Positions 1-64,000 of a DNA stretch of 64,000 bases are shown here, in pieces (position 1 is the stretch's first letter; each line of letters opens with the position of its first letter). The translations under genes and the position numbers were made by a program. This DNA is from Ralstonia sp. NFACC01 (GTDB taxonomy: Bacteria > Pseudomonadota > Gammaproteobacteria > Burkholderiales > Burkholderiaceae): positions 310,001 to 374,000 of the forward strand of contig NZ_FOWV01000001.1 of the NCBI RefSeq assembly GCF_900115545.1, read 5' to 3'. The notes beneath the pieces were generated by a model, which was given only the letters and a program-made list of their open reading frames with translations, ran no database searches and had not been told where the DNA came from.

Positions 1-992
1 TGGGCGAGCCGTTCGAGATGGAATTCGCCCCCGTGGGCGGCGCAGGCTACGAAGCCAAGGGCCATCCGCTGCCCGAAGATACGCTCAAGCTTGCCAAGGA
101 GGCTGATGCCATCCTGTTCGGTGCCGTGGGCGACTGGAAGTACGACACGCTGGCGCGCGAACTGCGCCCCGAGCAGGCCATCCTCGGCTTGCGCAAGCAT
201 CTGCAGCTGTTCGCCAATTTCCGTCCTGCGATCTGCTATCCGGAGCTGGCCGGTGCATCGAGCCTGAAGCCCGAGATCGTCTCCGGCCTCGACATCCTGA
301 TCGTGCGCGAACTGACCGGCGACATCTACTTCGGCCAGCCGCGCGGCGTGCGTTCGGCCCCGGACGGCGCGTTCGCCGGTGCACGCGAAGGATTCGACAC
401 CATGCGCTACGCCGAGCCAGAAATCCGCCGCATCGCGCACGTCGCCTTCCAGGCTGCCGCCAAGCGCGGCAAGAAACTGTGCAGCGTCGACAAGGCCAAC
501 GTGCTCGAGACGTTCCAGTTCTGGAAGGACATCGTCACCGATGTGCACAAGGAGTATCCGGAAGTCGAGCTGTCGCACATGTATGTCGACAACGCGGCCA
601 TGCAGCTCGTCAAGGCGCCGAAGAACTTCGACGTGATCGTCACCGGCAACATGTTCGGCGACATCCTCTCGGATGAGGCAGCCATGCTGACCGGCTCGAT
701 CGGCATGCTGCCGTCGGCGTCGCTCGACGCGAACAACAAAGGCTTGTATGAGCCGTCGCACGGTTCTGCGCCGGACATCGCGGGCAAGGGCGTTGCCAAC
801 CCGCTGGCGACGATCCTGTCGGCGGCGATGATGCTGCGCTATTCGCTGAACAAGGCCGAGCAGGCTGATCGCATCGAAACGGCTGTCAAGAAGGTGCTGG
901 CACAGGGCTACCGGACCGGCGACATCCTGACGCCGGGCTGCAAGCAAGTCGGCACTGTGGAGATGGGCGACGCGGTGGTCGCTGCCTTGTAA
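1..992 (+). CDS. leuB: 3-isopropylmalate dehydrogenase, 5' end outside window
   Basis: This enzyme oxidises and decarboxylates 3-isopropylmalate to 2-oxoisocaproate with NAD+, the third step of leucine synthesis, in the cytoplasm. The reading frame is open from the first bases of the window, so the start lies upstream; LeuB is normally about 355 residues, so roughly 25-30 N-terminal residues are missing. Visible family landmarks are the substrate-binding stretch with [11 protein letters not shown], the Asp-rich catalytic segment [13 protein letters not shown], the metal site [14 protein letters not shown] and the NAD-binding [14 protein letters not shown] near the C-terminus. A hairpin follows about 15 bases after the stop, consistent with leuB being the last gene of a leuCDB-type operon. 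The assignment is secure. Confidence 0.97.
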
Positions 993-1007
993 ATCAAAAC
1001 GTGCGTT

Positions 1008-1045
1008 GCGGTGCCGTCACATGCGGCGCCGCAATCGTCATTTTT
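1008..1045 (+). terminator. Likely rho-independent terminator of leuB
   Basis: A 9-bp stem (1008-1016 with 1024-1032, one G-U pair, 7-base loop) is followed after eight bases by six T residues. The spacing to the T run is longer than ideal, so activity is probable rather than certain. Confidence 0.5.
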
Positions 1046-1103
1046 TCGGCGGACACATGTTGCAGTGCATTGTGCGACCGCCAAATCGTGTATATTTTTG
1101 CAG

Positions 1104-1250
1104 ATGATCTCGATCGCGCTCCCCGTCCTCGTACTGGGCATTCTGGGCACCCTGGCTATCGCCGCCAAGGGCACTGCCGCGCGCGCTCGCATGACGCCTG
1201 TCGAGATTCGCACGACCACGAAAGTCATTACCAAAAAAACGATCTCGTAG
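1104..1250 (+). CDS. Small hydrophobic protein (48 aa), possibly leaderless
   Basis: An ORF of 48 codons sits between leuB and asd. Residues 1-22 form one hydrophobic segment (MISIALPVLVLGILGTLAIA) and the rest is a basic, Thr-rich tail, so a single-span membrane protein with a cytoplasmic or periplasmic tail is expected. No Shine-Dalgarno is visible, but a TATATT -10-like element ends seven bases before the ATG, which would put transcription start at or next to the start codon. I do not recognise a family. The longer in-frame version starting at 1011 would run through the leuB terminator and is unlikely. Confidence 0.45.
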   Translation: MISIALPVLVLGILGTLAIAAKGTAARARMTPVEIRTTTKVITKKTIS

Positions 1251-1332
1251 ATCGTCCGTCGTGTCCGTTCGCCTTCCCCGCGCGGTCACGCCGGGCGACC
1301 GAGGCGGGGAAAATCACTAGAGGTTCACAATC

Positions 1333-2436
1333 ATGAAGGTAGGTCTCGTCGGTTGGCGCGGCATGGTTGGCAGCGTGCTGATGCAGCGCATGCAGGAAGA
1401 AAAGGATTTCGACCTGATCGACACGGTGTTTTTTAGCACCAGCAACGCCGGCGGTAAGGCGCCCGCATTCGCCAAGACGGATGCGCCCCTGGCTGACGCC
1501 AACGACATCGAAGCGCTCAAGGCATGCGACACGATCATCACGTGCCAGGGTGGCGACTACACCACCGAAGTCTTCCCGAAGCTGCGCGCCGCGGGCTGGC
1601 ACGGCTACTGGATCGACGCCGCTTCGACGCTCCGCATGGAAGATGACGCCGTGATCGTGCTGGACCCGGTCAACCTGTCGCTCATTAAGAATGCGGTGGC
1701 GGCCGGCACCAAGAATTTCATCGGCGGCAACTGTACCAACTCGATTCTGCTGATGGGCGTGGGCGGCCTGTTCCGCGAAGGCCTGGTCGAATGGGTCAGC
1801 TCGATGACCTATCAGGCAGCTTCGGGCGGTGGCGCAAACCACATGCGCGAACTGCTCAAGGGCATGGGCGTGATCCATAGCGCCGTGGCCGATGAACTGG
1901 CCAATCCGGCGTCCGCCATCCTGGACATCGATCGCAAGGTTGCCAAGACCATCCGCGAGGACGTGCCGACCGAATTCTTCCCGGCCCCGCTGGCGGGCGG
2001 TTTGATCCCCTGGATCGACAAGCAGCTCGACAACGGTCAGTCGAAGGAAGAGTGGAAGGGCCAGGCCGAGGTCAACAAGATCCTGGGCACGGCGCAGACG
2101 ATTCCGGTCGACGGCCTGTGTGTGCGGATTGGCGCAATGCGCTGCCACAGCCTGGGCCTGACGCTCAAGCTTAAGCGCGACCTGCCGCTCGAAGAAATCG
2201 AGCAGATCATCCGCTCGGGCAACCCCTGGGTGAAGTGGGTGCCGAACGACCGCAGCATCACCGAGAAGGAGCTGACGCCGGCATCCATCACTGGTGGTCT
2301 GGAAATCGGCGTGGGCCGTGTGCGCAAGCTGAACATGGGGCCCGAGTATGTGAGCGCCTTCGTGATCGGCGACCAACTTCTGTGGGGTGCTGCCGAGCCG
2401 CTGCGCCGCACGCTGCGTATCCTGCTGGACAAGTGA
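1333..2436 (+). CDS. asd: Aspartate-semialdehyde dehydrogenase
   Basis: It reduces aspartyl-4-phosphate to aspartate semialdehyde with NADPH, the branch point to lysine/diaminopimelate, threonine and methionine. At 367 residues it has the normal length of the proteobacterial enzyme. The N-terminal Rossmann motif [13 protein letters not shown] and the active-site motif GGNCTNS (nucleophile Cys134) are present, as is the later catalytic His region [12 protein letters not shown]. The ATG at 1333 is preceded by a weak AGAGG. It is separated from leuB by a terminator and a small ORF and from fimV by a 387-base intergenic region, so it is probably transcribed alone. Confidence 0.97.
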
Positions 2437-2453
2437 TTCGAGCTTTGCTTTCC

Positions 2454-2543
2454 TTGTCAGGCCGGCCGTCGGCAGCTGTCGTTGCGGCCTGACAACAGAA
2501 AGTGCGCTTTTTCTACCAACGCCGCGCGGCCTGCGCGGCGTTG
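2454..2543. other. Two strong inverted repeats between asd and fimV
   Basis: The 387-base gap 2437-2823 carries no gene. It begins with an inverted repeat TTGTCAGGCC (2454-2463) / GGCCTGACAA (2486-2495) and then a perfect 11-bp hairpin CAACGCCGCGC (2517-2527) / GCGCGGCGTTG (2533-2543) with a 5-base loop. A T5 run lies between them at about 2508-2512. They may terminate asd, or form structured leader RNA for fimV. The remaining part, to 2823, looks like an ordinary promoter region without a motif I can name. Confidence 0.5.
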
Positions 2544-2823
2544 TGCCATCTGGATGCCCACGGTCTGTAACGTTGGTACACAATAGCGGCCGGAACGCTG
2601 TCCGCCCATTCGTGGGGTGGACGGGGCACGGGGAAGGGTTAGCGCCACATGAAGCACGCGCATTCCGGGGGGTACGTCGGGTGCTTCAGAATCTCGCCAA
2701 TTGTGTCGTTTTCATAAAGATTGACGGCGGTTCTTATCCAGCACTTCACTTTTTGGGTGAACTTGCTGCGCTAACTCGTTGATGTTAAGTTCGTTTGCAC
2801 ATTAAAAGATAACGGAGTCGAAG

Positions 2824-5730
2824 GTGAGGGTGAGCCAATACCGCCGGAGAGAATCGTCCCATCGCAGTCCTCGCTGGTCGGCCGTCGCGTTTGCTGCGGC
2901 GAGCCTGCTGCTGATTCAGCCCGCAGCGCAAGCGGCCGGTTTCGGCGCGCTGCACGTGCGTTCCAGCCTCGGCCAGCCGCTGCAGGCCGAAATCGATCTG
3001 ACCGGCGTGACGCCCGAAGAGGCGCAAAACCTGGTCGCCAAATTGGCTGCGCCGGATGCCTATTCGCGCGCCGGGCTGACCTACAACCCGATCGTCTCCT
3101 CGCTGCGTGCCTCGCTGGAGCGCCAGTCGAATGGCAACTACGTGGTGCGTCTGCGCTCGACCCAGCCCGTCGCTGAGCCGTTCGTTGATGTCCTGGTTGA
3201 CCTGAACTGGGCAAGCGGCCACGTTTCGCGCGCTTATACGTTCCTGCTTGACCCGGTGGGTTCCAGCAATACCGCACAGAATTTTGCGCCGACACCGGTG
3301 GTGCAGGCCACCACGCCCGGCACCGTTGAGTCGGCGCCGGCTGCTTCGACCGCCCAACCGCAAGCTGCGGCGCCGGCTGCCGCAGCGCCCGCACCGGCAC
3401 GCCAGCCCCGTGCTGCTCGCCAAGCCGCGCGTGCCCAGCAAGCTGCTCCTGCTGCTGCCACCCCGGACGCTACGCCCGGTGGCTCGTACACCGTGCAGCG
3501 CGGCGATAGCCTGTACGACGTGGCATCGACCGCCGCGCAAGGCCAAGACGCCGTGTCGCTCGACCAGATGCTGCTGGCCCTGTATCGGAACAATCCCAAC
3601 GCTTTCATTGGCGGCAATATCAACCGGCTGCGTACCGGCTCGGTGCTGAAAGTGCCGTCGCAGGCCGAAGCGCAGAAAACGCCTGCGCGCGAGGCGCGCC
3701 GCGAAGTCATTGCGCAAACGTCCGGCTTCGCTGGCTACCGGAACCGCCTCGCAACGGCGGCTGAAGCCAACGCGGCCACGGATACCGACTCCGCCCGCCA
3801 GCAGAGCGGCAGCGTGTCGGCCCGTGTGCAGGATCAAGCCACGCCTGCTGCCAGCGGCCGTGATGAATTGCGTCTGTCCAAGGCCGACCGCACCGGTAAG
3901 GCCGGGGCGGCCGCGGCCCGCGATGAGGAACTCGTCGCCAAGGAACGGGCGCTCAAGGAAATGGAATCACGCGTTGCACAGTTGGAGAAGAATCTCTCTG
4001 ACATGCAGCGCCTGGTTGAATTGAAGAACGCTGAACTGGCCAAGGCCGCCAGCGCTGCCAAGCCGGCCGCTGGTGCTGCACCGTCGACGGCTGCTCCGGC
4101 AGTGGCGGCAGCCAATGCGCCGGCTCCCGCGCCGGTGGCAGCCGCATCGTCAGCGCCGGCTCCTGCTGCCGCTGCTCTTGCAGAAACGGCAGCCGCCGCA
4201 CCGGCTTCCTCGACAACGGCCGCGGCGGCAGCTTCCGCACCGGAAGCGGCATCGGCGCCGGTGGCTGCAGCCTCGGCACCGCAGGCGGCCAGCGCCCCGA
4301 TGGCGGCTGCCTCGGCACCCGCTGCCGCGCCGAAGAAGGCGCCGGTCGTGGTGGCCCCGCCGCCCCCGATTCAAGAGGAATCGTTCCTCTCGTCGCTGCT
4401 GGGCAACCCGATGGCTCTGGGCCTGGGCGGCTTGGTGGTCGCCTTGCTGGGTGGTCTGGTGGTGTATCGCCGCCGCCAGCAGAAGCCTGAGCAGGCACAT
4501 GGCTTCCAGGACAGTCTGTTGTCGCAGGAAAGTACCGTGATGGCGGGTGCCAACTCGCTGTTTGGCGCGGCCGGTGGTCAAAGCGTCGACACCTCGCAGC
4601 ACAGCGTGTTCGGTGCGGATTTCCGCATTGGCGGCGGCAACGAGAGCAATGAAGTCGACCCGATTGCCGAGGCCGATGTCTATATCGCCTACGGTCGCGA
4701 CGTACAAGCCGAAGAAATCCTGCGCGAGGCTCTGGAGCAGCATCCGGAGCGCCAAGCCATTCGCCTGAAGTTGATGGAAATTTACGCCAATCGTCAGGAC
4801 GCCCATGGCTTCCAGACCATTGCTGAAGAGATGCTGGCGCAAGTTGGCGCGGCCTCTTCGGAATGGGCAGAGGCTGCTGCGATGGGCCGCAAGTTCGACC
4901 CAGCTAACCCGCTGTACCTGACGGTGCAGGGTGATGGGAGCCATGTTGGTGCCGAAGCGCATGCGGAGCCGAGCCACGCTGGCGCCGCAGTGGCAGGTGC
5001 CGCTGCGCTGGCCGGTGTGGGCGCTGCGGTGGCTGCCGAGGCCTTCAGCCCGACGGTAACGGGGCAGACCACCCGTCGTGGGGACGACTGGACTACGCTG
5101 TCTCCGGATCTGGACCCGTCCGCGCCGTCGACCAAGGCGCCGCAACTGGCCGATTTCGATCTACCGCTGGAGTCGTTCCCGGCGCCGGCAGCAGGCGAGC
5201 CGATCACCGCGCCGGAAGAAGCATCGGACATCTTCAAGGTGCACGCCGAACCCGAGGCGGATCTGCCGCAGTTCAACGCGCACGCTGGCGAGGCTTATCA
5301 GCCCGTCGCTGCGCCCCCGCTGCATATGGATCTGTCGGATTTGTCGCTGGATCTGAACCCGACGCCGCCCGCCGCAGAAACGACGGCTCCGGCAGCCTCG
5401 GTTGCCGCGGAGGAAAGCCTGCCGAGCTGGGCTCAGCCGACCGACCTGTCGCAGGCCCCGATGCATTTCGAATCCGAGCCGCATCACGCCGAGGTCGCGA
5501 ACGACGAACCGCAATCTGCCATCCGTCTGGACACCAACCTGCCGCACACGCTGTCCGGCGAGCACGGTGCCGACGGCGTGCGCGATCTGCAGATCAAGTT
5601 CGACCTGGCCAAGGCCTACATCGAGATCGGCGACAAGGAAGGCGCCCGCGAACTTCTGCAGGAAGTGCTGGACTTGGGCGATCCGTCGTTCCACGCCGAG
5701 GCGCAAGCCTTGATGCGCCAGATCGGCTGA
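2824..5730 (+). CDS. fimV: FimV/HubP-type polar hub protein with LysM domain
   Basis: FimV-type proteins are inner-membrane polar landmark proteins that bind peptidoglycan and support type IV pili and polar protein placement. This 968-residue protein shows the canonical order: a signal peptide (about residues 1-38, ending AAQAAG), the FimV N-terminal domain ([15 protein letters not shown]), a Pro/Ala linker, a LysM module about 220-277 ([13 protein letters not shown]), a coiled coil near 360-405, a very Ala/Pro-rich low-complexity stretch, one membrane span about 527-548, then a long acidic cytoplasmic region with a TPR-like helix and the conserved FimV C-terminal domain ending ALMRQIG. The start used is GTG at 2824; an alternative GTG lies two codons downstream. 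It precedes truA, the usual order in this group. Confidence 0.93.
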
Positions 5731-5756
5731 CGCAACGCGTTTTACGCCATCGACAG

Positions 5757-5789
5757 CGCCGGCAGGGTGGTATCCTGCCGGCGTTTTTC
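5757..5789 (+). terminator. Rho-independent terminator after fimV
   Basis: A perfect 10-bp stem CGCCGGCAGG (5757-5766) / CCTGCCGGCG (5774-5783) with a 7-base loop is followed directly by TTTTTCTT. It lies 27 bases after the fimV stop and 25 bases before truA, so fimV and the truA-trp run are probably separate transcripts. Confidence 0.85.
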
Positions 5790-5813
5790 TTTCCGCACGA
5801 GGATTCACACGGC

Positions 5814-6638
5814 ATGACGCGCATCGCGCTTGGCATTCAGTACGACGGTGCCGCGTTTTCGGGTTGGCAATCGCAGCCGCACGGCAACACTGTGCAGGAT
5901 GCGCTGGAGGAGGCGCTGCGGCAGTTTGCCGGCGTGGCGTTGCCGACCACGGTGGCCGGCCGCACCGATGCAGGAGTGCACGCGCTGGGCCAGGTCGTCC
6001 ACCTGGATACCGACCTCGTGCGCGAGCCGTTCTCGTGGGTGCGTGGCACCAACGCCTTTCTGCCGCCCACGGTGGCCGTGCGATGGGCGCAGGAGATGCC
6101 GGAGGATTTCCACGCGCGCTTCTCCGCCCATCGCCGCACGTATTACTACGCGCTGACCTTCGGCCCGACGCGCGCACCGCTGCTCGAAGACAAGGCCGGC
6201 TACGTGATGCTGCCGCCTGGCCAATCCCTTGACGTGGCAACCATGAACGAGGCTGCACAGGCGCTTGTCGGCGAGCACGATTTCTCGTCGTTCCGCGCGG
6301 CCGAATGCCAAGCCAAGTCGCCCGTCAAAACGATGTACTCCATCGAGGTGCGAGGCGAGGGTGAATGGGTATTCGTGCGCATTCGCGGCAGCGCCTTCCT
6401 GCACCACATGGTGCGCAACATCATGGGGTGCTTGGTGGCGATCGGGCGCGGCCGGCAGCCCGCGTCGTGGATGCGCGATGTGCTGGCTGCCCGCAGCCGC
6501 GTAGCCGCCGCCCCGACTTTCATGCCCGACGGCTTGTATCTGGCCGAGGTCGGCTATCCTGATGCTTTCTCGTTGCCGGCCTCTCCGGCATCGTCCAGCC
6601 TGTTTCGTGGCGTGTTCGACGAATACGCCGGCCCGTGA
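5814..6638 (+). CDS. truA: tRNA pseudouridine(38-40) synthase
   Basis: TruA isomerises uridines 38, 39 and 40 in the anticodon arm of many tRNAs. The 274-residue protein has the catalytic motif [12 protein letters not shown] with Asp52 as nucleophile, the N-terminal [10 protein letters not shown] strand and the [10 protein letters not shown] motif near residue 200. It begins 25 bases after the fimV terminator, and its stop codon overlaps the GTG start of trpF (GTGA), so it heads the trp gene run and is translationally coupled to it. Confidence 0.97.
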
Positions 6639-7354
6639 ATTCCGCTTCCGCCATGCCGTTGCACCGTACCCGTATCAAGCTGTGTGGCCTGACCCAGCCG
6701 GCCGACGTCGACCACGCCGTCACGCTCGGCGCCGATGCGATCGGGCTCGTTTTCTATCCGCCCAGCCCGCGTTACGTTCCCACCGAACGTGCGGCAGAGC
6801 TGGCCCGCCGCGCTGGTCCGTTCGTCACCGTGACCGGTCTGTTCGTCAACGCCAGCGCGGATGACGTGGCGCGGGTGCTCGACCAAGTGCCGCTTACGCT
6901 GCTTCAGTTCCACGGTGACGAGCCGGCAGAACTGTGTGTCGAGATTGCAGCGAAAATGGGGCTGCCCTGGCTGCGCGCCCTGCGTGTTCAGCCCGGGGCC
7001 GATTTGGTAGAATTCGCCGATCGGTTTGCCGCTGCCCAAGGTCTGCTGCTCGACGCATTTGTTGAGGGTTATGGCGGTGGCGGCCACATCTTCGACTGGA
7101 CCCTCATTCCTCCGCAATGGCTCCCGCAATCGCCATCCTTGCCAACCACAAGCGCCGCTCCTCGGCTCGTTTTGAGTGGTGGGTTGAGCGCGCAAAACGT
7201 CGCTGGCGCGATTGAACGCGTGCGGCCGTACGCTGTTGACGTCAGCAGCGGGATCGAGGCCGCACGGGGCGTGAAAGACCACGCCCGGATGACCGAATTT
7301 GTGCGTGCGGTCCGCGAGGCCGATGCAGCCCTGGGCGCATCGGTTCAGGCCTGA
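6635..7354 (+). CDS. trpF: Phosphoribosylanthranilate isomerase
   Basis: TrpF carries out the Amadori rearrangement of phosphoribosylanthranilate in tryptophan synthesis. The 239-residue chain has the family's KLCGLT start of the barrel with the catalytic Cys, the GLFVNAS strand, [13 protein letters not shown] (catalytic Asp region) and [10 protein letters not shown] phosphate-binding motif. The GTG at 6635 overlaps the truA stop by four bases; an ATG at 6653 is the alternative start. A short Ser/Thr/Pro insertion about residues 168-178 ([11 protein letters not shown]) is longer than in many homologues but does not touch catalytic motifs. Confidence 0.96.
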
Positions 7355-7449
7355 GCCGATCTGGCGGGTTTCTCGCGACGTACGCCTTCCTGAATATCTC
7401 CGCCGACGGGTCTTCATCCTGACCTCGGCGGATGCCTCGAGAGATTGCC

Positions 7450-8643
7450 ATGTACAACCTGCCCGACGCCCACGGCCATTTCGGCCCCTACGGCGGTACC
7501 TTCGTTGCGGAAACGCTGTCTCACGCGCTCGATGAATTGCGCGACGCCTACGCGCGCTACCAGCACGATCCGGAATTCATCAGGGAATACGAATACGAGC
7601 TGAAGCATTTCGTTGGCCGTCCGTCGCCCATCTATCACGCACGCCGCCTGACCGAACACTGCGGCGGCGCGCAGATCTACCTCAAGCGCGAAGACCTGAA
7701 CCACACCGGCGCGCATAAGGTGAACAACGTGATCGGCCAGGCGCTGCTGGCGCGCCGCATGGGCAAGCCACGCGTGATTGCTGAAACCGGTGCCGGCCAG
7801 CACGGCGTGGCCACGGCCACGATCGCCGCGCGCTACGGCATGGAATGCGTCGTCTACATGGGCAGCGAAGACGTGCGCCGCCAGGCCGCCAATGTGTATC
7901 GCATGAAGCTACTCGGCGCGACCGTGGTGCCGGTGGAGTCGGGCTCACGCACGCTCAAGGACGCGCTGAACGAAGCGATGCGCGACTGGGTGACCAACGT
8001 GGCCGACACCTTCTACATCATCGGCACGGTGGCGGGCCCGCACCCGTATCCGATGATGGTGCGCGACTTCCAGGCCGTGATCGGCGAGGAATGCAAAGTG
8101 CAGATGCCGGAGATGACCGGGCGCCAGCCCGATGCCGTCATCGCCTGCGTGGGCGGCGGCTCCAACGCCATGGGCATCTTCTACCCATACATCGACCATG
8201 CCGACGTGAAGCTGATCGGCGTGGAAGCGGCGGGCGAGGGCATCGAAACCGGCCGCCACGCCGCGTCGCTCACGGGCGGCTCACCGGGCGTGCTGCACGG
8301 CAATCGCACCTATCTGCTGCAGGATGAAGACGGCCAGATCATCGAGACGCATTCGATTTCGGCGGGGCTCGATTACCCGGGCGTCGGTCCGGAGCACGCC
8401 TGGTTGAAGGATGTGCGGCGCGCGGAATACGTCGGCATTACCGACAAGGAAGCGCTGCAATCCTTCCACGACCTGTGCCGCATGGAGGGCATCATCCCCG
8501 CGCTGGAATCGAGCCATGCGCTGGCGTATGCGTGCAAGCTGGCGCCGACGCTACCCAAGGACAAGATCCTGCTGGTGAACCTGTCCGGCCGTGGCGACAA
8601 GGACATGCATACCGTCGCCGAATTCTCCGGCATCAAACTCTAA
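7450..8643 (+). CDS. trpB: Tryptophan synthase beta chain
   Basis: The beta subunit condenses indole, channelled from TrpA, with serine using pyridoxal phosphate. It is 397 residues from the ATG at 7450, which has GAGAG six to eight bases upstream and gives the usual N-terminus [16 protein letters not shown]; an in-frame ATG at 7432 is less likely. The PLP lysine is Lys90 in HTGAHKVNN, followed by AETGAGQHG and the phosphate-binding GGGSNAMG. It lies 95 bases after trpF and 16 bases before the methyltransferase that separates it from trpA. Confidence 0.97.
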
Positions 8644-8659
8644 CGGCACTGGCACACGC

Positions 8660-9481
8660 ATGACCGAGCGCGCCATCGACGGCATCTTCAACGAGGACTG
8701 CATTACCGGGGTCGGGCATCTGGCCGACGGCAGCGTGGACCTCGTCATCGCCGATCCGCCGTACGGGCTGGGCAAGGATTACGGCAACGACTCCGACAAG
8801 CTGTCGGGCGACGCGTACCTCGCCTGGTCCGAGCGCTGGATCGATGCGGTGCGGCCGAAGCTTGCGCGCAACGGATCGCTCTACCTGTTCTGCACGTGGC
8901 AATACGCGCCGGAACTGTTCGTCATGCTCAAGCGGCGCCTCACGATGGTCAACGAGATCATCTGGGATCGCCGCGTGCCCAGCATGGGCGGCAGCACGCG
9001 CAAGTTCTCGTCGGTGCACGACAACATCGGCTTTTTTGCTGCTTCGCGCGATTACTACTTCGATGTCGACGCCGTGCGCATTCCGTACGATGCCGAGACG
9101 AAGAAGGCGCGCAGCCGCAAGCGTTTCGAGGGCAAGAAGTGGCTGGAAGTCGGCTACAACCCGAAAGACGTGTGGAGCGTGTCGCGTCTGCACCGGCAAG
9201 ACCCGGAGCGCGCAGAGCACCCGACGCAGAAGCCACTGGAATTGGTGGAGCGCATGATCCTGGCAAGCTGCCCGCCGGGCGGCCTGGTGCTGGACCCGTT
9301 CCTGGGCAGTGGCACGACGGCTGCCGCGTGTGCAAGGCTCAGCCGCCGTTTCGCCGGCTTCGAGATCAACGCCGACTATTGCCGCGTGGCACGCGAGCGC
9401 GTGGCTGCTGTGCATGCCGCCGCCGAATTTGCCGCCCAACCGACTGAATCTCCGGCGCCCGACACCATCAAGGTCGCCTGA
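8660..9481 (+). CDS. Solitary beta-class DNA methyltransferase inside the trp operon
   Basis: This 273-residue protein is an S-adenosylmethionine-dependent amino-group (N6-adenine or N4-cytosine) DNA methyltransferase. The catalytic motif DPPYG is at residues 32-36, ahead of the SAM-binding motif DPFLGSGTT at about 212-220, with [14 protein letters not shown] (motif X) just before it; this order defines the beta class. No restriction gene lies nearby. The ATG at 8660 is chosen because an upstream in-frame ATG would overlap trpB by about 50 bases. From memory, its orthologue in R. solanacearum (RSc1982, same trpB-trpA position) methylates GTWWAC; that specificity is transferred by inference. 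It ends 14 bases before trpA, so it is co-transcribed with tryptophan genes. Confidence 0.92.
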
Positions 9482-9495
9482 AACCTGATCCCCCT

Positions 9496-10293
9496 ATGTC
9501 CCGCATCGCTCAAACCTTCTCACAACTCTCTGCGCAGGGCCGCAAAGGCCTGATTCCGTTCATCACGGCCGGCGATCCGTACCCCGAGATGACCGTCGAC
9601 CTGATGCACGCGCTGGTCAAGGGCGGCTCCAACGTCATCGAACTGGGCGTGCCGTTCTCAGACCCGATGGCCGACGGCCCTGTGATCCAACGTGCGTCGG
9701 AGCGCGCATTGGCCAAGAAGGTGGGCCTGCGCACGGTGCTGGACTATGTGCGCACATTCCGCACCACGGATTCAACGACGCCCGTGGTGCTCATGGGCTA
9801 CGCCAACCCGATCGAACGCATGGGCGTGGATGCCTTTGCCAAGGCTGCATCCGAAGCGGGTGTCGACGGCGTGCTGGTGGTCGACTATCCGCCCGAAGAG
9901 TGCGAGGCCTTTGCCAAGACCATGCGCGCCGCCGGCATCGATCCAATCTTCCTGTTGGCGCCCACGTCCACCGAGGCGCGCATCGCCCAGATTGCCCGCG
10001 TGGCGAGCGGCTACATCTACTACGTGTCGCTTAAAGGCGTGACAGGCGCGGCCACCATCGACCTGGACGCGGTCGCCGCGCGCATCCCGCAAATTCGCCA
10101 GCACGCCCGGTTGCCGGTAGGTGTCGGGTTTGGCATCCGTGATGCGGCAACGGCGCGCGCGATCAGCGGTGTGGCGGATGCGGTGGTCATCGGATCCCGC
10201 ATTGTGCAATTGCTTGAAGAAGCACCTCGCGAACAAGCGGTACAATACTTGACTGATTTCATCGCAGAGATTCGCCAGGCGCTCGACGCCTGA
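9496..10293 (+). CDS. trpA: Tryptophan synthase alpha chain
   Basis: TrpA cleaves indole-3-glycerol phosphate and passes indole to TrpB. The 265-residue barrel has both catalytic acids in their standard places, Glu49 ([12 protein letters not shown]) and Asp60 (DPMADGP), and the phosphate-binding GVGFGIRD and VIGSRIV segments. It follows the methyltransferase by 14 bases and precedes accD by 30 bases, which suggests one transcript. Confidence 0.97.
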
Positions 10294-10323
10294 TCTCGGC
10301 GACACTGCATTCAAGGAGCACGC

Positions 10324-11196
10324 ATGAGCTGGCTGGACAAACTGCTTCCGCCCAAGATCCAACAGACCGATCCGTCGCAACGCAAGGGCATTCCGGAAGG
10401 CCTCTGGGTCAAATGCCCGGCCTGCGAGTCGGTGTTGTACCGTACCGACGTCGAAGCCAATCTGCACGTCTGCCCCAAGTGCGATCATCACATGCGCATT
10501 GGCGCGCGTGCCCGTCTGGACGCGCTGCTGGACGCCGAGGGCCGCTATGAGCTGGGCCAGGAGATCCTTCCGGTCGACGCGCTCAAGTTCAAGGACAGCA
10601 AAAAGTACCCCGACCGCATCAAGGCGGCCATGGACAACACCGGCGAGACCGATGCCATGGTCGTGCTGGGCGGCGCAATCCATGCGCTGCCGGTGGTGGT
10701 AGCTTGCTTCGAGTTCGAGTTCATGACGGGCTCGATGGGCTCTGTAGTGGGCGAGCGTTTCGCGCGTGGCGCACAGATGGCGCTGGAACAGAAGGTTCCG
10801 TTCATCTGTGTGACGGCGTCGGGCGGTGCGCGCATGCAGGAAAGCCTGCTGTCGCTCATGCAAATGGCCAAGACCACTGCGATGGTCCAGAAGCTGGCGG
10901 AAGCCAAGCTGCCGTTCATCAGCGTGCTGACCGACCCGACCACGGGCGGTGTGTCTGCCAGCTTCGCCTTCATGGGCGACGTGGTGATCGCCGAGCCCAA
11001 GGCAATGATCGGCTTTGCCGGCCCGCGCGTGATCGAGCAGACCGTTCGGGAAAAGCTGCCGGAAGGCTTCCAGCGCGCTGAGTTCCTTCTGACGAAGGGC
11101 GCCATCGACATGATTGTCGACCGCCGAAACATGCGCCGCGAGATCGCCGAGCTTCTGGCGCTCCTGCAGAAGCAACCGGCCGACGCACTGGCCTGA
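10324..11196 (+). CDS. accD: Acetyl-CoA carboxylase carboxyltransferase beta subunit
   Basis: AccD with AccA transfers the carboxyl group from biotin to acetyl-CoA, making malonyl-CoA for fatty acid synthesis. The N-terminal four-cysteine zinc ribbon is intact (Cys31, Cys34, Cys50, Cys53), and the crotonase-fold motifs [10 protein letters not shown] and [11 protein letters not shown] follow. The length of 290 residues is typical. A strong AAGGAGC precedes the ATG. A terminator follows 22 bases after the stop. Confidence 0.97.
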
Positions 11197-11217
11197 TGCA
11201 GCACATCTGTTGAACCG

Positions 11218-11250
11218 AAGCGCGGGCGTGAGTCCGCGCTTCTTGTTTTT
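11218..11250 (+). terminator. Rho-independent terminator after accD
   Basis: A 9-bp stem GAAGCGCGG (11218-11226) / CCGCGCTTC (11234-11242) is followed by TTGTTTTT. It separates the trp-accD run from folC. Confidence 0.75.
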
Positions 11251-11288
11251 GCGCGGCCCGTTTCCCGAAGCCGCGCCACCTATTTCGC

Positions 11289-12587
11289 ATGCCTACATTC
11301 GACACGCTGCCCGACTGGCTGGCCCACCTGGAAACCGCACACCCGGTCGGCATCGACATGGGCTTGGCCCGCATCAGTCGCGTGCGCGAGGCGCTCGGGC
11401 TGGAATTCAAGTCAGTCGTCTTTACGGTGGGCGGCACCAATGGCAAGGGCTCGACCTGCGCGATGCTGGAGGCGATCCTGCTGGCGGCCGGCTACAAGGT
11501 AGGTTGCCATACTTCGCCGCACCTGATCGACTTTAACGAGCGTGCTCGCGTGAATGGGGAGATCGCCACAGACGCGATGTTGCTGCCGCACTTTGAGGCG
11601 GTGGAGCGTGCGCGCTGCAGCTTCCCCGAGCCCGTCAGCCTGACCTATTTCGAATTCACCACGCTGGCGATCATGCATCTGTTCGCCAATGCAGGCCTTG
11701 ATGCGGTGATCCTGGAAGTCGGCCTGGGCGGCCGATTGGATGCGGTTAACATCATCGATACCGATTGCGCCATCATTACCAGCGTCGATCTCGATCACAT
11801 GGCCTACCTGGGCGATACCCGCGAGGCGATCGGCTTTGAGAAAGCCGGCATCTTTCGCGCGGGCAAGCCGGCGATCTGCGCTGACCCGGTGCCGCCAATT
11901 TCCCTGGTGGAGCACGCCGAGGCCATTGGCGCAGATCTTTGGCTGATCGGCCGCGATTTCAATTTCCAAGGTGACAAGCAGCAGTGGGGCTTTAGCGGCC
12001 GCGGGCGCCGTTGGCCTAGCCTCGGGTATCCGGCATTGCGCGGGGCAAACCAGTTGCTGAACGCTTCGGCCGCGCTGGCGGCTTTGGAATCAGTGCGCGA
12101 CCGGTTGCCGATCTCGGCGCAGGACGTGCGTCTGGGGTTGTCGCAGGTGGTGTTGCCGGGGCGCTTCCAGGTCTTGCCGGGCCGTCCGTCCGTCGTCCTG
12201 GACGTTGCGCATAACCCGCACGCGTCGGCTGCGCTGGGCCAGAACCTCGAGAACATGGGTTTTTACCGCTACACCTACGCGGTGTTCGGTGCGATGCAGG
12301 ACAAGGACATCGCGGGTGTGCTCGGGCACATGCTCGACAAGGTCGATCACTGGTGCCTGACCGACTTGCCGACGCCGCGCGCCGCGAGCGCTGCAAGCCT
12401 GGCGCAGGCGCTGGCCGACTGCGGTTTCCGCGCAGGCAAGGAATCGAGCGTGAGCACATTCAGCGATCCCGCCACAGCCTATCGCAACGCCATGGAGCGG
12501 GCGACCGAGGATGATAGAATCGTGGTCTTCGGATCGTTCTACACCGTTGCCGGCGTGCTGGCGGAGCGCAAGAGTCGCGCGCACTAA
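11289..12587 (+). CDS. folC: Bifunctional folylpolyglutamate/dihydrofolate synthase
   Basis: FolC adds glutamate to dihydropteroate and to folates. The 432-residue Mur-ligase-like protein has the ATP loop GGTNGKGSTCAMLE near residue 48, the HTSPHLIDFNERARVNG motif, the conserved GLGGRLDAVN and the C-terminal DVAHNPHA. It is followed by a SPOR-domain gene after 13 bases, the same order (folC-dedD-cvpA-purF) as in many beta- and gamma-proteobacteria. Confidence 0.96.
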   Translation: MPTFDTLPDWLAHLETAHPVGIDMGLARISRVREALGLEFKSVVFTVGGTNGKGSTCAMLEAILLAAGYKVGCHTSPHLIDFNERARVNGEIATDAMLLPHFEAVERARCSFPEPVSLTYFEFTTLAIMHLFANAGLDAVILEVGLGGRLDAVNIIDTDCAIITSVDLDHMAYLGDTREAIGFEKAGIFRAGKPAICADPVPPISLVEHAEAIGADLWLIGRDFNFQGDKQQWGFSGRGRRWPSLGYPALRGANQLLNASAALAALESVRDRLPISAQDVRLGLSQVVLPGRFQVLPGRPSVVLDVAHNPHASAALGQNLENMGFYRYTYAVFGAMQDKDIAGVLGHMLDKVDHWCLTDLPTPRAASAASLAQALADCGFRAGKESSVSTFSDPATAYRNAMERATEDDRIVVFGSFYTVAGVLAERKSRAH

Positions 12588-12600
12588 AACCGGGGCCCTC

Positions 12601-13461
12601 ATGGGACTGTTTTCCATCTTTTCCTCCCGCAAGAACGCTGAAGGCGAACGCACACGCGGCGCAGCCGCCGGCAGTGCTGCCGATGTCGCTCGCGATGCGG
12701 TGCGTGGTTCGCGCGCATCGTCCACTGCTCGCAGCCGCGCCTCCCGTCGCACCGACGATGACGACGACGGCCTTGATCCCGAACTCCCGCAAAAGCAACG
12801 CGCTCGCCGTCGGCTGATCGGCGCCTTGGTGCTGGTTGGCGCTGCCGTCATCGTGTTGCCCCTCGTGTTTGATGCCAAGCCGCGCCCCGTAACCGATGCC
12901 GTGGCCGTGCAGATCCAGGATCAGCCGGTTGATCGTGGCGCCAAAGCCTCGACCGATGAGCCGAAGGTCGCCAGCCGGCGTTCCGCGTCGCGTCCGGCAG
13001 CCTCGTCGACCGATCAGGCGCAGGCGCTTGACCAAGGCGAAGAGGTGGTTGCGAGCAACGACGCGCCGTCGGAGGCTCAGAACCCGCCGGCTGCAACCAA
13101 ACCGACGACACCGCCCAAGCCTGTCGCCAGTCTGACGCCACCTGCTGAATCGAAGCCCACAGCGAAACCTGCCCAACCGGCAGCCCAGCCCACACAGCAA
13201 ACGGCCGCAGCGAGCACCGATGCCAACGGCGGCAAGTTCATTCTCCTGATTGGCGCGTTCGCTTCCGAAGACCGCGCCCGAAATTGGCTGGGCAAGCTCA
13301 AGAGCGAGAAGATTCCGGGTTACATCGAACACAAGAAGGTGCCTGAGAAGGGCGATCTGGCCTTGCTGCGAGCGGGTCCGTTCAACGATCGTGCATCCGC
13401 CGAGGCGGCGCAGAAGCGTGCCGAGCAGATCGGCCTGACGCCGAAGCTCGTGCAGCAATGA
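12601..13461 (+). CDS. SPOR-domain cell-division protein, DedD-like
   Basis: SPOR domains bind denuded peptidoglycan at the division septum. This 286-residue protein has a basic cytoplasmic N-terminus, one membrane span at about residues 78-98 (LIGALVLVGAAVIVLPLVF), a long Pro/Ala/Thr-rich periplasmic linker and a C-terminal SPOR domain from about residue 213 (GGKFILLIGAFASEDRARNW through LTPKLVQQ). The ATG at 12601 is used; an earlier in-frame ATG lies inside folC. Its place between folC and cvpA matches dedD, though the sequence outside the SPOR domain is not conserved enough to insist on the name. Confidence 0.9.
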   Translation: MGLFSIFSSRKNAEGERTRGAAAGSAADVARDAVRGSRASSTARSRASRRTDDDDDGLDPELPQKQRARRRLIGALVLVGAAVIVLPLVFDAKPRPVTDAVAVQIQDQPVDRGAKASTDEPKVASRRSASRPAASSTDQAQALDQGEEVVASNDAPSEAQNPPAATKPTTPPKPVASLTPPAESKPTAKPAQPAAQPTQQTAAASTDANGGKFILLIGAFASEDRARNWLGKLKSEKIPGYIEHKKVPEKGDLALLRAGPFNDRASAEAAQKRAEQIGLTPKLVQQ

Positions 13462-13551
13462 CAATGCGGTCGAACGTGTACATAGCGCGCTCGCCAAGTT
13501 TGCTGATTCACCCCGCTGCATTCCACGCCAGTCAATCCGAGCCGCTGCCAG

Positions 13552-14049
13552 ATGCAACCGACTTTCTTTGACTACGGCGTGCTGTTCATCATCGTCACGT
13601 CGGCGCTGATTGGGTTGTTTCGGGGGCTGATCCGCGAAGTGCTGGCGCTCCTCGGGTGGTTGTTTGCGGCGTGGGTGGCATACACGTTTTCAGGCGTGGC
13701 GGCCGGCTGGATGCCGGAATCGCTGCCGGGCGGCCCGGTCGCACGCACCGTTCTCGGTTTCGTCCTACTGTTTATCGTGACGGTGATTGCATCTTCGCTG
13801 GTGGGTGCGCTGCTCTCGGCGGCCCTGGCGAGCGCGGGGCTCAAGCCGGCGGATCGCGGTCTGGGTATGGTGTTCGGGTTGGCACGCGGTGGCGTGATCA
13901 TCCTCGTACTGATGACGGTGGCCGGTTTTACCAGCCTGCCTGAGCAGCCGTTCTGGCGCGATGCGATGACAAGGCCTTACGCGGAGCAGGCAGTACAGGC
14001 AGCCAAGCCGTTGTTGCCACCGGATGTCGCGAAGTATGTTCACTATTGA
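13552..14049 (+). CDS. cvpA: CvpA family inner-membrane protein
   Basis: CvpA homologues are small polytopic membrane proteins that usually sit just upstream of purF. The 165-residue protein starts [20 protein letters not shown], which is the family signature, and has four hydrophobic segments. The biochemical role is unsettled; colicin V export was the original phenotype and envelope maintenance has been proposed. It overlaps no neighbour and is 98 bases upstream of purF. Confidence 0.93.
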
Positions 14050-14094
14050 TCTGGAGCGTCTGGCCACAAGCTAGGCAATCCGGGAAGCTTTTTC

Positions 14095-14119
14095 GGCGCC
14101 CGCAACGGGTGTGGGCGCC
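14095..14119. other. Inverted repeat in the purF leader
   Basis: A perfect 7-bp inverted repeat GGCGCCC (14095-14101) / GGGCGCC (14113-14119) lies 29 bases upstream of purF. There is no T run, so it is not a canonical terminator; it may be an operator or a leader hairpin. Confidence 0.3.
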
Positions 14120-14147
14120 ACCAAATACGTTCTCGCTGGAGTTCGAC

Positions 14148-15683
14148 ATGTGCGGTATCGTTGGGGTGGTCTCAGCCACGCCCGTCAATCAGCTGATCTA
14201 CGACAGTCTGTTGCTCCTGCAACATCGCGGGCAAGACGCGGCGGGCATTGCCACCGCTTCAGGCAGCACTTTCCACATGCACAAGGCCAACGGCATGGTG
14301 CGTGACGTGTTCCGCACGCGCAACATGCGCGGTCTGCCGGGTACGAGCGGCATCGGTCAAGTGCGCTATCCGACCGCAGGTTCCTCCAGCGAGGAAGAGG
14401 CCCAACCGTTCTATGTCAACGCGCCGTTCGGCATCGTGCTGGCACACAACGGCAACCTGACGAACTCGGATCAACTGCGCGACGAGATGTTCCGGCGTGA
14501 CCGCCGCCACATCAACACGCAGTCCGACTCCGAAGTGCTGCTCAACGTGCTGGCCGACGAGCTGCAACGCGCCAGCAACGACATCCCGCTGAATCGCGAT
14601 TCCATCTTCACGGCGGTGGAAGGCCTGCACCGTCGTGTGCGCGGTTCGTATGCCATCGCTGCCGAGATTTCCGGCTACGGCGTGCTGGCTGTGCGTGACC
14701 CGTTCGGCATCCGCCCGCTTGCACTGGGAAGCCAGGAAACGCCGGATGGCGACATCGAATACATGGTTGCCTCGGAATCGGTGGCGCTGGAAGGCATCGG
14801 CTTCAAGTTCGAGCGTGATGTGGCCCCCGGCGAAGCCATCTTCATCGATCTCGAGGGCAAGCTGCACACCAAGCAGTGCGCCGCGAACCCGGTGCTTTCA
14901 CCATGCATTTTTGAATACGTGTACCTCGCCCGTCCGGACTCCCGCATGGACGGCGTGTCGGTGTACGACGCACGCCTGCGCATGGGCGATTACCTGGCCG
15001 AGAAGATCAAGCGCGAGGTGACCGACAAGATCGACGTGGTGATGCCGATTCCGGATTCGTCGCGTCCGGCCGCCATGCAAGTGGCCAACCACCTGGGCGT
15101 GCCGTATCGCGAAGGCTTCTTCAAGAACCGCTACGTGGGCCGCACCTTCATCATGCCGGGCCAGGCGGTGCGCAAGAAGTCCGTGCGCCAGAAACTCAAC
15201 GCCATGGCGATCGAGTTCAAGGACAAGAACGTGCTGATCGTCGACGACTCCATCGTGCGGGGTACGACGTCGTCGGAGATCGTGCAGATGGCGCGCGATG
15301 CCGGTGCGAAGAAGGTGATCTTCGCTTCGGCTGCGCCGCCGGTGAAGTTCCCGAACGTGTACGGTATCGACATGCCGACGCGCGGCGAACTGGTCGCTTA
15401 TGGCCGCACGCACGAAGAGATCGCCAAGATCATCGGCGCAGACCAGCTGGTGTACCAGGACGTGGAAGACATGAAGCGTGCCGTACGCGACGTCAATCCT
15501 GCGCTGAAGGATTTCGACGCCTCGTGCTTTGACGGCAAGTACGTGACGGGCGACATTGATGAGGCTTACCTCGATCGTCTGGAGGCCGCGCGCAACAGCT
15601 CGGCCAAAGCCGACCGTGAGAATGCGCAGAACGATGATCCGCGTACGCAGCTGCACCTGCAGCGCTCTGCCGTGAACGAGTAA
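14148..15683 (+). CDS. purF: Amidophosphoribosyltransferase
   Basis: PurF transfers ammonia from glutamine to PRPP, the first committed step of purine synthesis. From the ATG at 14148 the protein begins MCGIVGVV, so Cys2 becomes the N-terminal nucleophile after Met removal; an upstream extension of the frame would block this and is rejected. The PRPP-binding motif [14 protein letters not shown] and the glutaminase-domain LAHNGNLTN are present. At 511 residues the length is normal. It is followed by a terminator shared with the convergent ABC genes. Confidence 0.97.
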
Positions 15684-15702
15684 ATCTCGAACGCAGCAAA
15701 AG

Positions 15703-15730
15703 AAAAGCCCGTCATTGCGACGGGCTTTTT
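15703..15730. terminator. Bidirectional terminator between purF and ABC genes
   Basis: The stem AAAAGCCCGTC / GACGGGCTTTT with a 5-base loop is flanked by A residues on one side and T7 on the other. It can end purF on the plus strand and the ABC permease gene on the minus strand. Confidence 0.85.
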
Positions 15731-15752
15731 TGTTGGGCGTTGCGATCGTGCC

Positions 15753-16574
15753 TTACTTGAGCATGCGACGGCGGAGCAGCCACAGACAAAGCAGCAGCGC
15801 GGCCACGGCGTACAGCACCAGCACGCCAAGGTGCAGCAGGATGTTGTCGGGCGTGCGACCCAGCATCAGCGGGCGGATCAGGTCCACCGCGTGCGGCAAT
15901 GGCAGCACGCTCGTCGCCGCGCGCACGGGCGCCGGCAGTTGCGACAGCGGGAAGAACACGCCCGAGAGCAGCATCATCGGCGTGATCACCAGCGTTTGGT
16001 AGAACATGAAGAAGTCGTAGTTGGGCGCAAGCGCCGTCATGTTCATCGCCAAGCAGGCAAAGGTGAAGCCGGTCAGCACGATGACGGGCAGAGCCAGCAG
16101 CGCCTGCGGCATCGACGCATACCCGAGCGCCCCCGCGACCAACATGATCGCCAGGCCTGAGAGCACGGACTTGCTGGCAGCCCAGAACAGCTCGCCGAGG
16201 ACGACGTCGCCCAGGCTGAGCGGCGCGTACAGAATCGCCTCCCACGTGCGTTGCACATGCATGCGCGAAAACGCGGAGTACATCGCCTCAAAGCTCGCCG
16301 ACATCATCGTGCTGGACGCCACGGTGCCGGCCGCCAGGAAGGCGATATACGACACGCCGTCAACGCGCCCGACGAGCAGGCCGAGCCCGAGACCCAGACC
16401 GAACAGGTAGATCATTGGGTCGGCCAGGTTGCCGGCCATCGATGGAATGGCCAGCTTGCGCCACACCATGAAGTTGCGCAGCCAGACGTACTGCCAGTTG
16501 CGGAAGTTCAGTGGCAGCAGCGGCTGCGGAAAGGCCTGTTTCTGCGTTGGAGTGAGTGCGGTTTCAGTGGACAT
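15753..16574 (-). CDS. ABC-2 type permease, NodJ-like
   Basis: This is the membrane subunit of an ABC-2 exporter. The 273-residue protein has about six hydrophobic segments and the family stretch TWEAILYAPLSLGDVVLGE followed by LSGVFFPLSQLP. The ATG at 16574 has GAGAGAAC upstream; the longer TTG start is weaker. The stop of the ATPase gene lies 12 bases upstream, so the two form an operon. Similarity is to the NodIJ group common in beta-proteobacteria; in Ralstonia, without nod genes, the substrate is unknown and lipid-linked or small-molecule export is only a guess. Confidence 0.9.
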   Translation of the reverse strand: MSTETALTPTQKQAFPQPLLPLNFRNWQYVWLRNFMVWRKLAIPSMAGNLADPMIYLFGLGLGLGLLVGRVDGVSYIAFLAAGTVASSTMMSASFEAMYSAFSRMHVQRTWEAILYAPLSLGDVVLGELFWAASKSVLSGLAIMLVAGALGYASMPQALLALPVIVLTGFTFACLAMNMTALAPNYDFFMFYQTLVITPMMLLSGVFFPLSQLPAPVRAATSVLPLPHAVDLIRPLMLGRTPDNILLHLGVLVLYAVAALLLCLWLLRRRMLK

Positions 16575-16585
16575 GGGCGGTTCTC

Positions 16586-17548
16586 TCAATCACGCATTTC
16601 GCGGCCGGTCAGGCGCAGGAACACATCTTCGAGATTGGCCGGGCGGTGCAGGTAGCGCAGCCCAGGCATGGTGTGCGTTTCTGCCTGCGTGCGCAGCGCG
16701 GCCACCAGCGGCTGCGGATCGCGTGCATAGCAGAAGAGTGTCTCGCCGCTGGTTTCGACGCGGTCAGCGAGCGGTGTGAGCAGCGTGCGCAGGGCGTTGA
16801 GGTCGTCACCATAGACTTCAACGACGTCGCAGCCGATTTCGCGCGCGATGAGTTCTTGAGGCTTGCCTTGCGCGATCTTCCGGCCGTTGTCGATCACGCA
16901 GAGCTCATCGCACAGGCGCTCGGCTTCTTCCATGAAATGCGTGGTCAGCAAGATGGTCTTGCCGGCGGCGAGCAATGAGCGCAGGCGCTCCCAGATCAGG
17001 TGCCGCGCTTGCGGGTCGAGCCCCGTGGTGGGCTCGTCCATGACGAGGATGTCGGGATCGTTGATCAGCGCGCGCGCGACCGTCAGCCGCCGCTTCATGC
17101 CGCCCGAGAGCGCGCGTACAGGCGCATCGGCTTTCTGTTCGAGCCGCGCGAACTCCAGCAGGGTAGGAATGCGCTCGCGGATGGTGGCGGACGACAGGCC
17201 AAAGTAGCGTCCGAAGATGCGCAGGTTTTCCGAGACGGAGAAATCAGGGTCGAGATTGTCGAACTGCGGCACGACACCCACGCGCATGCGCGCGCGGTGT
17301 GCGGCTTCGGGAACCGGCTCGTCGCACAGTCTCAGACTGCCCGCATCGGGCATCGTCATCCCGAGCAGCATGCGCAGCGTGGTGGTCTTGCCGGCGCCGT
17401 TGGGGCCAAGCAGGCCGAAGCACTGGCCGCGCCGGACGCTGAAGCTGAGGTTGTCGACGACCGTCTGGTCACCGTAACGTTTGCGCAGGCCCTCGACGCG
17501 CAGGATCGGTGTGCTGCTCACGCCAAAACCCTCTTGCTCGTATCGCAC
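16586..17548 (-). CDS. ABC transporter ATPase, NodI-like
   Basis: This cytoplasmic ATPase powers the adjacent permease. Walker A is [13 protein letters not shown], the signature is [16 protein letters not shown] and Walker B is [13 protein letters not shown] with the H-loop [11 protein letters not shown]. The start is uncertain: a GTG at 17548 lies four bases after GGAGG, but a second GTG at 17521 (protein starting [11 protein letters not shown]) fits homologues well. The GGAGG also precedes an out-of-frame 10-codon mini-ORF (ATG at 17550) whose TGA overlaps the 17521 GTG as GTGA, so translational coupling by a leader peptide is possible. Confidence 0.92.
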
Positions 17549-17635
17549 ATTGCCTCCGTTGCAAAACGCCGATTATGCGCCGGCATTCGCATATGCGTAT
17601 GAGGGGAATGTGCAATGGCAGTGCGCCGCTCTCAG

Positions 17636-17669
17636 GCAACAAAAAGGGCCAGGCGATATGGCCTGGCCC
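17636..17669 (-). terminator. Terminator of the glycine-zipper lipoprotein gene
   Basis: On the minus strand the stem GGGCCAGGC / GCCTGGCCC (17646-17669) is followed by TTTTTGTT. It lies 37 bases past the stop of the lipoprotein gene. Confidence 0.8.
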
Positions 17670-17705
17670 GAGCTTGCAGCGCGCGCATCGCTGCGCGCCG
17701 GGGGG

Positions 17706-17906
17706 CTACTTGGTGACGGCGTTACCGACCACGCCACCCAGTGCCGCACCACCCAGCGTGGCGCCCGGACCGCCCCAGATGGCCGCCCCGGCGACACCAC
17801 CTGCGGCTGCGCCTAGCGCAGTATTGCGCTGCTTTGGCGTCATGTCCGCGCATCCGCTGACGGATGCCAATGCGGCCGCCAGAATCAAGGATACGAAGGC
17901 ACGCAT
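17706..17906 (-). CDS. Small glycine-zipper lipoprotein, OsmB-like
   Basis: The 66-residue product has a lipoprotein signal peptide ending in the lipobox VSGC, then a short KQRNTALGAAAG stretch and a glycine-zipper hydrophobic region (GGVAGAAIWGGPGATLGGAALGG). Such proteins sit in the outer membrane and are often induced by osmotic or envelope stress (OsmB and Rcs-type lipoproteins). The ATG at 17906 is chosen because it gives a compact signal peptide. A terminator follows directly, so it is monocistronic. Confidence 0.85.
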   Translation of the reverse strand: MRAFVSLILAAALASVSGCADMTPKQRNTALGAAAGGVAGAAIWGGPGATLGGAALGGVVGNAVTK

Positions 17907-18044
17907 AACAAACTCCTTTTGTCGTCTGTGTATCTTCATTCAAGAACACGCAGGCCAGTATGTGCAGGTCAGGTTGCCTGAAAGGCGTGTCGGCCGATTC
18001 CCACACCTTCAGCGCGGCTGCGGAGGACAAAGTTCCCCCGGGCA

Positions 18045-18455
18045 TCAGGCCTTGGCAGGCTTTGGCTGACGCTCGTACTTGAATTCGGGCAGCGCCTTGA
18101 TGGCGTCTTTGGTCGCGCCCGGCAGCACAATCCTGCCCTGGTCGTACTGGAACTGATTCACGGGAATGGCCACGTCATAACGGCCCACACCCACGAAGCC
18201 GCCCGCACCAACGATAGCGAACGAGACGGCATTCTCGGGCGTCACGATCAAGTCCTGCACATCGCCGACCTTCTCCTTGCCCTCGTTGTAGACCGGCTTG
18301 CCGAGCACCTGCTTCTTCACACTCACGCCTTTGATGACGGCATCGAGTTCGGTAACGGATACCCCTAGCGCAGCGTGGCCCGCGACCTGCGCGAAAGCCT
18401 GCGGTGTGGCGGCAATGGTGGCGCTAGCGATCAGGGCAGCGGCGAGACGTTTCAT
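18045..18455 (-). CDS. Exported PRC-barrel domain protein
   Basis: The 136-residue protein has a cleavable signal peptide (ending AAATPQAFAQ, about residue 23) and a PRC-barrel-like domain with the typical LGKPVYNEGKEKVGDVQDLIV segment and a glycine-rich strand. It should be periplasmic. PRC-barrel proteins in Burkholderiaceae are frequent near stress genes; no enzymatic function is known. The gene ends 138 bases from the lipoprotein gene on the same strand. Confidence 0.85.
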   Translation of the reverse strand: MKRLAAALIASATIAATPQAFAQVAGHAALGVSVTELDAVIKGVSVKKQVLGKPVYNEGKEKVGDVQDLIVTPENAVSFAIVGAGGFVGVGRYDVAIPVNQFQYDQGRIVLPGATKDAIKALPEFKYERQPKPAKA

Positions 18456-18645
18456 CGTGACTCCGTGGTTTGGTGAATGAGGCGTTCGACTCTAACGCGC
18501 ACATGGCCGGCACCGCAGGCGAAGACGTCCGAAACGTATGTAGGACAAACGGGTGAGGTCAAGGAAATCGGCGTCGCGCGCAGCTACACTGAAACGCCCG
18601 GCACATGCTGGACGTATTTACCGATCTCACGAGGGAGTAACCGAC

Positions 18646-19113
18646 ATGATGACTCTGGAGCAACTCGGCGTTCTGCAACGATCACAGCTCGAAACCTGGA
18701 TGGCCGTCACGGAAGAGGCCGTAAACGGCGTCAATCGCCTGATCGGGCTCAATCTGCAGGCCCTCAAGACCGGTCTTGGCGAGACGGAGCACTGCCTGCA
18801 CGACGCTGCGGGTGCGCAGGACGCCGGCCAATGGTGGAACGCACAAGCGCGTTATCTGCAACCTGCCGGCGAACGCGTCTCCGGCTATACGCGCAACTTT
18901 GTTGAGATCGGCGTGGAGACCCAAAATGGGATCGCCCGCGCCTTGCAACGTCACGGTGATGAAGTCCGCCGCCAATGGGGCTTCGTCGCGGAGAACCTAG
19001 TGGACGCTGCGCCTCCTGGCGCCGAGGCGGCCGTGAATTTCTTCAAAGCATCGGTCGGCCTGGAAGTAGCCGCCGCAGAGGCGGCGGAAGACGCGGTGCG
19101 AGCCGATTCCTGA
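18646..19113 (+). CDS. Phasin family protein
   Basis: Phasins coat polyhydroxyalkanoate granules. The 155-residue, mostly helical protein has the family start MMTLEQLGVLQRSQLETWMA, the middle YLQPAGERVSGYTRNFVEIG stretch and an Ala/Glu-rich C-terminus. The ATG at 18646 has GAGGGAG upstream; in-frame extension to 18553 is not supported. It has no cysteine-rich or signal features. Ralstonia and relatives carry several phasin paralogues, so this one may be a minor or stress-related copy. Confidence 0.85.
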   Translation: MMTLEQLGVLQRSQLETWMAVTEEAVNGVNRLIGLNLQALKTGLGETEHCLHDAAGAQDAGQWWNAQARYLQPAGERVSGYTRNFVEIGVETQNGIARALQRHGDEVRRQWGFVAENLVDAAPPGAEAAVNFFKASVGLEVAAAEAAEDAVRADS

Positions 19114-19265
19114 GGCCAAGTGACGTAGCCGTCAAGGACGGTGCGGCACATTAAGGCTCCTCTGTACGGGTGAGAAGCGTCGGCGTGGGCCGACAGTCAT
19201 TTCGGTACAGTCCTACAAAAGGGCGCGGGCGGAGGTCGACACTCTGTCCGTGCGCGCGTCTTTAC

Positions 19266-19297
19266 ACTTCCTACATGCCTATCAACATGTAGGAGGT
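19266..19297 (+). promoter_or_regulatory. Hairpin burying a Shine-Dalgarno (candidate RNA thermometer or translational switch)
   Basis: The 12-bp stem ACTTCCTACATG (19266-19277) / CATGTAGGAGGT (19286-19297), with one G-U pair and an 8-base loop, pairs the whole AGGAGG (19291-19296) that serves the ATG at 19302. Translation of the following peptide gene should therefore be off unless the hairpin melts or is disrupted. Confidence 0.6.
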
Positions 19298-19301
19298 TGT
19301 C

Positions 19302-19376
19302 ATGCCCTATCTCGTTGCGTGGCTCTTGGGTGTTCCCGCGCTTGTGTTGCTGGTGATCTGGCTTTTCGTGCATTGA
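19302..19376 (+). CDS. 24-residue single-span membrane peptide
   Basis: The 24-codon ORF reads as one transmembrane helix with almost no flanks (it starts MPYLVAWLLGVPALVLLVIW). It has a perfect AGGAGG five bases before the ATG, unusually strong for this window, and that site is locked in a hairpin. The ORF is too short for standard gene callers. I believe similar peptides occur in other Burkholderiaceae but know no function. Comparable tiny hydrophobic proteins are often stress-induced regulators of membrane complexes; that is inference. Confidence 0.6.
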   Translation: MPYLVAWLLGVPALVLLVIWLFVH

Positions 19377-19414
19377 CACGAAGCTAGGCCTATCCAATAC
19401 AAACCGGAGGACAC

Positions 19415-19654
19415 ATGACTTTCCGAGACGACTGCAAAATCGAGGTATCTGCCTATGAACTCTCGCCGCAAGCCTGGCGCGCCGAAGTGAGCATCCTGCG
19501 CGCCAGCAACGGTGAGACCCTCTTAGCCCGTACAACCGTGCGCGAATCGGCGAATACGTATCCGAGTGCGGCGAGCGCGCTGGAAGCCGCGCGAGCGTAT
19601 GCCGAGGCGATGATCGCCTCCGGCGAGTTCGACTGCAGCCCCGTGCTTGACTGA
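19415..19654 (+). CDS. Conserved-looking small hypothetical protein (79 aa)
   Basis: The 79-residue acidic protein (MTFRDDCKIEVSAYELSPQA start) is soluble, with alternating strands in the first half and an Ala-rich helix in the second (PSAASALEAARAYAEAMIAS). It has no signal peptide. CGGAGG lies seven bases before the ATG. It starts 38 bases after the 24-residue peptide ORF, so the two may be co-transcribed. I do not recognise a named family. Confidence 0.7.
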   Translation: MTFRDDCKIEVSAYELSPQAWRAEVSILRASNGETLLARTTVRESANTYPSAASALEAARAYAEAMIASGEFDCSPVLD

Positions 19655-19799
19655 CGGAGCGTCCCTTGTGGGTGGTGTGGCGTTACGTTCTGTTACTAAT
19701 TCGCCAGCACCGTATCACCTGTGTCAGCGGCTCTGAATACAATACAGATACCGTATTTCGCGCCGGCTACGGATTCGCCCGGCGCTTCAGCTGCAGGTG

Positions 19800-20138
19800 A
19801 TGAAGATGATTCGACGCAATGTGCTGTGGATTGCAGGTGCAGCCGCGCTGGCAGTGCTGGCCGTGCCGCAGATGGCGTCGGCGCACGTGAGCGTCGGCAT
19901 CGGGTTTGGCGTGCCGGTGGCCCCTGTGTATGTGGCCCCTGCACCGGTGTACTACCCACCGCCGCCTCCGCCTCCGGTCTACTACGCGCCACCGCCGCCG
20001 GCGTATTACGCCCCGGCGCCCGTGTATTACGGTCCGCCCGCTTACGGCCCGGCACCTGTTGTGGTGGGCGCAGGCTGGTACCGTTGGGGCCCGCGTTATC
20101 GCTGGTACGATGGCCGTCACTGGGGCCACTGGCGCTAA
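19800..20138 (+). CDS. Exported Pro/Tyr-rich protein
   Basis: The 112-residue protein has a signal peptide ending MASAHVS and then a low-complexity region dominated by PAPVYY, PPPPPPPVYY and PPAYY units, finishing with a WYRWGPRYRWYDGRHWGHW aromatic/basic tail. Such YXXP-rich proteins are common as small exported proteins in Burkholderiales and are probably cell-envelope components. The ATG at 19800 and a second ATG two codons on are both possible. A strong terminator follows, so it is a single-gene transcript. Confidence 0.8.
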   Translation: MKMIRRNVLWIAGAAALAVLAVPQMASAHVSVGIGFGVPVAPVYVAPAPVYYPPPPPPPVYYAPPPPAYYAPAPVYYGPPAYGPAPVVVGAGWYRWGPRYRWYDGRHWGHWR

Positions 20139-20157
20139 GCGGCGCACCCGCCAAGAG

Positions 20158-20186
20158 AAAGGCTCCTTCGGGAGCCTTTTTTTCTT
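20158..20186 (+). terminator. Rho-independent terminator
   Basis: The stem AAAGGCTCC / GGAGCCTTT closed by a TTCG tetraloop is followed by further T residues. It ends the Pro/Tyr-rich protein gene. Confidence 0.9.
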
Positions 20187-20385
20187 AGACGGCAGGTGCC
20201 CGTGTGGCACGGCATGTGCGTGGATTTGGATGACGGGTAAGCGCGCCACCGCCCCGTGACAAAGCAGCGCGGTGCAGAACTGGGCGCCCGCTACCCGGTC
20301 GATATGACGTCCGCGTGAACGACGCGGACACGTGTGCCGCAGCGGCGCACGTCATGTTCGCAGTGTCATGACCAAAGGAGTCCTC

Positions 20386-20637
20386 ATGCAAGTCACCACG
20401 CAACGCTTTGCAACGCGCACCCTGGTTGCGGCCGCAAGCGGCTTGGCCCTGGCGCTAGGCGCGGCGGTCGCGCACGCCGGGTCGATCGATCCGTATCAGG
20501 CCAACCACAAGGTGAGCCGCGCCGATCCGTACACCGACGGTGCCAAGGTAAGTCGCGCTGATCCGTACACCGATGGCGCGAAAATGGAACGCGCCGACCC
20601 GTACACCGATGGCGCCTGCACCGATCGCCAGCCGTAA
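20386..20637 (+). CDS. Exported mini-protein with DPYTDGA tandem repeats
   Basis: The 83-residue product has a signal peptide (about 31 residues, ending AVAHA) and then a mature part made almost wholly of 12-residue units DPYTDGAKVSRA: a degenerate first unit (DPYQANHKVSRA), two full units and a truncated last one. At DNA level the repeats are 36 bases with synonymous drift, so they are under protein selection rather than recent duplication. AAAGGAG precedes the ATG at 20386. A second member of the same family lies at 60446-60688. The D-x-x-x-D-G pattern could bind a cation; function is unknown. Confidence 0.8.
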   Translation: MQVTTQRFATRTLVAAASGLALALGAAVAHAGSIDPYQANHKVSRADPYTDGAKVSRADPYTDGAKMERADPYTDGACTDRQP

Positions 20638-20672
20638 AGGAAGAGCGGCAGGCGCTGTCGCATCGCAACATC

Positions 20673-20701
20673 AAGCCCGGGCGATACCCGGGCTTTTTCT
20701 T
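20673..20701 (+). terminator. Rho-independent terminator after the YTDG-repeat gene
   Basis: AAGCCCGGG (20673-20681) / CCCGGGCTT (20687-20695) with a 5-base loop is followed by TTTCTTT. The rest of the gap up to 20941 holds no gene; it contains GTTAAC at 20728, a match to the presumed GTWWAC methylation site, and the promoter region of the next gene. Confidence 0.85.
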
Positions 20702-20941
20702 TGTGCATCTTTCTGACGAAGCCTCGTGTTAACGTCGGCCCGCAACGTCCCGCGAAACGCTGGCGTACGGCGCAAGCGGAACGATCCTCAACCATACTGA
20801 AGCGCAGGAATGTATCGGCTCTTTTGCGTCATTGGTTCAGGAAGAGTCGTGGAAGCGGTCGATGCCAGTGGCATACTTTCGCCTAATACGGGCTCTGTGC
20901 AGCCCTTGCGCCATTGCATTACAACCACCAAGGAGAACGTC

Positions 20942-21355
20942 ATGAAAACGAAACCGTGCCTGTGCCAGGACGATGTCACCAAGATCCTGGACGCTGCCGA
21001 GAAAGAAGCGCGTGCGCACCAATGGAACGTGACGATCGCCGTGGTAGACGATGGCGGCCATCTGATGGGCCTGCGCCGCATGGACGGCTGCGCCACCATC
21101 TCGGCATACATCGCTCCGGAAAAGGCGCGTACCGCAGCGCTGGGCCGTCGCGAGTCGAAGATCTACGAAGACATCATCAACAACGGTCGCATCTCGTTCC
21201 TGTCGGCGCCGCATCTGCAGGGCATGCTCGAAGGTGGCGTGCCGGTGATGGTGGAAGGCGTCTGCGCCGGTGCGGTCGGTGTGTCGGGCGTGAAGTCGAC
21301 CGAGGATGTCGTGATCGCCAAGGCGGGTATCGCCGCTGTGAACGTGATTTGCTGA
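20942..21355 (+). CDS. GlcG/HbpS family protein (DUF336)
   Basis: The 137-residue protein belongs to the GlcG/HbpS family of small octamer-forming proteins, some of which bind heme. Family motifs are AVVDDGGHLMGLRRMDG and the C-terminal GAVGVSGVKSTEDVVIAKAG. The first residues hold a CLC pair (MKTKPCLCQDD) that could add metal or redox chemistry. AAGGAG lies nine bases before the ATG. Its position next to hemP and tonB-exbBD suggests a link to heme or iron, but GlcG homologues also accompany glycolate and degradation genes, so the role stays open. Confidence 0.85.
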   Translation: MKTKPCLCQDDVTKILDAAEKEARAHQWNVTIAVVDDGGHLMGLRRMDGCATISAYIAPEKARTAALGRRESKIYEDIINNGRISFLSAPHLQGMLEGGVPVMVEGVCAGAVGVSGVKSTEDVVIAKAGIAAVNVIC

Positions 21356-21383
21356 TACGCGATCACGCAACAGATTTAAAGGG

Positions 21384-21416
21384 AAGGGCGCGGCGGAGGT
21401 CGCGCCCTTTCTCTTT
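21384..21416 (+). terminator. Terminator after the GlcG-like gene
   Basis: A 9-bp stem AAGGGCGCG (21384-21392) / CGCGCCCTT (21401-21409) with an 8-base loop is followed by TCTCTTT. Confidence 0.7.
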
Positions 21417-21542
21417 GGGCGCGGTGGGGAGAAAGAAGGGCTTGGCTGGCAGTCGTCCGGCAATGCGGAATGACGACGGCTGGCTACGGCCGAATGTCTC
21501 CTGAGAGAGACGTCCCCACAAAAGCCGGTGCGTGTTGCAGTG

Positions 21543-21815
21543 TTACTTGGTCAGAATCAGCTTGCCGAAGCGCGTCACGCGCAGCGTGTAGATTGCGCCG
21601 TTGTGGCGTATGGCCACGGCGTTCTGACCGGCAAAGAGTTGTTCAGAAGTCATCGTCCGCGTGTCGCCGATGGTGGCGACTGGCATATCGCGAACGGTCT
21701 GGGCCGCGGGCGTTGCGGCAGCGGTGTTCAGGTCAGCGGGCTGCTTACGGGCGACGATGACGTGACGACGGCGGGTCACGGTGCGTCCAGCGTCTTGGTG
21801 TTCGGAAGCGTTCAT
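21543..21815 (-). CDS. hemP: Hemin uptake protein HemP
   Basis: HemP is a small protein required for full expression of TonB-dependent heme uptake in Burkholderia and relatives. The 90-residue product carries the conserved C-terminal block (SEQLFAGQNAVAIRHNG, then YTLRVTRFGKLILTK). The ATG at 21815 is preferred; the frame stays open far upstream through a Fur box, which should not be coded. The N-terminal 40 residues are basic and poorly conserved. A Fur box lies 81-99 bases upstream, so expression should rise under iron limitation. The usual hmu receptor genes are not in the window. Confidence 0.9.
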   Translation of the reverse strand: MNASEHQDAGRTVTRRRHVIVARKQPADLNTAAATPAAQTVRDMPVATIGDTRTMTSEQLFAGQNAVAIRHNGAIYTLRVTRFGKLILTK

Positions 21816-21895
21816 GGCGATGTCCTGGCGGGCGGAAGCATGGGCTGAGACGTTGGCTGGCAAAGGGTCTCCAGCGAATGCCAAATAGATTAAAT

Positions 21896-21914
21896 GAGAA
21901 TCGTTATCATTACA
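21896..21914 (-). promoter_or_regulatory. Fur box upstream of hemP
   Basis: On the minus strand TGTAATGATAACGATTCTC matches the 19-base Fur consensus (GATAATGATAATCATTATC) at 14 of 19 positions, counted by eye. Confidence 0.75.
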
Positions 21915-21945
21915 AGCGTGGACTGACGATGTGCTGATCCACGCC

Positions 21946-21976
21946 TGAAAAAACAAAACCGGGCGCGAGGCCCGGT
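21946..21976 (-). terminator. Terminator of the tonB-exbB-exbD operon
   Basis: On the minus strand ACCGGGC / GCCCGGT (21958-21976, 5-base loop) is followed by a T-rich run TTTTGTTTTTT. It lies about 85 bases past the exbD stop and immediately before the hemP promoter. Confidence 0.8.
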
Positions 21977-22059
21977 CGTGTAGATGTGCTGTGAGCCAGC
22001 CGTGCCGCGACGCCGGACGTTCTGCGAGAACGGCGGTCGGGCAACGTGGTGATGCCGCC

Positions 22060-22470
<411 letters not shown>

Positions 22471-22479
22471 GGCCGCTCC

Positions 22480-23208
22480 TTACTGCTGCTTGACTGCCGC
22501 CAGACGCACGCCGGCTTCATCACGCGAAGCGCCCGGGCGCAGGCGCGCGCCTGTCACGAAGTAGGCGTGCAGATCGTGCGCGAAGCGGTTGAGCTTGGCG
22601 ATGATGGCTTTGTTGCCGCGCGTGAGCGCGTTGTAGCCGAGCACCGCCGGAATGGCGACGGCCAGACCGAAGGCCGTCATGATGAGCGATTCACCCACAG
22701 GGCCAGCCACCTTGTCGATGGTCGGCACGCCCACGGCGCCGATGCCGAGCAGGGCGTGATAGATGCCCCACACCGTGCCGAAGAGGCCGACGAACGGTGC
22801 AGTTGAGCCGACCGATGCCAGCACGGCCAAGCCCGATTGCATCTGGCCCACGGCCTCATCGATGGCGCTCTTGAGCGAGCGCGTGATCCAGTCGGAGATG
22901 TCCATCACATCGTGCAGCTGCGGCTGGCTCGCGCGGTGATGCTGCGCGGCCTCGCGGCCGGTCTGCGCCAGCGTGTGGAACGGGTTGTCCTTGGCCGAGC
23001 CCAGCGTCTGCATGGCGTGATCGAAATCGTCCGAGTGCCAGAAACGCTTTTCAGCGCCTTGCGCCATCGACTTCAGACGCACGATGTCCCACGCCTTGGT
23101 GAAGATGACGATCCACGAGGCGAGCGACATGATGAGCAGCAGAATCGCCGTGGCGCGGGTGACGATATCGCCTTGTGTCCAGAGGTGGGAAAGACCGAGT
23201 TCCTGCAT
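22480..23208 (-). CDS. exbB: TonB energy-transducing subunit ExbB
   Basis: The 242-residue MotA/TolQ/ExbB-family protein has three spans; the third and its flanks contain the conserved GLFGTVWGIYHAL and AFGLAVAIPAVLGYN segments. It ends nine bases before exbD and starts 49 bases after tonB on the same strand. The pair could serve siderophore and heme receptors generally, as a Fur box precedes tonB. Confidence 0.95.
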   Translation of the reverse strand: MQELGLSHLWTQGDIVTRATAILLLIMSLASWIVIFTKAWDIVRLKSMAQGAEKRFWHSDDFDHAMQTLGSAKDNPFHTLAQTGREAAQHHRASQPQLHDVMDISDWITRSLKSAIDEAVGQMQSGLAVLASVGSTAPFVGLFGTVWGIYHALLGIGAVGVPTIDKVAGPVGESLIMTAFGLAVAIPAVLGYNALTRGNKAIIAKLNRFAHDLHAYFVTGARLRPGASRDEAGVRLAAVKQQ

Positions 23209-23257
23209 GATGAATGTCCTGAATTGAGCGAGAGGCTAAGCGAGAAGCGGGATCGAA

Positions 23258-23914
23258 TTAGTTATCGAGCTTGAAGACGAACGGCTTGCTGGCCACCACG
23301 GGCACGGCATGGCCGTTCTGCTTGTAAGGGCTGCACTTGATGGCACGCGCGGCGTCGGTGGCAGCACGGTCAAGGCGCGGCGAGCCGGACGACGAGGTGA
23401 CCGCCACGTTGGTGACTTCACCGGCCGTGCCGATGGAGATCTTGACCATGGCGCGGCCTTCCTCGCCCATTTTCTGCGACATGCTGGGATAGACGAGCGG
23501 CGGATCGCTGCACTGGATGTCGTTGATACCGACGCTGATCGGGCCAGATGAAACCGGTGCCGGTGCGGGAGCAGGTTCTGGAGCCGGTGCCGGCGGCGTG
23601 GGCGGTGCGGCAGGCACCACGGGCGCGTTGTCCGACGGCGGCAGCGTGGGCGTCGGCATCGGCGTGGGCTTGGGTTGCGCGACCGGCTTGACGATGTTGA
23701 CGGGCTTGGGCGCCTCTTGCTTGATCGGCTGCTGCTTGGGCGGCTCCGGTTGCTTGATCGGCTCAGGCGCGGCCGGAATGATGTGCGCCTGGATTTCGAG
23801 TGGTTCTTCGACAGGCGGGCGCGGGGCGATCAAGCCAAGCTGGATCAGCATCAGCACGCCCGCGTGCAGCAACAGCACGACCACCAGAATCTTGAGAGTA
23901 CGAGGGTGAATCAT
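23258..23914 (-). CDS. tonB: TonB protein
   Basis: TonB spans the periplasm and transmits energy from ExbBD to outer-membrane receptors. The 218-residue protein has an N-terminal anchor (ILVVVLLLHAGVLMLIQLGL, with the functionally important His in the span), a Pro-rich spacer of EP/KP and PAPAP type at about residues 40-135 and a TonB C-terminal domain with YPSMSQKMGEEGRAMVKISI. The ATG at 23914 gives a normal anchor; the longer upstream frame is not supported. Confidence 0.94.
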   Translation of the reverse strand: MIHPRTLKILVVVLLLHAGVLMLIQLGLIAPRPPVEEPLEIQAHIIPAAPEPIKQPEPPKQQPIKQEAPKPVNIVKPVAQPKPTPMPTPTLPPSDNAPVVPAAPPTPPAPAPEPAPAPAPVSSGPISVGINDIQCSDPPLVYPSMSQKMGEEGRAMVKISIGTAGEVTNVAVTSSSGSPRLDRAATDAARAIKCSPYKQNGHAVPVVASKPFVFKLDN

Positions 23915-23991
23915 CAACGACCGGGAATCGAAAGCAGAAAAAAGGAATGCAATGCGATGGTGGTGGGATGAACAACGAAAGCGGCGCAGCG

Positions 23992-24057
23992 TCAGCGCTT
24001 GCCGAAAACAATCAATGAAACCCCAATGCTGATGAGCAGACTCAGGAGCAATTCCAT
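23992..24057 (-). CDS. Possible 21-residue membrane peptide upstream of tonB
   Basis: A 21-codon ORF encodes MELLLSLLISIGVSLIVFGK plus one Arg, which would form a single membrane helix with a basic end. It lies 77 bases upstream of tonB, downstream of the Fur box, so it would sit in the tonB leader transcript. No convincing Shine-Dalgarno is seen. It could be a tiny co-expressed peptide or chance. Confidence 0.3.
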   Translation of the reverse strand: MELLLSLLISIGVSLIVFGKR

Positions 24058-24188
24058 GGCGCCTAGCGTTGAAGCCGGCGGGGTCGCCGCCAGCGTGACA
24101 GGTATTGTAGGCCCGCAACTGCAACAGTGTTGCGACAACCGAGCACAGTTTGCGTTCAGTCTATTGGGTCGATAGGCAAAGTATAAAC

Positions 24189-24207
24189 GATAATGATTCC
24201 TATTTGC
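24189..24207 (-). promoter_or_regulatory. Fur box and -10 element upstream of tonB
   Basis: On the minus strand GCAAATAGGAATCATTATC matches the Fur consensus at 14 of 19 positions by eye; TATACT (24180-24185) just downstream is a good -10. This predicts iron-repressed tonB-exbB-exbD. The 372-base gap 24058-24429 otherwise holds only a weaker Fur-like site at 24362-24380. Confidence 0.7.
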
Positions 24208-24361
24208 GCGCAATTCCCTCTCTTTCGTGGGGTGAGGCTCACGTCCAGACGGCTGATGGCGAGAAACTGCCTGTGCAGGCGGTTGGCCATTCGAGGCGCT
24301 GCGGGCTCGCAACTTGCAAAGACACGGGTCCACCCGGGGTACGCTGTGTGCGCAAACGCGC

Positions 24362-24380
24362 TAGGATGAAAATCATTCAA
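24362..24380 (+). promoter_or_regulatory. Weak Fur-like site before the AAA+ ATPase
   Basis: The sequence contains GATGAAAATCATTC; aligned to the Fur consensus it matches about 12 of 19 positions. It lies 50 bases upstream of the ATPase start. Confidence 0.3.
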
Positions 24381-24429
24381 ACACGGTGACCGGCCGGCCA
24401 ACCGTGAAACGGGGAAGAAGGGGGCGACC

Positions 24430-26751
24430 ATGGATGAAGCCAACCTCAACATGGACGACGCTGACGACGATGGTACGTTCGTCCCCACGGGCGGCAGGCA
24501 GCCGCAGGCGCTGCTGTTGTCGTCGCTGGATTCCATGTGCGCGCAGTTTGCGCTGCGCACGGTCTGCGCGATGGGCCTGCGCTTCAACCTGCGCACCAAT
24601 ATCAATGACATCCTCACCGTGTGCGCGCCGGAGCTGATCTGGCCCGTGACGGTCATCCAGCGGCTGCAGCGCTTTCTGTCTGCACGCTGCGCCGACATGC
24701 CGGGCTGGCGCGCGGTCGGCAAGCTCGACCTGCCCACCTTCATGGACCGCCACGGCCAGTGGAGTAGCGCCTTCGATGAAGGCTCGCTCTTCTATTACCT
24801 CGACGAGTACGTCAAGCATCACGCCAAGGACATGTTCACCGTGTTCGGCGCGTCGTGCGATGCGCTGGGCGAGCGGCTCTCCGGTGAACGTGTCCTGCTG
24901 GTCGGCAACATCGACATGCTGGCCCGCGTGCTCGGCCTGCCGCCGCACGAACGCGCGCTGCTGCTGTTTGCCTCCCTGGTGAAATACAAGCGCGATCTGC
25001 GCGCAGTGATGGTCGATTGCAAGGTCGCGCACAGCCAGGAAGCGTTCCAGCTGCTCGCCAGCCTGGCGGGCGCAAGCACGTCCGAAATTGCTGCGTCATT
25101 GCGGCCCGGTTCGCGGCTGGAGACGCTGGGTCTCATCGAACCGCCGCTGCCGGAGAACAGCGTCACCGACCTGGGCGATCTGATGCGCATCTCCGACCGC
25201 CTGCTGCACGTGCTGCTGGGCGACTACGCTAGCGAGGCGGACATGATGGCCGTCTTCACGCGCCCGGCACCGCCGACCACGCTGTCGCAGTCCGATTACC
25301 CGCATGTGGAAACCGACGCGCGCTACCTGACCGCGCTGTTGGAGAACGCGTCGCAGCAGCGCGCCTCGGGCGTCAACATCCTGCTGTACGGCGCGCCTGG
25401 TACCGGCAAAACGGAACTGGCCCGAGTGCTGGCGCGTGACGCCGGTTGCGAACTGTACGAAGTGGATTGCCTCGACAAGGACGGCAACAGCCTCACGGGC
25501 AAAGACCGCTACCGCTCGCTGCAGGTGTCGCAGGCGTTCCTGCGCGGGCGGCCCGGCGCGGTACTGCTGTTCGACGAGGTGGAAGACGTATTCCCCGGCC
25601 CGACGCGTGAGCTGATGAGCCTCTTCGGCCACGAAGAGCCGCGGGGCTCCGTCAACGGCAAGGCGTGGGTGAACCAGACGCTGGAGCAGAACCCCGTGCC
25701 GGTGATCTGGGTGTCGAATTCCATCCGCCAGATCGACCCGGCATACCTGCGCCGTTTCCAGTTCCATCTTGAGCTGAAGGTGCCGCCGGCGACGGTGCGC
25801 GAGAGCATCATCCGCAAGCACCTGGAGGGGCTGGAGGTGTCGGACGCGTTCATGGCCAAGCTGGCGGCGCGCAAGACGCTCACACCTGCGCAAATCGATT
25901 CTGCCGCACGCTTTGCGCGCCTGACGCAGCCGGCAATGGAAGAGTCCGCCGAATCACTGATCGAGCGTCAGCTCGACCACGCGGATCAGGCGATGGGCTT
26001 GCGGCCAGACGTGCAGGCGCATCGCGTCGTGACTGAATACAAGCTGGATTATCTGAACCTGGAGACGCGGTTTTCCGTCGAGCGCATCATCGAAGCGCTG
26101 CGCGTGCGGCGACGCGGCACGCTGTGCTTCTACGGGCCGCCGGGCACGGGCAAGACGGTGCTGGCCGAACACATTGCTGCGCAGCTCGACATGCCGTTGA
26201 TGATTCGCCGTGCGTCGGACTTGATGAGCAAGTACGTCGGCGAAACCGAGCAGCAGATTGCAGCGATGTTTTCGCGAGCCGAAGAGGAGCGTGCACTGCT
26301 CCTGCTCGACGAGGCGGACAGTTTCATGCAGAGCCGCCAGGGTGCGGTGCGCAATTACGAAGTGTCGGAAGTCAACGAGATGCTGCAGGGCATGGAGCGC
26401 TTTGACGGCATCTTCGTCTGTACGACCAACTTGTTTGATCGGATTGACGAAGCGGCGCTGCGGCGGTTTGCGTTCAAGATCCGCTTCAAGCCGCTGGTGC
26501 GTGCGCAGCGCGAGCAGATGTTCATTGCGGAAGCGCTGGGCGGCAAAGCTGAGGCGCTCAAGCCTGTGTGGCGCGAGATGCTGGCGTCGCTCGACATGCT
26601 CACGCCGGGCGATTTTGCGGTGGTCAAGCAGCAGTCTTTGCTGTTGGGCGAGACGCTTGACCCGGAATCCTTCCTCGCACAATTGCGACAGGAGCATTCC
26701 ATCAAGCCGGAACTGCGCGAGCGGCGCTCCATCGGATTCACACTGCGCTGA
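24430..26751 (+). CDS. Double AAA+ ATPase of unknown role
   Basis: The 773-residue cytoplasmic protein has a roughly 300-residue N-terminal region without a recognised domain, then two AAA modules. Module 1 has Walker A GAPGTGKTE (321-329) and Walker B LLFDEVED (379-386). Module 2 has Walker A GPPGTGKTV (569-577), a pore-loop-like KYVGETE (601-607), Walker B LLLLDEAD (623-630) and a sensor CTTN. Both have RRF arginine-finger-like motifs. Module 2 resembles classical protein-remodelling AAA proteins (FtsH/Cdc48 type), but no protease domain or partner gene is visible. It is divergent from tonB. Substrate unfolding or complex disassembly is the best general guess. Confidence 0.85.
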   Translation: MDEANLNMDDADDDGTFVPTGGRQPQALLLSSLDSMCAQFALRTVCAMGLRFNLRTNINDILTVCAPELIWPVTVIQRLQRFLSARCADMPGWRAVGKLDLPTFMDRHGQWSSAFDEGSLFYYLDEYVKHHAKDMFTVFGASCDALGERLSGERVLLVGNIDMLARVLGLPPHERALLLFASLVKYKRDLRAVMVDCKVAHSQEAFQLLASLAGASTSEIAASLRPGSRLETLGLIEPPLPENSVTDLGDLMRISDRLLHVLLGDYASEADMMAVFTRPAPPTTLSQSDYPHVETDARYLTALLENASQQRASGVNILLYGAPGTGKTELARVLARDAGCELYEVDCLDKDGNSLTGKDRYRSLQVSQAFLRGRPGAVLLFDEVEDVFPGPTRELMSLFGHEEPRGSVNGKAWVNQTLEQNPVPVIWVSNSIRQIDPAYLRRFQFHLELKVPPATVRESIIRKHLEGLEVSDAFMAKLAARKTLTPAQIDSAARFARLTQPAMEESAESLIERQLDHADQAMGLRPDVQAHRVVTEYKLDYLNLETRFSVERIIEALRVRRRGTLCFYGPPGTGKTVLAEHIAAQLDMPLMIRRASDLMSKYVGETEQQIAAMFSRAEEERALLLLDEADSFMQSRQGAVRNYEVSEVNEMLQGMERFDGIFVCTTNLFDRIDEAALRRFAFKIRFKPLVRAQREQMFIAEALGGKAEALKPVWREMLASLDMLTPGDFAVVKQQSLLLGETLDPESFLAQLRQEHSIKPELRERRSIGFTLR

Positions 26752-26754
26752 CGC

Positions 26755-26768
26755 TTAACGCATATCAA
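26755..26768 (+). promoter_or_regulatory. Candidate FNR/Dnr box ahead of the anaerobic module
   Basis: TTAACGCATATCAA matches TTGAT-N4-ATCAA at 8 of 10 informative positions and lies 58-72 bases upstream of the membrane-protein ATG, a usual distance for an FNR-activated promoter. Confidence 0.4.
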
Positions 26769-26826
26769 GCGCATGCAGACGCGGCTGCGCTAACGTGGTC
26801 GGCTGGATAGATATCCGGTCGGCCCG

Positions 26827-28107
26827 ATGTCAACTACACCCACGCTTTTCTACGAACGCATGCCGCCCGCCGGCGTGGTGTTCGGCTGCCTGCTGCCGGT
26901 GCCGTGGATAGGCGCCGCGGCGGGTCTTCTATTAGCGCTGGGGCCATCCGCGGGTTTGCCTGACCGATTCGCGCCGCTGTCGCTCGCGCTGGTTCATGCC
27001 TTGGCCGTGGGCGTGCTTTTGCCGGCGATGCTCGGTGCGCTATTTCAATTGCTTCCCGTGGTGGCCGGCGTGCCTGTGCGTGGCGCGAGATGGGTGTCGC
27101 CATGGGTGTCGCTCTCGTGCGTGGCAACGGCATCTGCACTGGCGACCGGTTTCCTGGGCGCAAATCATCGCGCGTTCGTGCTGGCTGCATGGATGGGGGC
27201 GCCGCTGCTGGCCGTGCCCGCCGCGTTGATCATTCTTGCCGGCATGCGCGTGGTGCAGACGCCTAGCACGCATGCGACGGTGCGAACACTGCGCTGCATC
27301 GGCTGGGCCGTGTTGGCAACGCTGGTGAGCGGCGCGACGCTTGCCACGGCCTTGGCCAGCGGATGGTTTGCGCTATCCCCCAGGCTGCTGGCTCTGCATG
27401 TCGGCTGGGGCCTCGGCGGCTGGCTGGCCACGTTGGTCGCGGGTGTGGCGTCGACAGTGTTGCCGATGTTCTGGCAGACGCGGCGTTTGCCGGAGCGCTG
27501 GCATCGGCTGATGCCGTGGTGGCTGTGGGCGCCGCTGATCATTGGCACTCTGTGGAGCGTCGGGCGCGGCGCGGTGCTTTGGCAGACATGGGGATGGCTC
27601 GCCCTGGCAACGCTGGCGATGGCGGGCATGCATGCACTGCGCAGCGCGCGTCGTCGGCACGATCCGGGCTGGCGGCTGTGGCTGGCCGCTTCCGTCGCCT
27701 GGCTGGTGGTTGCCGTGCTGGGTCTGACCACGTCTTGGCTGCCAGCAGACTGGCCCGTCGCGTGGGAGATGGGCGTGCTGGCCCTCGTGGGTGGCGGCGT
27801 GCTGCCTGTCAATGCGATGCTCGGCAAGATCATCCCGTTCATGATCTGGATGCATCTGCGTAGGCGGGTGCCGCGGCATGTGCGGCTGCCGGCTATGCAA
27901 ACGTTGATCGGCGAGCGCCGACAGCATTGGCATGCCCGCCTGCTGCTGCTCGTGTTGCTGGCGTTGTTGCTGGTGCCGTTACAGCCTCAACGAATGGTGG
28001 TGATTGCTGGCGTGCTGTTCGCGTTGTCGCACGTGTGGCTGGGTGCGATGCTGTGCCGGGCGCTGCTGACGTTTCGCCGTGTCTCGCGAGCGTTTGCACC
28101 CGATTGA
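26827..28107 (+). CDS. Polytopic membrane protein of the anaerobic module, NnrS/oxidase-I-like
   Basis: The 426-residue protein is almost entirely membrane-embedded, with about 12 hydrophobic segments. Histidines lie inside or beside spans (LVHALAVGVLLP, LHVGWGLGGW), which is the style of heme- or copper-binding proteins such as NnrS and cytochrome oxidase subunit I relatives, but I cannot place it firmly in one family. It starts downstream of a candidate FNR box and is followed after 45 bases by ubiU, ubiV and ubiT. A role in nitric-oxide tolerance or anaerobic respiration is inferred from this context alone. Confidence 0.75.
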   Translation: MSTTPTLFYERMPPAGVVFGCLLPVPWIGAAAGLLLALGPSAGLPDRFAPLSLALVHALAVGVLLPAMLGALFQLLPVVAGVPVRGARWVSPWVSLSCVATASALATGFLGANHRAFVLAAWMGAPLLAVPAALIILAGMRVVQTPSTHATVRTLRCIGWAVLATLVSGATLATALASGWFALSPRLLALHVGWGLGGWLATLVAGVASTVLPMFWQTRRLPERWHRLMPWWLWAPLIIGTLWSVGRGAVLWQTWGWLALATLAMAGMHALRSARRRHDPGWRLWLAASVAWLVVAVLGLTTSWLPADWPVAWEMGVLALVGGGVLPVNAMLGKIIPFMIWMHLRRRVPRHVRLPAMQTLIGERRQHWHARLLLLVLLALLLVPLQPQRMVVIAGVLFALSHVWLGAMLCRALLTFRRVSRAFAPD

Positions 28108-28152
28108 CGGAACGCAAAACCACATTGGCGGACAAGTCGCAGACTGGCCGCC

Positions 28153-29169
28153 ATGACACAGAACGTTTCCCCCATTGAACTGGTGGCGCCAGCAGGCAGC
28201 CTGGCCGCACTCAAGGCGGCCGTGGAGGCCGGGGCCGACACCGTCTACCTCGGCTTGAAGAATGCGACCAACGCGCGCAACTTCGCCGGCCTGAACTTTA
28301 CCGAGAGTGACATCCGCGCTGGCGTTGAATATGCGCATCGGAAAGGTCGCCAGGTGCTGTTTGCCATCAACACGTTTCCGCAGCCCGGCCGCGCCATTGA
28401 GTGGCGCATGGCAATCGATGCTGCCTACATGCTGGGCGCCGATGCCGTCATCCTGGCCGACCCCGGCTTGATGGCCTATGCGCATGACCGCTATCCGAAC
28501 CTTCGGCTGCATCTATCCGTGCAGGGTTCGGCCACGCATGCCGGCGCCATCGAGCTGATGCGCGAGCAGTTCGGCATTCACCGCGCTGTGCTCCCGCGCG
28601 TGCTGACCTTGACCGAAGTCGAACGCGTAATCCAGCAGACGTCGGTGCAGATCGAGGTGTTCGGCTTTGGCAGCCTGTGCGTGATGGCCGAAGGGCGTTG
28701 CCTGTTGTCGTCGTATGCCACGGGCGATTCGCCCAACAACAAGGGCGTGTGTTCACCCGCGCATGCGGTGCGCTGGGTGGAGCGCGACGGCAGCCTGGAT
28801 GCCCGCCTGAACAACATCATGATCGATCAATACGCACCGGGTGAGCCGGCCGGGTATCCGACGCTGTGCAAGGGGCGCTTCCTAGTCGACGGCGAGATCG
28901 ACCACGTGCTGGAAGAGCCCACGAGCCTCAATGCGCTCAGCTTGCTGCCCAGGCTGCTCGCCATGGGCGTGTCGGCAATCAAGATCGAGGGGCGCCAGCG
29001 CAGTCCGGCGTACGTTGCGCAGGTGGTGGCCACATTGCGCGACGCATTGGACACGGCAGAGGCGGATCCGGCGCGCTTCTCCGTCAAGCCCGACTGGCAG
29101 GCCGCACTCGTGCGTCACGCAGAAGGCGCGCATGTCACGCAAGGCGCGTTTGACCGGCCCTGGAAATAG
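28153..29169 (+). CDS. ubiU: Oxygen-independent ubiquinone hydroxylase subunit UbiU
   Basis: UbiU (peptidase U32 family) forms a heterodimer with UbiV that hydroxylates the ubiquinone ring without O2. The 338-residue protein has four candidate Fe-S cysteines at 176, 183, 200 and 239; their spacing (7, 17, 39) equals that of the E. coli [4Fe-4S] ligands as I recall them. The start [12 protein letters not shown] and the [12 protein letters not shown] stretch are family marks. It is followed 11 bases later by ubiV. It is not expected to be a protease. Confidence 0.94.
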
Positions 29170-29180
29170 AAAGGCACATC

Positions 29181-30065
29181 ATGTCCTACGAAATTTCGCT
29201 TGGTCCGCTGCTGTATTACTGGCCGCGGCTACAGACGTTTGACTTCTACGCAGAAGTCGCCGCCAGCCCTGTCGACATCGTCTACGTGGGCGAGACGGTC
29301 TGCAGCCGCCGCCACGAATTGCGAGCGGACGACTGGCTCGATATCGCGGCCATGCTGCGCGAGGCCGGCAAGTCGGTGGTGCTGTCGACGCGCACGCTCA
29401 TCGAAACGAGTGCCGAGGCGCAGGCGTTGCGCAAGCAATGTCAGCAGGACGACTGGATGGTCGAAGCCGGCGAGCTTGGCGCTGTGCGGTTGCTGAACGG
29501 CCGGCCATTCGTTGCAGGGCCGCATTGCAACGCGTATCACGGCGCGACACTGGCATGGCTGGCCGGGCTGGGTGCCGTGCGTGCGGTCATGCCGCTGGAG
29601 ATGAGCCAGGCCACACTGGCCGATCTGATGCATGAGAAGCCTGCCGACTTGGCAATCGAAGCAATGGTGTGGGGACGCTTGCCGCTGGCATTTTCTGCAC
29701 GCTGCTTTACGGCGCGGCACTTTCGCCTCAACAAGGACGACTGCGGCTTCCGCTGCATCGAGCATCCGGATGGCCTGGCCGTGCGCACGCGCGAAGGGCA
29801 GGAGTTTCTCGCCATCAATGGTATCCAGACGCAATCGGGGCAATGTCTCGACATTCTCGATCAGGCGCCCGCGCTGTCTGCGCTGGGCGTGAAGGTGCTG
29901 CGTGTCAGCCCGCAATCGCAAGGCACGCTGGACGCCGTGGCTGCACTGGATGCCCTGCGCTTAGGTCAGTCCGTGCAAGACGTGCAGCCGCCCGAGGGCA
30001 TGGGACGCTGCAACGGCTATTGGCACGGCCAGTCAGGCATTGAATGGCTGGAGGCGCCGCAATGA
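29181..30065 (+). CDS. ubiV: Oxygen-independent ubiquinone hydroxylase subunit UbiV
   Basis: This 294-residue U32-family partner of UbiU begins [15 protein letters not shown]. Candidate Fe-S cysteines are 41, 175, 188 and 192, matching the pattern of the E. coli UbiV ligands (final spacing 13 and 4). The stop overlaps the ubiT start by four bases (ATGA at 30062-30065), so UbiV and UbiT are translationally coupled, in keeping with their joint role in anaerobic ubiquinone synthesis. Confidence 0.94.
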
Positions 30066-30487
30066 CGCGACTCCGCCCACCCGAAATGCTCGTCCGCATG
30101 GCGCGCAGCCTGCCGGTGCCGCTGACATCGTTCCCGTTTGTGCTGGGCCTCGATCTGGCCCGGCGCCTGTCTTGGCTGACGCCGCCCCCGGAACTGGAGG
30201 GGCGGCGCTTTGCCATCACCGTGGAAGACCTCGGCCTGCGCGCCTGCTTTTGCTGCCGCGGTGGAGCGTTCCACACGCTCTCCGTTTCAAGCCCCGAACC
30301 CGAACTGGAGTTGCGTGCCGGCGTGGGCGATTTCGTTGCGCTCATTCGCGGCACTGCCGACGCAGATACGCTGTTTTTCCAACGCCGCCTCAAGATTGCG
30401 GGCGACACGGAGCTTGGGCTGATCGTCAAGAACTGGCTCGATGCGGCTGCACGCCCGGCGTGGCTTGCACGCTGGCAATCGCGGTAG
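30062..30487 (+). CDS. ubiT: SCP2-domain lipid-binding protein UbiT
   Basis: UbiT is the anaerobic counterpart of UbiJ; its SCP2 domain is thought to hold the prenylated ubiquinone intermediates. The 141-residue protein shows the SCP2-like segment [17 protein letters not shown], then [27 protein letters not shown], the family's best conserved part. The ATG at 30062 lies in the ubiV stop. It has no signal peptide, consistent with a cytoplasmic complex. Confidence 0.92.
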
Positions 30488-30498
30488 CGAGGGGTGCC

Positions 30499-30888
30499 AT
30501 GTCATCACGTGCATTGCCGCTCGTCTATGCATGCTCGGGTTGTTCAAGCGTGGCGCAAGCGGCAAACCGCCTGGCCGTTGATCTGGACCGCGCAGGCAGG
30601 GCAGAGATGTCCTGCATCAGCGGTGTCGGCGGTGGGGTGCGCGCGCTCGTCAAGACAGCACGCAGCGGGCGGCCCATTCTCGCGCTCGACGGTTGCGCGC
30701 TGGCGTGTGTCAAGGCCTGCCTGGCAACGGCGGGCGTGGCGCCGGACATTCACCTCGTGCTCAATCAGTGCGGCGCCAAGAAGCGTTATCACGCCGATTG
30801 CAGCGACGATGAATTGACTGCCGCCGCCGCGCTGGTGGATGACGCCGTCAACACGCTCCGGCATCGCCTCGACACCGCAGGCGATTGA
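30499..30888 (+). CDS. Putative zinc-binding protein with DGC motif
   Basis: The 129-residue protein belongs to the DGC-domain family (named for its Asp-Gly-Cys motif). Visible marks are the N-terminal YACSGCSSVAQAAN, the DGCALACVKACL cysteine cluster and the C-terminal LNQCGAKKRYHADC. Seven to eight cysteines make metal binding likely. It starts 11 bases after ubiT, so it belongs to the same transcript. Homologues are commonly found beside anaerobic or nitrogen-oxide genes, but no activity is established. Confidence 0.85.
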   Translation: MSSRALPLVYACSGCSSVAQAANRLAVDLDRAGRAEMSCISGVGGGVRALVKTARSGRPILALDGCALACVKACLATAGVAPDIHLVLNQCGAKKRYHADCSDDELTAAAALVDDAVNTLRHRLDTAGD

Positions 30889-30908
30889 TCCGCATTGGCT
30901 TCCTGCGT

Positions 30909-31586
30909 TTATCCTGCGATGAGCTGACGCTGCAACGCCGTGGTATTCGGGATGACAATTTCGCGGCCTTCCACGCGGATCAGTCCGTCGCGAATCAACT
31001 GACGCAGCGTGCGGGAAAGCGTGGCCGGTGCCAGCCCCAGCTTGGACGCGACCAGACTCTTGCTGCATGGAAATCGCGTGCGGTCAAACTTGCGCGGCAG
31101 CGAGAGCAGATACCCGATCAGCCGTTCATTGGCGCTTTGCAGGTTCACGGTTTCGATGTCGCACATCAACGTGTGCAGGCGCGCGGACAGCCCCGCGAGC
31201 ATCTGCCGCGCAAGGCGCGGATGCACGTGCAGTGCATCGTCGATGGCGCGCTTGTCGATCCAGACCAGCAGGCTGTCTTCCATGGCTTGCGCATCTGCCG
31301 CGTAAGGGCGGTTCAGGAACATGAAGGGCTCGCCAAAACACTCGCCCGGGCCAAAGAATTCGATGACCTTGCATTGGCCGTGCGCACCGGGCAACACAAG
31401 CTTGATCGCGCCGACCACCACAACATAGAAGCCATCGGCGCGATCGCCACGATGAAACGCGAAGTCGTGCCGCAACACGCGCACTGCATGGCTGTCGCGC
31501 GTGAGCACAGCCATGTCATCGTCGTCGAAGTCCAGGAACAGCGGGCTGTGCTTGAGCAGATCGCCCACATTGAGGGGGTCTTGCAT
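30909..31586 (-). CDS. Crp/Fnr-family transcription factor (Dnr-like)
   Basis: The 225-residue protein has a cyclic-nucleotide-type beta-roll sensor (about 15-130), a long dimer helix and a C-terminal winged helix with SKSLVASKLGLAPATLSRTL as helix-turn-helix. No N-terminal Fe-S cysteine cluster is present, so it is not an oxygen-sensing FNR proper; Dnr-type heme or cyclic-nucleotide sensing is possible. In the recognition helix the Glu that FNR uses (VETISR) is Ala (PATLSR). It lies 4 bases after nrdG and shares its transcript, which places a regulator inside the anaerobic dNTP operon. Its 3' end converges with the DGC gene at 20 bases. Confidence 0.88.
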   Translation of the reverse strand: MQDPLNVGDLLKHSPLFLDFDDDDMAVLTRDSHAVRVLRHDFAFHRGDRADGFYVVVVGAIKLVLPGAHGQCKVIEFFGPGECFGEPFMFLNRPYAADAQAMEDSLLVWIDKRAIDDALHVHPRLARQMLAGLSARLHTLMCDIETVNLQSANERLIGYLLSLPRKFDRTRFPCSKSLVASKLGLAPATLSRTLRQLIRDGLIRVEGREIVIPNTTALQRQLIAG

Positions 31587-31590
31587 GGTG

Positions 31591-32304
31591 TCACCGGCAA
31601 CAGAAAGAAGAAAAACAGGCGGCCAATGCGCGCTGGGTGCCCTTGCTGGGCAGCGTGATGGCAGGGGTTCCGGGGGCACTTCGGTAGGCTTGTAATGCGT
31701 AGTGTTTCACGCCGCGCTGGCTGAGGTTTTGCGCCAGCGCAAGAAGCTGCGGTTCGGGCAACCAGTCGGGGTGCCACGTGGTGCGGCACTCGAATGCGCC
31801 GCCGTTCTGCAGCAGAAGGTCCAGGGACGCATCGACCGGCGCGGCGCTGCCGCGGCGGCCCGTGAGTGCATCGTAGCGCGGTGCGCTGGTCTTGATGTCG
31901 AGCCCCACCCAGTCCATCAGCGGCAGTACGTCTGCCAGACGCGCCGGATAAATGCCGCCGGTGTGCATGCCAATCTTGTAGCCCAGGGCGCGCACGTCGC
32001 GCATCAGTTGCGGTAATTGCGGCTCACTCAGCGGTTCACCGCCGGAGAAGACAACCGCATCAAGCAGCCCTACGCGGCGCCGCAGAAACGCAAAGACGTC
32101 GTCCCAGTCCAGCGTGCGTGCTCGCGTTTGAAGGTGCGGGTTGTGGCAGTAATGACAGCGCCACGGGCAGCCGGCCACGAACACTACTGCCGCAAGCTGC
32201 CCCGGCCAGTCGACGCTGGAAAACGGTGCCAGGCCGCCGATGGCCGGCGGCGGGCAGTGCGGTGGCTCAGCGGGCGCGGTCTTCAACAAAGAAGCGGCGT
32301 TCAC
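31591..32304 (-). CDS. nrdG: Anaerobic ribonucleotide reductase activating protein
   Basis: NrdG is a radical-SAM enzyme that installs the glycyl radical on class III ribonucleotide reductase. The 237-residue protein has the cluster motif CPWRCHYCHNP (Cys46, Cys50, Cys53), then VVFSGGEPLSEPQL and the DIKTSAPRYDALTG stretch. The start is GTG at 32304, inside the last 38 bases of the small glycyl-radical ORF, so translation is coupled. The C-terminus ends in a Cys-rich FSSFCCR not usual for the family. Confidence 0.9.
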   Translation of the reverse strand: MNAASLLKTAPAEPPHCPPPAIGGLAPFSSVDWPGQLAAVVFVAGCPWRCHYCHNPHLQTRARTLDWDDVFAFLRRRVGLLDAVVFSGGEPLSEPQLPQLMRDVRALGYKIGMHTGGIYPARLADVLPLMDWVGLDIKTSAPRYDALTGRRGSAAPVDASLDLLLQNGGAFECRTTWHPDWLPEPQLLALAQNLSQRGVKHYALQAYRSAPGTPAITLPSKGTQRALAACFSSFCCR

Positions 32305-32443
32305 GGAATTCCCCTTGCTTGCCGATGTTGAACGAGCTGACGGGCCGGTGATAGCCCATCACGCGGGTCCAGACTTCGCAGCGCGTGCGCTGGGTGTCGT
32401 CGAGTGCAGCGGTGTGGTTGGTGGTGTGTGCAACGGTGTTCAT
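32267..32443 (-). CDS. Separate glycyl-radical tail of class III ribonucleotide reductase
   Basis: The 58-residue protein carries RCEVWTRVMGYHRPVSSFN followed by IGKQGEFRERRFF, which matches the C-terminal glycyl-radical block of NrdD; Gly30 would be the radical residue. The upstream large NrdD chain stops before this block. The ATG overlaps the NrdD stop as ATGA and has AAGGAG ten bases upstream, so it is made as a distinct chain by coupled translation, in the -1 frame relative to NrdD. The first 20 residues are a unique leader. It should dock in the NrdD barrel for activation by NrdG. Confidence 0.85.
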   Translation of the reverse strand: MNTVAHTTNHTAALDDTQRTRCEVWTRVMGYHRPVSSFNIGKQGEFRERRFFVEDRAR

Positions 32444-34503
32444 ACGGAGGCTCCTTCGTGATGGAGGTGGGTGGAAGAACCTGGAGTGCCCGCCGTTGTG
32501 CAGTTGCACTTGCCGCTAGGCTGCTGTGCCAGCAGTTCTGCATCGCATTTCGGACAGAACGCGTGATGGCCGGACAGGTAGCCGTGCTTCGGGCAGATTG
32601 AAAACGTCGGGGTGATGGTGATGTACGGCAGGCGGAAGTTCGCCAGCGCGCGCCGTACGAGTTCCTTGCACGCCTGCGGCGAGGAGATCGCTTCGTTCAT
32701 GTACAGGTGCAGCACGGTGCCGCCCGTGTACTTGCTCTGCAGCGCTTCCTGGCGCGCCAGTGCTTCGAACGGGTCGTCGGTGTAGCCGACGGGCAGCTGG
32801 CTGGAGTTGGTGTAGTACGGCTGTTCTGTCGTACCGGCCTGCAGGATGTCTGGCCAGCGCTTGCTGTCTTCGCGGGCGAAGCGGTAGGTCGTGCCCTCTG
32901 CGGGTGTGGCTTCGAGGTTGTACAGATGGCCGGTCGCCTCCTGGAATTCGGTCATGCGCTGGCGCACGTGGTCGAGCAGGCGCACCGCCATGGCGTGACC
33001 GAATGGCGTGGTGATGTCGTCGGCATCGTGGGTGAAGTTGCGCACCATTTCGTTGATGCCGTTCACGCCGAGCGTGCTGAAGTGGTTGCGCAGCGTGCCC
33101 AGGTAGCGCCGCGTGTACGGATACAGCCCATGGTCGATCAGCCGCTGGACGAACTTGCGTTTGACCTCCAGTACGTCGCGGCCGAGAGCGAGCAGCGTAT
33201 CAAGCCGCGCCAGCAGCGCCACCTCGTTGCCCGCGTAGAGATAACCCAATCGCGCACAGTTCACCGTCACCACCCCAATGGAGCCGGTCTGCTCAGCCGA
33301 GCCAAACAACCCGTTGCCGCGATTGAGCAGCTCGCGCAGGTCGAGCTGCAGGCGGCAGCACATCGAGCGCACCATGTGCGGCTCCAGATCGGAGTTGAGG
33401 AAGTTCTGGAAGTAAGGCAGCCCGTAGCGTGCCGTCATCTCGAACAGCAACGTGGTGTTGGGGTGCTCCCAATCGAAGTCCGGCGTGATGTTGTAGGTCG
33501 GAATCGGAAACGTGAACGCGCGGTCCTTTGCATCGCCCGCCATCATGACCTCGATGTACGCGCGGTTGATCATGTCCATCTCGGGCTGGAGATCGCCGTA
33601 GGTGAAGGGCATTTCTTCGCCGCCGATGTACGGAATCTGCTCACGCAGATCCGCCGGGCAAGTCCAGTCGAACGTGAGGTTGGTGAACGGCGTTTGCGTG
33701 CCCCAGCGGCTGGGCACGTTCAGGTTGTAGATCAGCTCCTGCATGGACTGCTTGACTGCCGCATACGACATCGCGTCGCGGCGGATGAACGGCGCCATGT
33801 ACGTATCGAATGAGCTGAACGCCTGCGCGCCGGCCCATTCGTTTTGCAGCGTGCCGAGAAAGTTGACGATCTGCCCGATGGCCGCGGACATATGCCGCGG
33901 TGGCGTCGCTTCCACCTTGCCCGGCACGCCGTTGAAGCCTTCCGTCAGCAACTGCCGCAACGACCAGCCTGCGCAGTAGCCCGACAGCATGTCGAGATCG
34001 TGGATGTGGATGTCGCCCTCGCGGTGCGCGGTGCCCGCCTCGGGGCTGTAGACATGCGAGAGCCAGTAGTTGGCGGTGACCTTGCCCGCCACGTTCAAAA
34101 TCAGGCCCCCGAGGCTGTACCCCTGATTGGCGTTGGCATTGACACGCCAGTCGCGCTGCTCGAGGTATTCGTCCATCGTGCTCTCGACATCGACCAGCGT
34201 GTGCTTGAGCGAACGCAGCCGGGCGTGCTGCTCTCGATAGACGATGTAGGCACGCGCGGTGCGCCAATAACCGGCGTCGACCAGCACCTCTTCCACGCAG
34301 TTCTGGATGATTTCGATACCGGGGCAGGGGAGCGGGGCGAGACGTTCGAGCACGCCCGTGGTCAGGCGCTGCGCTTCGGCGGTGTCGAATTCGCCAGTGG
34401 CCTGTCCGGCTGCCGCGATGGCTTGGCGGATATTTTGCGCGTCAAACGGGGCCAATGAACCGTCGCGCTTGGTGACTTGCCTGGTGACCTGTGTGCCCGT
34501 CAT
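32440..34503 (-). CDS. nrdD: Anaerobic ribonucleoside-triphosphate reductase, large chain without glycyl-radical tail
   Basis: NrdD makes dNTPs from NTPs without oxygen. The 687-residue chain has an N-terminal ATP-cone (TKRDGSLAPFDAQNIRQA), the ten-stranded barrel with SMCCRLQLDLRE and VTVNCARLGYLY cysteine loops and a C-terminal zinc-type site (CPKHGYL, then CPKC). The expected glycine-radical motif (RVxGY) after the zinc site is absent; the chain ends in a Gly/Ser/His-rich tail (THLHHEGASV). The start at 34503 has GGAG six bases upstream; an ATG at 34515 is possible. A perfect FNR/Dnr-type palindrome lies about 85-100 bases upstream. It heads the nrdD-tail-nrdG-regulator operon. Confidence 0.92.
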   Translation of the reverse strand: MTGTQVTRQVTKRDGSLAPFDAQNIRQAIAAAGQATGEFDTAEAQRLTTGVLERLAPLPCPGIEIIQNCVEEVLVDAGYWRTARAYIVYREQHARLRSLKHTLVDVESTMDEYLEQRDWRVNANANQGYSLGGLILNVAGKVTANYWLSHVYSPEAGTAHREGDIHIHDLDMLSGYCAGWSLRQLLTEGFNGVPGKVEATPPRHMSAAIGQIVNFLGTLQNEWAGAQAFSSFDTYMAPFIRRDAMSYAAVKQSMQELIYNLNVPSRWGTQTPFTNLTFDWTCPADLREQIPYIGGEEMPFTYGDLQPEMDMINRAYIEVMMAGDAKDRAFTFPIPTYNITPDFDWEHPNTTLLFEMTARYGLPYFQNFLNSDLEPHMVRSMCCRLQLDLRELLNRGNGLFGSAEQTGSIGVVTVNCARLGYLYAGNEVALLARLDTLLALGRDVLEVKRKFVQRLIDHGLYPYTRRYLGTLRNHFSTLGVNGINEMVRNFTHDADDITTPFGHAMAVRLLDHVRQRMTEFQEATGHLYNLEATPAEGTTYRFAREDSKRWPDILQAGTTEQPYYTNSSQLPVGYTDDPFEALARQEALQSKYTGGTVLHLYMNEAISSPQACKELVRRALANFRLPYITITPTFSICPKHGYLSGHHAFCPKCDAELLAQQPSGKCNCTTAGTPGSSTHLHHEGASV

Positions 34504-34588
34504 GAGGTACTCCATCTAGTGGTATGGAGTGAGACTAGCACTACATATTGTGGTCGATGAGCCCTAAAGACCTTGATTTTTAAATCGC

Positions 34589-34602
34589 TTGACCCCGGTC
34601 AA
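34589..34602 (-). promoter_or_regulatory. FNR/Dnr-type operator upstream of nrdD
   Basis: TTGACCCCGGTCAA is a perfect TTGAC-N4-GTCAA palindrome, the half-site form used by Dnr/FNR proteins. It lies 74-87 bases upstream of the longer nrdD ATG (34515). The same region forms a CCCCGG/CCGGGG hairpin. Confidence 0.65.
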
Positions 34603-34639
34603 CCGGGGCCATTTGCGACGCAGAAAGGTCGTGTCGCCG

Positions 34640-34981
34640 TCAGTCGACGATGAACAGCCGGGCGCCGTTCTTGGTGTACGACTGATGGGCTTCAGCGTTG
34701 TCGCCCACTTGGTAGCTCATGCCGGGCGTGAGGGTGAATTTGCGGCCGTCTTCCAGCGTGGTTTCCAGCTCGCCATCCAGACAGAACAGGATATGGCCCT
34801 TCTTACACCAATGGTCAGCCAGGTAGCCGGGCGTGTACTCGACCATGCGCACGCGGATGCGGTCCGGCTCGTCGCCAAAGTAACGGGTGCGCCAGATCGC
34901 CATGCCGGTCTCGCCGGTGTGTTCGGTAGGTTCAACGGCGGACCAGTCGGTCGTGCCAAAGGCGAAGGGCGCCATTTTCAT
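34640..34981 (-). CDS. DHCW-motif cupin-fold protein
   Basis: The 113-residue single-domain cupin has ADHWCKKGHILFCLDGE in the first metal-binding position and MSYQVGDNAEAHQSYT in the second, so a mononuclear metal site is plausible. The start MKMAPFAFGTTDW is at 34981; a much longer upstream frame over the divergent transporter is a shadow. Function is unknown; small cupins of this kind are often isomerases, dioxygenase-like or sugar-binding proteins. Confidence 0.85.
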   Translation of the reverse strand: MKMAPFAFGTTDWSAVEPTEHTGETGMAIWRTRYFGDEPDRIRVRMVEYTPGYLADHWCKKGHILFCLDGELETTLEDGRKFTLTPGMSYQVGDNAEAHQSYTKNGARLFIVD

Positions 34982-35190
34982 CGCGGGACTCCGGTGGGTG
35001 ACGTAAGCCCATGATGGTATCAGCGGCTTCGTGGCGCAGGCGTCGCATTCCATGTGCCCAAAAAGTCGCTTGTTAGTACGCCGCGACGGCATTGCGTGCG
35101 GCTCAATAATCCGCTTCTGACCGGCTGATTCCACTGCCCGTGCGGCATCGCAGCAAGGTGTCGACGGCATCATATCAATGTATGCAGAAA

Positions 35191-35208
35191 TTGCATGGTG
35201 CCATGCAA
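35191..35208. promoter_or_regulatory. 18-bp palindrome between the cupin and symporter genes
   Basis: TTGCATGG-TG-CCATGCAA is a perfect 8-bp inverted repeat with a 2-bp centre, typical of a dimeric repressor operator. It lies 143 bases before the symporter start in the 369-base divergent gap (34982-35350). The rest of the gap shows no gene. Confidence 0.5.
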
Positions 35209-35350
35209 CATCGACATAACGATCGTCATGCGCTTCTCTAATATCGTCGCTTTTTACAAAGCGTGACGAACTTGGGCCGGCCCTTGGCCCCATGAGATCC
35301 GCGTCTGCCGCGCGCCGGCCCTCCGGCCACGGTATTCCTTGGAGAAAGTC

Positions 35351-36628
35351 TTGAACACCAAACGTCTGACCTCCCATATCGGGCTGGCAATGCTGCTGGG
35401 CATTGCCGTCGGGTGGGGCTGCCACGAATATGCCAAGGACGCCGCGGCGGCCAAGGACATCGCTTCGTACTTCAGCATCATCACCGACATCTTCCTGCGC
35501 ATGATCAAGATGATCATCGCGCCGTTGGTGTTCTCGACGCTGGTGACGGGCCTGGCGAGCATGAGCGGCGGCCGCTCGGTCGGCCGCGTGGGCTTGCGCG
35601 CGATGATCTGGTTTGTATGTGCATCGGCCACGTCGTTGGCGCTGGGCATGCTGCTGGTCAACTTCTTCCAGCCGGGTGTGCACATGAACCTCGCGCTGCC
35701 GGATGTGTCGGCCACGTCGGGCCTGAAGACGGGTGATTTCACGCTCAAGGCTTTCATCACGCACGTGTTCCCGCGCAGCATCGTGGAGGCCATGGCCACC
35801 AACGAGATCCTGCAGATCCTGGTGTTCTCGCTGTTCTTCGGCGCGGCGCTGTCGACGATGAAGAACCCGATGGACAGCGTGATCGGCCGTGGCCTGGAAG
35901 AGTTGACCAAGCTGATGTTCCGCATTACCGACTACGTGATGCGCTTTGCGCCGCTGGGCGTATTTGCCGCCATGGCCGCTGCCATCACGGTGGAAGGCGT
36001 GGGCGTGCTGTGGACCTACGGCAAGCTGATCGGCGAGTTCTACCTGGGTCTGGCGCTGTTGTGGTCGATCCTGTTCTTCGTTGGCTACCTGCTGCTGGGC
36101 CGGTCGCTGGGCCGCCTGCTGGGGCTGATTCGTGAGCCGACGATGCTGGCGTTTGCCACGGCAAGCAGCGAATCCGCCTACCCGAAGACGATCGAGGCGC
36201 TGGACCGTTTTGGCGTGCCAAAGCGCATCTCCAGCTTCGTGCTGCCGCTGGGGTATTCGTTCAACCTCGATGGCTCGATGATGTACCAGGCGTTTGCGGT
36301 GCTGTTCATCGCACAGGCTTACAACATCGAGATGAGCTTCACCCAACAGGTCACCCTGCTGCTGGTGCTGATGCTAACAAGCAAGGGGATGGCCGGCGTG
36401 GCGCGTGCCTCGCTGGTGGTGGTGGCGGCCACGCTGCCGATGTTCCACCTGCCGGAAGCGGGTCTGCTGCTGATTATCGGCATCGACCAGTTCTTCGACA
36501 TGGGCCGCACGGCCACCAACGTGATCGGCAACAGCCTGGCCACCGCCGTGGTGGCGAAGTATGAGCCGGCAGAAGAGGAAGCGGCGGAAGAGGCCGCAGA
36601 ACCCGCAGTGCAGCCGACCGTCGGCTGA
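35351..36628 (+). CDS. Dicarboxylate/amino-acid:cation symporter (DctA/GltP family)
   Basis: The 425-residue protein imports C4-dicarboxylates or acidic amino acids with protons or sodium. Family marks are the re-entrant loop ATASSESAYPKTIEAL, the LPLGYSFNLDGSMMYQ motif and ASLVVVAATLPM before FFDMGRTATNVIGNS. The TTG at 35351 is chosen because GGAG lies six bases upstream; an in-frame TTG at 35339 has no site. An acidic tail (EEEAAEEAAEPAV) ends the protein. The substrate cannot be read with certainty. Confidence 0.9.
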   Translation: MNTKRLTSHIGLAMLLGIAVGWGCHEYAKDAAAAKDIASYFSIITDIFLRMIKMIIAPLVFSTLVTGLASMSGGRSVGRVGLRAMIWFVCASATSLALGMLLVNFFQPGVHMNLALPDVSATSGLKTGDFTLKAFITHVFPRSIVEAMATNEILQILVFSLFFGAALSTMKNPMDSVIGRGLEELTKLMFRITDYVMRFAPLGVFAAMAAAITVEGVGVLWTYGKLIGEFYLGLALLWSILFFVGYLLLGRSLGRLLGLIREPTMLAFATASSESAYPKTIEALDRFGVPKRISSFVLPLGYSFNLDGSMMYQAFAVLFIAQAYNIEMSFTQQVTLLLVLMLTSKGMAGVARASLVVVAATLPMFHLPEAGLLLIIGIDQFFDMGRTATNVIGNSLATAVVAKYEPAEEEAAEEAAEPAVQPTVG

Positions 36629-36647
36629 CCTTAGGCCAAGATGACAG

Positions 36648-36674
36648 CGCCGCCTTTCAGGGCGGCGTTGTTGT
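36648..36674 (+). terminator. Terminator after the symporter
   Basis: CGCCGCC / GGCGGCG with a 6-base loop is followed by TTGTTGT, a moderate terminator in the short gap before the convergent murI. Confidence 0.6.
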
Positions 36675-36686
36675 ATCTGAGCGGCG

Positions 36687-37535
36687 TTATTCCGGTTGAG
36701 AAGCGAGCGAGGTCGTGGCCGGGCTCAGCGGCGTATCGCCAATATCGACGCGCTGTGCCATCGGCGCCTCTCCCAACAATGCAGCCACCATGGCTTGCAG
36801 CGGAAGCACGTCGCCGGTGCTCATGAAGCGTGGCGACGCGGCTTGGCCTGATGCCTGCAATCCCGCTGCTGCCAGTGTGCGGCCCAGATGGCGCGCGACG
36901 GCGTGACCGGTGTCGATCAATGTCAGCCGGTCGCCCGCAATCTCGCGGATGGCGTCTTCCAGGAACGGGTAGTGCGTGCAGCCGAGCACCAACGTGTCGG
37001 CATGCGCGTCCAGCATCGGCTGCAGATAGGCCTGCAGCAGCTCAAGCACCGCAGGCGAGTGGGTATCGCCGCGCTCGATCAGGGGGACGAGGCCGTAGCC
37101 GGGTTGGCTCAGCACCTTGCAATCGCCGGAGGCCGCCGCCAGCAGGCGTGCAAATTTCTCGCTGCGCAGCGTGCTTTCGGTGGCGAGCACGCCAACCACA
37201 CGGCTCTTCGACGTGGCAACCGCTGGCTTTACACCCGGCTCGACGCCAATCACCGGCACCGCGAGTTTTTCGCGCAGCACGTGCACGGCCTGCGCCGTGG
37301 CGGTATTGCACGCGATCACCAGTGCCTTGCAGCCTTGATTGACCAGCCATTCGCACACTTGCAGCGTGCGCTCGGCAATGTATTCGGGAGATTTTTCCCC
37401 GTACGGGGCATGGCGGGAATCCGCCAGGTAGAGAAGCGATTCGGCCGGCAGTTCGGCACGAATCGCGCGCAGGACGGAGAGCCCTCCGAGGCCGGAATCA
37501 AAGACCCCGACCGGTGCCTGCGCGCGTGTCGTCAT
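36687..37535 (-). CDS. murI: Glutamate racemase
   Basis: MurI makes D-glutamate for peptidoglycan. The 282-residue protein has the N-terminal GVFDSGLGGLSVL, the first catalytic cysteine in VIACNTATA and the second in VLGCTHYPF. The ATG at 37535 is preferred to a longer frame that overlaps fumarase. It is downstream of the fumarase gene by 14 bases and probably co-transcribed. Confidence 0.96.
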   Translation of the reverse strand: MTTRAQAPVGVFDSGLGGLSVLRAIRAELPAESLLYLADSRHAPYGEKSPEYIAERTLQVCEWLVNQGCKALVIACNTATAQAVHVLREKLAVPVIGVEPGVKPAVATSKSRVVGVLATESTLRSEKFARLLAAASGDCKVLSQPGYGLVPLIERGDTHSPAVLELLQAYLQPMLDAHADTLVLGCTHYPFLEDAIREIAGDRLTLIDTGHAVARHLGRTLAAAGLQASGQAASPRFMSTGDVLPLQAMVAALLGEAPMAQRVDIGDTPLSPATTSLASQPE

Positions 37536-37549
37536 ATCGCGTGAACGGA

Positions 37550-39073
37550 TCAGCCTGCTGCGACGGGAATCTTGCCGATCTTCGCTTGCCATTCCGCCGG
37601 GCCGGTCTTGTGGACCGATGTGCCCGAGCTGTCCACGGCCACGGTGACCGGCATGTCTTTCACGTCGAATTCGTAGATGGCTTCCATGCCCAGGTCTTCG
37701 AACGCCAGCACCTTCGAGCCGCGAATGGCCTTCGACACCAGGTACGCCGCGCCGCCCACGGCCATCAGGTAAGCGGACTTGTGCTTCTTGATGGACTCGA
37801 TGGCGACCGGGCCGCGCTCGGCCTTGCCCACCATGGCGATCAGGCCCGTCTGGGCGAGCATCGTCTCGGTGAACTTGTCCATGCGCGTGGCCGTGGTCGG
37901 GCCTGCCGGGCCGACAACCTCATCGCGCACCGGGTCGACCGGGCCGACGTAGTAGATCACGCGGTTGGTGAAGTCGATGGGCAGCTTTTCGCCCTTGGCG
38001 AGCATGTCGGCGATGCGCTTGTGTGCGGCATCGCGGCCGGTCAGCATCTTGCCGTTGAGCAGCAGCGTTTGGCCCGGTTTCCACGAAGCAACTTCTTCCG
38101 GCGTAAGCGTATTCAGGTCGACGCGCTTCGACGTTTCCGTATTCGGTGCCCACTCGACCTTCGGCCATTGCGACAGGTCCGGCGCTTCCAGCTTGGCAAC
38201 GCCGCTGCCGTCCAGCGTGAAGTGCGCGTGACGCGTTGCGGCGCAGTTCGGGATCATGGCGACCGGCAGGTTGGCCGCGTGCGTCGGGTAGTCCAGGATC
38301 TTCACGTCGAGCACGGTGGCCAAGCCGCCCAGGCCTTGCGCGCCAATGCCCAGCGCGTTGACCTTCTCGTACAGCTCGATGCGCAGTTCTTCTGCGCGGT
38401 TGCTCGGGCCGCGGGCGATCAGGTCTTGAATGTCGATCGGCTCCATCAGGGCTTCCTTGGCCAGCAGCATGGCCTTTTCAGCCGTGCCGCCGATGCCGAT
38501 GCCCAGCATGCCCGGCGGGCACCAGCCGGCGCCCATGGTCGGCACGGTCTTGAGCACCCAGTCGACGATCGAGTCCGACGGATTCAGCATCACGAACTTC
38601 GACTTGGCTTCGGAGCCACCGCCCTTGGCTGCGACGATCACGTCCACTGTGTCGCCCGGCACGATCGACATGTTGATCACAGCCGGGGTGTTGTCCTTCG
38701 TGTTGGTGCGCTTGCCGGCCGGGTCGGCCAGCACGCTTGCACGCAGCTTGTTGTCGACGTCGTTGTACGCGCGGCGCACGCCTTCGTTGACCATGTCTTC
38801 GAGGCTCATCGTGGCGCCGTCCCAGCGCACGTTCATGCCGACCTTCAGGAAGACGGTGACGATGCCGGTGTCCTGGCAGATCGGACGCTTGCCTTCAGCG
38901 CACATGCGGCTGTTGGTCAGGATCTGCGCGATGGCATCCTTGGCGGCCGGGCTCTGCTCCTGCTCATAGGCGCGGCCCAGAGCAGTGATGTAGTCCATCG
39001 GGTGGTAGTAGCTGATGTACTGCAGGGCGTCGGCGACGCTCTGGATGAGGTCTTCTTGACGAATGACGGTCAT
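37550..39073 (-). CDS. Fumarate hydratase, class I (iron-sulfur)
   Basis: Class I fumarase interconverts fumarate and malate with an oxygen-sensitive [4Fe-4S] cluster. The 507-residue protein shows the three ligand cysteines Cys66 (RPICQDTG), Cys185 (GAGWCPPGM) and Cys277 (IPNCAATRH), spaced nearly as in E. coli FumA. The C-terminal beta domain (LAFEDLGMEAIYEFDV) is fused in one chain, as in FumA/FumB. It ends 14 bases before murI. Confidence 0.95.
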   Translation of the reverse strand: MTVIRQEDLIQSVADALQYISYYHPMDYITALGRAYEQEQSPAAKDAIAQILTNSRMCAEGKRPICQDTGIVTVFLKVGMNVRWDGATMSLEDMVNEGVRRAYNDVDNKLRASVLADPAGKRTNTKDNTPAVINMSIVPGDTVDVIVAAKGGGSEAKSKFVMLNPSDSIVDWVLKTVPTMGAGWCPPGMLGIGIGGTAEKAMLLAKEALMEPIDIQDLIARGPSNRAEELRIELYEKVNALGIGAQGLGGLATVLDVKILDYPTHAANLPVAMIPNCAATRHAHFTLDGSGVAKLEAPDLSQWPKVEWAPNTETSKRVDLNTLTPEEVASWKPGQTLLLNGKMLTGRDAAHKRIADMLAKGEKLPIDFTNRVIYYVGPVDPVRDEVVGPAGPTTATRMDKFTETMLAQTGLIAMVGKAERGPVAIESIKKHKSAYLMAVGGAAYLVSKAIRGSKVLAFEDLGMEAIYEFDVKDMPVTVAVDSSGTSVHKTGPAEWQAKIGKIPVAAG

Positions 39074-39248
39074 GGTGGGGACCAACGTGTAGGAATGAGA
39101 AACCGGGGATGCGGCAGGGCAGTGATCTGCACTGCGCACCGGCAGCGGGCGCTGCCGGTTCAGAATAGCCTGCGATCATACACCCAATGTCGGCCACGGA
39201 TTGTCCGACCGGTTTCATCGGACTCGCCGCGCCGACAGGGGCACGGCG

Positions 39249-39788
39249 TCAATGTGCGTCGGCAGCCCCGCCGTGCGGATGCGCATGCGAAACGATGCGG
39301 TCTACCCACGCCATCACCAGTGCAGAAACCAGGAACGCCACGTGGATGACAACCTGCCACAGGATCGTGTGCGTGTCTTTCTGCGCCGCGTCGATGAACG
39401 TCTTGAGCAGGTGGATCGACGAGATGCTGATCAGCGCCATCGACAGCTTCACCTTCAGCACGCCCGCGTTGACATGATCCAGCCATTCGGGCTCATCTTC
39501 ATGGCCCTCAATGCCGAGCTTGGACACGAAGATGTCGTACCCGCCGATGATCACCATGATCAGCAGGTTGGAGATCATCACCACGTCAATCAGGCCCAGC
39601 ACGGCCAGCATGATCTTGGTTTCGTCCAGGTCGCCCAGGTGCGAAACCAGGTGCCACACCTCGACGACGAAGAGGTACACATACGCTGCCTGGGCGATGA
39701 TCAGCCCCAGGTAAAGCGGCAGTTGCAGCCAGCGGGAAAAGAAAATCAGGCGCGGAATCGGGCGCAGCGGAGCGATGGGCGACTTCAT
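39249..39788 (-). CDS. UPF0114 (YqhA) inner-membrane protein
   Basis: The 179-residue protein has three or four membrane spans and the UPF0114/TIGR00645 layout, with the conserved [21 protein letters not shown] segment and [11 protein letters not shown]. The C-terminus is His-rich ([13 protein letters not shown]), which may be a metal-binding tail. No function is assigned to the family. Confidence 0.9.
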
Positions 39789-39875
39789 GGGAAACGGGGC
39801 CGGGTGAAAAACGCGTGATTGTAGCGTCCCAAGTTTGCCGAACCGCTGACTGGAAGACGGCTGCCGCCCCTTGCG

Positions 39876-40835
39876 CTATTCGCGGTCCAGTGACGGATCG
39901 AGCGGGTCCAGCGGGTCCGCCACACGCGAGCGGCGCGCCGGATAGCGTGGCCGTGCAGGCCAGCTTGCAATGAGGATGCCCGCCACCACGCAAACCAGCG
40001 CAATGCCATGCGGCCAGCCCGGCGTCTCGCCCAGAGCGACGATGCCGTAGGTGGCTGCCGCAATCGGCAGCACCGAGGTGAACACGCCCGCCAGATGCGC
40101 CGGCACGTGCCGGATGCCTTTCATCCACAGCCAGAACGAGAAGATGCTGGCCGACAGCGCATACCAGAGCACAAGGCCCCAAATAGGCAACGGCACGCTC
40201 GACACATTGAAGCTGAGCAGCGGCATCAGCCCCAGGGGCAGCATCAGCAGGCCGCCGATCAGGTGCGTGTACGCGCAGATCTCGATGGCGGGCAACGTTT
40301 GCGTCAGGCGCCGCGACAGAATGACGTAGATCGACTCGCATAACACCGCGCCCATCACCAGCGCATTGCCCAGCAGCGCCTGTCCCGAATCGGCAGGCGC
40401 CGCGCCCGAAGACTCGCCTCCGCGATAGGCGTTGAGAATGGCGACACCCGCCACTGCGAGCGCCACCGACACCAGCGTGCGCCCCGACGGTTTCTCGCGC
40501 AGCACGAGCCATGACAGCAGCGCCACCGCGGCCGGGATCGTGCTGGTAATGATGCCGGCGGCCAGCGCCGAGGTCAGCCGCACGCCGTTGAGCATCAGCA
40601 GCGTGAATCCGAAGGTACCGAAGAACGCTTGGAGGAAGAGGTTGGTCCACTCGCTGCGCGTCACGCGGCGCATGCGCGACGGCTTGTACCACGGCGCCAT
40701 GCAGACGATGGCAATCAGAAAACGCAGCAGTGCAAACAACATCACCGGCATGACGGCGACGATTGACTTGCCGAAACCGACGTTGCTGCCGACCAATGCC
40801 ATGGCAGCAATCAGGAAAAGGGCGTGGATGGGCAC
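39876..40835 (-). CDS. EamA/DMT-family transporter
   Basis: The 319-residue protein has ten hydrophobic segments in two EamA repeats, with GFGKSIVAVMPVMLFALLRF in the first and GVFTSVLPIAAATYGIVALGE in the second, the classical drug/metabolite exporter arrangement. The start is GTG at 40835. Substrates of such exporters are usually amino acids or small metabolites; none can be named here. It is divergent from acs. Confidence 0.88.
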   Translation of the reverse strand: MPIHALFLIAAMALVGSNVGFGKSIVAVMPVMLFALLRFLIAIVCMAPWYKPSRMRRVTRSEWTNLFLQAFFGTFGFTLLMLNGVRLTSALAAGIITSTIPAAVALLSWLVLREKPSGRTLVSVALAVAGVAILNAYRGGESSGAAPADSGQALLGNALVMGAVLCESIYVILSRRLTQTLPAIEICAYTHLIGGLLMLPLGLMPLLSFNVSSVPLPIWGLVLWYALSASIFSFWLWMKGIRHVPAHLAGVFTSVLPIAAATYGIVALGETPGWPHGIALVCVVAGILIASWPARPRYPARRSRVADPLDPLDPSLDRE

Positions 40836-40921
40836 GATGAGGAATCAGTGGAAACCGGCACGGGACGCGGCTCTCTGGCCGGCTATGTTGCGTTGCGATG
40901 CGTGCCGTAACATGAAGTGAC

Positions 40922-40936
40922 GCATTATAGTAATGC
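40922..40936. promoter_or_regulatory. Small palindrome in the gap upstream of acs
   Basis: GCATTA-TAG-TAATGC is a perfect 6-bp inverted repeat in the gap between the divergent DMT exporter and acs genes. A regulator site is possible. Confidence 0.25.
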
Positions 40937-41038
40937 CCTTCACGTCGGTTTGCGGTGCAGAAATGCGTAAGGCTGGAGTCAGGTCAGCCCCTTAGATTCG
41001 CCGCAAAACGACTACAGACATCGCTATCAGGAGACACC

Positions 41039-43021
<1,983 letters not shown>

Positions 43022-43043
43022 CCGCCAGCGCTGGTCGCCAACC

Positions 43044-45107
43044 TTGGCCGCCGACTCCCAACAAGACAGCCGCTTTCGCAAGCGGCTGTTTCTCTATTAC
43101 GGGCTCTATACCGTAGGGCTGCTGCTCTTCATCGTGATGATGGGCGCGATCGAGCGTGTGCGTGGGCCGGGCGTGTGGCTCGGCTACGTGTTCCTGTTCG
43201 TCACCATCGCCATCTATGCGTGCATCGGGCTGATCTGCCGCACGGCCGATCTGACCGAGTATTACGTGGCAGGGCGCCGCGTGCCGGCGTTCTTCAACGG
43301 CATGGCCACGGCGGCTGACTGGATGAGCGCCGCCTCATTCATCGGCCTGGCGGGCATCGTGTTCGCCTCGGGCTACGAGGGCCTCGCTTACGTGATGGGC
43401 TGGACGGGCGGCTACTGCCTGGTCGCTTTCCTTTTGGCGCCGTACCTGCGCAAGTTCGGTGGCTACACGGTGCCGGATTTCCTGGCCAATCGCTACGGCA
43501 ATGGCGAGCGCGGCGGCAGTTCTGTCGTGCGCGGCATCGCGGTGCTGGGTGCGACGCTGTGTTCGTTCGTCTACCTCGTCGCGCAGATCCAGGGTGTGGG
43601 ACTGGTGGTCACGCGTTTTATCGGCGTCGAGTTTTCGGTGGGCGTGTTCTTCGGGCTGGCAGGCATTCTGGTCTGTTCGTTCCTGGGCGGCATGCGTGCT
43701 GTGACCTGGACCCAGGTGGCGCAGTACATCATCATGATCGTGTCGTTCCTGGGGGTGGTGTCGATCATCGGTTGGCATCGGTATCACGATCCGGTACCGC
43801 AGCTTTCGACGGGCCGCTTGCTGCTGCAGATCGAGAAAGAGGAACGGCGCATCGCGCACGACCCTGCCGAGCAGCACGTGCGCGACCAGTTCCTGAGCGA
43901 GGCGCAGGCGCTGCAGGAGCGCATCTCGCAACTGCCGCAGTCGTTCGAGCATGCGCGGGAAACGCTGAATACGCAGCTCAGGCTTGCACGCGAACGCAAT
44001 GCGCCGCTGCGCGAGATCAAGTCTCTGGAGCGCCAGCGCGAAGAATTTCCGCCGGATGCGGCCGCCGCGTCGATCCTCTGGAATCAGCAGCGCGAAGACG
44101 CGCTGGCACGCAGCCGCATGGCGCCGCCATCCACTGAGCCATTTCCGTCGGCGTCGCAAAACGAGCGTGGCACCGAGCGGCTGAATTTTGTGCTCCTGGT
44201 GTTTTGCCTGATGGTCGGCACGGCCAGCCTGCCGCACATCCTCACGCGCTTTCACACCACGCCGTCAGTGCGAGAGACACGCAATTCCGTGAGTTGGACG
44301 CTGGTTTTCGTGGCGCTGCTGTATGTGTCGGCGCCGGCGCTGGCGGCGCTCGTCAAGCTTGATTTGCTGCAGCATCTGGTCGGGGCGCCGTTTGCTGACT
44401 TGCCGCAGTGGATCGTGCCGTGGCGCAAGGTCGACCCACCCGTGTTCGCTCTGCATGACATCAACGGCGACGGCATCGTGCAGTGGGCAGAGGTGATGAT
44501 GCAGCCAGACATGATCGTGCTGGCCGCGCCCGAAATTGCGGGGCTGCCGTACGTGTTGTCCGGGTTGATTGCAGCGGGCGCGTTGGCAGCGGCGCTGTCG
44601 ACGGCCGATGGCCTGCTGCTGACCATCGCCAACGCCCTGTCGCACGACGTGTACTTCCACATGATCGACAACACGGCCAGCCACCAGCGGCGCGTGACGA
44701 GCGCCAAGGTGGTGTTGCTGGGCGTGGCGCTCTTGGCCGCTTATGTGACGTCACTGAAGCCGGGCAACATTCTCTTTCTGGTTGGGGCGGCTTTCTCGTT
44801 GGCGGCGTCCTGCTTCTTTCCGGTATTGGTGCTGGGCGTGTTCTGGAAACGCACCAATCGTGCCGGTGCCATCGCGGGCATGCTGGCGGGGCTGGCCGTG
44901 AGCGTGTACTACATCATCGCCAACTACCCGTTCTTCACGCGCATGACGGGCGTGCTTGGCCAGCCGTGGTTTGGCGTCGACCCGATCGCCTCCGGTGCGT
45001 TCGGCGTGCCGGCCGGTTTTGTTGCTGCGATTGTCGTGAGCCTCGTGACCAAGCCGAACCGGCCGGTGATCGACAAACTCGTCGGCTATATTCGCGATCC
45101 GCAGTAA
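43044..45107 (+). CDS. Large sodium:solute symporter with coiled-coil insertion and EF-hand loop
   Basis: The 687-residue SSS-family protein is likely the acetate/small-carboxylate type given its place 22 bases after acs (ActP-like, VC_2705-type large subfamily). The N-terminal half has TADLTEYYVAGRRVPAFFNG and AADWMSAASFIGLAG, as in ActP. Residues about 255-378 are a charged coiled coil inserted between spans, and residues 472-483 (DINGDGIVQWAE) form a textbook EF-hand calcium loop. The TTG at 43044 is uncertain since no Shine-Dalgarno is visible. Confidence 0.88.
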   Translation: MAADSQQDSRFRKRLFLYYGLYTVGLLLFIVMMGAIERVRGPGVWLGYVFLFVTIAIYACIGLICRTADLTEYYVAGRRVPAFFNGMATAADWMSAASFIGLAGIVFASGYEGLAYVMGWTGGYCLVAFLLAPYLRKFGGYTVPDFLANRYGNGERGGSSVVRGIAVLGATLCSFVYLVAQIQGVGLVVTRFIGVEFSVGVFFGLAGILVCSFLGGMRAVTWTQVAQYIIMIVSFLGVVSIIGWHRYHDPVPQLSTGRLLLQIEKEERRIAHDPAEQHVRDQFLSEAQALQERISQLPQSFEHARETLNTQLRLARERNAPLREIKSLERQREEFPPDAAAASILWNQQREDALARSRMAPPSTEPFPSASQNERGTERLNFVLLVFCLMVGTASLPHILTRFHTTPSVRETRNSVSWTLVFVALLYVSAPALAALVKLDLLQHLVGAPFADLPQWIVPWRKVDPPVFALHDINGDGIVQWAEVMMQPDMIVLAAPEIAGLPYVLSGLIAAGALAAALSTADGLLLTIANALSHDVYFHMIDNTASHQRRVTSAKVVLLGVALLAAYVTSLKPGNILFLVGAAFSLAASCFFPVLVLGVFWKRTNRAGAIAGMLAGLAVSVYYIIANYPFFTRMTGVLGQPWFGVDPIASGAFGVPAGFVAAIVVSLVTKPNRPVIDKLVGYIRDPQ

Positions 45108-45132
45108 AAAAGCCGGCTCCCGACGAGCCGGC
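45106..45132 (-). terminator. Terminator of the DUF4239 operon
   Basis: On the minus strand GCCGGCTC / GAGCCGGC with a 5-base loop is followed by T6. It overlaps the stop region of the convergent symporter gene and lies about 97 bases past the DUF4239 stop. Confidence 0.75.
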
Positions 45133-45228
45133 AAAGGGCAGGGTCGAAGCGTGGGAACTCCGACCCTTGGGCTGACCTCTCCCGCCAGCCCACAACACGA
45201 GTGGGGGCAGCGCGGCGAGGCGGCGCGC

Positions 45229-46032
45229 TCAGTCGGGCAAGGGATGCGCCTGCGGCTTGTCGTTCGATAGCGTCTGGATAGACCGCTCCAGCGGCGCCGC
45301 GCTGACGCTGACTTCGCCTGCAAAGGGCCGGTCCACGGCCAGCACAAAAAAGAACGCCAGGCCCAGCGTGGTCGCCCACACCGCCACCAGCGCCATGTGA
45401 AAGCGCGTGGCTGGCAGCGCATAGAGCAGCAACAGCGAAAGGCCGCTTGCGATCAGCATCACGCCCCAAAGCGTGCCGGGCATGGCGGCTTCCAGATTCT
45501 GCAGGCGTTTCTCCCGGTACTTCACCATCTCGTTGACGCGGGCGAGCACTTCAATCAGCAGCACGCGCTCACGGTCGTCATGGGGCGTGATGCGGTTGGC
45601 CGTGGCGAACATGTTGTTGAACGCAGCCTCCGTGTCGGCATCAGGACGCGCTTGCTGCTGCATGCTCGGCCATTCGTCGTGGACGACATGCTCCAGATAC
45701 GTGATCAGCTCGCGCCGCGCGGTGGTGGCGCTCGGGTGCGAGAACGCAGAGAGATCGCGGGCAAGTTCCGTGGCACACGCAGCTTCGGCGGCGACGATGT
45801 CGGCGGCGGCTTGATACGCACCCCATACCGAGATGGCCGAGAAGGCGACCAGCAGTGAGTTGATGGTCGTGACGGCCGTCATCATGGCGATGGTCATGTT
45901 GCGCTGTTCGGCGTCGAGCGTGACTGGAAGAACACGGCGGACTAGCACGTAGCCGCCCAATGCCACGAATAGCGTGGCGAAGACGATGATCGCGCCCATC
46001 GCCCATGCGGGGATGTTGTAGAGGAACAGCAT
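45229..46032 (-). CDS. DUF4239-type membrane protein
   Basis: The 267-residue protein has two N-terminal spans (PAWAMGAIIVFATLFVALGG and TTINSLLVAFSAISVWGAYQ) and two C-terminal ones (GTLWGVMLIASGLSLLLLY and VALWATTLGLAFFFVL type), with a helical soluble middle region of about 110 residues. This is the DUF4239 (bestrophin-like) layout; anion-channel similarity has been suggested for the family but is not proven. It starts four bases after the preceding 337-residue gene and is clearly co-transcribed with it. Confidence 0.75.
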   Translation of the reverse strand: MLFLYNIPAWAMGAIIVFATLFVALGGYVLVRRVLPVTLDAEQRNMTIAMMTAVTTINSLLVAFSAISVWGAYQAAADIVAAEAACATELARDLSAFSHPSATTARRELITYLEHVVHDEWPSMQQQARPDADTEAAFNNMFATANRITPHDDRERVLLIEVLARVNEMVKYREKRLQNLEAAMPGTLWGVMLIASGLSLLLLYALPATRFHMALVAVWATTLGLAFFFVLAVDRPFAGEVSVSAAPLERSIQTLSNDKPQAHPLPD

Positions 46033-46036
46033 GAGG

Positions 46037-47050
46037 TCACTCCTTGGATGGCCGGTTGGAGGCAGAGGGGGGCGCAGAAGCCGGCGGGTCGCTGGCGGCG
46101 AGCATGGCGCGCGTGAAGTCGGCCAGGCGTTGGCGCATCGCTTCGGGTGAGGCGTTGCTGTCGAACGACTGTTGCAGATCGATCAGGTTTGCGGCGAGTT
46201 CGCTTTGCCACTGCGTACGCTCACTGGCAGCGCGGGCGCGATAGGTCTGCATGGCAGCGTCGGCATCGGCCCAGCGGTCACCGCGTACGAGTGTTTCGAG
46301 CGCATCCACCAGCCGCTGCAATAGCCGGTGCACGGCGGTGGCAGAGAAGCCGCCCAGCATCGCCAGCGTCGGTTTCCCGAAGTTGTGCATGCTGCCGCCA
46401 TCGAACAGATGCGCCGGCAGCATCTCGACCAGAATCAATCCGGCAATCACGCCGAGGATCAACCGTGCGCAGTAGGACGCGTCGTACTTCGGGTCGTAGG
46501 TGGCTGCCGCCACATAGCGATGCGCCTGAAACAGCGTGGCAAACGACGCGCCCAACCCCGCGCAGAACAGCAGGAACAGCGTGTTCCATAACAGGGGCGC
46601 GCCGTCCGAATCGAGGAAGCCCCGGTCGATGTTTGCGCTCGATACGTCGGGCGACATGCCGGTGGCAATCACGGCGATCAGGAAGACGATCGCAGCGCTG
46701 GTCAGCAGCCGGATCAACGGCACAGGACCGAGCCATGGGAATGGATGATCGCTGCGATGCTGCGTGTCGAGCAGCGTGACGGCCTGCGGCGTGGCTGGTG
46801 CAATGGCGGCTGCAAGCTTGCGGTGGATGGCTGCCAGCGCGTGGTGCGGTGTGGCCTGCGGCGGCATCTGGCGGTCGATGAGCGGGCCGAGCTGGGCGAT
46901 GAGTTCTGGCGCGACTGGCAAGCCGTGGTGCAGGGCGTAGCGGGCCATCGCTTCACATTCTTCACGCAGTTGTTCAACGAGGGGCGGGATTGGTTGTGGC
47001 TGCGGAGCCGCACGCGGGCGTAGCCAATGCGCGAAGCCGAGCGGGATCAT
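46037..47050 (-). CDS. Unknown membrane protein paired with DUF4239
   Basis: The 337-residue protein has a cytoplasmic helical N-terminus of about 110 residues, three to four membrane spans (TSAAIVFLIAVIATGM, LFLLFCAGLGASFATLF, LILGVIAGLILVEML) and a helical C-terminal region with a Pro/Ser-rich end. The sequence PTLAMLGGFSATAVHRLLQRLVDALETLV lies between the last span and the C-terminal helices. I do not recognise a family. It ends four bases before the DUF4239 gene and the two probably form one complex. Confidence 0.7.
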   Translation of the reverse strand: MIPLGFAHWLRPRAAPQPQPIPPLVEQLREECEAMARYALHHGLPVAPELIAQLGPLIDRQMPPQATPHHALAAIHRKLAAAIAPATPQAVTLLDTQHRSDHPFPWLGPVPLIRLLTSAAIVFLIAVIATGMSPDVSSANIDRGFLDSDGAPLLWNTLFLLFCAGLGASFATLFQAHRYVAAATYDPKYDASYCARLILGVIAGLILVEMLPAHLFDGGSMHNFGKPTLAMLGGFSATAVHRLLQRLVDALETLVRGDRWADADAAMQTYRARAASERTQWQSELAANLIDLQQSFDSNASPEAMRQRLADFTRAMLAASDPPASAPPSASNRPSKE

Positions 47051-47281
47051 GCGAGCCTCCCGTCGTTGGATGGCATGCTCGGCAGGAAGGTAGAAAGCGA
47101 GCCGCGTTGCAGGTGTGGGCTGTTGTGTCGCATGGTGGCTTTCGTCGGCAGGGCGGGCCGTGCACGGCCCCGGCTTGCCCCGTCGCTTGTCTCACGCGGG
47201 GCCAATCCACTTTGCGTCGCGCGTGCGAGCCCGCCAATGCAACGGAAGTCACGAACGACGGCCTAACGAAAGACACAGGAC
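47051..47281. other. Gene-free stretch with a 16-bp palindrome
   Basis: The gap before the DUF4239 operon contains GGGCCGTGCACGGCCC (47155-47170), a perfect palindrome about 105 bases upstream of the operon's first ATG. It could be an operator or the base of a hairpin. Nothing else stands out. Confidence 0.35.
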
Positions 47282-47320
47282 AGAAAAGAGAAAACGCCCG
47301 CGGCCTTTCGGCGGCGGGCG
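47282..47320 (-). terminator. Terminator of the chemoreceptor gene
   Basis: On the minus strand CGCCCGC paired with GCGGGCG, extended by an inner GCC/GGC stem, is followed by TTTTCTCTTTT. It lies 47 bases past the receptor stop. Confidence 0.75.
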
Positions 47321-47366
47321 CAATGACAGCTTGGAGACGACAACTGCTACGGTGACCGTGCTCCGG

Positions 47367-48944
47367 TCAGGCGCGTGCGGCGTGCGGATCGACCCGGAAG
47401 AAGGACATCGTAGCGTTGAGCTCTTGCCCCTGGTCCTGCAGCGATTGCGATGCGGCTGCGGCTTCTTCCACCAGCGCCGCATTGCGCTGCGTGACTTCAT
47501 CCATTTGCGAGATCGCCTGGTTGACCTGTTCGATGCCGCGCTTCTGCTCGACCGATGCGGCGGCAATCTCTTCCATGATGTGCGTGACGCGGGCCACCGC
47601 TTGCGTGACCTCCGTCATCGTCTCGCCGGCCTCGCCCGCCAGCGTGGAGCCGTCGTGAATGCGTTCCACCGACGAGGCGATCAGTTCCTTGATCTCCTTG
47701 GCCGCCGTTGACGAGCGCTGCGCCAAGCTGCGCACCTCGCTGGCGACGACCGCAAAGCCGCGGCCTTGCTCGCCCGCACGTGCGGCTTCCACGGCGGCAT
47801 TCAGCGCGAGGATGTTGGTCTGGAACGCGATGCCTTCGATGATGCCGGTGATGTCTGCAATCTTGCTCGAGCGCTCGCTGATGTCGTGCATGGTCGATAC
47901 GACTTGACCAACGACCGTGCTGCCTTTGAGCGCCACTTCCGAGGCGGTGGAGGCGAGCGCGGTGGCGTGCTGTGCATTCTCGGCGTTCTGCTTCACGGTG
48001 GAAGTCAGCTCTTCCATGCTGGCTGCCGTTTCCTGCAGCGACGATGCCTGTGCTTCCGTGCGCTGGCTCAGGTCGGCATTGCCCGCCGCAATCTGTTTGG
48101 CTGCGCCGGCCACGCTGCTGCTGCTGTCGCGCACCTTATCGACGATCTCGGTCAGGCGGCCGTTCATGTCGCGCAGGGCAGAGAGCAGGTGGCTCGTCTC
48201 ATCCTTGCCTTGTACGTCGATGCGGCTGCTCAGATCGCCGCGCGCCACCGTCTGGGCGACATCCACCGCCGTGCGGATCGGCTGCGTGATCGAGCGTGTG
48301 ATGATGATGCCGGCGATCACTGCCAGCAGCACCGCGCCGATCGACAGGCCGGCCAGCAGATTGCGCTGCATGACGTACTGCGCCTCATACGCCTGTACGA
48401 GCTGTTCCTGGCGCTCGTGCGTGTAAGTGGCATACGCGTCGGTGGCCTTGATTAGGGCGGCCAGCAACGGGCGGCATTCGTTGTCCATCTTCTGGATGGC
48501 TTCGTCGTGTTTGCCGGCCAGTGCCAGCCCGACGATGTCGGTCGCCACGGGGCCGTACTGGGCTTCCACGCGATTGATGTCTTCCACCAGCGTACGGGCG
48601 CGGTCGTTGACGTCCTTGGCGCCCGCAATCATGTCGTTGAGCTGCTTGAGCTTGCTCTTCACATCGTCGTGCGCACGAAAGACGTCAGCCTTCTCCAGAT
48701 CCAGATCTTTTGGCGTGACCACGAGGACCAGGTTGCGTGCGGCGATGGCGCGGCGATCCACCGCCGTGCGCACGTCGTTGGCGACGTCTGCGCGGGCGCT
48801 GATGCCGTGCACGTAGTTCGAGAATCCTTCGGTCGATTCGGACAGCGCCCGCAACGACATGCCCGATACCACGACAACAATGGCTGCCAGCACGCCAAAG
48901 CCCGTTGTGAGCTTGGCTTTGATGGTCATCTGAAAAAGGTTCAC
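47367..48944 (-). CDS. Methyl-accepting chemotaxis protein
   Basis: The 525-residue receptor has an N-terminal span ([20 protein letters not shown]), a four-helix periplasmic sensor of about 150 residues, a second span ([22 protein letters not shown]), a HAMP domain and a signalling hairpin whose tip is [27 protein letters not shown]. The sensor is of the Tar/4HB type, with no identifiable ligand. The start is GTG at 48944 with GGAGG seven bases upstream. No CheW/pentapeptide tail is visible. A sigma-28-like promoter may lie at 49118-49144. Confidence 0.93.
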
Positions 48945-49400
48945 AGCGTCCTCCGGTTTGCTGAATGAATTGAGATGTGGTCGCGCACCGGAGCGGCTTG
49001 AGAAAGACGGTCGACGACCACTTTAGTTATGCGCAAGGGCTGCGTAGTTAAGAAAGGGACAGGTTGTGTCACGGTGTGACCGATTTTCCCTAGTTGGATT
49101 TTCCGGTCTCCACGGGGTTATCGGCATTGAAAAGAAAATCCTGAATAACATTCTTCTGAGCGTTTTCACTTAATGCGGATTAGGGCGGTTGTTTTGCTGA
49201 TGAAACCTTGCCTGGCAAGGGCTGGGGCGCCATCGTTTCGAATCGTGGGATGGATTATGCAGGCTGGATGGCGCCAACGTTTTCCTACTCTATTTGCGTT
49301 ATTTATATTCAGATGTCGATATTTTCACTACAGTATTCGCGATGCGTAGTTTTGCGGATGTAATTGCCGGATTACATATTTTGGTGGTGCCTGGTATCTA
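48945..49400. other. AT-rich intergenic region with a candidate sigma-28 promoter
   Basis: The 507-base gap upstream of the chemoreceptor is clearly richer in A and T than the rest of the window between 49110 and 49400. On the minus strand GCCGATAA (49118-49125), the flagellar sigma -10, is perfect, with a poor -35 (5 of 8) at the right 11-base spacing. I see no gene. Confidence 0.35.
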
Positions 49401-49427
49401 AAGAAAACGGCCCGCGAAGCGGGCCGT
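49401..49427 (-). terminator. Terminator of the CocE-type hydrolase gene
   Basis: On the minus strand ACGGCCCGC / GCGGGCCGT with a 3-base loop is followed by TTTCTTT. Confidence 0.85.
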
Positions 49428-49451
49428 CAGATCACCGCGGACGGGCGCTTG

Positions 49452-51455
49452 CTACAGCACCGTGGCCGGCACCACGGGCAGCACAACCTTCGAGGGATGG
49501 GCCGCATCGCTGTAGACCGTCAGCACGCCGAACAACGAGTTGAGCAGCGTGGGCAGCGGCGGCACGCCTTGCGGCAGGTTGCTTGCACCCACGGCTACCC
49601 GCAGCTTGTGGCCCTTGGCGATGAGCGCGCTGGTCGGGAATACCTCGACCGGCACCATCACGGCTTGACCCGGCATGAGCGGCTGGACGGAGCCGGGCGT
49701 GAACGGATGCCATGGCTGGATCATCAGGCCGTTCATCGTGCGCGAACGGCTGGCGTCCACCGCACGCAACGAGGCCGTCTGGAGGCCATCGGTGAGCGGC
49801 GTGACATTGCCCGCCCCGTCCACGTCGTCAATGCGTACCGAGACGCCGGCGTCCAGCGCAGTGGTCGAGATCCACACATCCGCTTCGATCGGCCCGTTGA
49901 GGTAGACATCGGCCGGCATGGGCGGCGTCTCGAACTTCACATCGGCGGCTTCGGCGATGGTGTCGTCGGTCTGGCACGGCAGCGGGAGGAAACCCGTCAA
50001 GCCGGCGGTCCATTGCGACAGGCTGATCGAACATGCGCCGTTCAGCGGCAGCTGTGCGACCGTGTTGGACGCTTCGTTTGCCGCAGGCGCGGTGGCCGAC
50101 AGGCTCTTATCGCCACGCAGAAAGAGCTGCTGCGCCTGCGCCTGTGGATGCGGCCAGTCCGTGGCCGTGGCGTAGTGGCCGAGGCCGGTCACGTATTGCG
50201 TGACGTTGGGAAGCGCATCGGCGCCCACGTTCAGTCCTTTGACGTATTGGTCGAACCATTGCAGTTGAATGTGGTTCAGCGGCGGCACGCCGTCGACGGG
50301 TAACCCGCTGCCCAACGCGGCCTGCAGATGTGTCCATGGGCCGATCAGCAGCTTGGCCGGCGCCTGCGTCTTGATGCTCTCGTACGTGAGCGGTTCACTG
50401 CGCTGGAAAAGATCGTGCAGGCCGCCCACCGCGAAGGTCGGCACCTTGATCTTGCCGTCGTTCTCCAGCGGCGAGCGTGTCGCCCAGAACGCGCCGTCGT
50501 AGGCCGTGGCCGTGCTGCCCAGCAGCGCCTGGAGCATGGTCGGCAACTGGAAGGTCGTGACGGCAGACACCAGATGCTGCAGAACAGCCGGCAACCCGAT
50601 GGTCGGGTCCGTCACCAGCGTCGGATCGGTCAGGCTCAGTACCGATACCAAACCGAACCACGCCGGTATGAACGTGAGATTCGTCTGCCCACCCGTGAAG
50701 ACGATGTCGCGGTAGCCATCGCCAATCGGCACGATCGGGAACGCCGCCTTGACCGCAGGGTGGTTCTGCGCCGCCGTGATGACCGTCGTGATGCCGAGGT
50801 ATGACACGCCGTAAAGGCCGATCGCGCCGTTGCTCCACGTTTGCTGCGTCACCCAGTCGACCACATGGCCGTAGTCGCTTTGTTCGTCGGCGCCAAAGGC
50901 ATCCCACGCCCCCTGCGACTGACCGGTGCCGCGCACATCCACCACCACCGTCGCATAGCCATGCTGGACGATGTACGGATCGGCCGCGCCCAGCGCTGCA
51001 CCGATCGATGCTTCGTATTGCGCGTTGCCGCCGTTGTACGACGTCTGCACCAGCACCGTGGGGAACGTCCCCGCAGCGGCCTTGCCCGATGCGTCGGCGG
51101 GCAACGTCACATACGCCGCGAGCTTCGTGCCGTCGGGCATGGTGATGTACTGCATGGCCTGCCGCGCGACGCCCGCATACAGAGCGGGCGGGTTGTAGTC
51201 GACCCACTTGGCGCCAGCGTTGCTCGTAATGGACGTGCCTGGCTGCGCCGGTGTGGCGCGCGTACCAAGCGTGGTCCAGTTGACTGCGGCGGGCTGCGCC
51301 GGTTGTGTTGGCTGCGCGGTGTTTGAATCTGCGGGGATGCTGTTGGCGACGGCTGAACTGTCACCGCCGCCGCAGCCCGGCAGCGAAAGCGCCGCGCACA
51401 GCAGCGCCGACATCAGCATGCGGCCGTGCCGCACGCGTGGGTTGCCCATTTGCAT
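49452..51455 (-). CDS. Exported CocE/NonD-family hydrolase (X-Pro peptidase S15 fold)
   Basis: The 667-residue protein has a lipoprotein-type signal (SALLCAALSLPGCGGG), so it is probably anchored to the outer membrane facing out or to the periplasm. The S15 alpha/beta-hydrolase domain shows VVVDVRGTGQSQG and the nucleophile motif GLYGVSYLG, with the C-terminal jelly-roll domain after ARDPIE-like DVWISTTALDAGV. Such enzymes cleave esters, amides or peptides; the natural substrate is unknown. The ATG at 51455 has GAGGAGA upstream. A run of ten Gs lies about 30 bases before the start. Confidence 0.88.
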   Translation of the reverse strand: MQMGNPRVRHGRMLMSALLCAALSLPGCGGGDSSAVANSIPADSNTAQPTQPAQPAAVNWTTLGTRATPAQPGTSITSNAGAKWVDYNPPALYAGVARQAMQYITMPDGTKLAAYVTLPADASGKAAAGTFPTVLVQTSYNGGNAQYEASIGAALGAADPYIVQHGYATVVVDVRGTGQSQGAWDAFGADEQSDYGHVVDWVTQQTWSNGAIGLYGVSYLGITTVITAAQNHPAVKAAFPIVPIGDGYRDIVFTGGQTNLTFIPAWFGLVSVLSLTDPTLVTDPTIGLPAVLQHLVSAVTTFQLPTMLQALLGSTATAYDGAFWATRSPLENDGKIKVPTFAVGGLHDLFQRSEPLTYESIKTQAPAKLLIGPWTHLQAALGSGLPVDGVPPLNHIQLQWFDQYVKGLNVGADALPNVTQYVTGLGHYATATDWPHPQAQAQQLFLRGDKSLSATAPAANEASNTVAQLPLNGACSISLSQWTAGLTGFLPLPCQTDDTIAEAADVKFETPPMPADVYLNGPIEADVWISTTALDAGVSVRIDDVDGAGNVTPLTDGLQTASLRAVDASRSRTMNGLMIQPWHPFTPGSVQPLMPGQAVMVPVEVFPTSALIAKGHKLRVAVGASNLPQGVPPLPTLLNSLFGVLTVYSDAAHPSKVVLPVVPATVL

Positions 51456-51981
51456 GGGGTGTCTCCTCTTGAATGCTTTTGTTGTGGGGGGGGGGATGGC
51501 CGGCACGCCGAGGGTGGCGGCATGCGGCCGGTCGCTCCCGGTGGGGAAGCGAAGCAAGCGAAGAGGCCGGCGCAGAAGAGGGGTGGGTGACACGACCGAC
51601 CGCGCGCCGGCGGGCTTGGGCGCACGGATAAAGCACCAAGCATGCCCACGCCACGACACCCGCAGATGGCGCTGTACGGCGGTGTGGCATGTGTTTCGGG
51701 GCTCGGAACGCTACCGGCGTTACGTAACGTTCCGCGTAACAAGGGGCCTGCTACAGCCGTTTTCAGATGAGGAATCCGCACCCCACCAATGGAGGGATGC
51801 TGCCCGCGAAGCCGCGTCAGCAGGGTGTTTCAAACACATCAAAACGACAATGCGTGCATGCAAAAGCGCGCATTGACCGGCTCAGTGGCGTTGGCATGGA
51901 CGTTGCATATTTAGGCTGCACGCCCGGCACAGGGCGCCACACGAAGAGCGCAACAACAGCACAGACAGCAAGGGGGCCATC
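51456..51981. promoter_or_regulatory. Divergent promoter region with G10 tract and 12-bp palindrome
   Basis: The 526-base gap between the hydrolase and the 93-residue ORF holds a G10 run (51486-51495), about 31-40 bases upstream of the hydrolase start, and the palindrome CGTTACGTAACG (51718-51729) flanked by CGGAACG/CGTTCCG. No gene is supported. Stretches of ORF here lack codon logic. Confidence 0.4.
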
Positions 51982-52263
51982 ATGAATCGCACCATTCAAG
52001 ACGTCGAGATTGCCGCTGCCATCGACTCGGACCTGCTCCGCCGCCGCGAGCAGTTTGCCGGTCAGCCCGCCGCCTGGCGGGTGTGGTCAGAAGCCGCGCA
52101 CGTTGCCACATTGAATGAGCGCGCACGCTCTGCGTTTATCGAGCACGTGGCCAATAGCCGCGGTGCCGATATTGCCCTGCGCCTGTTGCTCAAAGCGCAG
52201 TCGATTCGCGATCAGATTACACAGACCCTGCTGACGAGCGAGACGCAAGCTACGCTGCATTGA
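51982..52263 (+). CDS. Hypothetical protein (93 aa)
   Basis: The 93-residue soluble helical protein (MNRTIQDVEIAAAIDSDLLR start) has no signal peptide or membrane span. Residues 55-92 are one long helix (VANSRGADIALRLLLKAQSI). It lies between the CocE region and tRNA-Ser and has a plausible GGGG-type site. I recognise no family. Confidence 0.6.
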   Translation: MNRTIQDVEIAAAIDSDLLRRREQFAGQPAAWRVWSEAAHVATLNERARSAFIEHVANSRGADIALRLLLKAQSIRDQITQTLLTSETQATLH

Positions 52264-52395
52264 GTTACGCGAGGGGATGCCGACCGCGCAGACGCGTCGG
52301 CGGCGGTGGGATGCAAAAGGCCTTGTCGGGAGACCGGGCCTTTTGTTTGAGCGGACCTTGGCGAGCCCGTACGGTGTGCTACAATCGCGGGCTTC

Positions 52396-52486
52396 GGAGA
52401 GATGGATGAGTGGTTTAAGTCGCACGCCTGGAAAGCGTGTATAGGTTAATAACCTATCGGGGGTTCGAATCCCCCTCTCTCCGCCA
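52396..52486 (+). tRNA. tRNA-Ser(GGA)
   Basis: The 91-base gene folds as a class II tRNA: acceptor GGAGAGA pairs TCTCTCC, the anticodon arm ACGC-CTGGAAA-GCGT presents GGA (reads TCC/TCT), and a long variable arm (ATAGGTTAATAACCTAT) identifies serine. The T arm is GGGGG-TTCGAAT-CCCCC and CCA is encoded. Confidence 0.97.
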
Positions 52487-52493
52487 AGAATCC

Positions 52494-52526
52494 AAGGCCC
52501 GAGCGCGCAAGTGCTCGGGCCTTTTT
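52494..52526 (+). terminator. Terminator after tRNA-Ser
   Basis: AGGCCCGAGC / GCTCGGGCCT with an 8-base loop is followed by T4. Confidence 0.85.
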
Positions 52527-52636
52527 GCATTCCGGGCGGTTGCCATGTCGAGGTGGACCACTATTGCTGACATCAGCCGTTTGAACGTACGCTTGGCCAG
52601 CAAAAAAATCACAAGAGCCAAGGAGACCACCGCCCC

Positions 52637-53104
52637 ATGGATTTGGACGTCAACCACAAGCCGGTCAGCGTTGATTGCGACCCGGCCACGCCCCTGTTGT
52701 GGGTGCTGCGTGATCACCTGAACCTGACCGGTACGAAGTTCGGCTGCGGCGTTGCGGCGTGCGGCGCCTGCACGGTGCATGTGGACGGCGCGGCCGTGCG
52801 GTCCTGCGTGCTGCCGGTGGCGGCCGTGGCCGGCAAGCACATCACCACCATCGAGGGACTTGCCGGCGGCGAGGGCAAACGCCACGCACTGCAACAAGCC
52901 TGGATAGACGAACAGGTGCCCCAGTGCGGTTACTGCCAATCCGGCATGCTGATGGCCGCGGCGGACTTGCTGGCCCAACACCCTGATCCGACTGATGCCG
53001 ACATCGACGCGGCCATGACCAACATCTGCCGCTGCGGCACGTATCCGCGCATGCGCGCTGCCATCAAGCGCGCCGCCAAGGCGTTGCGGGAGGGCCGCGC
53101 ATGA
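52637..53104 (+). CDS. iorA: [2Fe-2S] subunit of a molybdenum hydroxylase (IorA type)
   Basis: This 155-residue subunit of the xanthine-oxidase family carries two [2Fe-2S] clusters. The plant-type motif [13 protein letters not shown] is near residue 36 and the second-cluster cysteines are in [11 protein letters not shown] and NICRCGTY. It overlaps the large subunit by ATGA. The two-gene layout without a FAD subunit is that of isoquinoline 1-oxidoreductase and aldehyde oxidoreductases that pass electrons to cytochromes or quinones. AGGAG precedes the ATG. Substrate is not readable from sequence. Confidence 0.9.
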
Positions 53105-55398
53105 ACGCGAAATCAACGAAACCGCGTAGCGGACGCCGCCGTTTCCTGCTCGGCGCGCTTGGCATTGGCGGCGCGCTGGTGGTGGGTTGGGGCGTGATGC
53201 CACCGCGCAGCCGCGTGGGCGACGCGAGCGTCTTCCCCGAGCACAACGGCGAGATTGCGCTGAACGGCTGGATCAAGATCACGCCCGAAGGCAACGTCGT
53301 GCTCGCCATGCCGCGTGTGGAGATGGGGCAGGGCATTCACACCGCACTGTCGATGCTGGCGGCGGAAGAGCTGGACATTCCGCTCTCGCGCGTGAGCATC
53401 GAAAGCTCGCCCGTGGAGCGCATCTACGGCAACGTCGTGGCCATGGGCGACAGCTCGCTGCCGCTGCATCCTGATAGCGCCGACAAGACATGGGCCCGCG
53501 CACTGCACTGGATCATGGCCAAGAGTGCGCGCGAGATCGGTCTCATCATTACCGGCGGTAGCAGCAGCACCGCCGATGGCTGGCAGCCGGTGCGCGAGGC
53601 TGCCGCCACGGCGCGGGCGGCGCTGGTGCAAGCTGCAGCACGCGAATGGAATGTGTCGGCTGCGGAAGTCAGCATCCGTGATGGCCAGTTGATTGGCCCC
53701 GGCGGCAAGCAATCCACGTTTGGCGAGATGGCCAAGTCGGCGCGTGGTATTTCTGCGCCGTCCAACGTCACGCTCAAGCCGGCTTCGCAATACCAGTTGA
53801 TCGGCAAGCCGGCGCCGCGCAATGATCTTGCTGCGAAGACAGATGGCAGCGCGCGCTTCTCCATCGACACGCGCCTGCCCGGCATGCTGTATGCCGCCGT
53901 CGTGATGTGCCCGGTGTTTGGCGGCAAGCTCAAGACGTTTCAATCGAAAGCGGCGCTTGGCATGCCGGGCGTGCGTTACGTGGTGCCGTTTGAGGGCACT
54001 GCCGGCGGCGCACCCGGCGTGGCGGTGGTGGCTGATCATTACTGGCAGGCGCGTCAGGCGCTGGCAACGATCGAGCCCGTGTGGGACAACGGCCCGCATG
54101 CCAAGCTCGATTCGGCAGGCATTCGGCAGCAGCTCGTGAGCGCGCTCGACAGCGACAAGGGTGGCTTCACGTATCGATCCATGGGCGATGGCCTGAAAGC
54201 CTTCGACAAGGCCGATGGAGCCACCCTCGTCGAGGCCGAATACACCGCGCCGTATCTTGCGCATACCACGATGGAGCCGATCAACTGCACCGCGCAGGTG
54301 ACGCAAGACGGCGTGCATCTCTGGGCGCCCACGCAGGTTGCCACGCTGGCACAGCTGGTGGCGGCACGCGCGGCAGGTGTGAGCGGCGACAAGGTGCATA
54401 TCGACATCCCGCTCATCGGCGGCGGTTTCGGGCGACGGCTGGAGTCGGATTTCATCGGCCAAGCCGTCACCATCGCCACCAAGACCGATGGCAAGCCCGT
54501 GCAGGTCATCTGGTCGCGCGAAGAGGACGTTCGCCACGACTTCTATCGCCCGCAAGCCATCGCCCGGCTCAAGGCGCGTGTCGAGAACGGCAAGGTCACA
54601 GCGATCGCGTCGCGCAGCGCCGGCCAATCGATTCTGGCAGGCGAGCTGGATCGCCTGTTTGGTGCGCCGTCGGCGGGTATCGACCGCTACACCGCTGAAG
54701 GTTTGTTCGACTTGCCGTACGAAATCGAGCACGAGCACGTCGCGCACCTGGCAGTCGATCTGCCGATTCCCGTGGGGTTCTGGCGCAGCGTTGGCCACTC
54801 GTATAACGGGTTCTTCATGGAGGGCTTTCTCAACGACGTGGCGGCCGCTGCCAAGCTTGACCCGCTGGCGATGCGGCGTGATTTGCTGAAGGCCCACCCG
54901 CGTGAGCTGAAGGTGCTGGACACGGCCGCCGAGGCCGCCGGCTGGGGGCAACAGCTCGCCCCGGCGGCCGACGGTGCCCCACGCGCGCGCGGCATTGCGC
55001 TGCATCCGAGCTTCGGCTCCGTGGTCGCGCAGGTGGTCGAGGTGTCGATGAAGGACGGCAAGCCGCGCGTGCATCGCGTCGTCTGCGCGGTCGATTGCGG
55101 CACGGTGGTCAACCCGGGCATCGTAGCGCAGCAGATGGAAAGCGCGGTCATCTTTGGCCTGACGGCGGCACTCTATGGTCGGATCGACATCAAGGACGGC
55201 CAGGTCGTGCAGTCGAACTTTCCGGACTATCCGGCGCTCAAGATGGCCGAGGCGCCCGTTATTGAAACGCACATCGTGCCGAGCACCGCAGAACCCAGCG
55301 GCATGGGCGAGGTGGGTGTGCCGCCAATTGCGCCGGCCGTGGCCCATGCCGTGGCGCAGTTGACGGGCAAACCGGTGAGGCAGTTGCCCATCGTCTGA
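53101..55398 (+). CDS. iorB: Molybdopterin subunit of a molybdenum hydroxylase (IorB type)
   Basis: The 765-residue subunit holds the Mo-cytosine-dinucleotide cofactor. It has a Tat signal ([11 protein letters not shown]) at residue 10-20, so the complex is exported, with the small subunit probably carried along. Marks are the Mo-site motif [14 protein letters not shown] and the catalytic Glu near the C-terminus in [13 protein letters not shown]. It starts in the iorA stop. The convergent LuxR gene ends 24 bases away. Confidence 0.9.
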
Positions 55399-55422
55399 CG
55401 GTCTGCTGCCGCGGCGTTGAAC

Positions 55423-58400
55423 TCACAGCAGCGCATGGCGGATGGCAAACGCAGCCGCCTCCGCCCGGTTGGCGCTGTGCGTCTTGCTCAGGATGCTGCT
55501 CACGTGGTTTGCCACTGTGTTGGGGCTGACGAACAACTCACGGGCAATCTGGCGGTTGCCCTTGCCCTGCGCGACCAAGCGGAGCACCTGGGCTTCGCGT
55601 CGACTCAACCCCGCAGGATAGTGCTCCACCGGAGCAGTCTTGACCGACGCTCTGGCGGCCTCGATGCGCGCCAGCAGACTGGCCATCCCGAGCGTTGCCG
55701 CTTCGTCTTCTGCGGCGCTCAACAAGGTATCGGCGCGATCGAGATCGCTCGGGTCGGCGCGACGTAAGAGCATCTGCGCAAAGTCCAGCCGCGTGCGTGC
55801 GAGCGCTGGCCTTGCACCTTGGCGTTCGTTCATCTCCAGGGCGGCCTGAAAATGTTGTTGCGCTTGCGGCCAGTTGCCCATCGTTGTGGCCAATGCGCCC
55901 AGGATCGCATCGGCTGCGCCAAACGAGGCGATCGCGGTGCCGAACACCAGGTTGCGCCTACTGAACGGGGCAAGTAGTTGGTACAGCGCCGTCGCCCTGG
56001 CGGCGTCGCCAAGCGCATGGCACACGATGGCCAGATACGTGAGATTGGCTACCCAGACACCATCGCGCGCGATCGTGAGAAAGTCGGCGTTGGCCAGCGT
56101 GTCAAACGTCTTGCGTGCTGCCTCCAACTGACCAAGCTCTGCGTGCATCAAGGCGATGCCCGGCTGCCAGATGCCCATCGCGCTGGTGTGCTCAACGAAA
56201 TGTTCGACCAGAGGCGCCACCTCGTGCAGTCGGCCTTGTTCGCGGCGCAGCATGAACATCTGGACACCGTAGACGCCGGCGGCATCCATGCCGGGCATGC
56301 GCCGCGCGATCTCGTAAGCGTTGGGGATCAAGCGCTCTGCATCGGCAAAGCGCCCTTCGAACAGCGCATGCATGGCGCGCGACATGCTAGCGGTGTAATG
56401 GATGAAGGGCTGGCGCAGCGTCTCTCCACCGCGCTCGTATTCCTCAAGATTTGCTCGCCAGGCTGCCATGTCGCCGAGTTCAAAGTCATCGAAGAAGCGC
56501 CACGCACGTGTTGCACACATCAGCGTGCGGTCGCCGGCCTGCCGGGCCAGTTCGTAGGCTTCATCCGAGGCGGCGATGCGCTCGGCAATGTGCTCCTGCT
56601 GCCAGCGCAGCGACACGGTCGCAACCAGGGTGTCGGCCAGTGTTGCGGGGTCGGCGGCCCGGCGCGCCACTGCGATGGCCTGCTCATGCACCCGGCTTGC
56701 TTGTGCCTCCTCGCCGCTGAAGATGAGGGCGCGCGCCAGGGCGCTCAGCAGGCGGGCGCTCATCACGGGCTCGTCGCTGCCCTGAGCTGCGAGGGCCTCG
56801 CGCAGGAGTTCGGCCGCGGGGCCGCCTGGCAGTCCTGGCGCCCAACTCGCGGTTTCGAAGCCAAGCGCGGCGTGAGCGAGTTCCCTTGTATTGCCGTACT
56901 CCGCGCTCAAGCGAGCCGCCTCCTTGAACGTCTGCATGGCCTGGAGCCAATCACCGGCATGGCTGTGCGCGGCACCTAGCGCATTGAGCAGGCCGCAGCG
57001 TGCCTCGCGCGCAAGGCCGCTGCCAGCGTCCATGGCCTGCAGTGCCATCTGGCAGTAGCGTGCCGATTCTTCGTGCGCGAGCTGGCGGTCGGCACGCCGC
57101 GCCGCACGTTGCGCGTAATCCACCGCGAGTGCGGCGTCCCCTCCGGGCAGGGCGGCCCAGTGGTGATAGGCCAGCGCTGGCAGATGCTGCTCGGGGTCGT
57201 CGCCGTGAATCATCTCGATGGCACGCGCCAGCTTCAGATGGAGCCGGCTGCGTCGAGGGATGGGAATCTCGTCGTAGAGGGTCTCGCGAAACAAGGCATG
57301 GGCAAAGTGATAGTGGCCGGGGTCGCGCAAGGCCTCGACCACACGCGCCTGCAGGGCTTCGTCGATGGCTGCGCTGCAGGTCTCTTCGTCGACATCGCCG
57401 GCCAGCGCGGTCAGCAGACGGAATTCGAATGCGCGGCCGATGACCGCTGCCGCGGTAAGCACCTTATTCGCATTCGCGGACAGACGACTCAAGCGGCGCC
57501 CGATGACTTCCTTGATGCCCTCCGGAATGCGCAGTACATGGCCCGTGCTGGTGGACGAATTTTCCTGTGCCAGCAGACGGGTCATTTCTCCCACGAACAA
57601 GGGGTTGCCTTCCGTTTGCGCATGGACCGCATCGACCAGCGCGGGGGCGACGGTCGTGTCGTCAGCCAGTTCCATCATGTGCGCTGTTTCCGCATGGGTC
57701 AGCCCCCTCAGTCGCAACCGTTCGAAGCGTGGTTGGCGCGCCAGTTCGCCTAGCGTGGCCGACAGCGGGTGCTGTCTCGATAGCTCGACATCACGGTACG
57801 TCACAAGGAGAAGAATGCGATTGCTGCACACGTCAGGTGCAAGAAACTCGAGCAGTCGCAGGGACGACGCGTCGGCCCAGTGCAGGTTGTCGAGGATGAG
57901 CAGCAGCGGATGCTGTTGTGCCGCGCGCTGCCAGAAGGTGTTCACTGCGTCGAAGAGTCGGAAGCGCGCCTGCGCGACTTCGGTACTTGGCGTGGCAACT
58001 GCGCGATCACGCACCGGATCGGGCAGCCGATCTGCAAGGTCGGGCACGATTTCCGCGAGCGGCGCTACCCCACAGGCCAATGCCTGGTGGATGCTGTCTT
58101 CGTCGTGTGAGGCAATCCAACTTCGTACCAGTTGTTGCCAAGGCCAGTAGGGCGGTGCGCCGGGCTCCTCGTTGCAGCGGCCCCAGAGCACTTGCATGCC
58201 GCGTTGTTCGGCCTGTTGGGCAACAATTTCGGCGGTGCGCGTTTTGCCAATGCCGGGTTCCCCAGCCAACGCAGCAATGCCACCAGTACCGTCTTGCGCT
58301 CGCGCCAGCAGGTGGCCCAGTACCTCGAGCTCACGCTCGCGGCCAACGAAGCGCGCCGTCGCTGGCGCATTGTCGGTGTCGCAGGCGCTGTCGCTTAGCG

Positions 58401-58488
58401 CTGCAGATTCAGCCGGTAGCGGTCTGCCGCAGCCGTCGCAAAACCTCGCGTCGGGCCGGCACAATCGGTGGCAGCGAGCGCAATGCAT
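55423..58488 (-). CDS. Very large LuxR-family regulator with zinc ribbon and AAA domain
   Basis: The 1021-residue cytoplasmic regulator has an N-terminal zinc ribbon (Cys3, Cys6, Cys17, Cys20), an AAA ATPase with Walker A GEPGIGKTR and LLILDNLHWADAS, long TPR-like helical repeats and a C-terminal LuxR HTH (GLSRREAQVLRLVAQGKGN then VSPNTVANHV). This is the MalT/adenylate-cyclase-associated style, where a signal, often a metabolite, opens the ATPase to bind DNA. It starts 12 bases after the DUF4242 gene. A perfect palindrome upstream of that gene is a candidate binding site. Confidence 0.92.
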   Translation of the reverse strand: MHCARCHRLCRPDARFCDGCGRPLPAESAALSDSACDTDNAPATARFVGRERELEVLGHLLARAQDGTGGIAALAGEPGIGKTRTAEIVAQQAEQRGMQVLWGRCNEEPGAPPYWPWQQLVRSWIASHDEDSIHQALACGVAPLAEIVPDLADRLPDPVRDRAVATPSTEVAQARFRLFDAVNTFWQRAAQQHPLLLILDNLHWADASSLRLLEFLAPDVCSNRILLLVTYRDVELSRQHPLSATLGELARQPRFERLRLRGLTHAETAHMMELADDTTVAPALVDAVHAQTEGNPLFVGEMTRLLAQENSSTSTGHVLRIPEGIKEVIGRRLSRLSANANKVLTAAAVIGRAFEFRLLTALAGDVDEETCSAAIDEALQARVVEALRDPGHYHFAHALFRETLYDEIPIPRRSRLHLKLARAIEMIHGDDPEQHLPALAYHHWAALPGGDAALAVDYAQRAARRADRQLAHEESARYCQMALQAMDAGSGLAREARCGLLNALGAAHSHAGDWLQAMQTFKEAARLSAEYGNTRELAHAALGFETASWAPGLPGGPAAELLREALAAQGSDEPVMSARLLSALARALIFSGEEAQASRVHEQAIAVARRAADPATLADTLVATVSLRWQQEHIAERIAASDEAYELARQAGDRTLMCATRAWRFFDDFELGDMAAWRANLEEYERGGETLRQPFIHYTASMSRAMHALFEGRFADAERLIPNAYEIARRMPGMDAAGVYGVQMFMLRREQGRLHEVAPLVEHFVEHTSAMGIWQPGIALMHAELGQLEAARKTFDTLANADFLTIARDGVWVANLTYLAIVCHALGDAARATALYQLLAPFSRRNLVFGTAIASFGAADAILGALATTMGNWPQAQQHFQAALEMNERQGARPALARTRLDFAQMLLRRADPSDLDRADTLLSAAEDEAATLGMASLLARIEAARASVKTAPVEHYPAGLSRREAQVLRLVAQGKGNRQIARELFVSPNTVANHVSSILSKTHSANRAEAAAFAIRHALL

Positions 58489-58500
58489 GGTTGCAGAGCG

Positions 58501-58758
58501 TCACACGAAGCTCTCCGGACGCACTTGGGTCACCTCGATCACGACGTCAGCAGGCAGGCTTGCCAGGTGTGCCGCCTGTCGGATGGCATCCGCGCTTGGG
58601 GCCTCGTAAAGACAATAGGTTTTCTTGCGGTCGGCAGAGAGGAAAGAGAAGACCCAGTTCACACCAACATCTGCATTGATGTGCTGGATGTTCGCAACGC
58701 TTGCGGCGCCGATCTCCAATTGTTCCGCAAACTGACGTTCGATGAGAAACAGCGGCAT
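58501..58758 (-). CDS. DUF4242 protein, SCO4226-like
   Basis: The 85-residue ferredoxin-like alpha/beta protein has the family segment VNWVFSFLSADRKKTYCLYEAPSADAIRQAA and a starting PLFLIERQF. Some members bind nickel. It is the first gene of a two-gene operon with the giant LuxR regulator, 12 bases apart, which makes it a candidate sensor or ligand carrier for that regulator. There is no signal peptide. Confidence 0.85.
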   Translation of the reverse strand: MPLFLIERQFAEQLEIGAASVANIQHINADVGVNWVFSFLSADRKKTYCLYEAPSADAIRQAAHLASLPADVVIEVTQVRPESFV

Positions 58759-58834
58759 TTTTCTTCCCTCCTGACGCTTCGACGGGCCATGCCGCCATTG
58801 CGTTTTATTGAAGGCCGAAGATGGGGCAAAACAA

Positions 58835-58852
58835 ATAGTCAGTATTGACTAT
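58835..58852. promoter_or_regulatory. Perfect palindrome between the LuxR operon and the flavoenzyme gene
   Basis: ATAGTCA-GTAT-TGACTAT is a 7-bp inverted repeat with 4-bp centre, in the middle of the 250-base divergent gap. It is the obvious operator for the adjacent LuxR-type regulator. Confidence 0.55.
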
Positions 58853-59008
58853 CCCAGGACAGACCGACCGCCACACAAGAATGATCAAGGCAGCGGATAG
58901 AACTGGCGATGTCCCGCTTCTAGACTTCCTTCACCATCCCCCACGCCTGATGTTCCGCTCTGCAGACCCAGCCAGATCGGTTCCGTGGCGCTTGCCCAGG
59001 AGATCAAC

Positions 59009-60385
59009 ATGCTCGAAGACGCCACGGTGCAGGCCTTCCGTGCGCAATTGCGGGGGCCGCTCGTCGAACCGGACGATCCGCATTACGACGCGGCACGCCG
59101 TGTCTACAACGCGATGATCGACAAGCGGCCGCGCTTCATCGCGCAGTGTTCAGACGTAGCCGACGTGATTGCGTCAGTCAACTTTGCGCGCAACAACGGC
59201 TTGCTGCTGGCCGTGCGCGGTGGCGCTCACAATGGCGGCGGTCTGGGTGTGTGTGACGACGGTTTGGTGATCGATCTGGCCCGTCTGCGCGGCATTCGTG
59301 TCGATCCTGTCGCCCACACGGTGCGCGCCGAAGGCGGCTGCACATGGGGAGACGTCGATCATGCGACGCACGCATTCGGTTTCGCAACGCCGGCGGGCAT
59401 CATCAGCACCACCGGGGTTGGCGGGCTAACCCTGGGAGGAGGGATCGGTCATCTGGCACGGCGCTTTGGCCTGACGATCGACAATCTGCTGTCGGTCGAT
59501 ATCGTGCTGGCCGACGGCAGCTTCGTAACTGCCAATGCGCATGCCAATGACGATCTGTTTTGGGCGGTGCGCGGCGGCGGTGGCAACTTCGGTGTCGTAA
59601 CCTCATTCGAGTTCCGCCTGCATGCGGTGAGTAGCGTGGTCGCGGGTCCCACGCTGTGGCCGCTTGATAAAGCCGCCGACGTTCTGCGCTGGTATCGCGA
59701 CTTCCTGCCGAAGGCACCGCCCGAACTCAACGGCTTCTTCGCTTTTCTTACGGTGCCGCCAGCACCACCGTTCCCGCCCGCGCTGCATCTGCAGAAGATG
59801 TGCGGCGTTGTGTGGTGCTACACGGGCGACCCTGCAGCGGCGGAAGAGGCATTCGCGCCAGTTCGAGCGCAACAGCCCGCGCTGTACGGCGTAGGGGCCA
59901 TGCCCTATCCGATGTTGCAAACCGCCTTTGATGCGTTATATCCGCCCGGCCTGCAGTGGTATTGGCGGGCCGACTTCGTCAACGACCTGCCGGAAGAGGC
60001 TATTGCACTGCATGTGGAACATGGTTCGAAACTGCCGACCATGCATTCCACGATGCACCTGTATCCGATCGACGCTGCCGTGCATCGCATGGGGCGCAAG
60101 GAGACGCCGTTCGCCTACCGCGATTCGAAATGGGCGGCCGTCATCGTGGGCGTTGACCCCGACCCTGGCCAGCGCGAGCGCATCACGAATTGGTGCAAGG
60201 GGTACTGGGACGCACTGCATCCCTATTCGGCAGGCGGCGCCTATGTGAATTTCATGATGGACGAGGGGCAGGAGCGGGTGCAGGCCACCTACCGCGACAA
60301 CTACGCCAGGTTGGCAGCGATCAAGGCCAGATACGATCCCGGCAACCTGTTCCGTGTCAACCAGAACGTGAGGCCCGCGTCGTGA
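59009..60385 (+). CDS. FAD-linked oxidoreductase, berberine-bridge-enzyme family
   Basis: The 458-residue enzyme has the PCMH FAD domain with VRGGAHNGGGLGVCDDG, whose His covalently binds FAD, then GVGGLTLGGGIGHL where the second linking Cys of bicovalent enzymes is replaced by Thr, and the C-terminal BBE segment (YVNFMMDEGQERV, then RYDPGNLFRVNQNV). Monocovalent FAD is predicted. It oxidises an unknown substrate (sugars, alkaloids or aryl alcohols in the family). The ATG at 59009 has AGGAGA upstream; the GTG at 58985 is weaker. It is divergent from the LuxR-DUF4242 operon. Confidence 0.9.
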   Translation: MLEDATVQAFRAQLRGPLVEPDDPHYDAARRVYNAMIDKRPRFIAQCSDVADVIASVNFARNNGLLLAVRGGAHNGGGLGVCDDGLVIDLARLRGIRVDPVAHTVRAEGGCTWGDVDHATHAFGFATPAGIISTTGVGGLTLGGGIGHLARRFGLTIDNLLSVDIVLADGSFVTANAHANDDLFWAVRGGGGNFGVVTSFEFRLHAVSSVVAGPTLWPLDKAADVLRWYRDFLPKAPPELNGFFAFLTVPPAPPFPPALHLQKMCGVVWCYTGDPAAAEEAFAPVRAQQPALYGVGAMPYPMLQTAFDALYPPGLQWYWRADFVNDLPEEAIALHVEHGSKLPTMHSTMHLYPIDAAVHRMGRKETPFAYRDSKWAAVIVGVDPDPGQRERITNWCKGYWDALHPYSAGGAYVNFMMDEGQERVQATYRDNYARLAAIKARYDPGNLFRVNQNVRPAS

Positions 60386-60445
60386 GCATGCTCATTTTGA
60401 TCAGTTGGTTGCAGGACACCCATCCTGCAGGAAAGGAGGTGTGAA

Positions 60446-60688
60446 ATGGACAAGAGACTGTGGGTCGTCGTCACGGCAATTATTGCGGCGTTAGGTGCAA
60501 CCGTGACGTATGCGAGCACCACACGGGATGTGTACACGGATGGCACCGCCTCCATGGAGGCGCGCAATCCTTACACCGATGGCGGTCTGGCCACGAGGTT
60601 CGACGTCCATGCGGATGGCGCAAGGGCTGGAAAATTCGATTCCTATACCGAAGGCATGCGTGTACCCACGACGGACGGCGTGCGCTAG
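60446..60688 (+). CDS. Exported mini-protein with YTDG repeats (second family member)
   Basis: The 80-residue protein has a signal peptide or anchor (WVVVTAIIAALGATVTYAS) and four 12-13-residue units of the DxYTDG kind (DVYTDGTASMEAR, NPYTDGGLATRF, DVHADGARAGKF, DSYTEGMRV), more diverged than in the protein at 20386. AAAGGAGG precedes the ATG. It lies 57 bases after the flavoenzyme gene and may share its transcript. No function is known. Confidence 0.75.
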   Translation: MDKRLWVVVTAIIAALGATVTYASTTRDVYTDGTASMEARNPYTDGGLATRFDVHADGARAGKFDSYTEGMRVPTTDGVR

Positions 60689-60701
60689 TCTGTCTGCAAA
60701 G

Positions 60702-60738
60702 AAAAAGCCGCAGGTTTGTGCCTGCGGCTTTTTTTCTT
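60702..60738. terminator. Bidirectional terminator
   Basis: AAAAAGCCGCAGG / CCTGCGGCTTTTT with a 6-base loop is T-flanked on both strands. It ends the YTDG gene and the convergent AhpD-like gene. Confidence 0.9.
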
Positions 60739-60757
60739 TGGGGCGATGCCGCCCGGC

Positions 60758-61348
60758 TCAGGCCGCGTCCGGAAACACGGGCTCGCCCAGATTCAGCATC
60801 AGGCGATTCGCCCACGCAAAGATGGCCACGGCATGTATCAGGTCGAGAATCTCCGCATCCGTCAGGCCAGCATCCTTGAGCGGCTTCAGGTCTTCGCCAC
60901 GCACATCTCCAGGGCGCAGTGTCAGGTCGATCGAGAACAGCACGATGGCACGCTCACGCGCATTCGTGCCTGCGATGTGCGGATCTTCAAAGACCTGCTT
61001 GATGACGTCGTTGCGCTTGGCAAGCTGCTCGAAGCGTTGCGCGTGGACAGACGCGCAATACACGCAGCCGTTCACGCGCGACACCACGGCGCTGGCGAGT
61101 TCACGTTCAGCACGCGACAGGCCGCCCGGCGCATACATGATCGCGTTGAACGCCGCCGAGCGCTGTCGCAGGATCTCGGGCTGGTGAACGAGAAAGCGGT
61201 AGTAATCCGAGGTTTTCGCCTTGGGGTGGCTTTCTTCCAGCACGGCGATCTGCTCGGGCGTGGCGCGGTCGAGGTCCACCACATCGAGCCACGCCTGCCA
61301 CTCAAGCGATTCGTTGGTGAAGCCGTGGGCGCGGATGATCTCGGTCAT
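60758..61348 (-). CDS. AhpD-like alkylhydroperoxidase-domain protein
   Basis: The 196-residue CMD/AhpD-fold protein has the peroxidase site GCVYCASVHAQR (CxxC and His). It overlaps the upstream fusion gene as ATGA, so it is the last gene of the operon. It resembles the alkylhydroperoxidase-domain proteins paired with CMD-domain proteins and a solute-binding transporter (Avi_7169/KPN_01854 style clusters, from memory), whose substrate is undetermined. Confidence 0.88.
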   Translation of the reverse strand: MTEIIRAHGFTNESLEWQAWLDVVDLDRATPEQIAVLEESHPKAKTSDYYRFLVHQPEILRQRSAAFNAIMYAPGGLSRAERELASAVVSRVNGCVYCASVHAQRFEQLAKRNDVIKQVFEDPHIAGTNARERAIVLFSIDLTLRPGDVRGEDLKPLKDAGLTDAEILDLIHAVAIFAWANRLMLNLGEPVFPDAA

Positions 61349-63225
61349 GCTGCGGTCTCCGTGGAGGCGTTGGCGCTGCAGGTGCCGGCAGCTTCGCGAA
61401 GCGCGCGCAGGCCGGCGACGAGCCGCGTCTGATACGACAGGAAGGCAATGAGTTGCGCGAGCGTCACGACGTCGGCCGTGGCAAGGCCCGCTGCGGGCAG
61501 GCGCAACAGCGCGTCGCGGTCGCCCTCGATGGGGCGCTCGACGAGCGTGCGCGTAAAGGTGAGGATGGCGCACAGGCGTGCGTCGGTCAGCGTGTCGATA
61601 TCGCCGTGGTCGACCGCTTGCAGGGCATCTGTGTTGACGGGCGCGTTCGCGAGGCGCGCGCGGTAGTGCTCGGCCAGTTCCGGCGCGGGCGTCAGGCTGC
61701 AGGCGTACAGCGCCACGAGCAGGCGTTCGCCCAGCGTGAGGCCGGGCAGGGCGGCGTCGAACAGCGCTTCGTAGCTGCCTTGCGTGGCCGTTGCGACTTT
61801 TTCGCGCGCGTGGCGCAGCGCATGCGTGGGGCTACCGTCGCCGAGGTCGGCAACCTGGTCGACCACGTCTTGTGTGGGCGTGAAATCCATTGATGAAAGG
61901 CTCCGGGAGTCGGGTACGGAGGCGCCACGCGCAGCCACTGCGCTGGCGAGGAAGCGCCGCACCGCTGCCCACGATTGGGCATCGGCGCGCGCGTTGGCGC
62001 GTGGCTCGCCGCCGCCGGTGCTGATGCGGCCCGACACCGGGTGCGCATACACGAGCTGCGTGGTCGGCACGTACGGGAAGACGATGGCGTGGCCCGCGCC
62101 TTCGTAATCGAAATGTTGGACGGGGTAGGGGTGGCGTACCTCGGCCAGCTTGCCGGTGACCATGCGTGAGTAATCGCTCGAGGGCCAGGAGCCGTCATCC
62201 GTGGCGGATAGCAGCAGCACCGGCCCGCGTGTGCGTTCGATGCGGATGCGCGCACGTGCCACGGCATCGGCATCTTGCAGCGCGGTGCGGATGGCGCGTT
62301 CATGCCGATGCGGCGCGGGACCTTCGTCAAACGGTGCCCAGGTCGCGGTGCGGTTGCCTTCCCACAGATGCGGCAGCGGCTGACCGCGATACAGCCACGT
62401 CGGGCCCTCGCGTCCGATAGCGGGGTCGGCAGCATTCTGCCCGCTGTGCACGACGGCGCCTGGCACGTAGCCGATGACCGCAGACACCGCTTCAGGGAAT
62501 GTCGCGCCCAGCAGCAATGCCAGTTCACCCCCGCGCGACTGGCCGCTCACGGCAACGAAGTCGTGCAGCGGCTCCACGCGTTTGCGCAGCCAGGCGAGCG
62601 CGCGCTCGAAGTATTCCAGCGGCGTGTTCGAGATGTAGTCCGACAGCCCCGGCGCTTTGAAGTACGCCAGCGCAAAGGCGGCATAACCGTGCGAGGCAAA
62701 CAGTGCCGCGCGTGGCTCATTGATGCCGCCGCCCGAGCCGTTGAGGATGAGCACGGCAGGGCGCGGGCCCGGGTGCGCATACGGATCGGGGAGGTAAAGC
62801 GTGCCGACAAGACCTTCGTCACGCACGTCGTGGCGCGTCACGCCCGGTGCGGCCAGCCGTTGCACGAAGCTCGCATGGACCGACTCGCCGTTGGCCGTGG
62901 CCGTCAGCGTGGTCGTCAACGGCTCCGTGGCTGGGTGCGGAAACACCTCGCGTGCTTTTCCGTCATCCGGGCGCTGGCTCCAGATGATGCCCATCGCGCT
63001 GACGCCGGTGTAATCACCGGAGACGGGCGCGTCGCGTGTCAGGTCGACAGTGCCTTGCGCGTCGGCAACGAACACGGCGCGGCTGTGCCACAGCACGCCA
63101 TTGCCGCGACGCGTTTGCGCCACGATGCCGACCTGCGCGCCGGGAGCAAGCCCCGTCACAACGATGCTGCGCGAGACATCGATCAGGTCATCCGCCGGCG
63201 TCACGCTGAGCGCGAACGTTCCCAT
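61345..63225 (-). CDS. Fusion of acyl-CoA thioesterase/BAAT-type hydrolase and CMD-domain protein
   Basis: The 626-residue protein has two parts. Residues about 1-435 match the acyl-CoA thioester hydrolase/bile-acid-CoA:amino acid N-acyltransferase family: an immunoglobulin-like N-domain (IVVTGLAPGAQVGIVAQT) and an alpha/beta hydrolase with the nucleophile motif VSGQSRGGE and C-terminal GAGHAIVFPY. Residues about 446-626 (MDFTPTQDVVDQVADLGDGS onward) are a CMD-domain protein usually encoded separately. No stop or frameshift lies at the join; an internal ATG with GGAG 10 bases upstream could also give the CMD part alone. It begins five bases after the solute-binding gene. Confidence 0.85.
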   Translation of the reverse strand: MGTFALSVTPADDLIDVSRSIVVTGLAPGAQVGIVAQTRRGNGVLWHSRAVFVADAQGTVDLTRDAPVSGDYTGVSAMGIIWSQRPDDGKAREVFPHPATEPLTTTLTATANGESVHASFVQRLAAPGVTRHDVRDEGLVGTLYLPDPYAHPGPRPAVLILNGSGGGINEPRAALFASHGYAAFALAYFKAPGLSDYISNTPLEYFERALAWLRKRVEPLHDFVAVSGQSRGGELALLLGATFPEAVSAVIGYVPGAVVHSGQNAADPAIGREGPTWLYRGQPLPHLWEGNRTATWAPFDEGPAPHRHERAIRTALQDADAVARARIRIERTRGPVLLLSATDDGSWPSSDYSRMVTGKLAEVRHPYPVQHFDYEGAGHAIVFPYVPTTQLVYAHPVSGRISTGGGEPRANARADAQSWAAVRRFLASAVAARGASVPDSRSLSSMDFTPTQDVVDQVADLGDGSPTHALRHAREKVATATQGSYEALFDAALPGLTLGERLLVALYACSLTPAPELAEHYRARLANAPVNTDALQAVDHGDIDTLTDARLCAILTFTRTLVERPIEGDRDALLRLPAAGLATADVVTLAQLIAFLSYQTRLVAGLRALREAAGTCSANASTETAA

Positions 63226-63230
63226 GGCGC

Positions 63231-64000
63231 TTACTTGCCGTCCTTGGTGACCATTTGGGCGGCCGTGCGATCGCTCGTCATCGGCGTCACCTTCAGCCCC
63301 TTCTTGGCGGCCCATACGTTCTGGTAGTGGTACAGCGGCATTACGCCTACGTCATCCGACACCAGCTTGACCGAGTGGCGCAGGATGGCCGCGCGCTTTT
63401 CCACGTTGAATTCTTCAGTGGAGGCGTTCAGCGCGTTGTCGACAGCCGCATTGCTGTAGTGGCCCCAGTTGGACGCACCCAGACCCTTCTTGGTATCGAC
63501 GGTGGCCAGCACGTTGACCAGCGCGTAGCTTGCTTCGCCCGTGCCGTTGCCCCACGCCAGCATGCTCATCGCATATTCATTCTTGTTGGCGCGGCCCGAG
63601 TAGACCGACCAGGGCACCACTTCCACGCGCGCCTTCACGCCGATGCGCGTCCAGAACTGTGCCACCGCCTGCGCCGTCTCGGGGCCTTGCGGGTAGCGGT
63701 CGTTCGGCACGTGCATCACCAGGTTGAAGCCTTGCGGAAAGCCTGCATCGGCCAGCAGCTTCTTGGCCTGCGCGGGGTCGTAGGCGATGTCCTTCACGTC
63801 GGGGTTGTAGCCGTACGTGTCCGACGGCATCCACTGGTTGGCGACGGTGGCGGCGCCTTGCAGGATGCGGTCGACGATCGCCTTGCGGTCGATCGCCAGC
63901 GACAGCGCGCGGCGCACGCGCACATCCAGCAGCGGGTTGTTCGGCAGCGGTTTGCCGTCGTTGCCGGTGATGTATTGATTCTCGCCTTTGCGGAAGCTCG
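63231..64000 (-). CDS. ABC transporter solute-binding protein (family 5), 5' end outside window
   Basis: The visible 256 residues are the C-terminal half of a periplasmic peptide/nickel-type solute-binding protein: DVRVRRALSLAIDRKAIVD, the AKKLLADAGFP stretch and ARVEVVPWSVYSG are typical of SBP_bac_5. The frame is open to the window edge, so the N-terminus and signal peptide are missing. It heads, in this window, a cluster with the hydrolase-CMD fusion and the AhpD-like protein, which suggests transport of a small acyl or peptide compound that these enzymes process. Confidence 0.9.
   Translation of the reverse strand, partial: SFRKGENQYITGNDGKPLPNNPLLDVRVRRALSLAIDRKAIVDRILQGAATVANQWMPSDTYGYNPDVKDIAYDPAQAKKLLADAGFPQGFNLVMHVPNDRYPQGPETAQAVAQFWTRIGVKARVEVVPWSVYSGRANKNEYAMSMLAWGNGTGEASYALVNVLATVDTKKGLGASNWGHYSNAAVDNALNASTEEFNVEKRAAILRHSVKLVSDDVGVMPLYHYQNVWAAKKGLKVTPMTSDRTAAQMVTKDGK

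What the first reader, a model, noticed from the sequence alone, without database searches (positions are those of the whole stretch)
32267..34503. Split class III ribonucleotide reductase: glycyl radical on a separate 58-residue chain
The 687-residue NrdD chain contains the ATP cone, barrel cysteines and zinc site but no RVxGY radical motif. The missing block (Arg-Val-Met-Gly-Tyr, then GKQGEFRERRFF) is a separate 58-codon ORF that starts in the NrdD stop (ATGA), in the -1 frame, with its own AAGGAG; nrdG overlaps its end. Coupled translation and overlap argue against a sequencing error. A detachable radical subunit recalls GrcA (YfiD), which replaces the damaged tail of pyruvate formate-lyase, but here it seems obligatory. 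Such small NrdD-annotated proteins may occur in other Burkholderiales; I do not know of a biochemical description. The large chain's His-rich extension and the small chain's 20-residue leader could be the docking parts.
Basis: partly seen in the sequence, partly recalled or inferred. Interest (0 to 1): 0.75.

Follow-up and report, generated by a model that had tools for sequence, protein, structure and literature searches.

The report
Anaerobic ribonucleotide reductase in two chains
In this bacterium, and in many of its relatives, the oxygen-free enzyme that makes DNA building blocks is encoded as two proteins, with the radical-bearing glycine on a detached chain of about 58 residues, and many phages carry that small chain alone, probably as a replaceable part for the host's enzyme.

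Summary
NrdD (687 aa) stops after its zinc ribbon. The glycyl-radical piece (RVMGY) is a separate 58-aa ORF that starts in the NrdD stop (ATGA). The two chains match consecutive parts of one NrdD profile, and the genome has no other NrdD and no Gly_radical (PF01228) match. This is no sequencing error. Of 80 named relatives 65 are split, 12 fused, 3 unresolved on their contig. Across 97 measured split loci the junction runs from a 41-nt overlap to a 298-nt gap in all three frames, with an SD-like site in 94, which rules out one conserved frameshift. On a quick tree the split looks old, with about two later re-fusions. A tethered AlphaFold model superposes on solved NrdDs over a range that includes the glycyl piece. 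RefSeq often names both chains already; papers seen here do not describe the arrangement. New here: the small chain also travels alone. Of 41 viral contigs of about 20 kb or more that carry it, 40 show no NrdD barrel, and six orphan copies lie in five bacterial genomes that also have the normal pair. Best reading: an obligatory detachable radical subunit, also used by phages on host NrdD. Nothing was tested at the bench.

The parts
32440..34503 (-). nrdD large chain (687 aa): ATP cone, barrel, MCCR motif, zinc ribbon (C637, H640, C650, C653); no glycyl-radical motif
   Evidence: PF03477 at 9-94 and PF13597 at 124-654 = profile 2-528/562; NF006126 1131 bits; invariant columns
32267..32443 (-). 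small glycyl-radical chain (58 aa plus stop), Gly30 in RVMGY
   Evidence: PF13597 profile 532-562/562, E 4.8e-8; TIGR02487 549-579/581; conserved in 33 aligned rows
32440..32443 (-). ATGA overlap: stop of the large chain and start of the small chain
   Evidence: sequence
32451..32456 (-). AAGGAG ribosome-binding site of the small chain, 7 nt before its ATG
   Evidence: sequence; 94 of 97 split loci, this one included, have an SD-like site
31591..32304 (-). nrdG, radical-SAM activase (GTG start assumed; overlaps the small gene by 38 nt)
   Evidence: TIGR02495 NrdG2, 187 bits; PF04055
34589..34602 (.). FNR/Dnr-type palindrome TTGACCCCGGTCAA, beginning 86 nt upstream of the nrdD ATG
   Evidence: only match in the 64 kb window, 0.07 expected; consensus recalled; a Dnr box in the P. 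aeruginosa nrdDG promoter is described in PMC5645315 (passage)

Best explanation
This is a class III (anaerobic) ribonucleotide reductase of the NrdDh4 kind whose catalytic enzyme is two polypeptides. The 687-residue chain supplies the ATP cone, the barrel with its cysteines and the zinc ribbon. The 58-residue chain supplies the glycyl loop. Proposed steps: both are translated from one anaerobically induced nrdD-small-nrdG mRNA (inferred); the small chain docks beside the zinc ribbon with its loop in the barrel (supported by a tethered model and by homology); NrdG removes a hydrogen from Gly30 (inferred from the family); the radical passes to a barrel cysteine and reduces NTPs (family knowledge). 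The detached chain can be exchanged, so a chain cut by oxygen costs about 58 residues instead of about 700 (inferred). The same feature makes it portable: phages, prophages and one probably conjugative element carry the chain without the barrel, most likely to charge or repair the host's NrdD during infection (inferred).
For: Two chains tile one NrdD profile. Sole NrdD in a genome rated 100% complete, with no PF01228 match. Junction variation and ribosome-binding sites in 97 split loci: gaps -41 to +298 nt, relative frames 0/1/2 in 25/37/35, 94 of 97 with an SD-like site against 189 of 1605 control ATGs. 29 of 30 class-sample genomes with a long NrdD match of at least 64% identity also match the small-chain profile (one of the 29, L020, is fused); the thirtieth NrdD runs off a contig end. 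NrdG lies in the held DNA of 111 of 119 loci. Large- and small-chain distances correlate (Mantel r 0.61 over 97 pairs, permutation maximum 0.27). Tree: 98 split, 16 fused, 3 changes. Tethered model pLDDT 86.6, pTM 0.82; superposes on Thermotoga NrdD 4coi (model 87-717 on chain 1-637) and 4u3e (97-730 on 13-647). Orphan copies; dN/dS outside the motif 0.26 in viral chains; 45 of 76 viral cores are at least 85% identical to a host core.
Against: No biochemistry. The model used a Roseateles relative (L059) with one stop read as Gly, so the chains were tethered, and the homologous alignment favours the canonical pose; the window's own pair was not co-folded. Viral relatives were found and compared through the conserved motif itself (patterns WTRVMGY or GKxxExxER; RVMGY.RP), so conservation of the motif there is partly by construction. 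No completeness of 90% or more is shown for any of the 41 viral records, so a barrel gene could lie in missing parts of some. Which host a free phage infects is unknown. One orphan host (G760) shows no nrdG in the 8 kb fetched, and one orphan (L237) has a chromosomal-type lipoprotein gene on its other side.
Confidence: 0.92

Rival explanations
1. The two frames are joined by programmed -1 frameshifting at the ATGA, giving one NrdD chain.
For: The small frame is open for 24 codons upstream of its ATG (stop-to-stop length 82), so a shift could fuse the frames in this genome.
Against: 76 of 97 split loci have a gap of 0-298 nt after a real stop, and the relative frame is 0, 1 or 2 in 25, 37 and 35; an SD-like site stands before the small ATG in 94 of 97; in one MAG the small chain is on another contig; most viral carriers examined show no NrdD.
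Confidence: 0.03
2. Assembly or base error splitting an ordinary NrdD.
For: None beyond the split itself.
Against: Same break point in about 100 loci from many assemblies (two rows, L022 and L119, are identical); separate start codon and ribosome-binding site; leader absent from the distant fused homologues L028, L037 and L038.
Confidence: 0.01
3. The orphan phage chains do something other than charge host NrdD: a decoy that blocks the host enzyme, a substrate for another activase, or cargo without function.
For: No activity known; no nrdG was found in the held flanks of the 80 viral loci with one NrdG query; some have a Cys-containing N-terminal extension (L147, L173, L191).
Against: The chain is under purifying selection also outside the motif (dN/dS 0.26), and the Asn, Gly, Lys and Glu after the motif are kept in 98-100% of 76 viral cores (the RVMGY.RP part is fixed by the search pattern and proves nothing). 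Four of the five genomes with orphan copies supply barrel, small chain and NrdG; in the fifth (G760) NrdG was not seen near by.
Confidence: 0.3
4. The small chain is a non-essential spare part and the large chain is active without it, using another glycine (for example Gly650 of C. necator NrdD).
For: A 1999 paper on C. necator H16, recalled and not held here, assigned the radical to Gly650 of a 76.2-kDa NrdD from a mutant phenotype.
Against: In H16 the large chain is 676 aa and 76,191 Da, and Gly650 lies in C646-P-T-H649-G650-Y651 of the zinc ribbon, not in RVxGY; a separate 66-aa gene downstream carries RVMGY. The mutant phenotype would fit a damaged zinc site (inference).
Confidence: 0.04

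Closest known systems
NrdD, class III ribonucleotide reductase, subclass NrdDh4 (RNRdb2 naming; MCCR motif, PMC4493059)
   Same: ATP cone, barrel, MCCR, zinc ribbon, RVMGY loop, adjacent NrdG
   Different: Glycyl loop on its own chain with its own start; the fused close relatives in the sample seem to be secondary
GrcA / YfiD and phage T4 Y06I, spare parts of pyruvate formate-lyase (PMC8683613, passages read)
   Same: Small autonomous glycyl-radical protein; a phage-encoded version exists; can in principle replace an oxygen-cut tail
   Different: Belongs to the NrdD family, not PF01228; the partner enzyme has no glycine of its own, so the part should be obligatory; about 58 aa (YfiD is 127). 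That paper says spare parts were demonstrated only for PFL
Split class II RNR NrdJa/NrdJb of Pseudomonas (PMC4009431 and PMC9669993, passages)
   Same: An RNR in two consecutive ORFs
   Different: Class II, B12 enzyme; [quoted passage not shown]
PHROG 4132 (phage family of unknown function)
   Same: All 10 small chains scanned (the window's and 9 viral ones) match its C-terminal part
   Different: Annotated as unknown; the present data identify that part as an NrdD glycyl-radical piece

Membership tests
Class III RNR (NrdD) | NRDD barrel profile (PF13597) at the curated cut-off | tested here: met
   Large chain 573 bits, profile 2-528; small chain 32.6 bits, 532-562; cut-off 26.2
Class III RNR (NrdD) | Glycyl-radical RVxGY motif on the catalytic chain | tested here: not met
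   Absent from the 687-aa chain; present on the separate 58-aa chain. Met only for the pair, hence 'two-chain variant'
Class III RNR (NrdD) | NrdG radical-SAM activase | tested here: met
   Adjacent gene, TIGR02495, 187 bits, cut-off 131
Class III RNR (NrdD) | NTP reduction and glycyl radical by EPR | not testable with these tools
   No bench data for this clade seen in the passages read
NrdDh4 | MCCR motif in place of SCCR | tested here: met
   M381-C382-C383-R384 invariant in 31 rows, distant fused relatives included; definition from PMC4493059 (passages)
GrcA / YfiD autonomous glycyl radical cofactor | Gly_radical domain PF01228 | tested here: not met
   Small chain matches only PF13597 in Pfam; PF01228 finds nothing in the own genome while it rings in E. 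coli
GrcA / YfiD autonomous glycyl radical cofactor | Partner is a complete glycyl-radical enzyme with its own glycine | tested here: not met
   Large chain has no RVxGY; only NrdD in the genome
Gene joined by programmed frameshift | Short overlap with a fixed frame relation conserved among relatives | tested here: not met
   Gap -41 to +298 nt, all three frames, 97 loci

The most novel reading that the evidence does not exclude
Phages, prophages and a probably conjugative element carry the detached radical chain of class III RNR on its own, and use it to load a fresh glycyl radical onto the host's NrdD barrel (or to replace the host's chain after oxygen has cut it), taking over anaerobic DNA-precursor synthesis with a gene of about 50 codons. 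PHROG 4132 would include this family, the first spare-part system known outside pyruvate formate-lyase.
Probability: 0.6. Interest if true: 0.87.

Novelty: new variant of a known kind. Interest (0 to 1): 0.74.

Why it matters
A glycyl-radical enzyme built as an obligatory two-chain complex separates the radical carrier from the catalyst, so radical loading, oxygen damage and exchange can each be tested with purified parts. It suggests that a published radical-site assignment in C. necator (recalled) should be revisited, tells annotators that an NrdD without RVxGY need not be a pseudogene, and offers a function for a phage family of unknown function. If phages do load host NrdD with their own chain, that answers the question raised in PMC8683613 whether spare parts exist for glycyl-radical enzymes other than pyruvate formate-lyase.

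Tried and rejected
Frameshift and sequencing error: rejected on junction data. Docking by the His-rich tail and the leader: not supported, both vary between relatives. GrcA membership: rejected. INPHARED phage genomes: P0002 gave no match at E 0.01; two viral small chains at E up to 1 gave weak hits only, to NrdD genes and to ANMV-1 (8 and 3 records). Small-chain matches not counted as small chains: four weak ones (G210, G248, G261, G344; E 1e-4 to 5e-4), three in distant fused NrdDs (G013, G054, G328) and G147, which has only a fragment of each chain; six of the 88 matching genomes are weak (E 1e-5 to 7e-4).

Rows left out of the tree: E. coli-type NrdDs L039-L056; truncated L027, L029, L030 and L097; L138-L141 (no NrdD, or repeats of loci already in). 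L082 was kept without a state (contig ends 138 nt after the start of its NrdD stop codon). L112 was scored split because its small chain is on another contig. L076, counted as split, has a run of N near its junction. The tree is a quick one (LG+G4, SH-aLRT only); two long branches meet near its root, and well-supported branches force only 2 changes, so 'split first, re-fused later' is likely but not proven.

Four of the 80 viral small-chain loci (L159, L185, L200, L201) lack the exact [TS]RVMGY motif and dropped out. My first dN/dS (0.16 host, 0.19 viral) included motif codons that the search pattern had fixed; without them it is 0.22 and 0.26. In one search, 11 of 80 viral large-chain loci showed no glycyl piece by my pattern; at least one (L325) is fused with a variant motif, so that class is an upper bound. 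The second structure job was not used.

Papers: passages read by term search in PMC4390871, PMC9531940, PMC3019208, PMC9669993, PMC11528403, PMC9176816, PMC4493059 (plus its section 13), PMC4860495, PMC11226230, PMC5645315, PMC12662201, PMC4009431, PMC8365446, PMC8683613 and PMC12386605. None of those passages describes a split NrdD or an orphan NrdD glycyl chain. Ten full-text searches showed none in their listings; phrase search 101 returned 0 papers. The library holds open-licence papers only, so a subscription paper may have described it.
Full report
OBSERVATION. On the minus strand nrdD runs 34503..32440 (687 aa), the small ORF 32443..32267 (58 aa) and nrdG 32304..31591. The nrdD stop and the small start share ATGA, and AAGGAG stands 7 nt before that ATG. 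The large chain holds the ATP cone, the NRDD barrel, MCCR and a zinc ribbon with C637, H640, C650 and C653, then ends without RVxGY. The small chain has R27-V-M-G30-Y31. Both chains tile a single NrdD profile: TIGR02487 2-549 and 549-579 of 581; PF13597 2-528 and 532-562 of 562. The genome (5.37 Mb, rated 100% complete) has one NrdD, no PF01228 match and one class I/II-type large subunit. So the small chain is its only recognised glycyl-radical site for class III.

IT IS A CONSERVED ARRANGEMENT. In 369 genomes of the class, 30 have a long NrdD match at 64% identity or more; 29 of these 30 also match the small-chain profile, one of them inside a fused NrdD (L020), and the thirtieth (G337) has its NrdD cut by a contig end. 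Among 80 named loci from the 84,980-species collection (the best 80 of at least 585, hence biased to close relatives) 65 are split, 12 fused and 3 unresolved on their contig. Of those three, L112's genome has its small chain on another contig, L097's genome has it after an NrdD piece on another contig, and L082's contig ends too soon. Split members include Chitinimonas, Roseateles, Duganella, Acidovorax, Hydrogenophaga, Pseudomonas, Stutzerimonas, Microbulbifer and MAGs labelled Omnitrophota, Gracilibacteria and Uhrbacteria (bin labels may err). Fused members include Actinomyces, Cellulomonas and Maricaulis. In plasmid records 16 of the 28 places that match the small chain are named 'nrdD: anaerobic ribonucleoside-triphosphate reductase', as in C. 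necator H16, where the large gene is 'ribonucleoside triphosphate reductase'. NrdG was found in the held DNA of 111 of 119 bacterial loci.

NOT A FRAMESHIFT. In 97 measurable split loci, this one included, the gap runs from -41 to +298 nt (median 31). 21 overlap, 7 by exactly ATGA as here; the relative frame is 0, 1 or 2 in 25, 37 and 35 loci; an SD-like site precedes the start in 94, against 189 of 1605 internal ATG triplets. The start was chosen to favour an SD site where several ATGs existed, which inflates the 94 somewhat. The small chains are under purifying selection: median dN/dS 0.16 over 32 core codons (869 non-independent pairs with dS 0.1-1.5) and 0.22 when the nine motif codons, fixed by my search pattern, are left out. 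Large- and small-chain distances correlate (Mantel r 0.61; largest of 999 permutations 0.27). That shows co-inheritance and does not by itself show contact.

HISTORY. A quick tree of 115 large chains without the glycyl part (98 split, 16 fused, 1 unknown) needs 3 changes, against about 15 with shuffled labels. Rooted on three fused relatives, the early branches are split and most fused rows sit inside. In one fused Maricaulis row the linker still reads like a small-chain leader (L130: LAEEDRQPCEVW). I read this as one old split and about two re-fusions; well-supported branches alone force only 2 changes. A genus in the window's own order (G764, G804, G873, G901, G930) is also fused and was not in the tree, so re-fusion may be commoner.

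A PUBLISHED SITE TO REVISIT. I recall, without having the paper, that the C. necator H16 NrdD was described in 1999 as 76.2 kDa with the glycyl radical at Gly650. In the pHG1 record the large chain (676 aa) computes to 76,191 Da, and Gly650 is in CPTHGYLAG of the zinc ribbon; the RVMGY chain is a separate 66-aa gene after a 142-nt gap. If the recollection is right, that assignment was made without the small chain.

THE CHAIN TRAVELS ALONE. A scan of 2.9 million viral contigs with the small-chain alignment found 207 that encode a relative; I examined the best 80. The scan keys on the motif (WTRVMGY or GKxxExxER), so it cannot see strongly altered chains. 79 of 80 show no NrdD in the held flanks (up to 5 kb a side), and none shows NrdG there with one NrdG query. 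Of the 80 I gave 41, all those of 19.8 kb or more (19.9-108 kb), to a whole-record NRDD search: 40 match only within profile 529-562, the glycyl piece, and one (L165's record) also has the barrel. No completeness estimate of 90% or more is shown for any record. I scanned 20 neighbouring proteins from 12 loci: in 10 of the 12 at least one matches a PHROG with a named phage function (portal, terminase, clamp loader, head-tail adaptor, tail fibre, helicase, replication initiator, endolysin, HNH endonuclease, head maturation protease); L153 matches only families of unknown function and L197 none. All ten small chains scanned, nine of them viral, match PHROG 4132, 'unknown function'. As a control, the same collection searched with the large chain gave 179 relatives; of the best 80, 51 are fused, 18 have a separate glycyl piece (15 within 150 nt of the stop) and 11 none by my pattern. 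So phages carry fused NrdD, split NrdD, and the chain alone.

In bacterial genomes: of 300 genomes of the window's own order (not named by the tool), 88 match the small-chain profile, six of them weakly, and 5 have more than one match. In four of these five (G760, G787, G920, G931) the nrdD-plus-small pair is present and the extra copies (L229, L231, L235, L237, L238) have no nrdD or nrdG match within the roughly 8 kb fetched; in the fifth (G850) the second copy lies by an NrdD remnant. A sixth orphan is in G267 (L138, L239), whose own pair is L017. NrdG lies beside the normal pair in G787, G920, G931 and G267 but was not seen near it in G760. Contexts of the orphans: L229 helicase and PAPS reductase; L231 RecJ-like nuclease and a GH19 lysin-like gene; L235 tail-fibre assembly, phage lysozyme and integrase; L237 Phage_tail_S on one side and an NlpA lipoprotein on the other; L238 an AcaB regulator, which I recall from conjugative elements; L239 an NrdA-like gene, plus ORFs that read to me like SSB and RecT. 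The cores of these six are 88-100% identical to a host core. ANMV-1, an archaeal virus, has a 144-aa gene product named anaerobic ribonucleoside triphosphate reductase, ending in SRIVGYLRPVNQWNKGK... after a Cys-containing part.

MECHANISM. Shown: the parts, their conservation, separate translation signals, co-inheritance, canonical fold when tethered, mobility. Inferred: radical on Gly30, loading by NrdG, obligatory complex, exchange after oxygen damage, and use of phage copies on host NrdD. Anaerobic control is suggested by TTGACCCCGGTCAA at 34589-34602, the window's only match (0.07 expected).

VERDICT. It is a new variant of a known kind. The boldest reading still open is that phages use the detached radical chain to run the host's NrdD.

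Noticed in passing
34589-34602 and 30909-31679: Perfect FNR/Dnr-like palindrome upstream of nrdD, and a CRP/FNR-like regulator ORF after nrdG (the regulator by my reading, no family search).
   Followed up: partly
L227:34-4353 (MT835493.1, faecal phage): An nrdG-like ORF, then a fused NrdD whose C-terminus continues into a glutaredoxin-like stretch (TKTCPNCKM), then a thioredoxin-reductase-like ORF; all by reading.
   Followed up: no
L226:3526-3960 (ANMV-1 virus, AJP62049.1): Archaeal virus gene for 144 aa: Cys-containing N-terminal part plus glycyl-radical end, no barrel in that gene; another orphan, apparently from a different lineage. The rest of the record was not searched for a barrel.
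   Followed up: partly
L147, L148, L161, L173, L179, L191, L194, L202: Viral small chains with a Cys-containing N-terminal extension before the glycyl core, perhaps replacing part of the host zinc ribbon.
   Followed up: no
small chain Cys22 (window 32378-32380): A cysteine five residues before the Arg of RVMGY is invariant in 33 aligned rows and present in 98% of 68 host and 96% of 76 viral cores; fused L020, L037 and L038 have Thr there. Role unknown.
   Followed up: partly
L112 and L222 (Holosporaceae MAG): The large chain lies on one contig without a small chain or nrdG match, while the small chain and an nrdG match lie together on another.
   Followed up: partly
L239:8718-11573 (G267, same contig as the orphan small chain): NrdA-like class I RNR large subunit (phrog_84) close to the orphan glycyl chain.
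   Followed up: no
L248, L291, L309: Viral NrdD barrels whose nearest separate glycyl piece lies 1.4-2.6 kb away, in L309 upstream.
   Followed up: no
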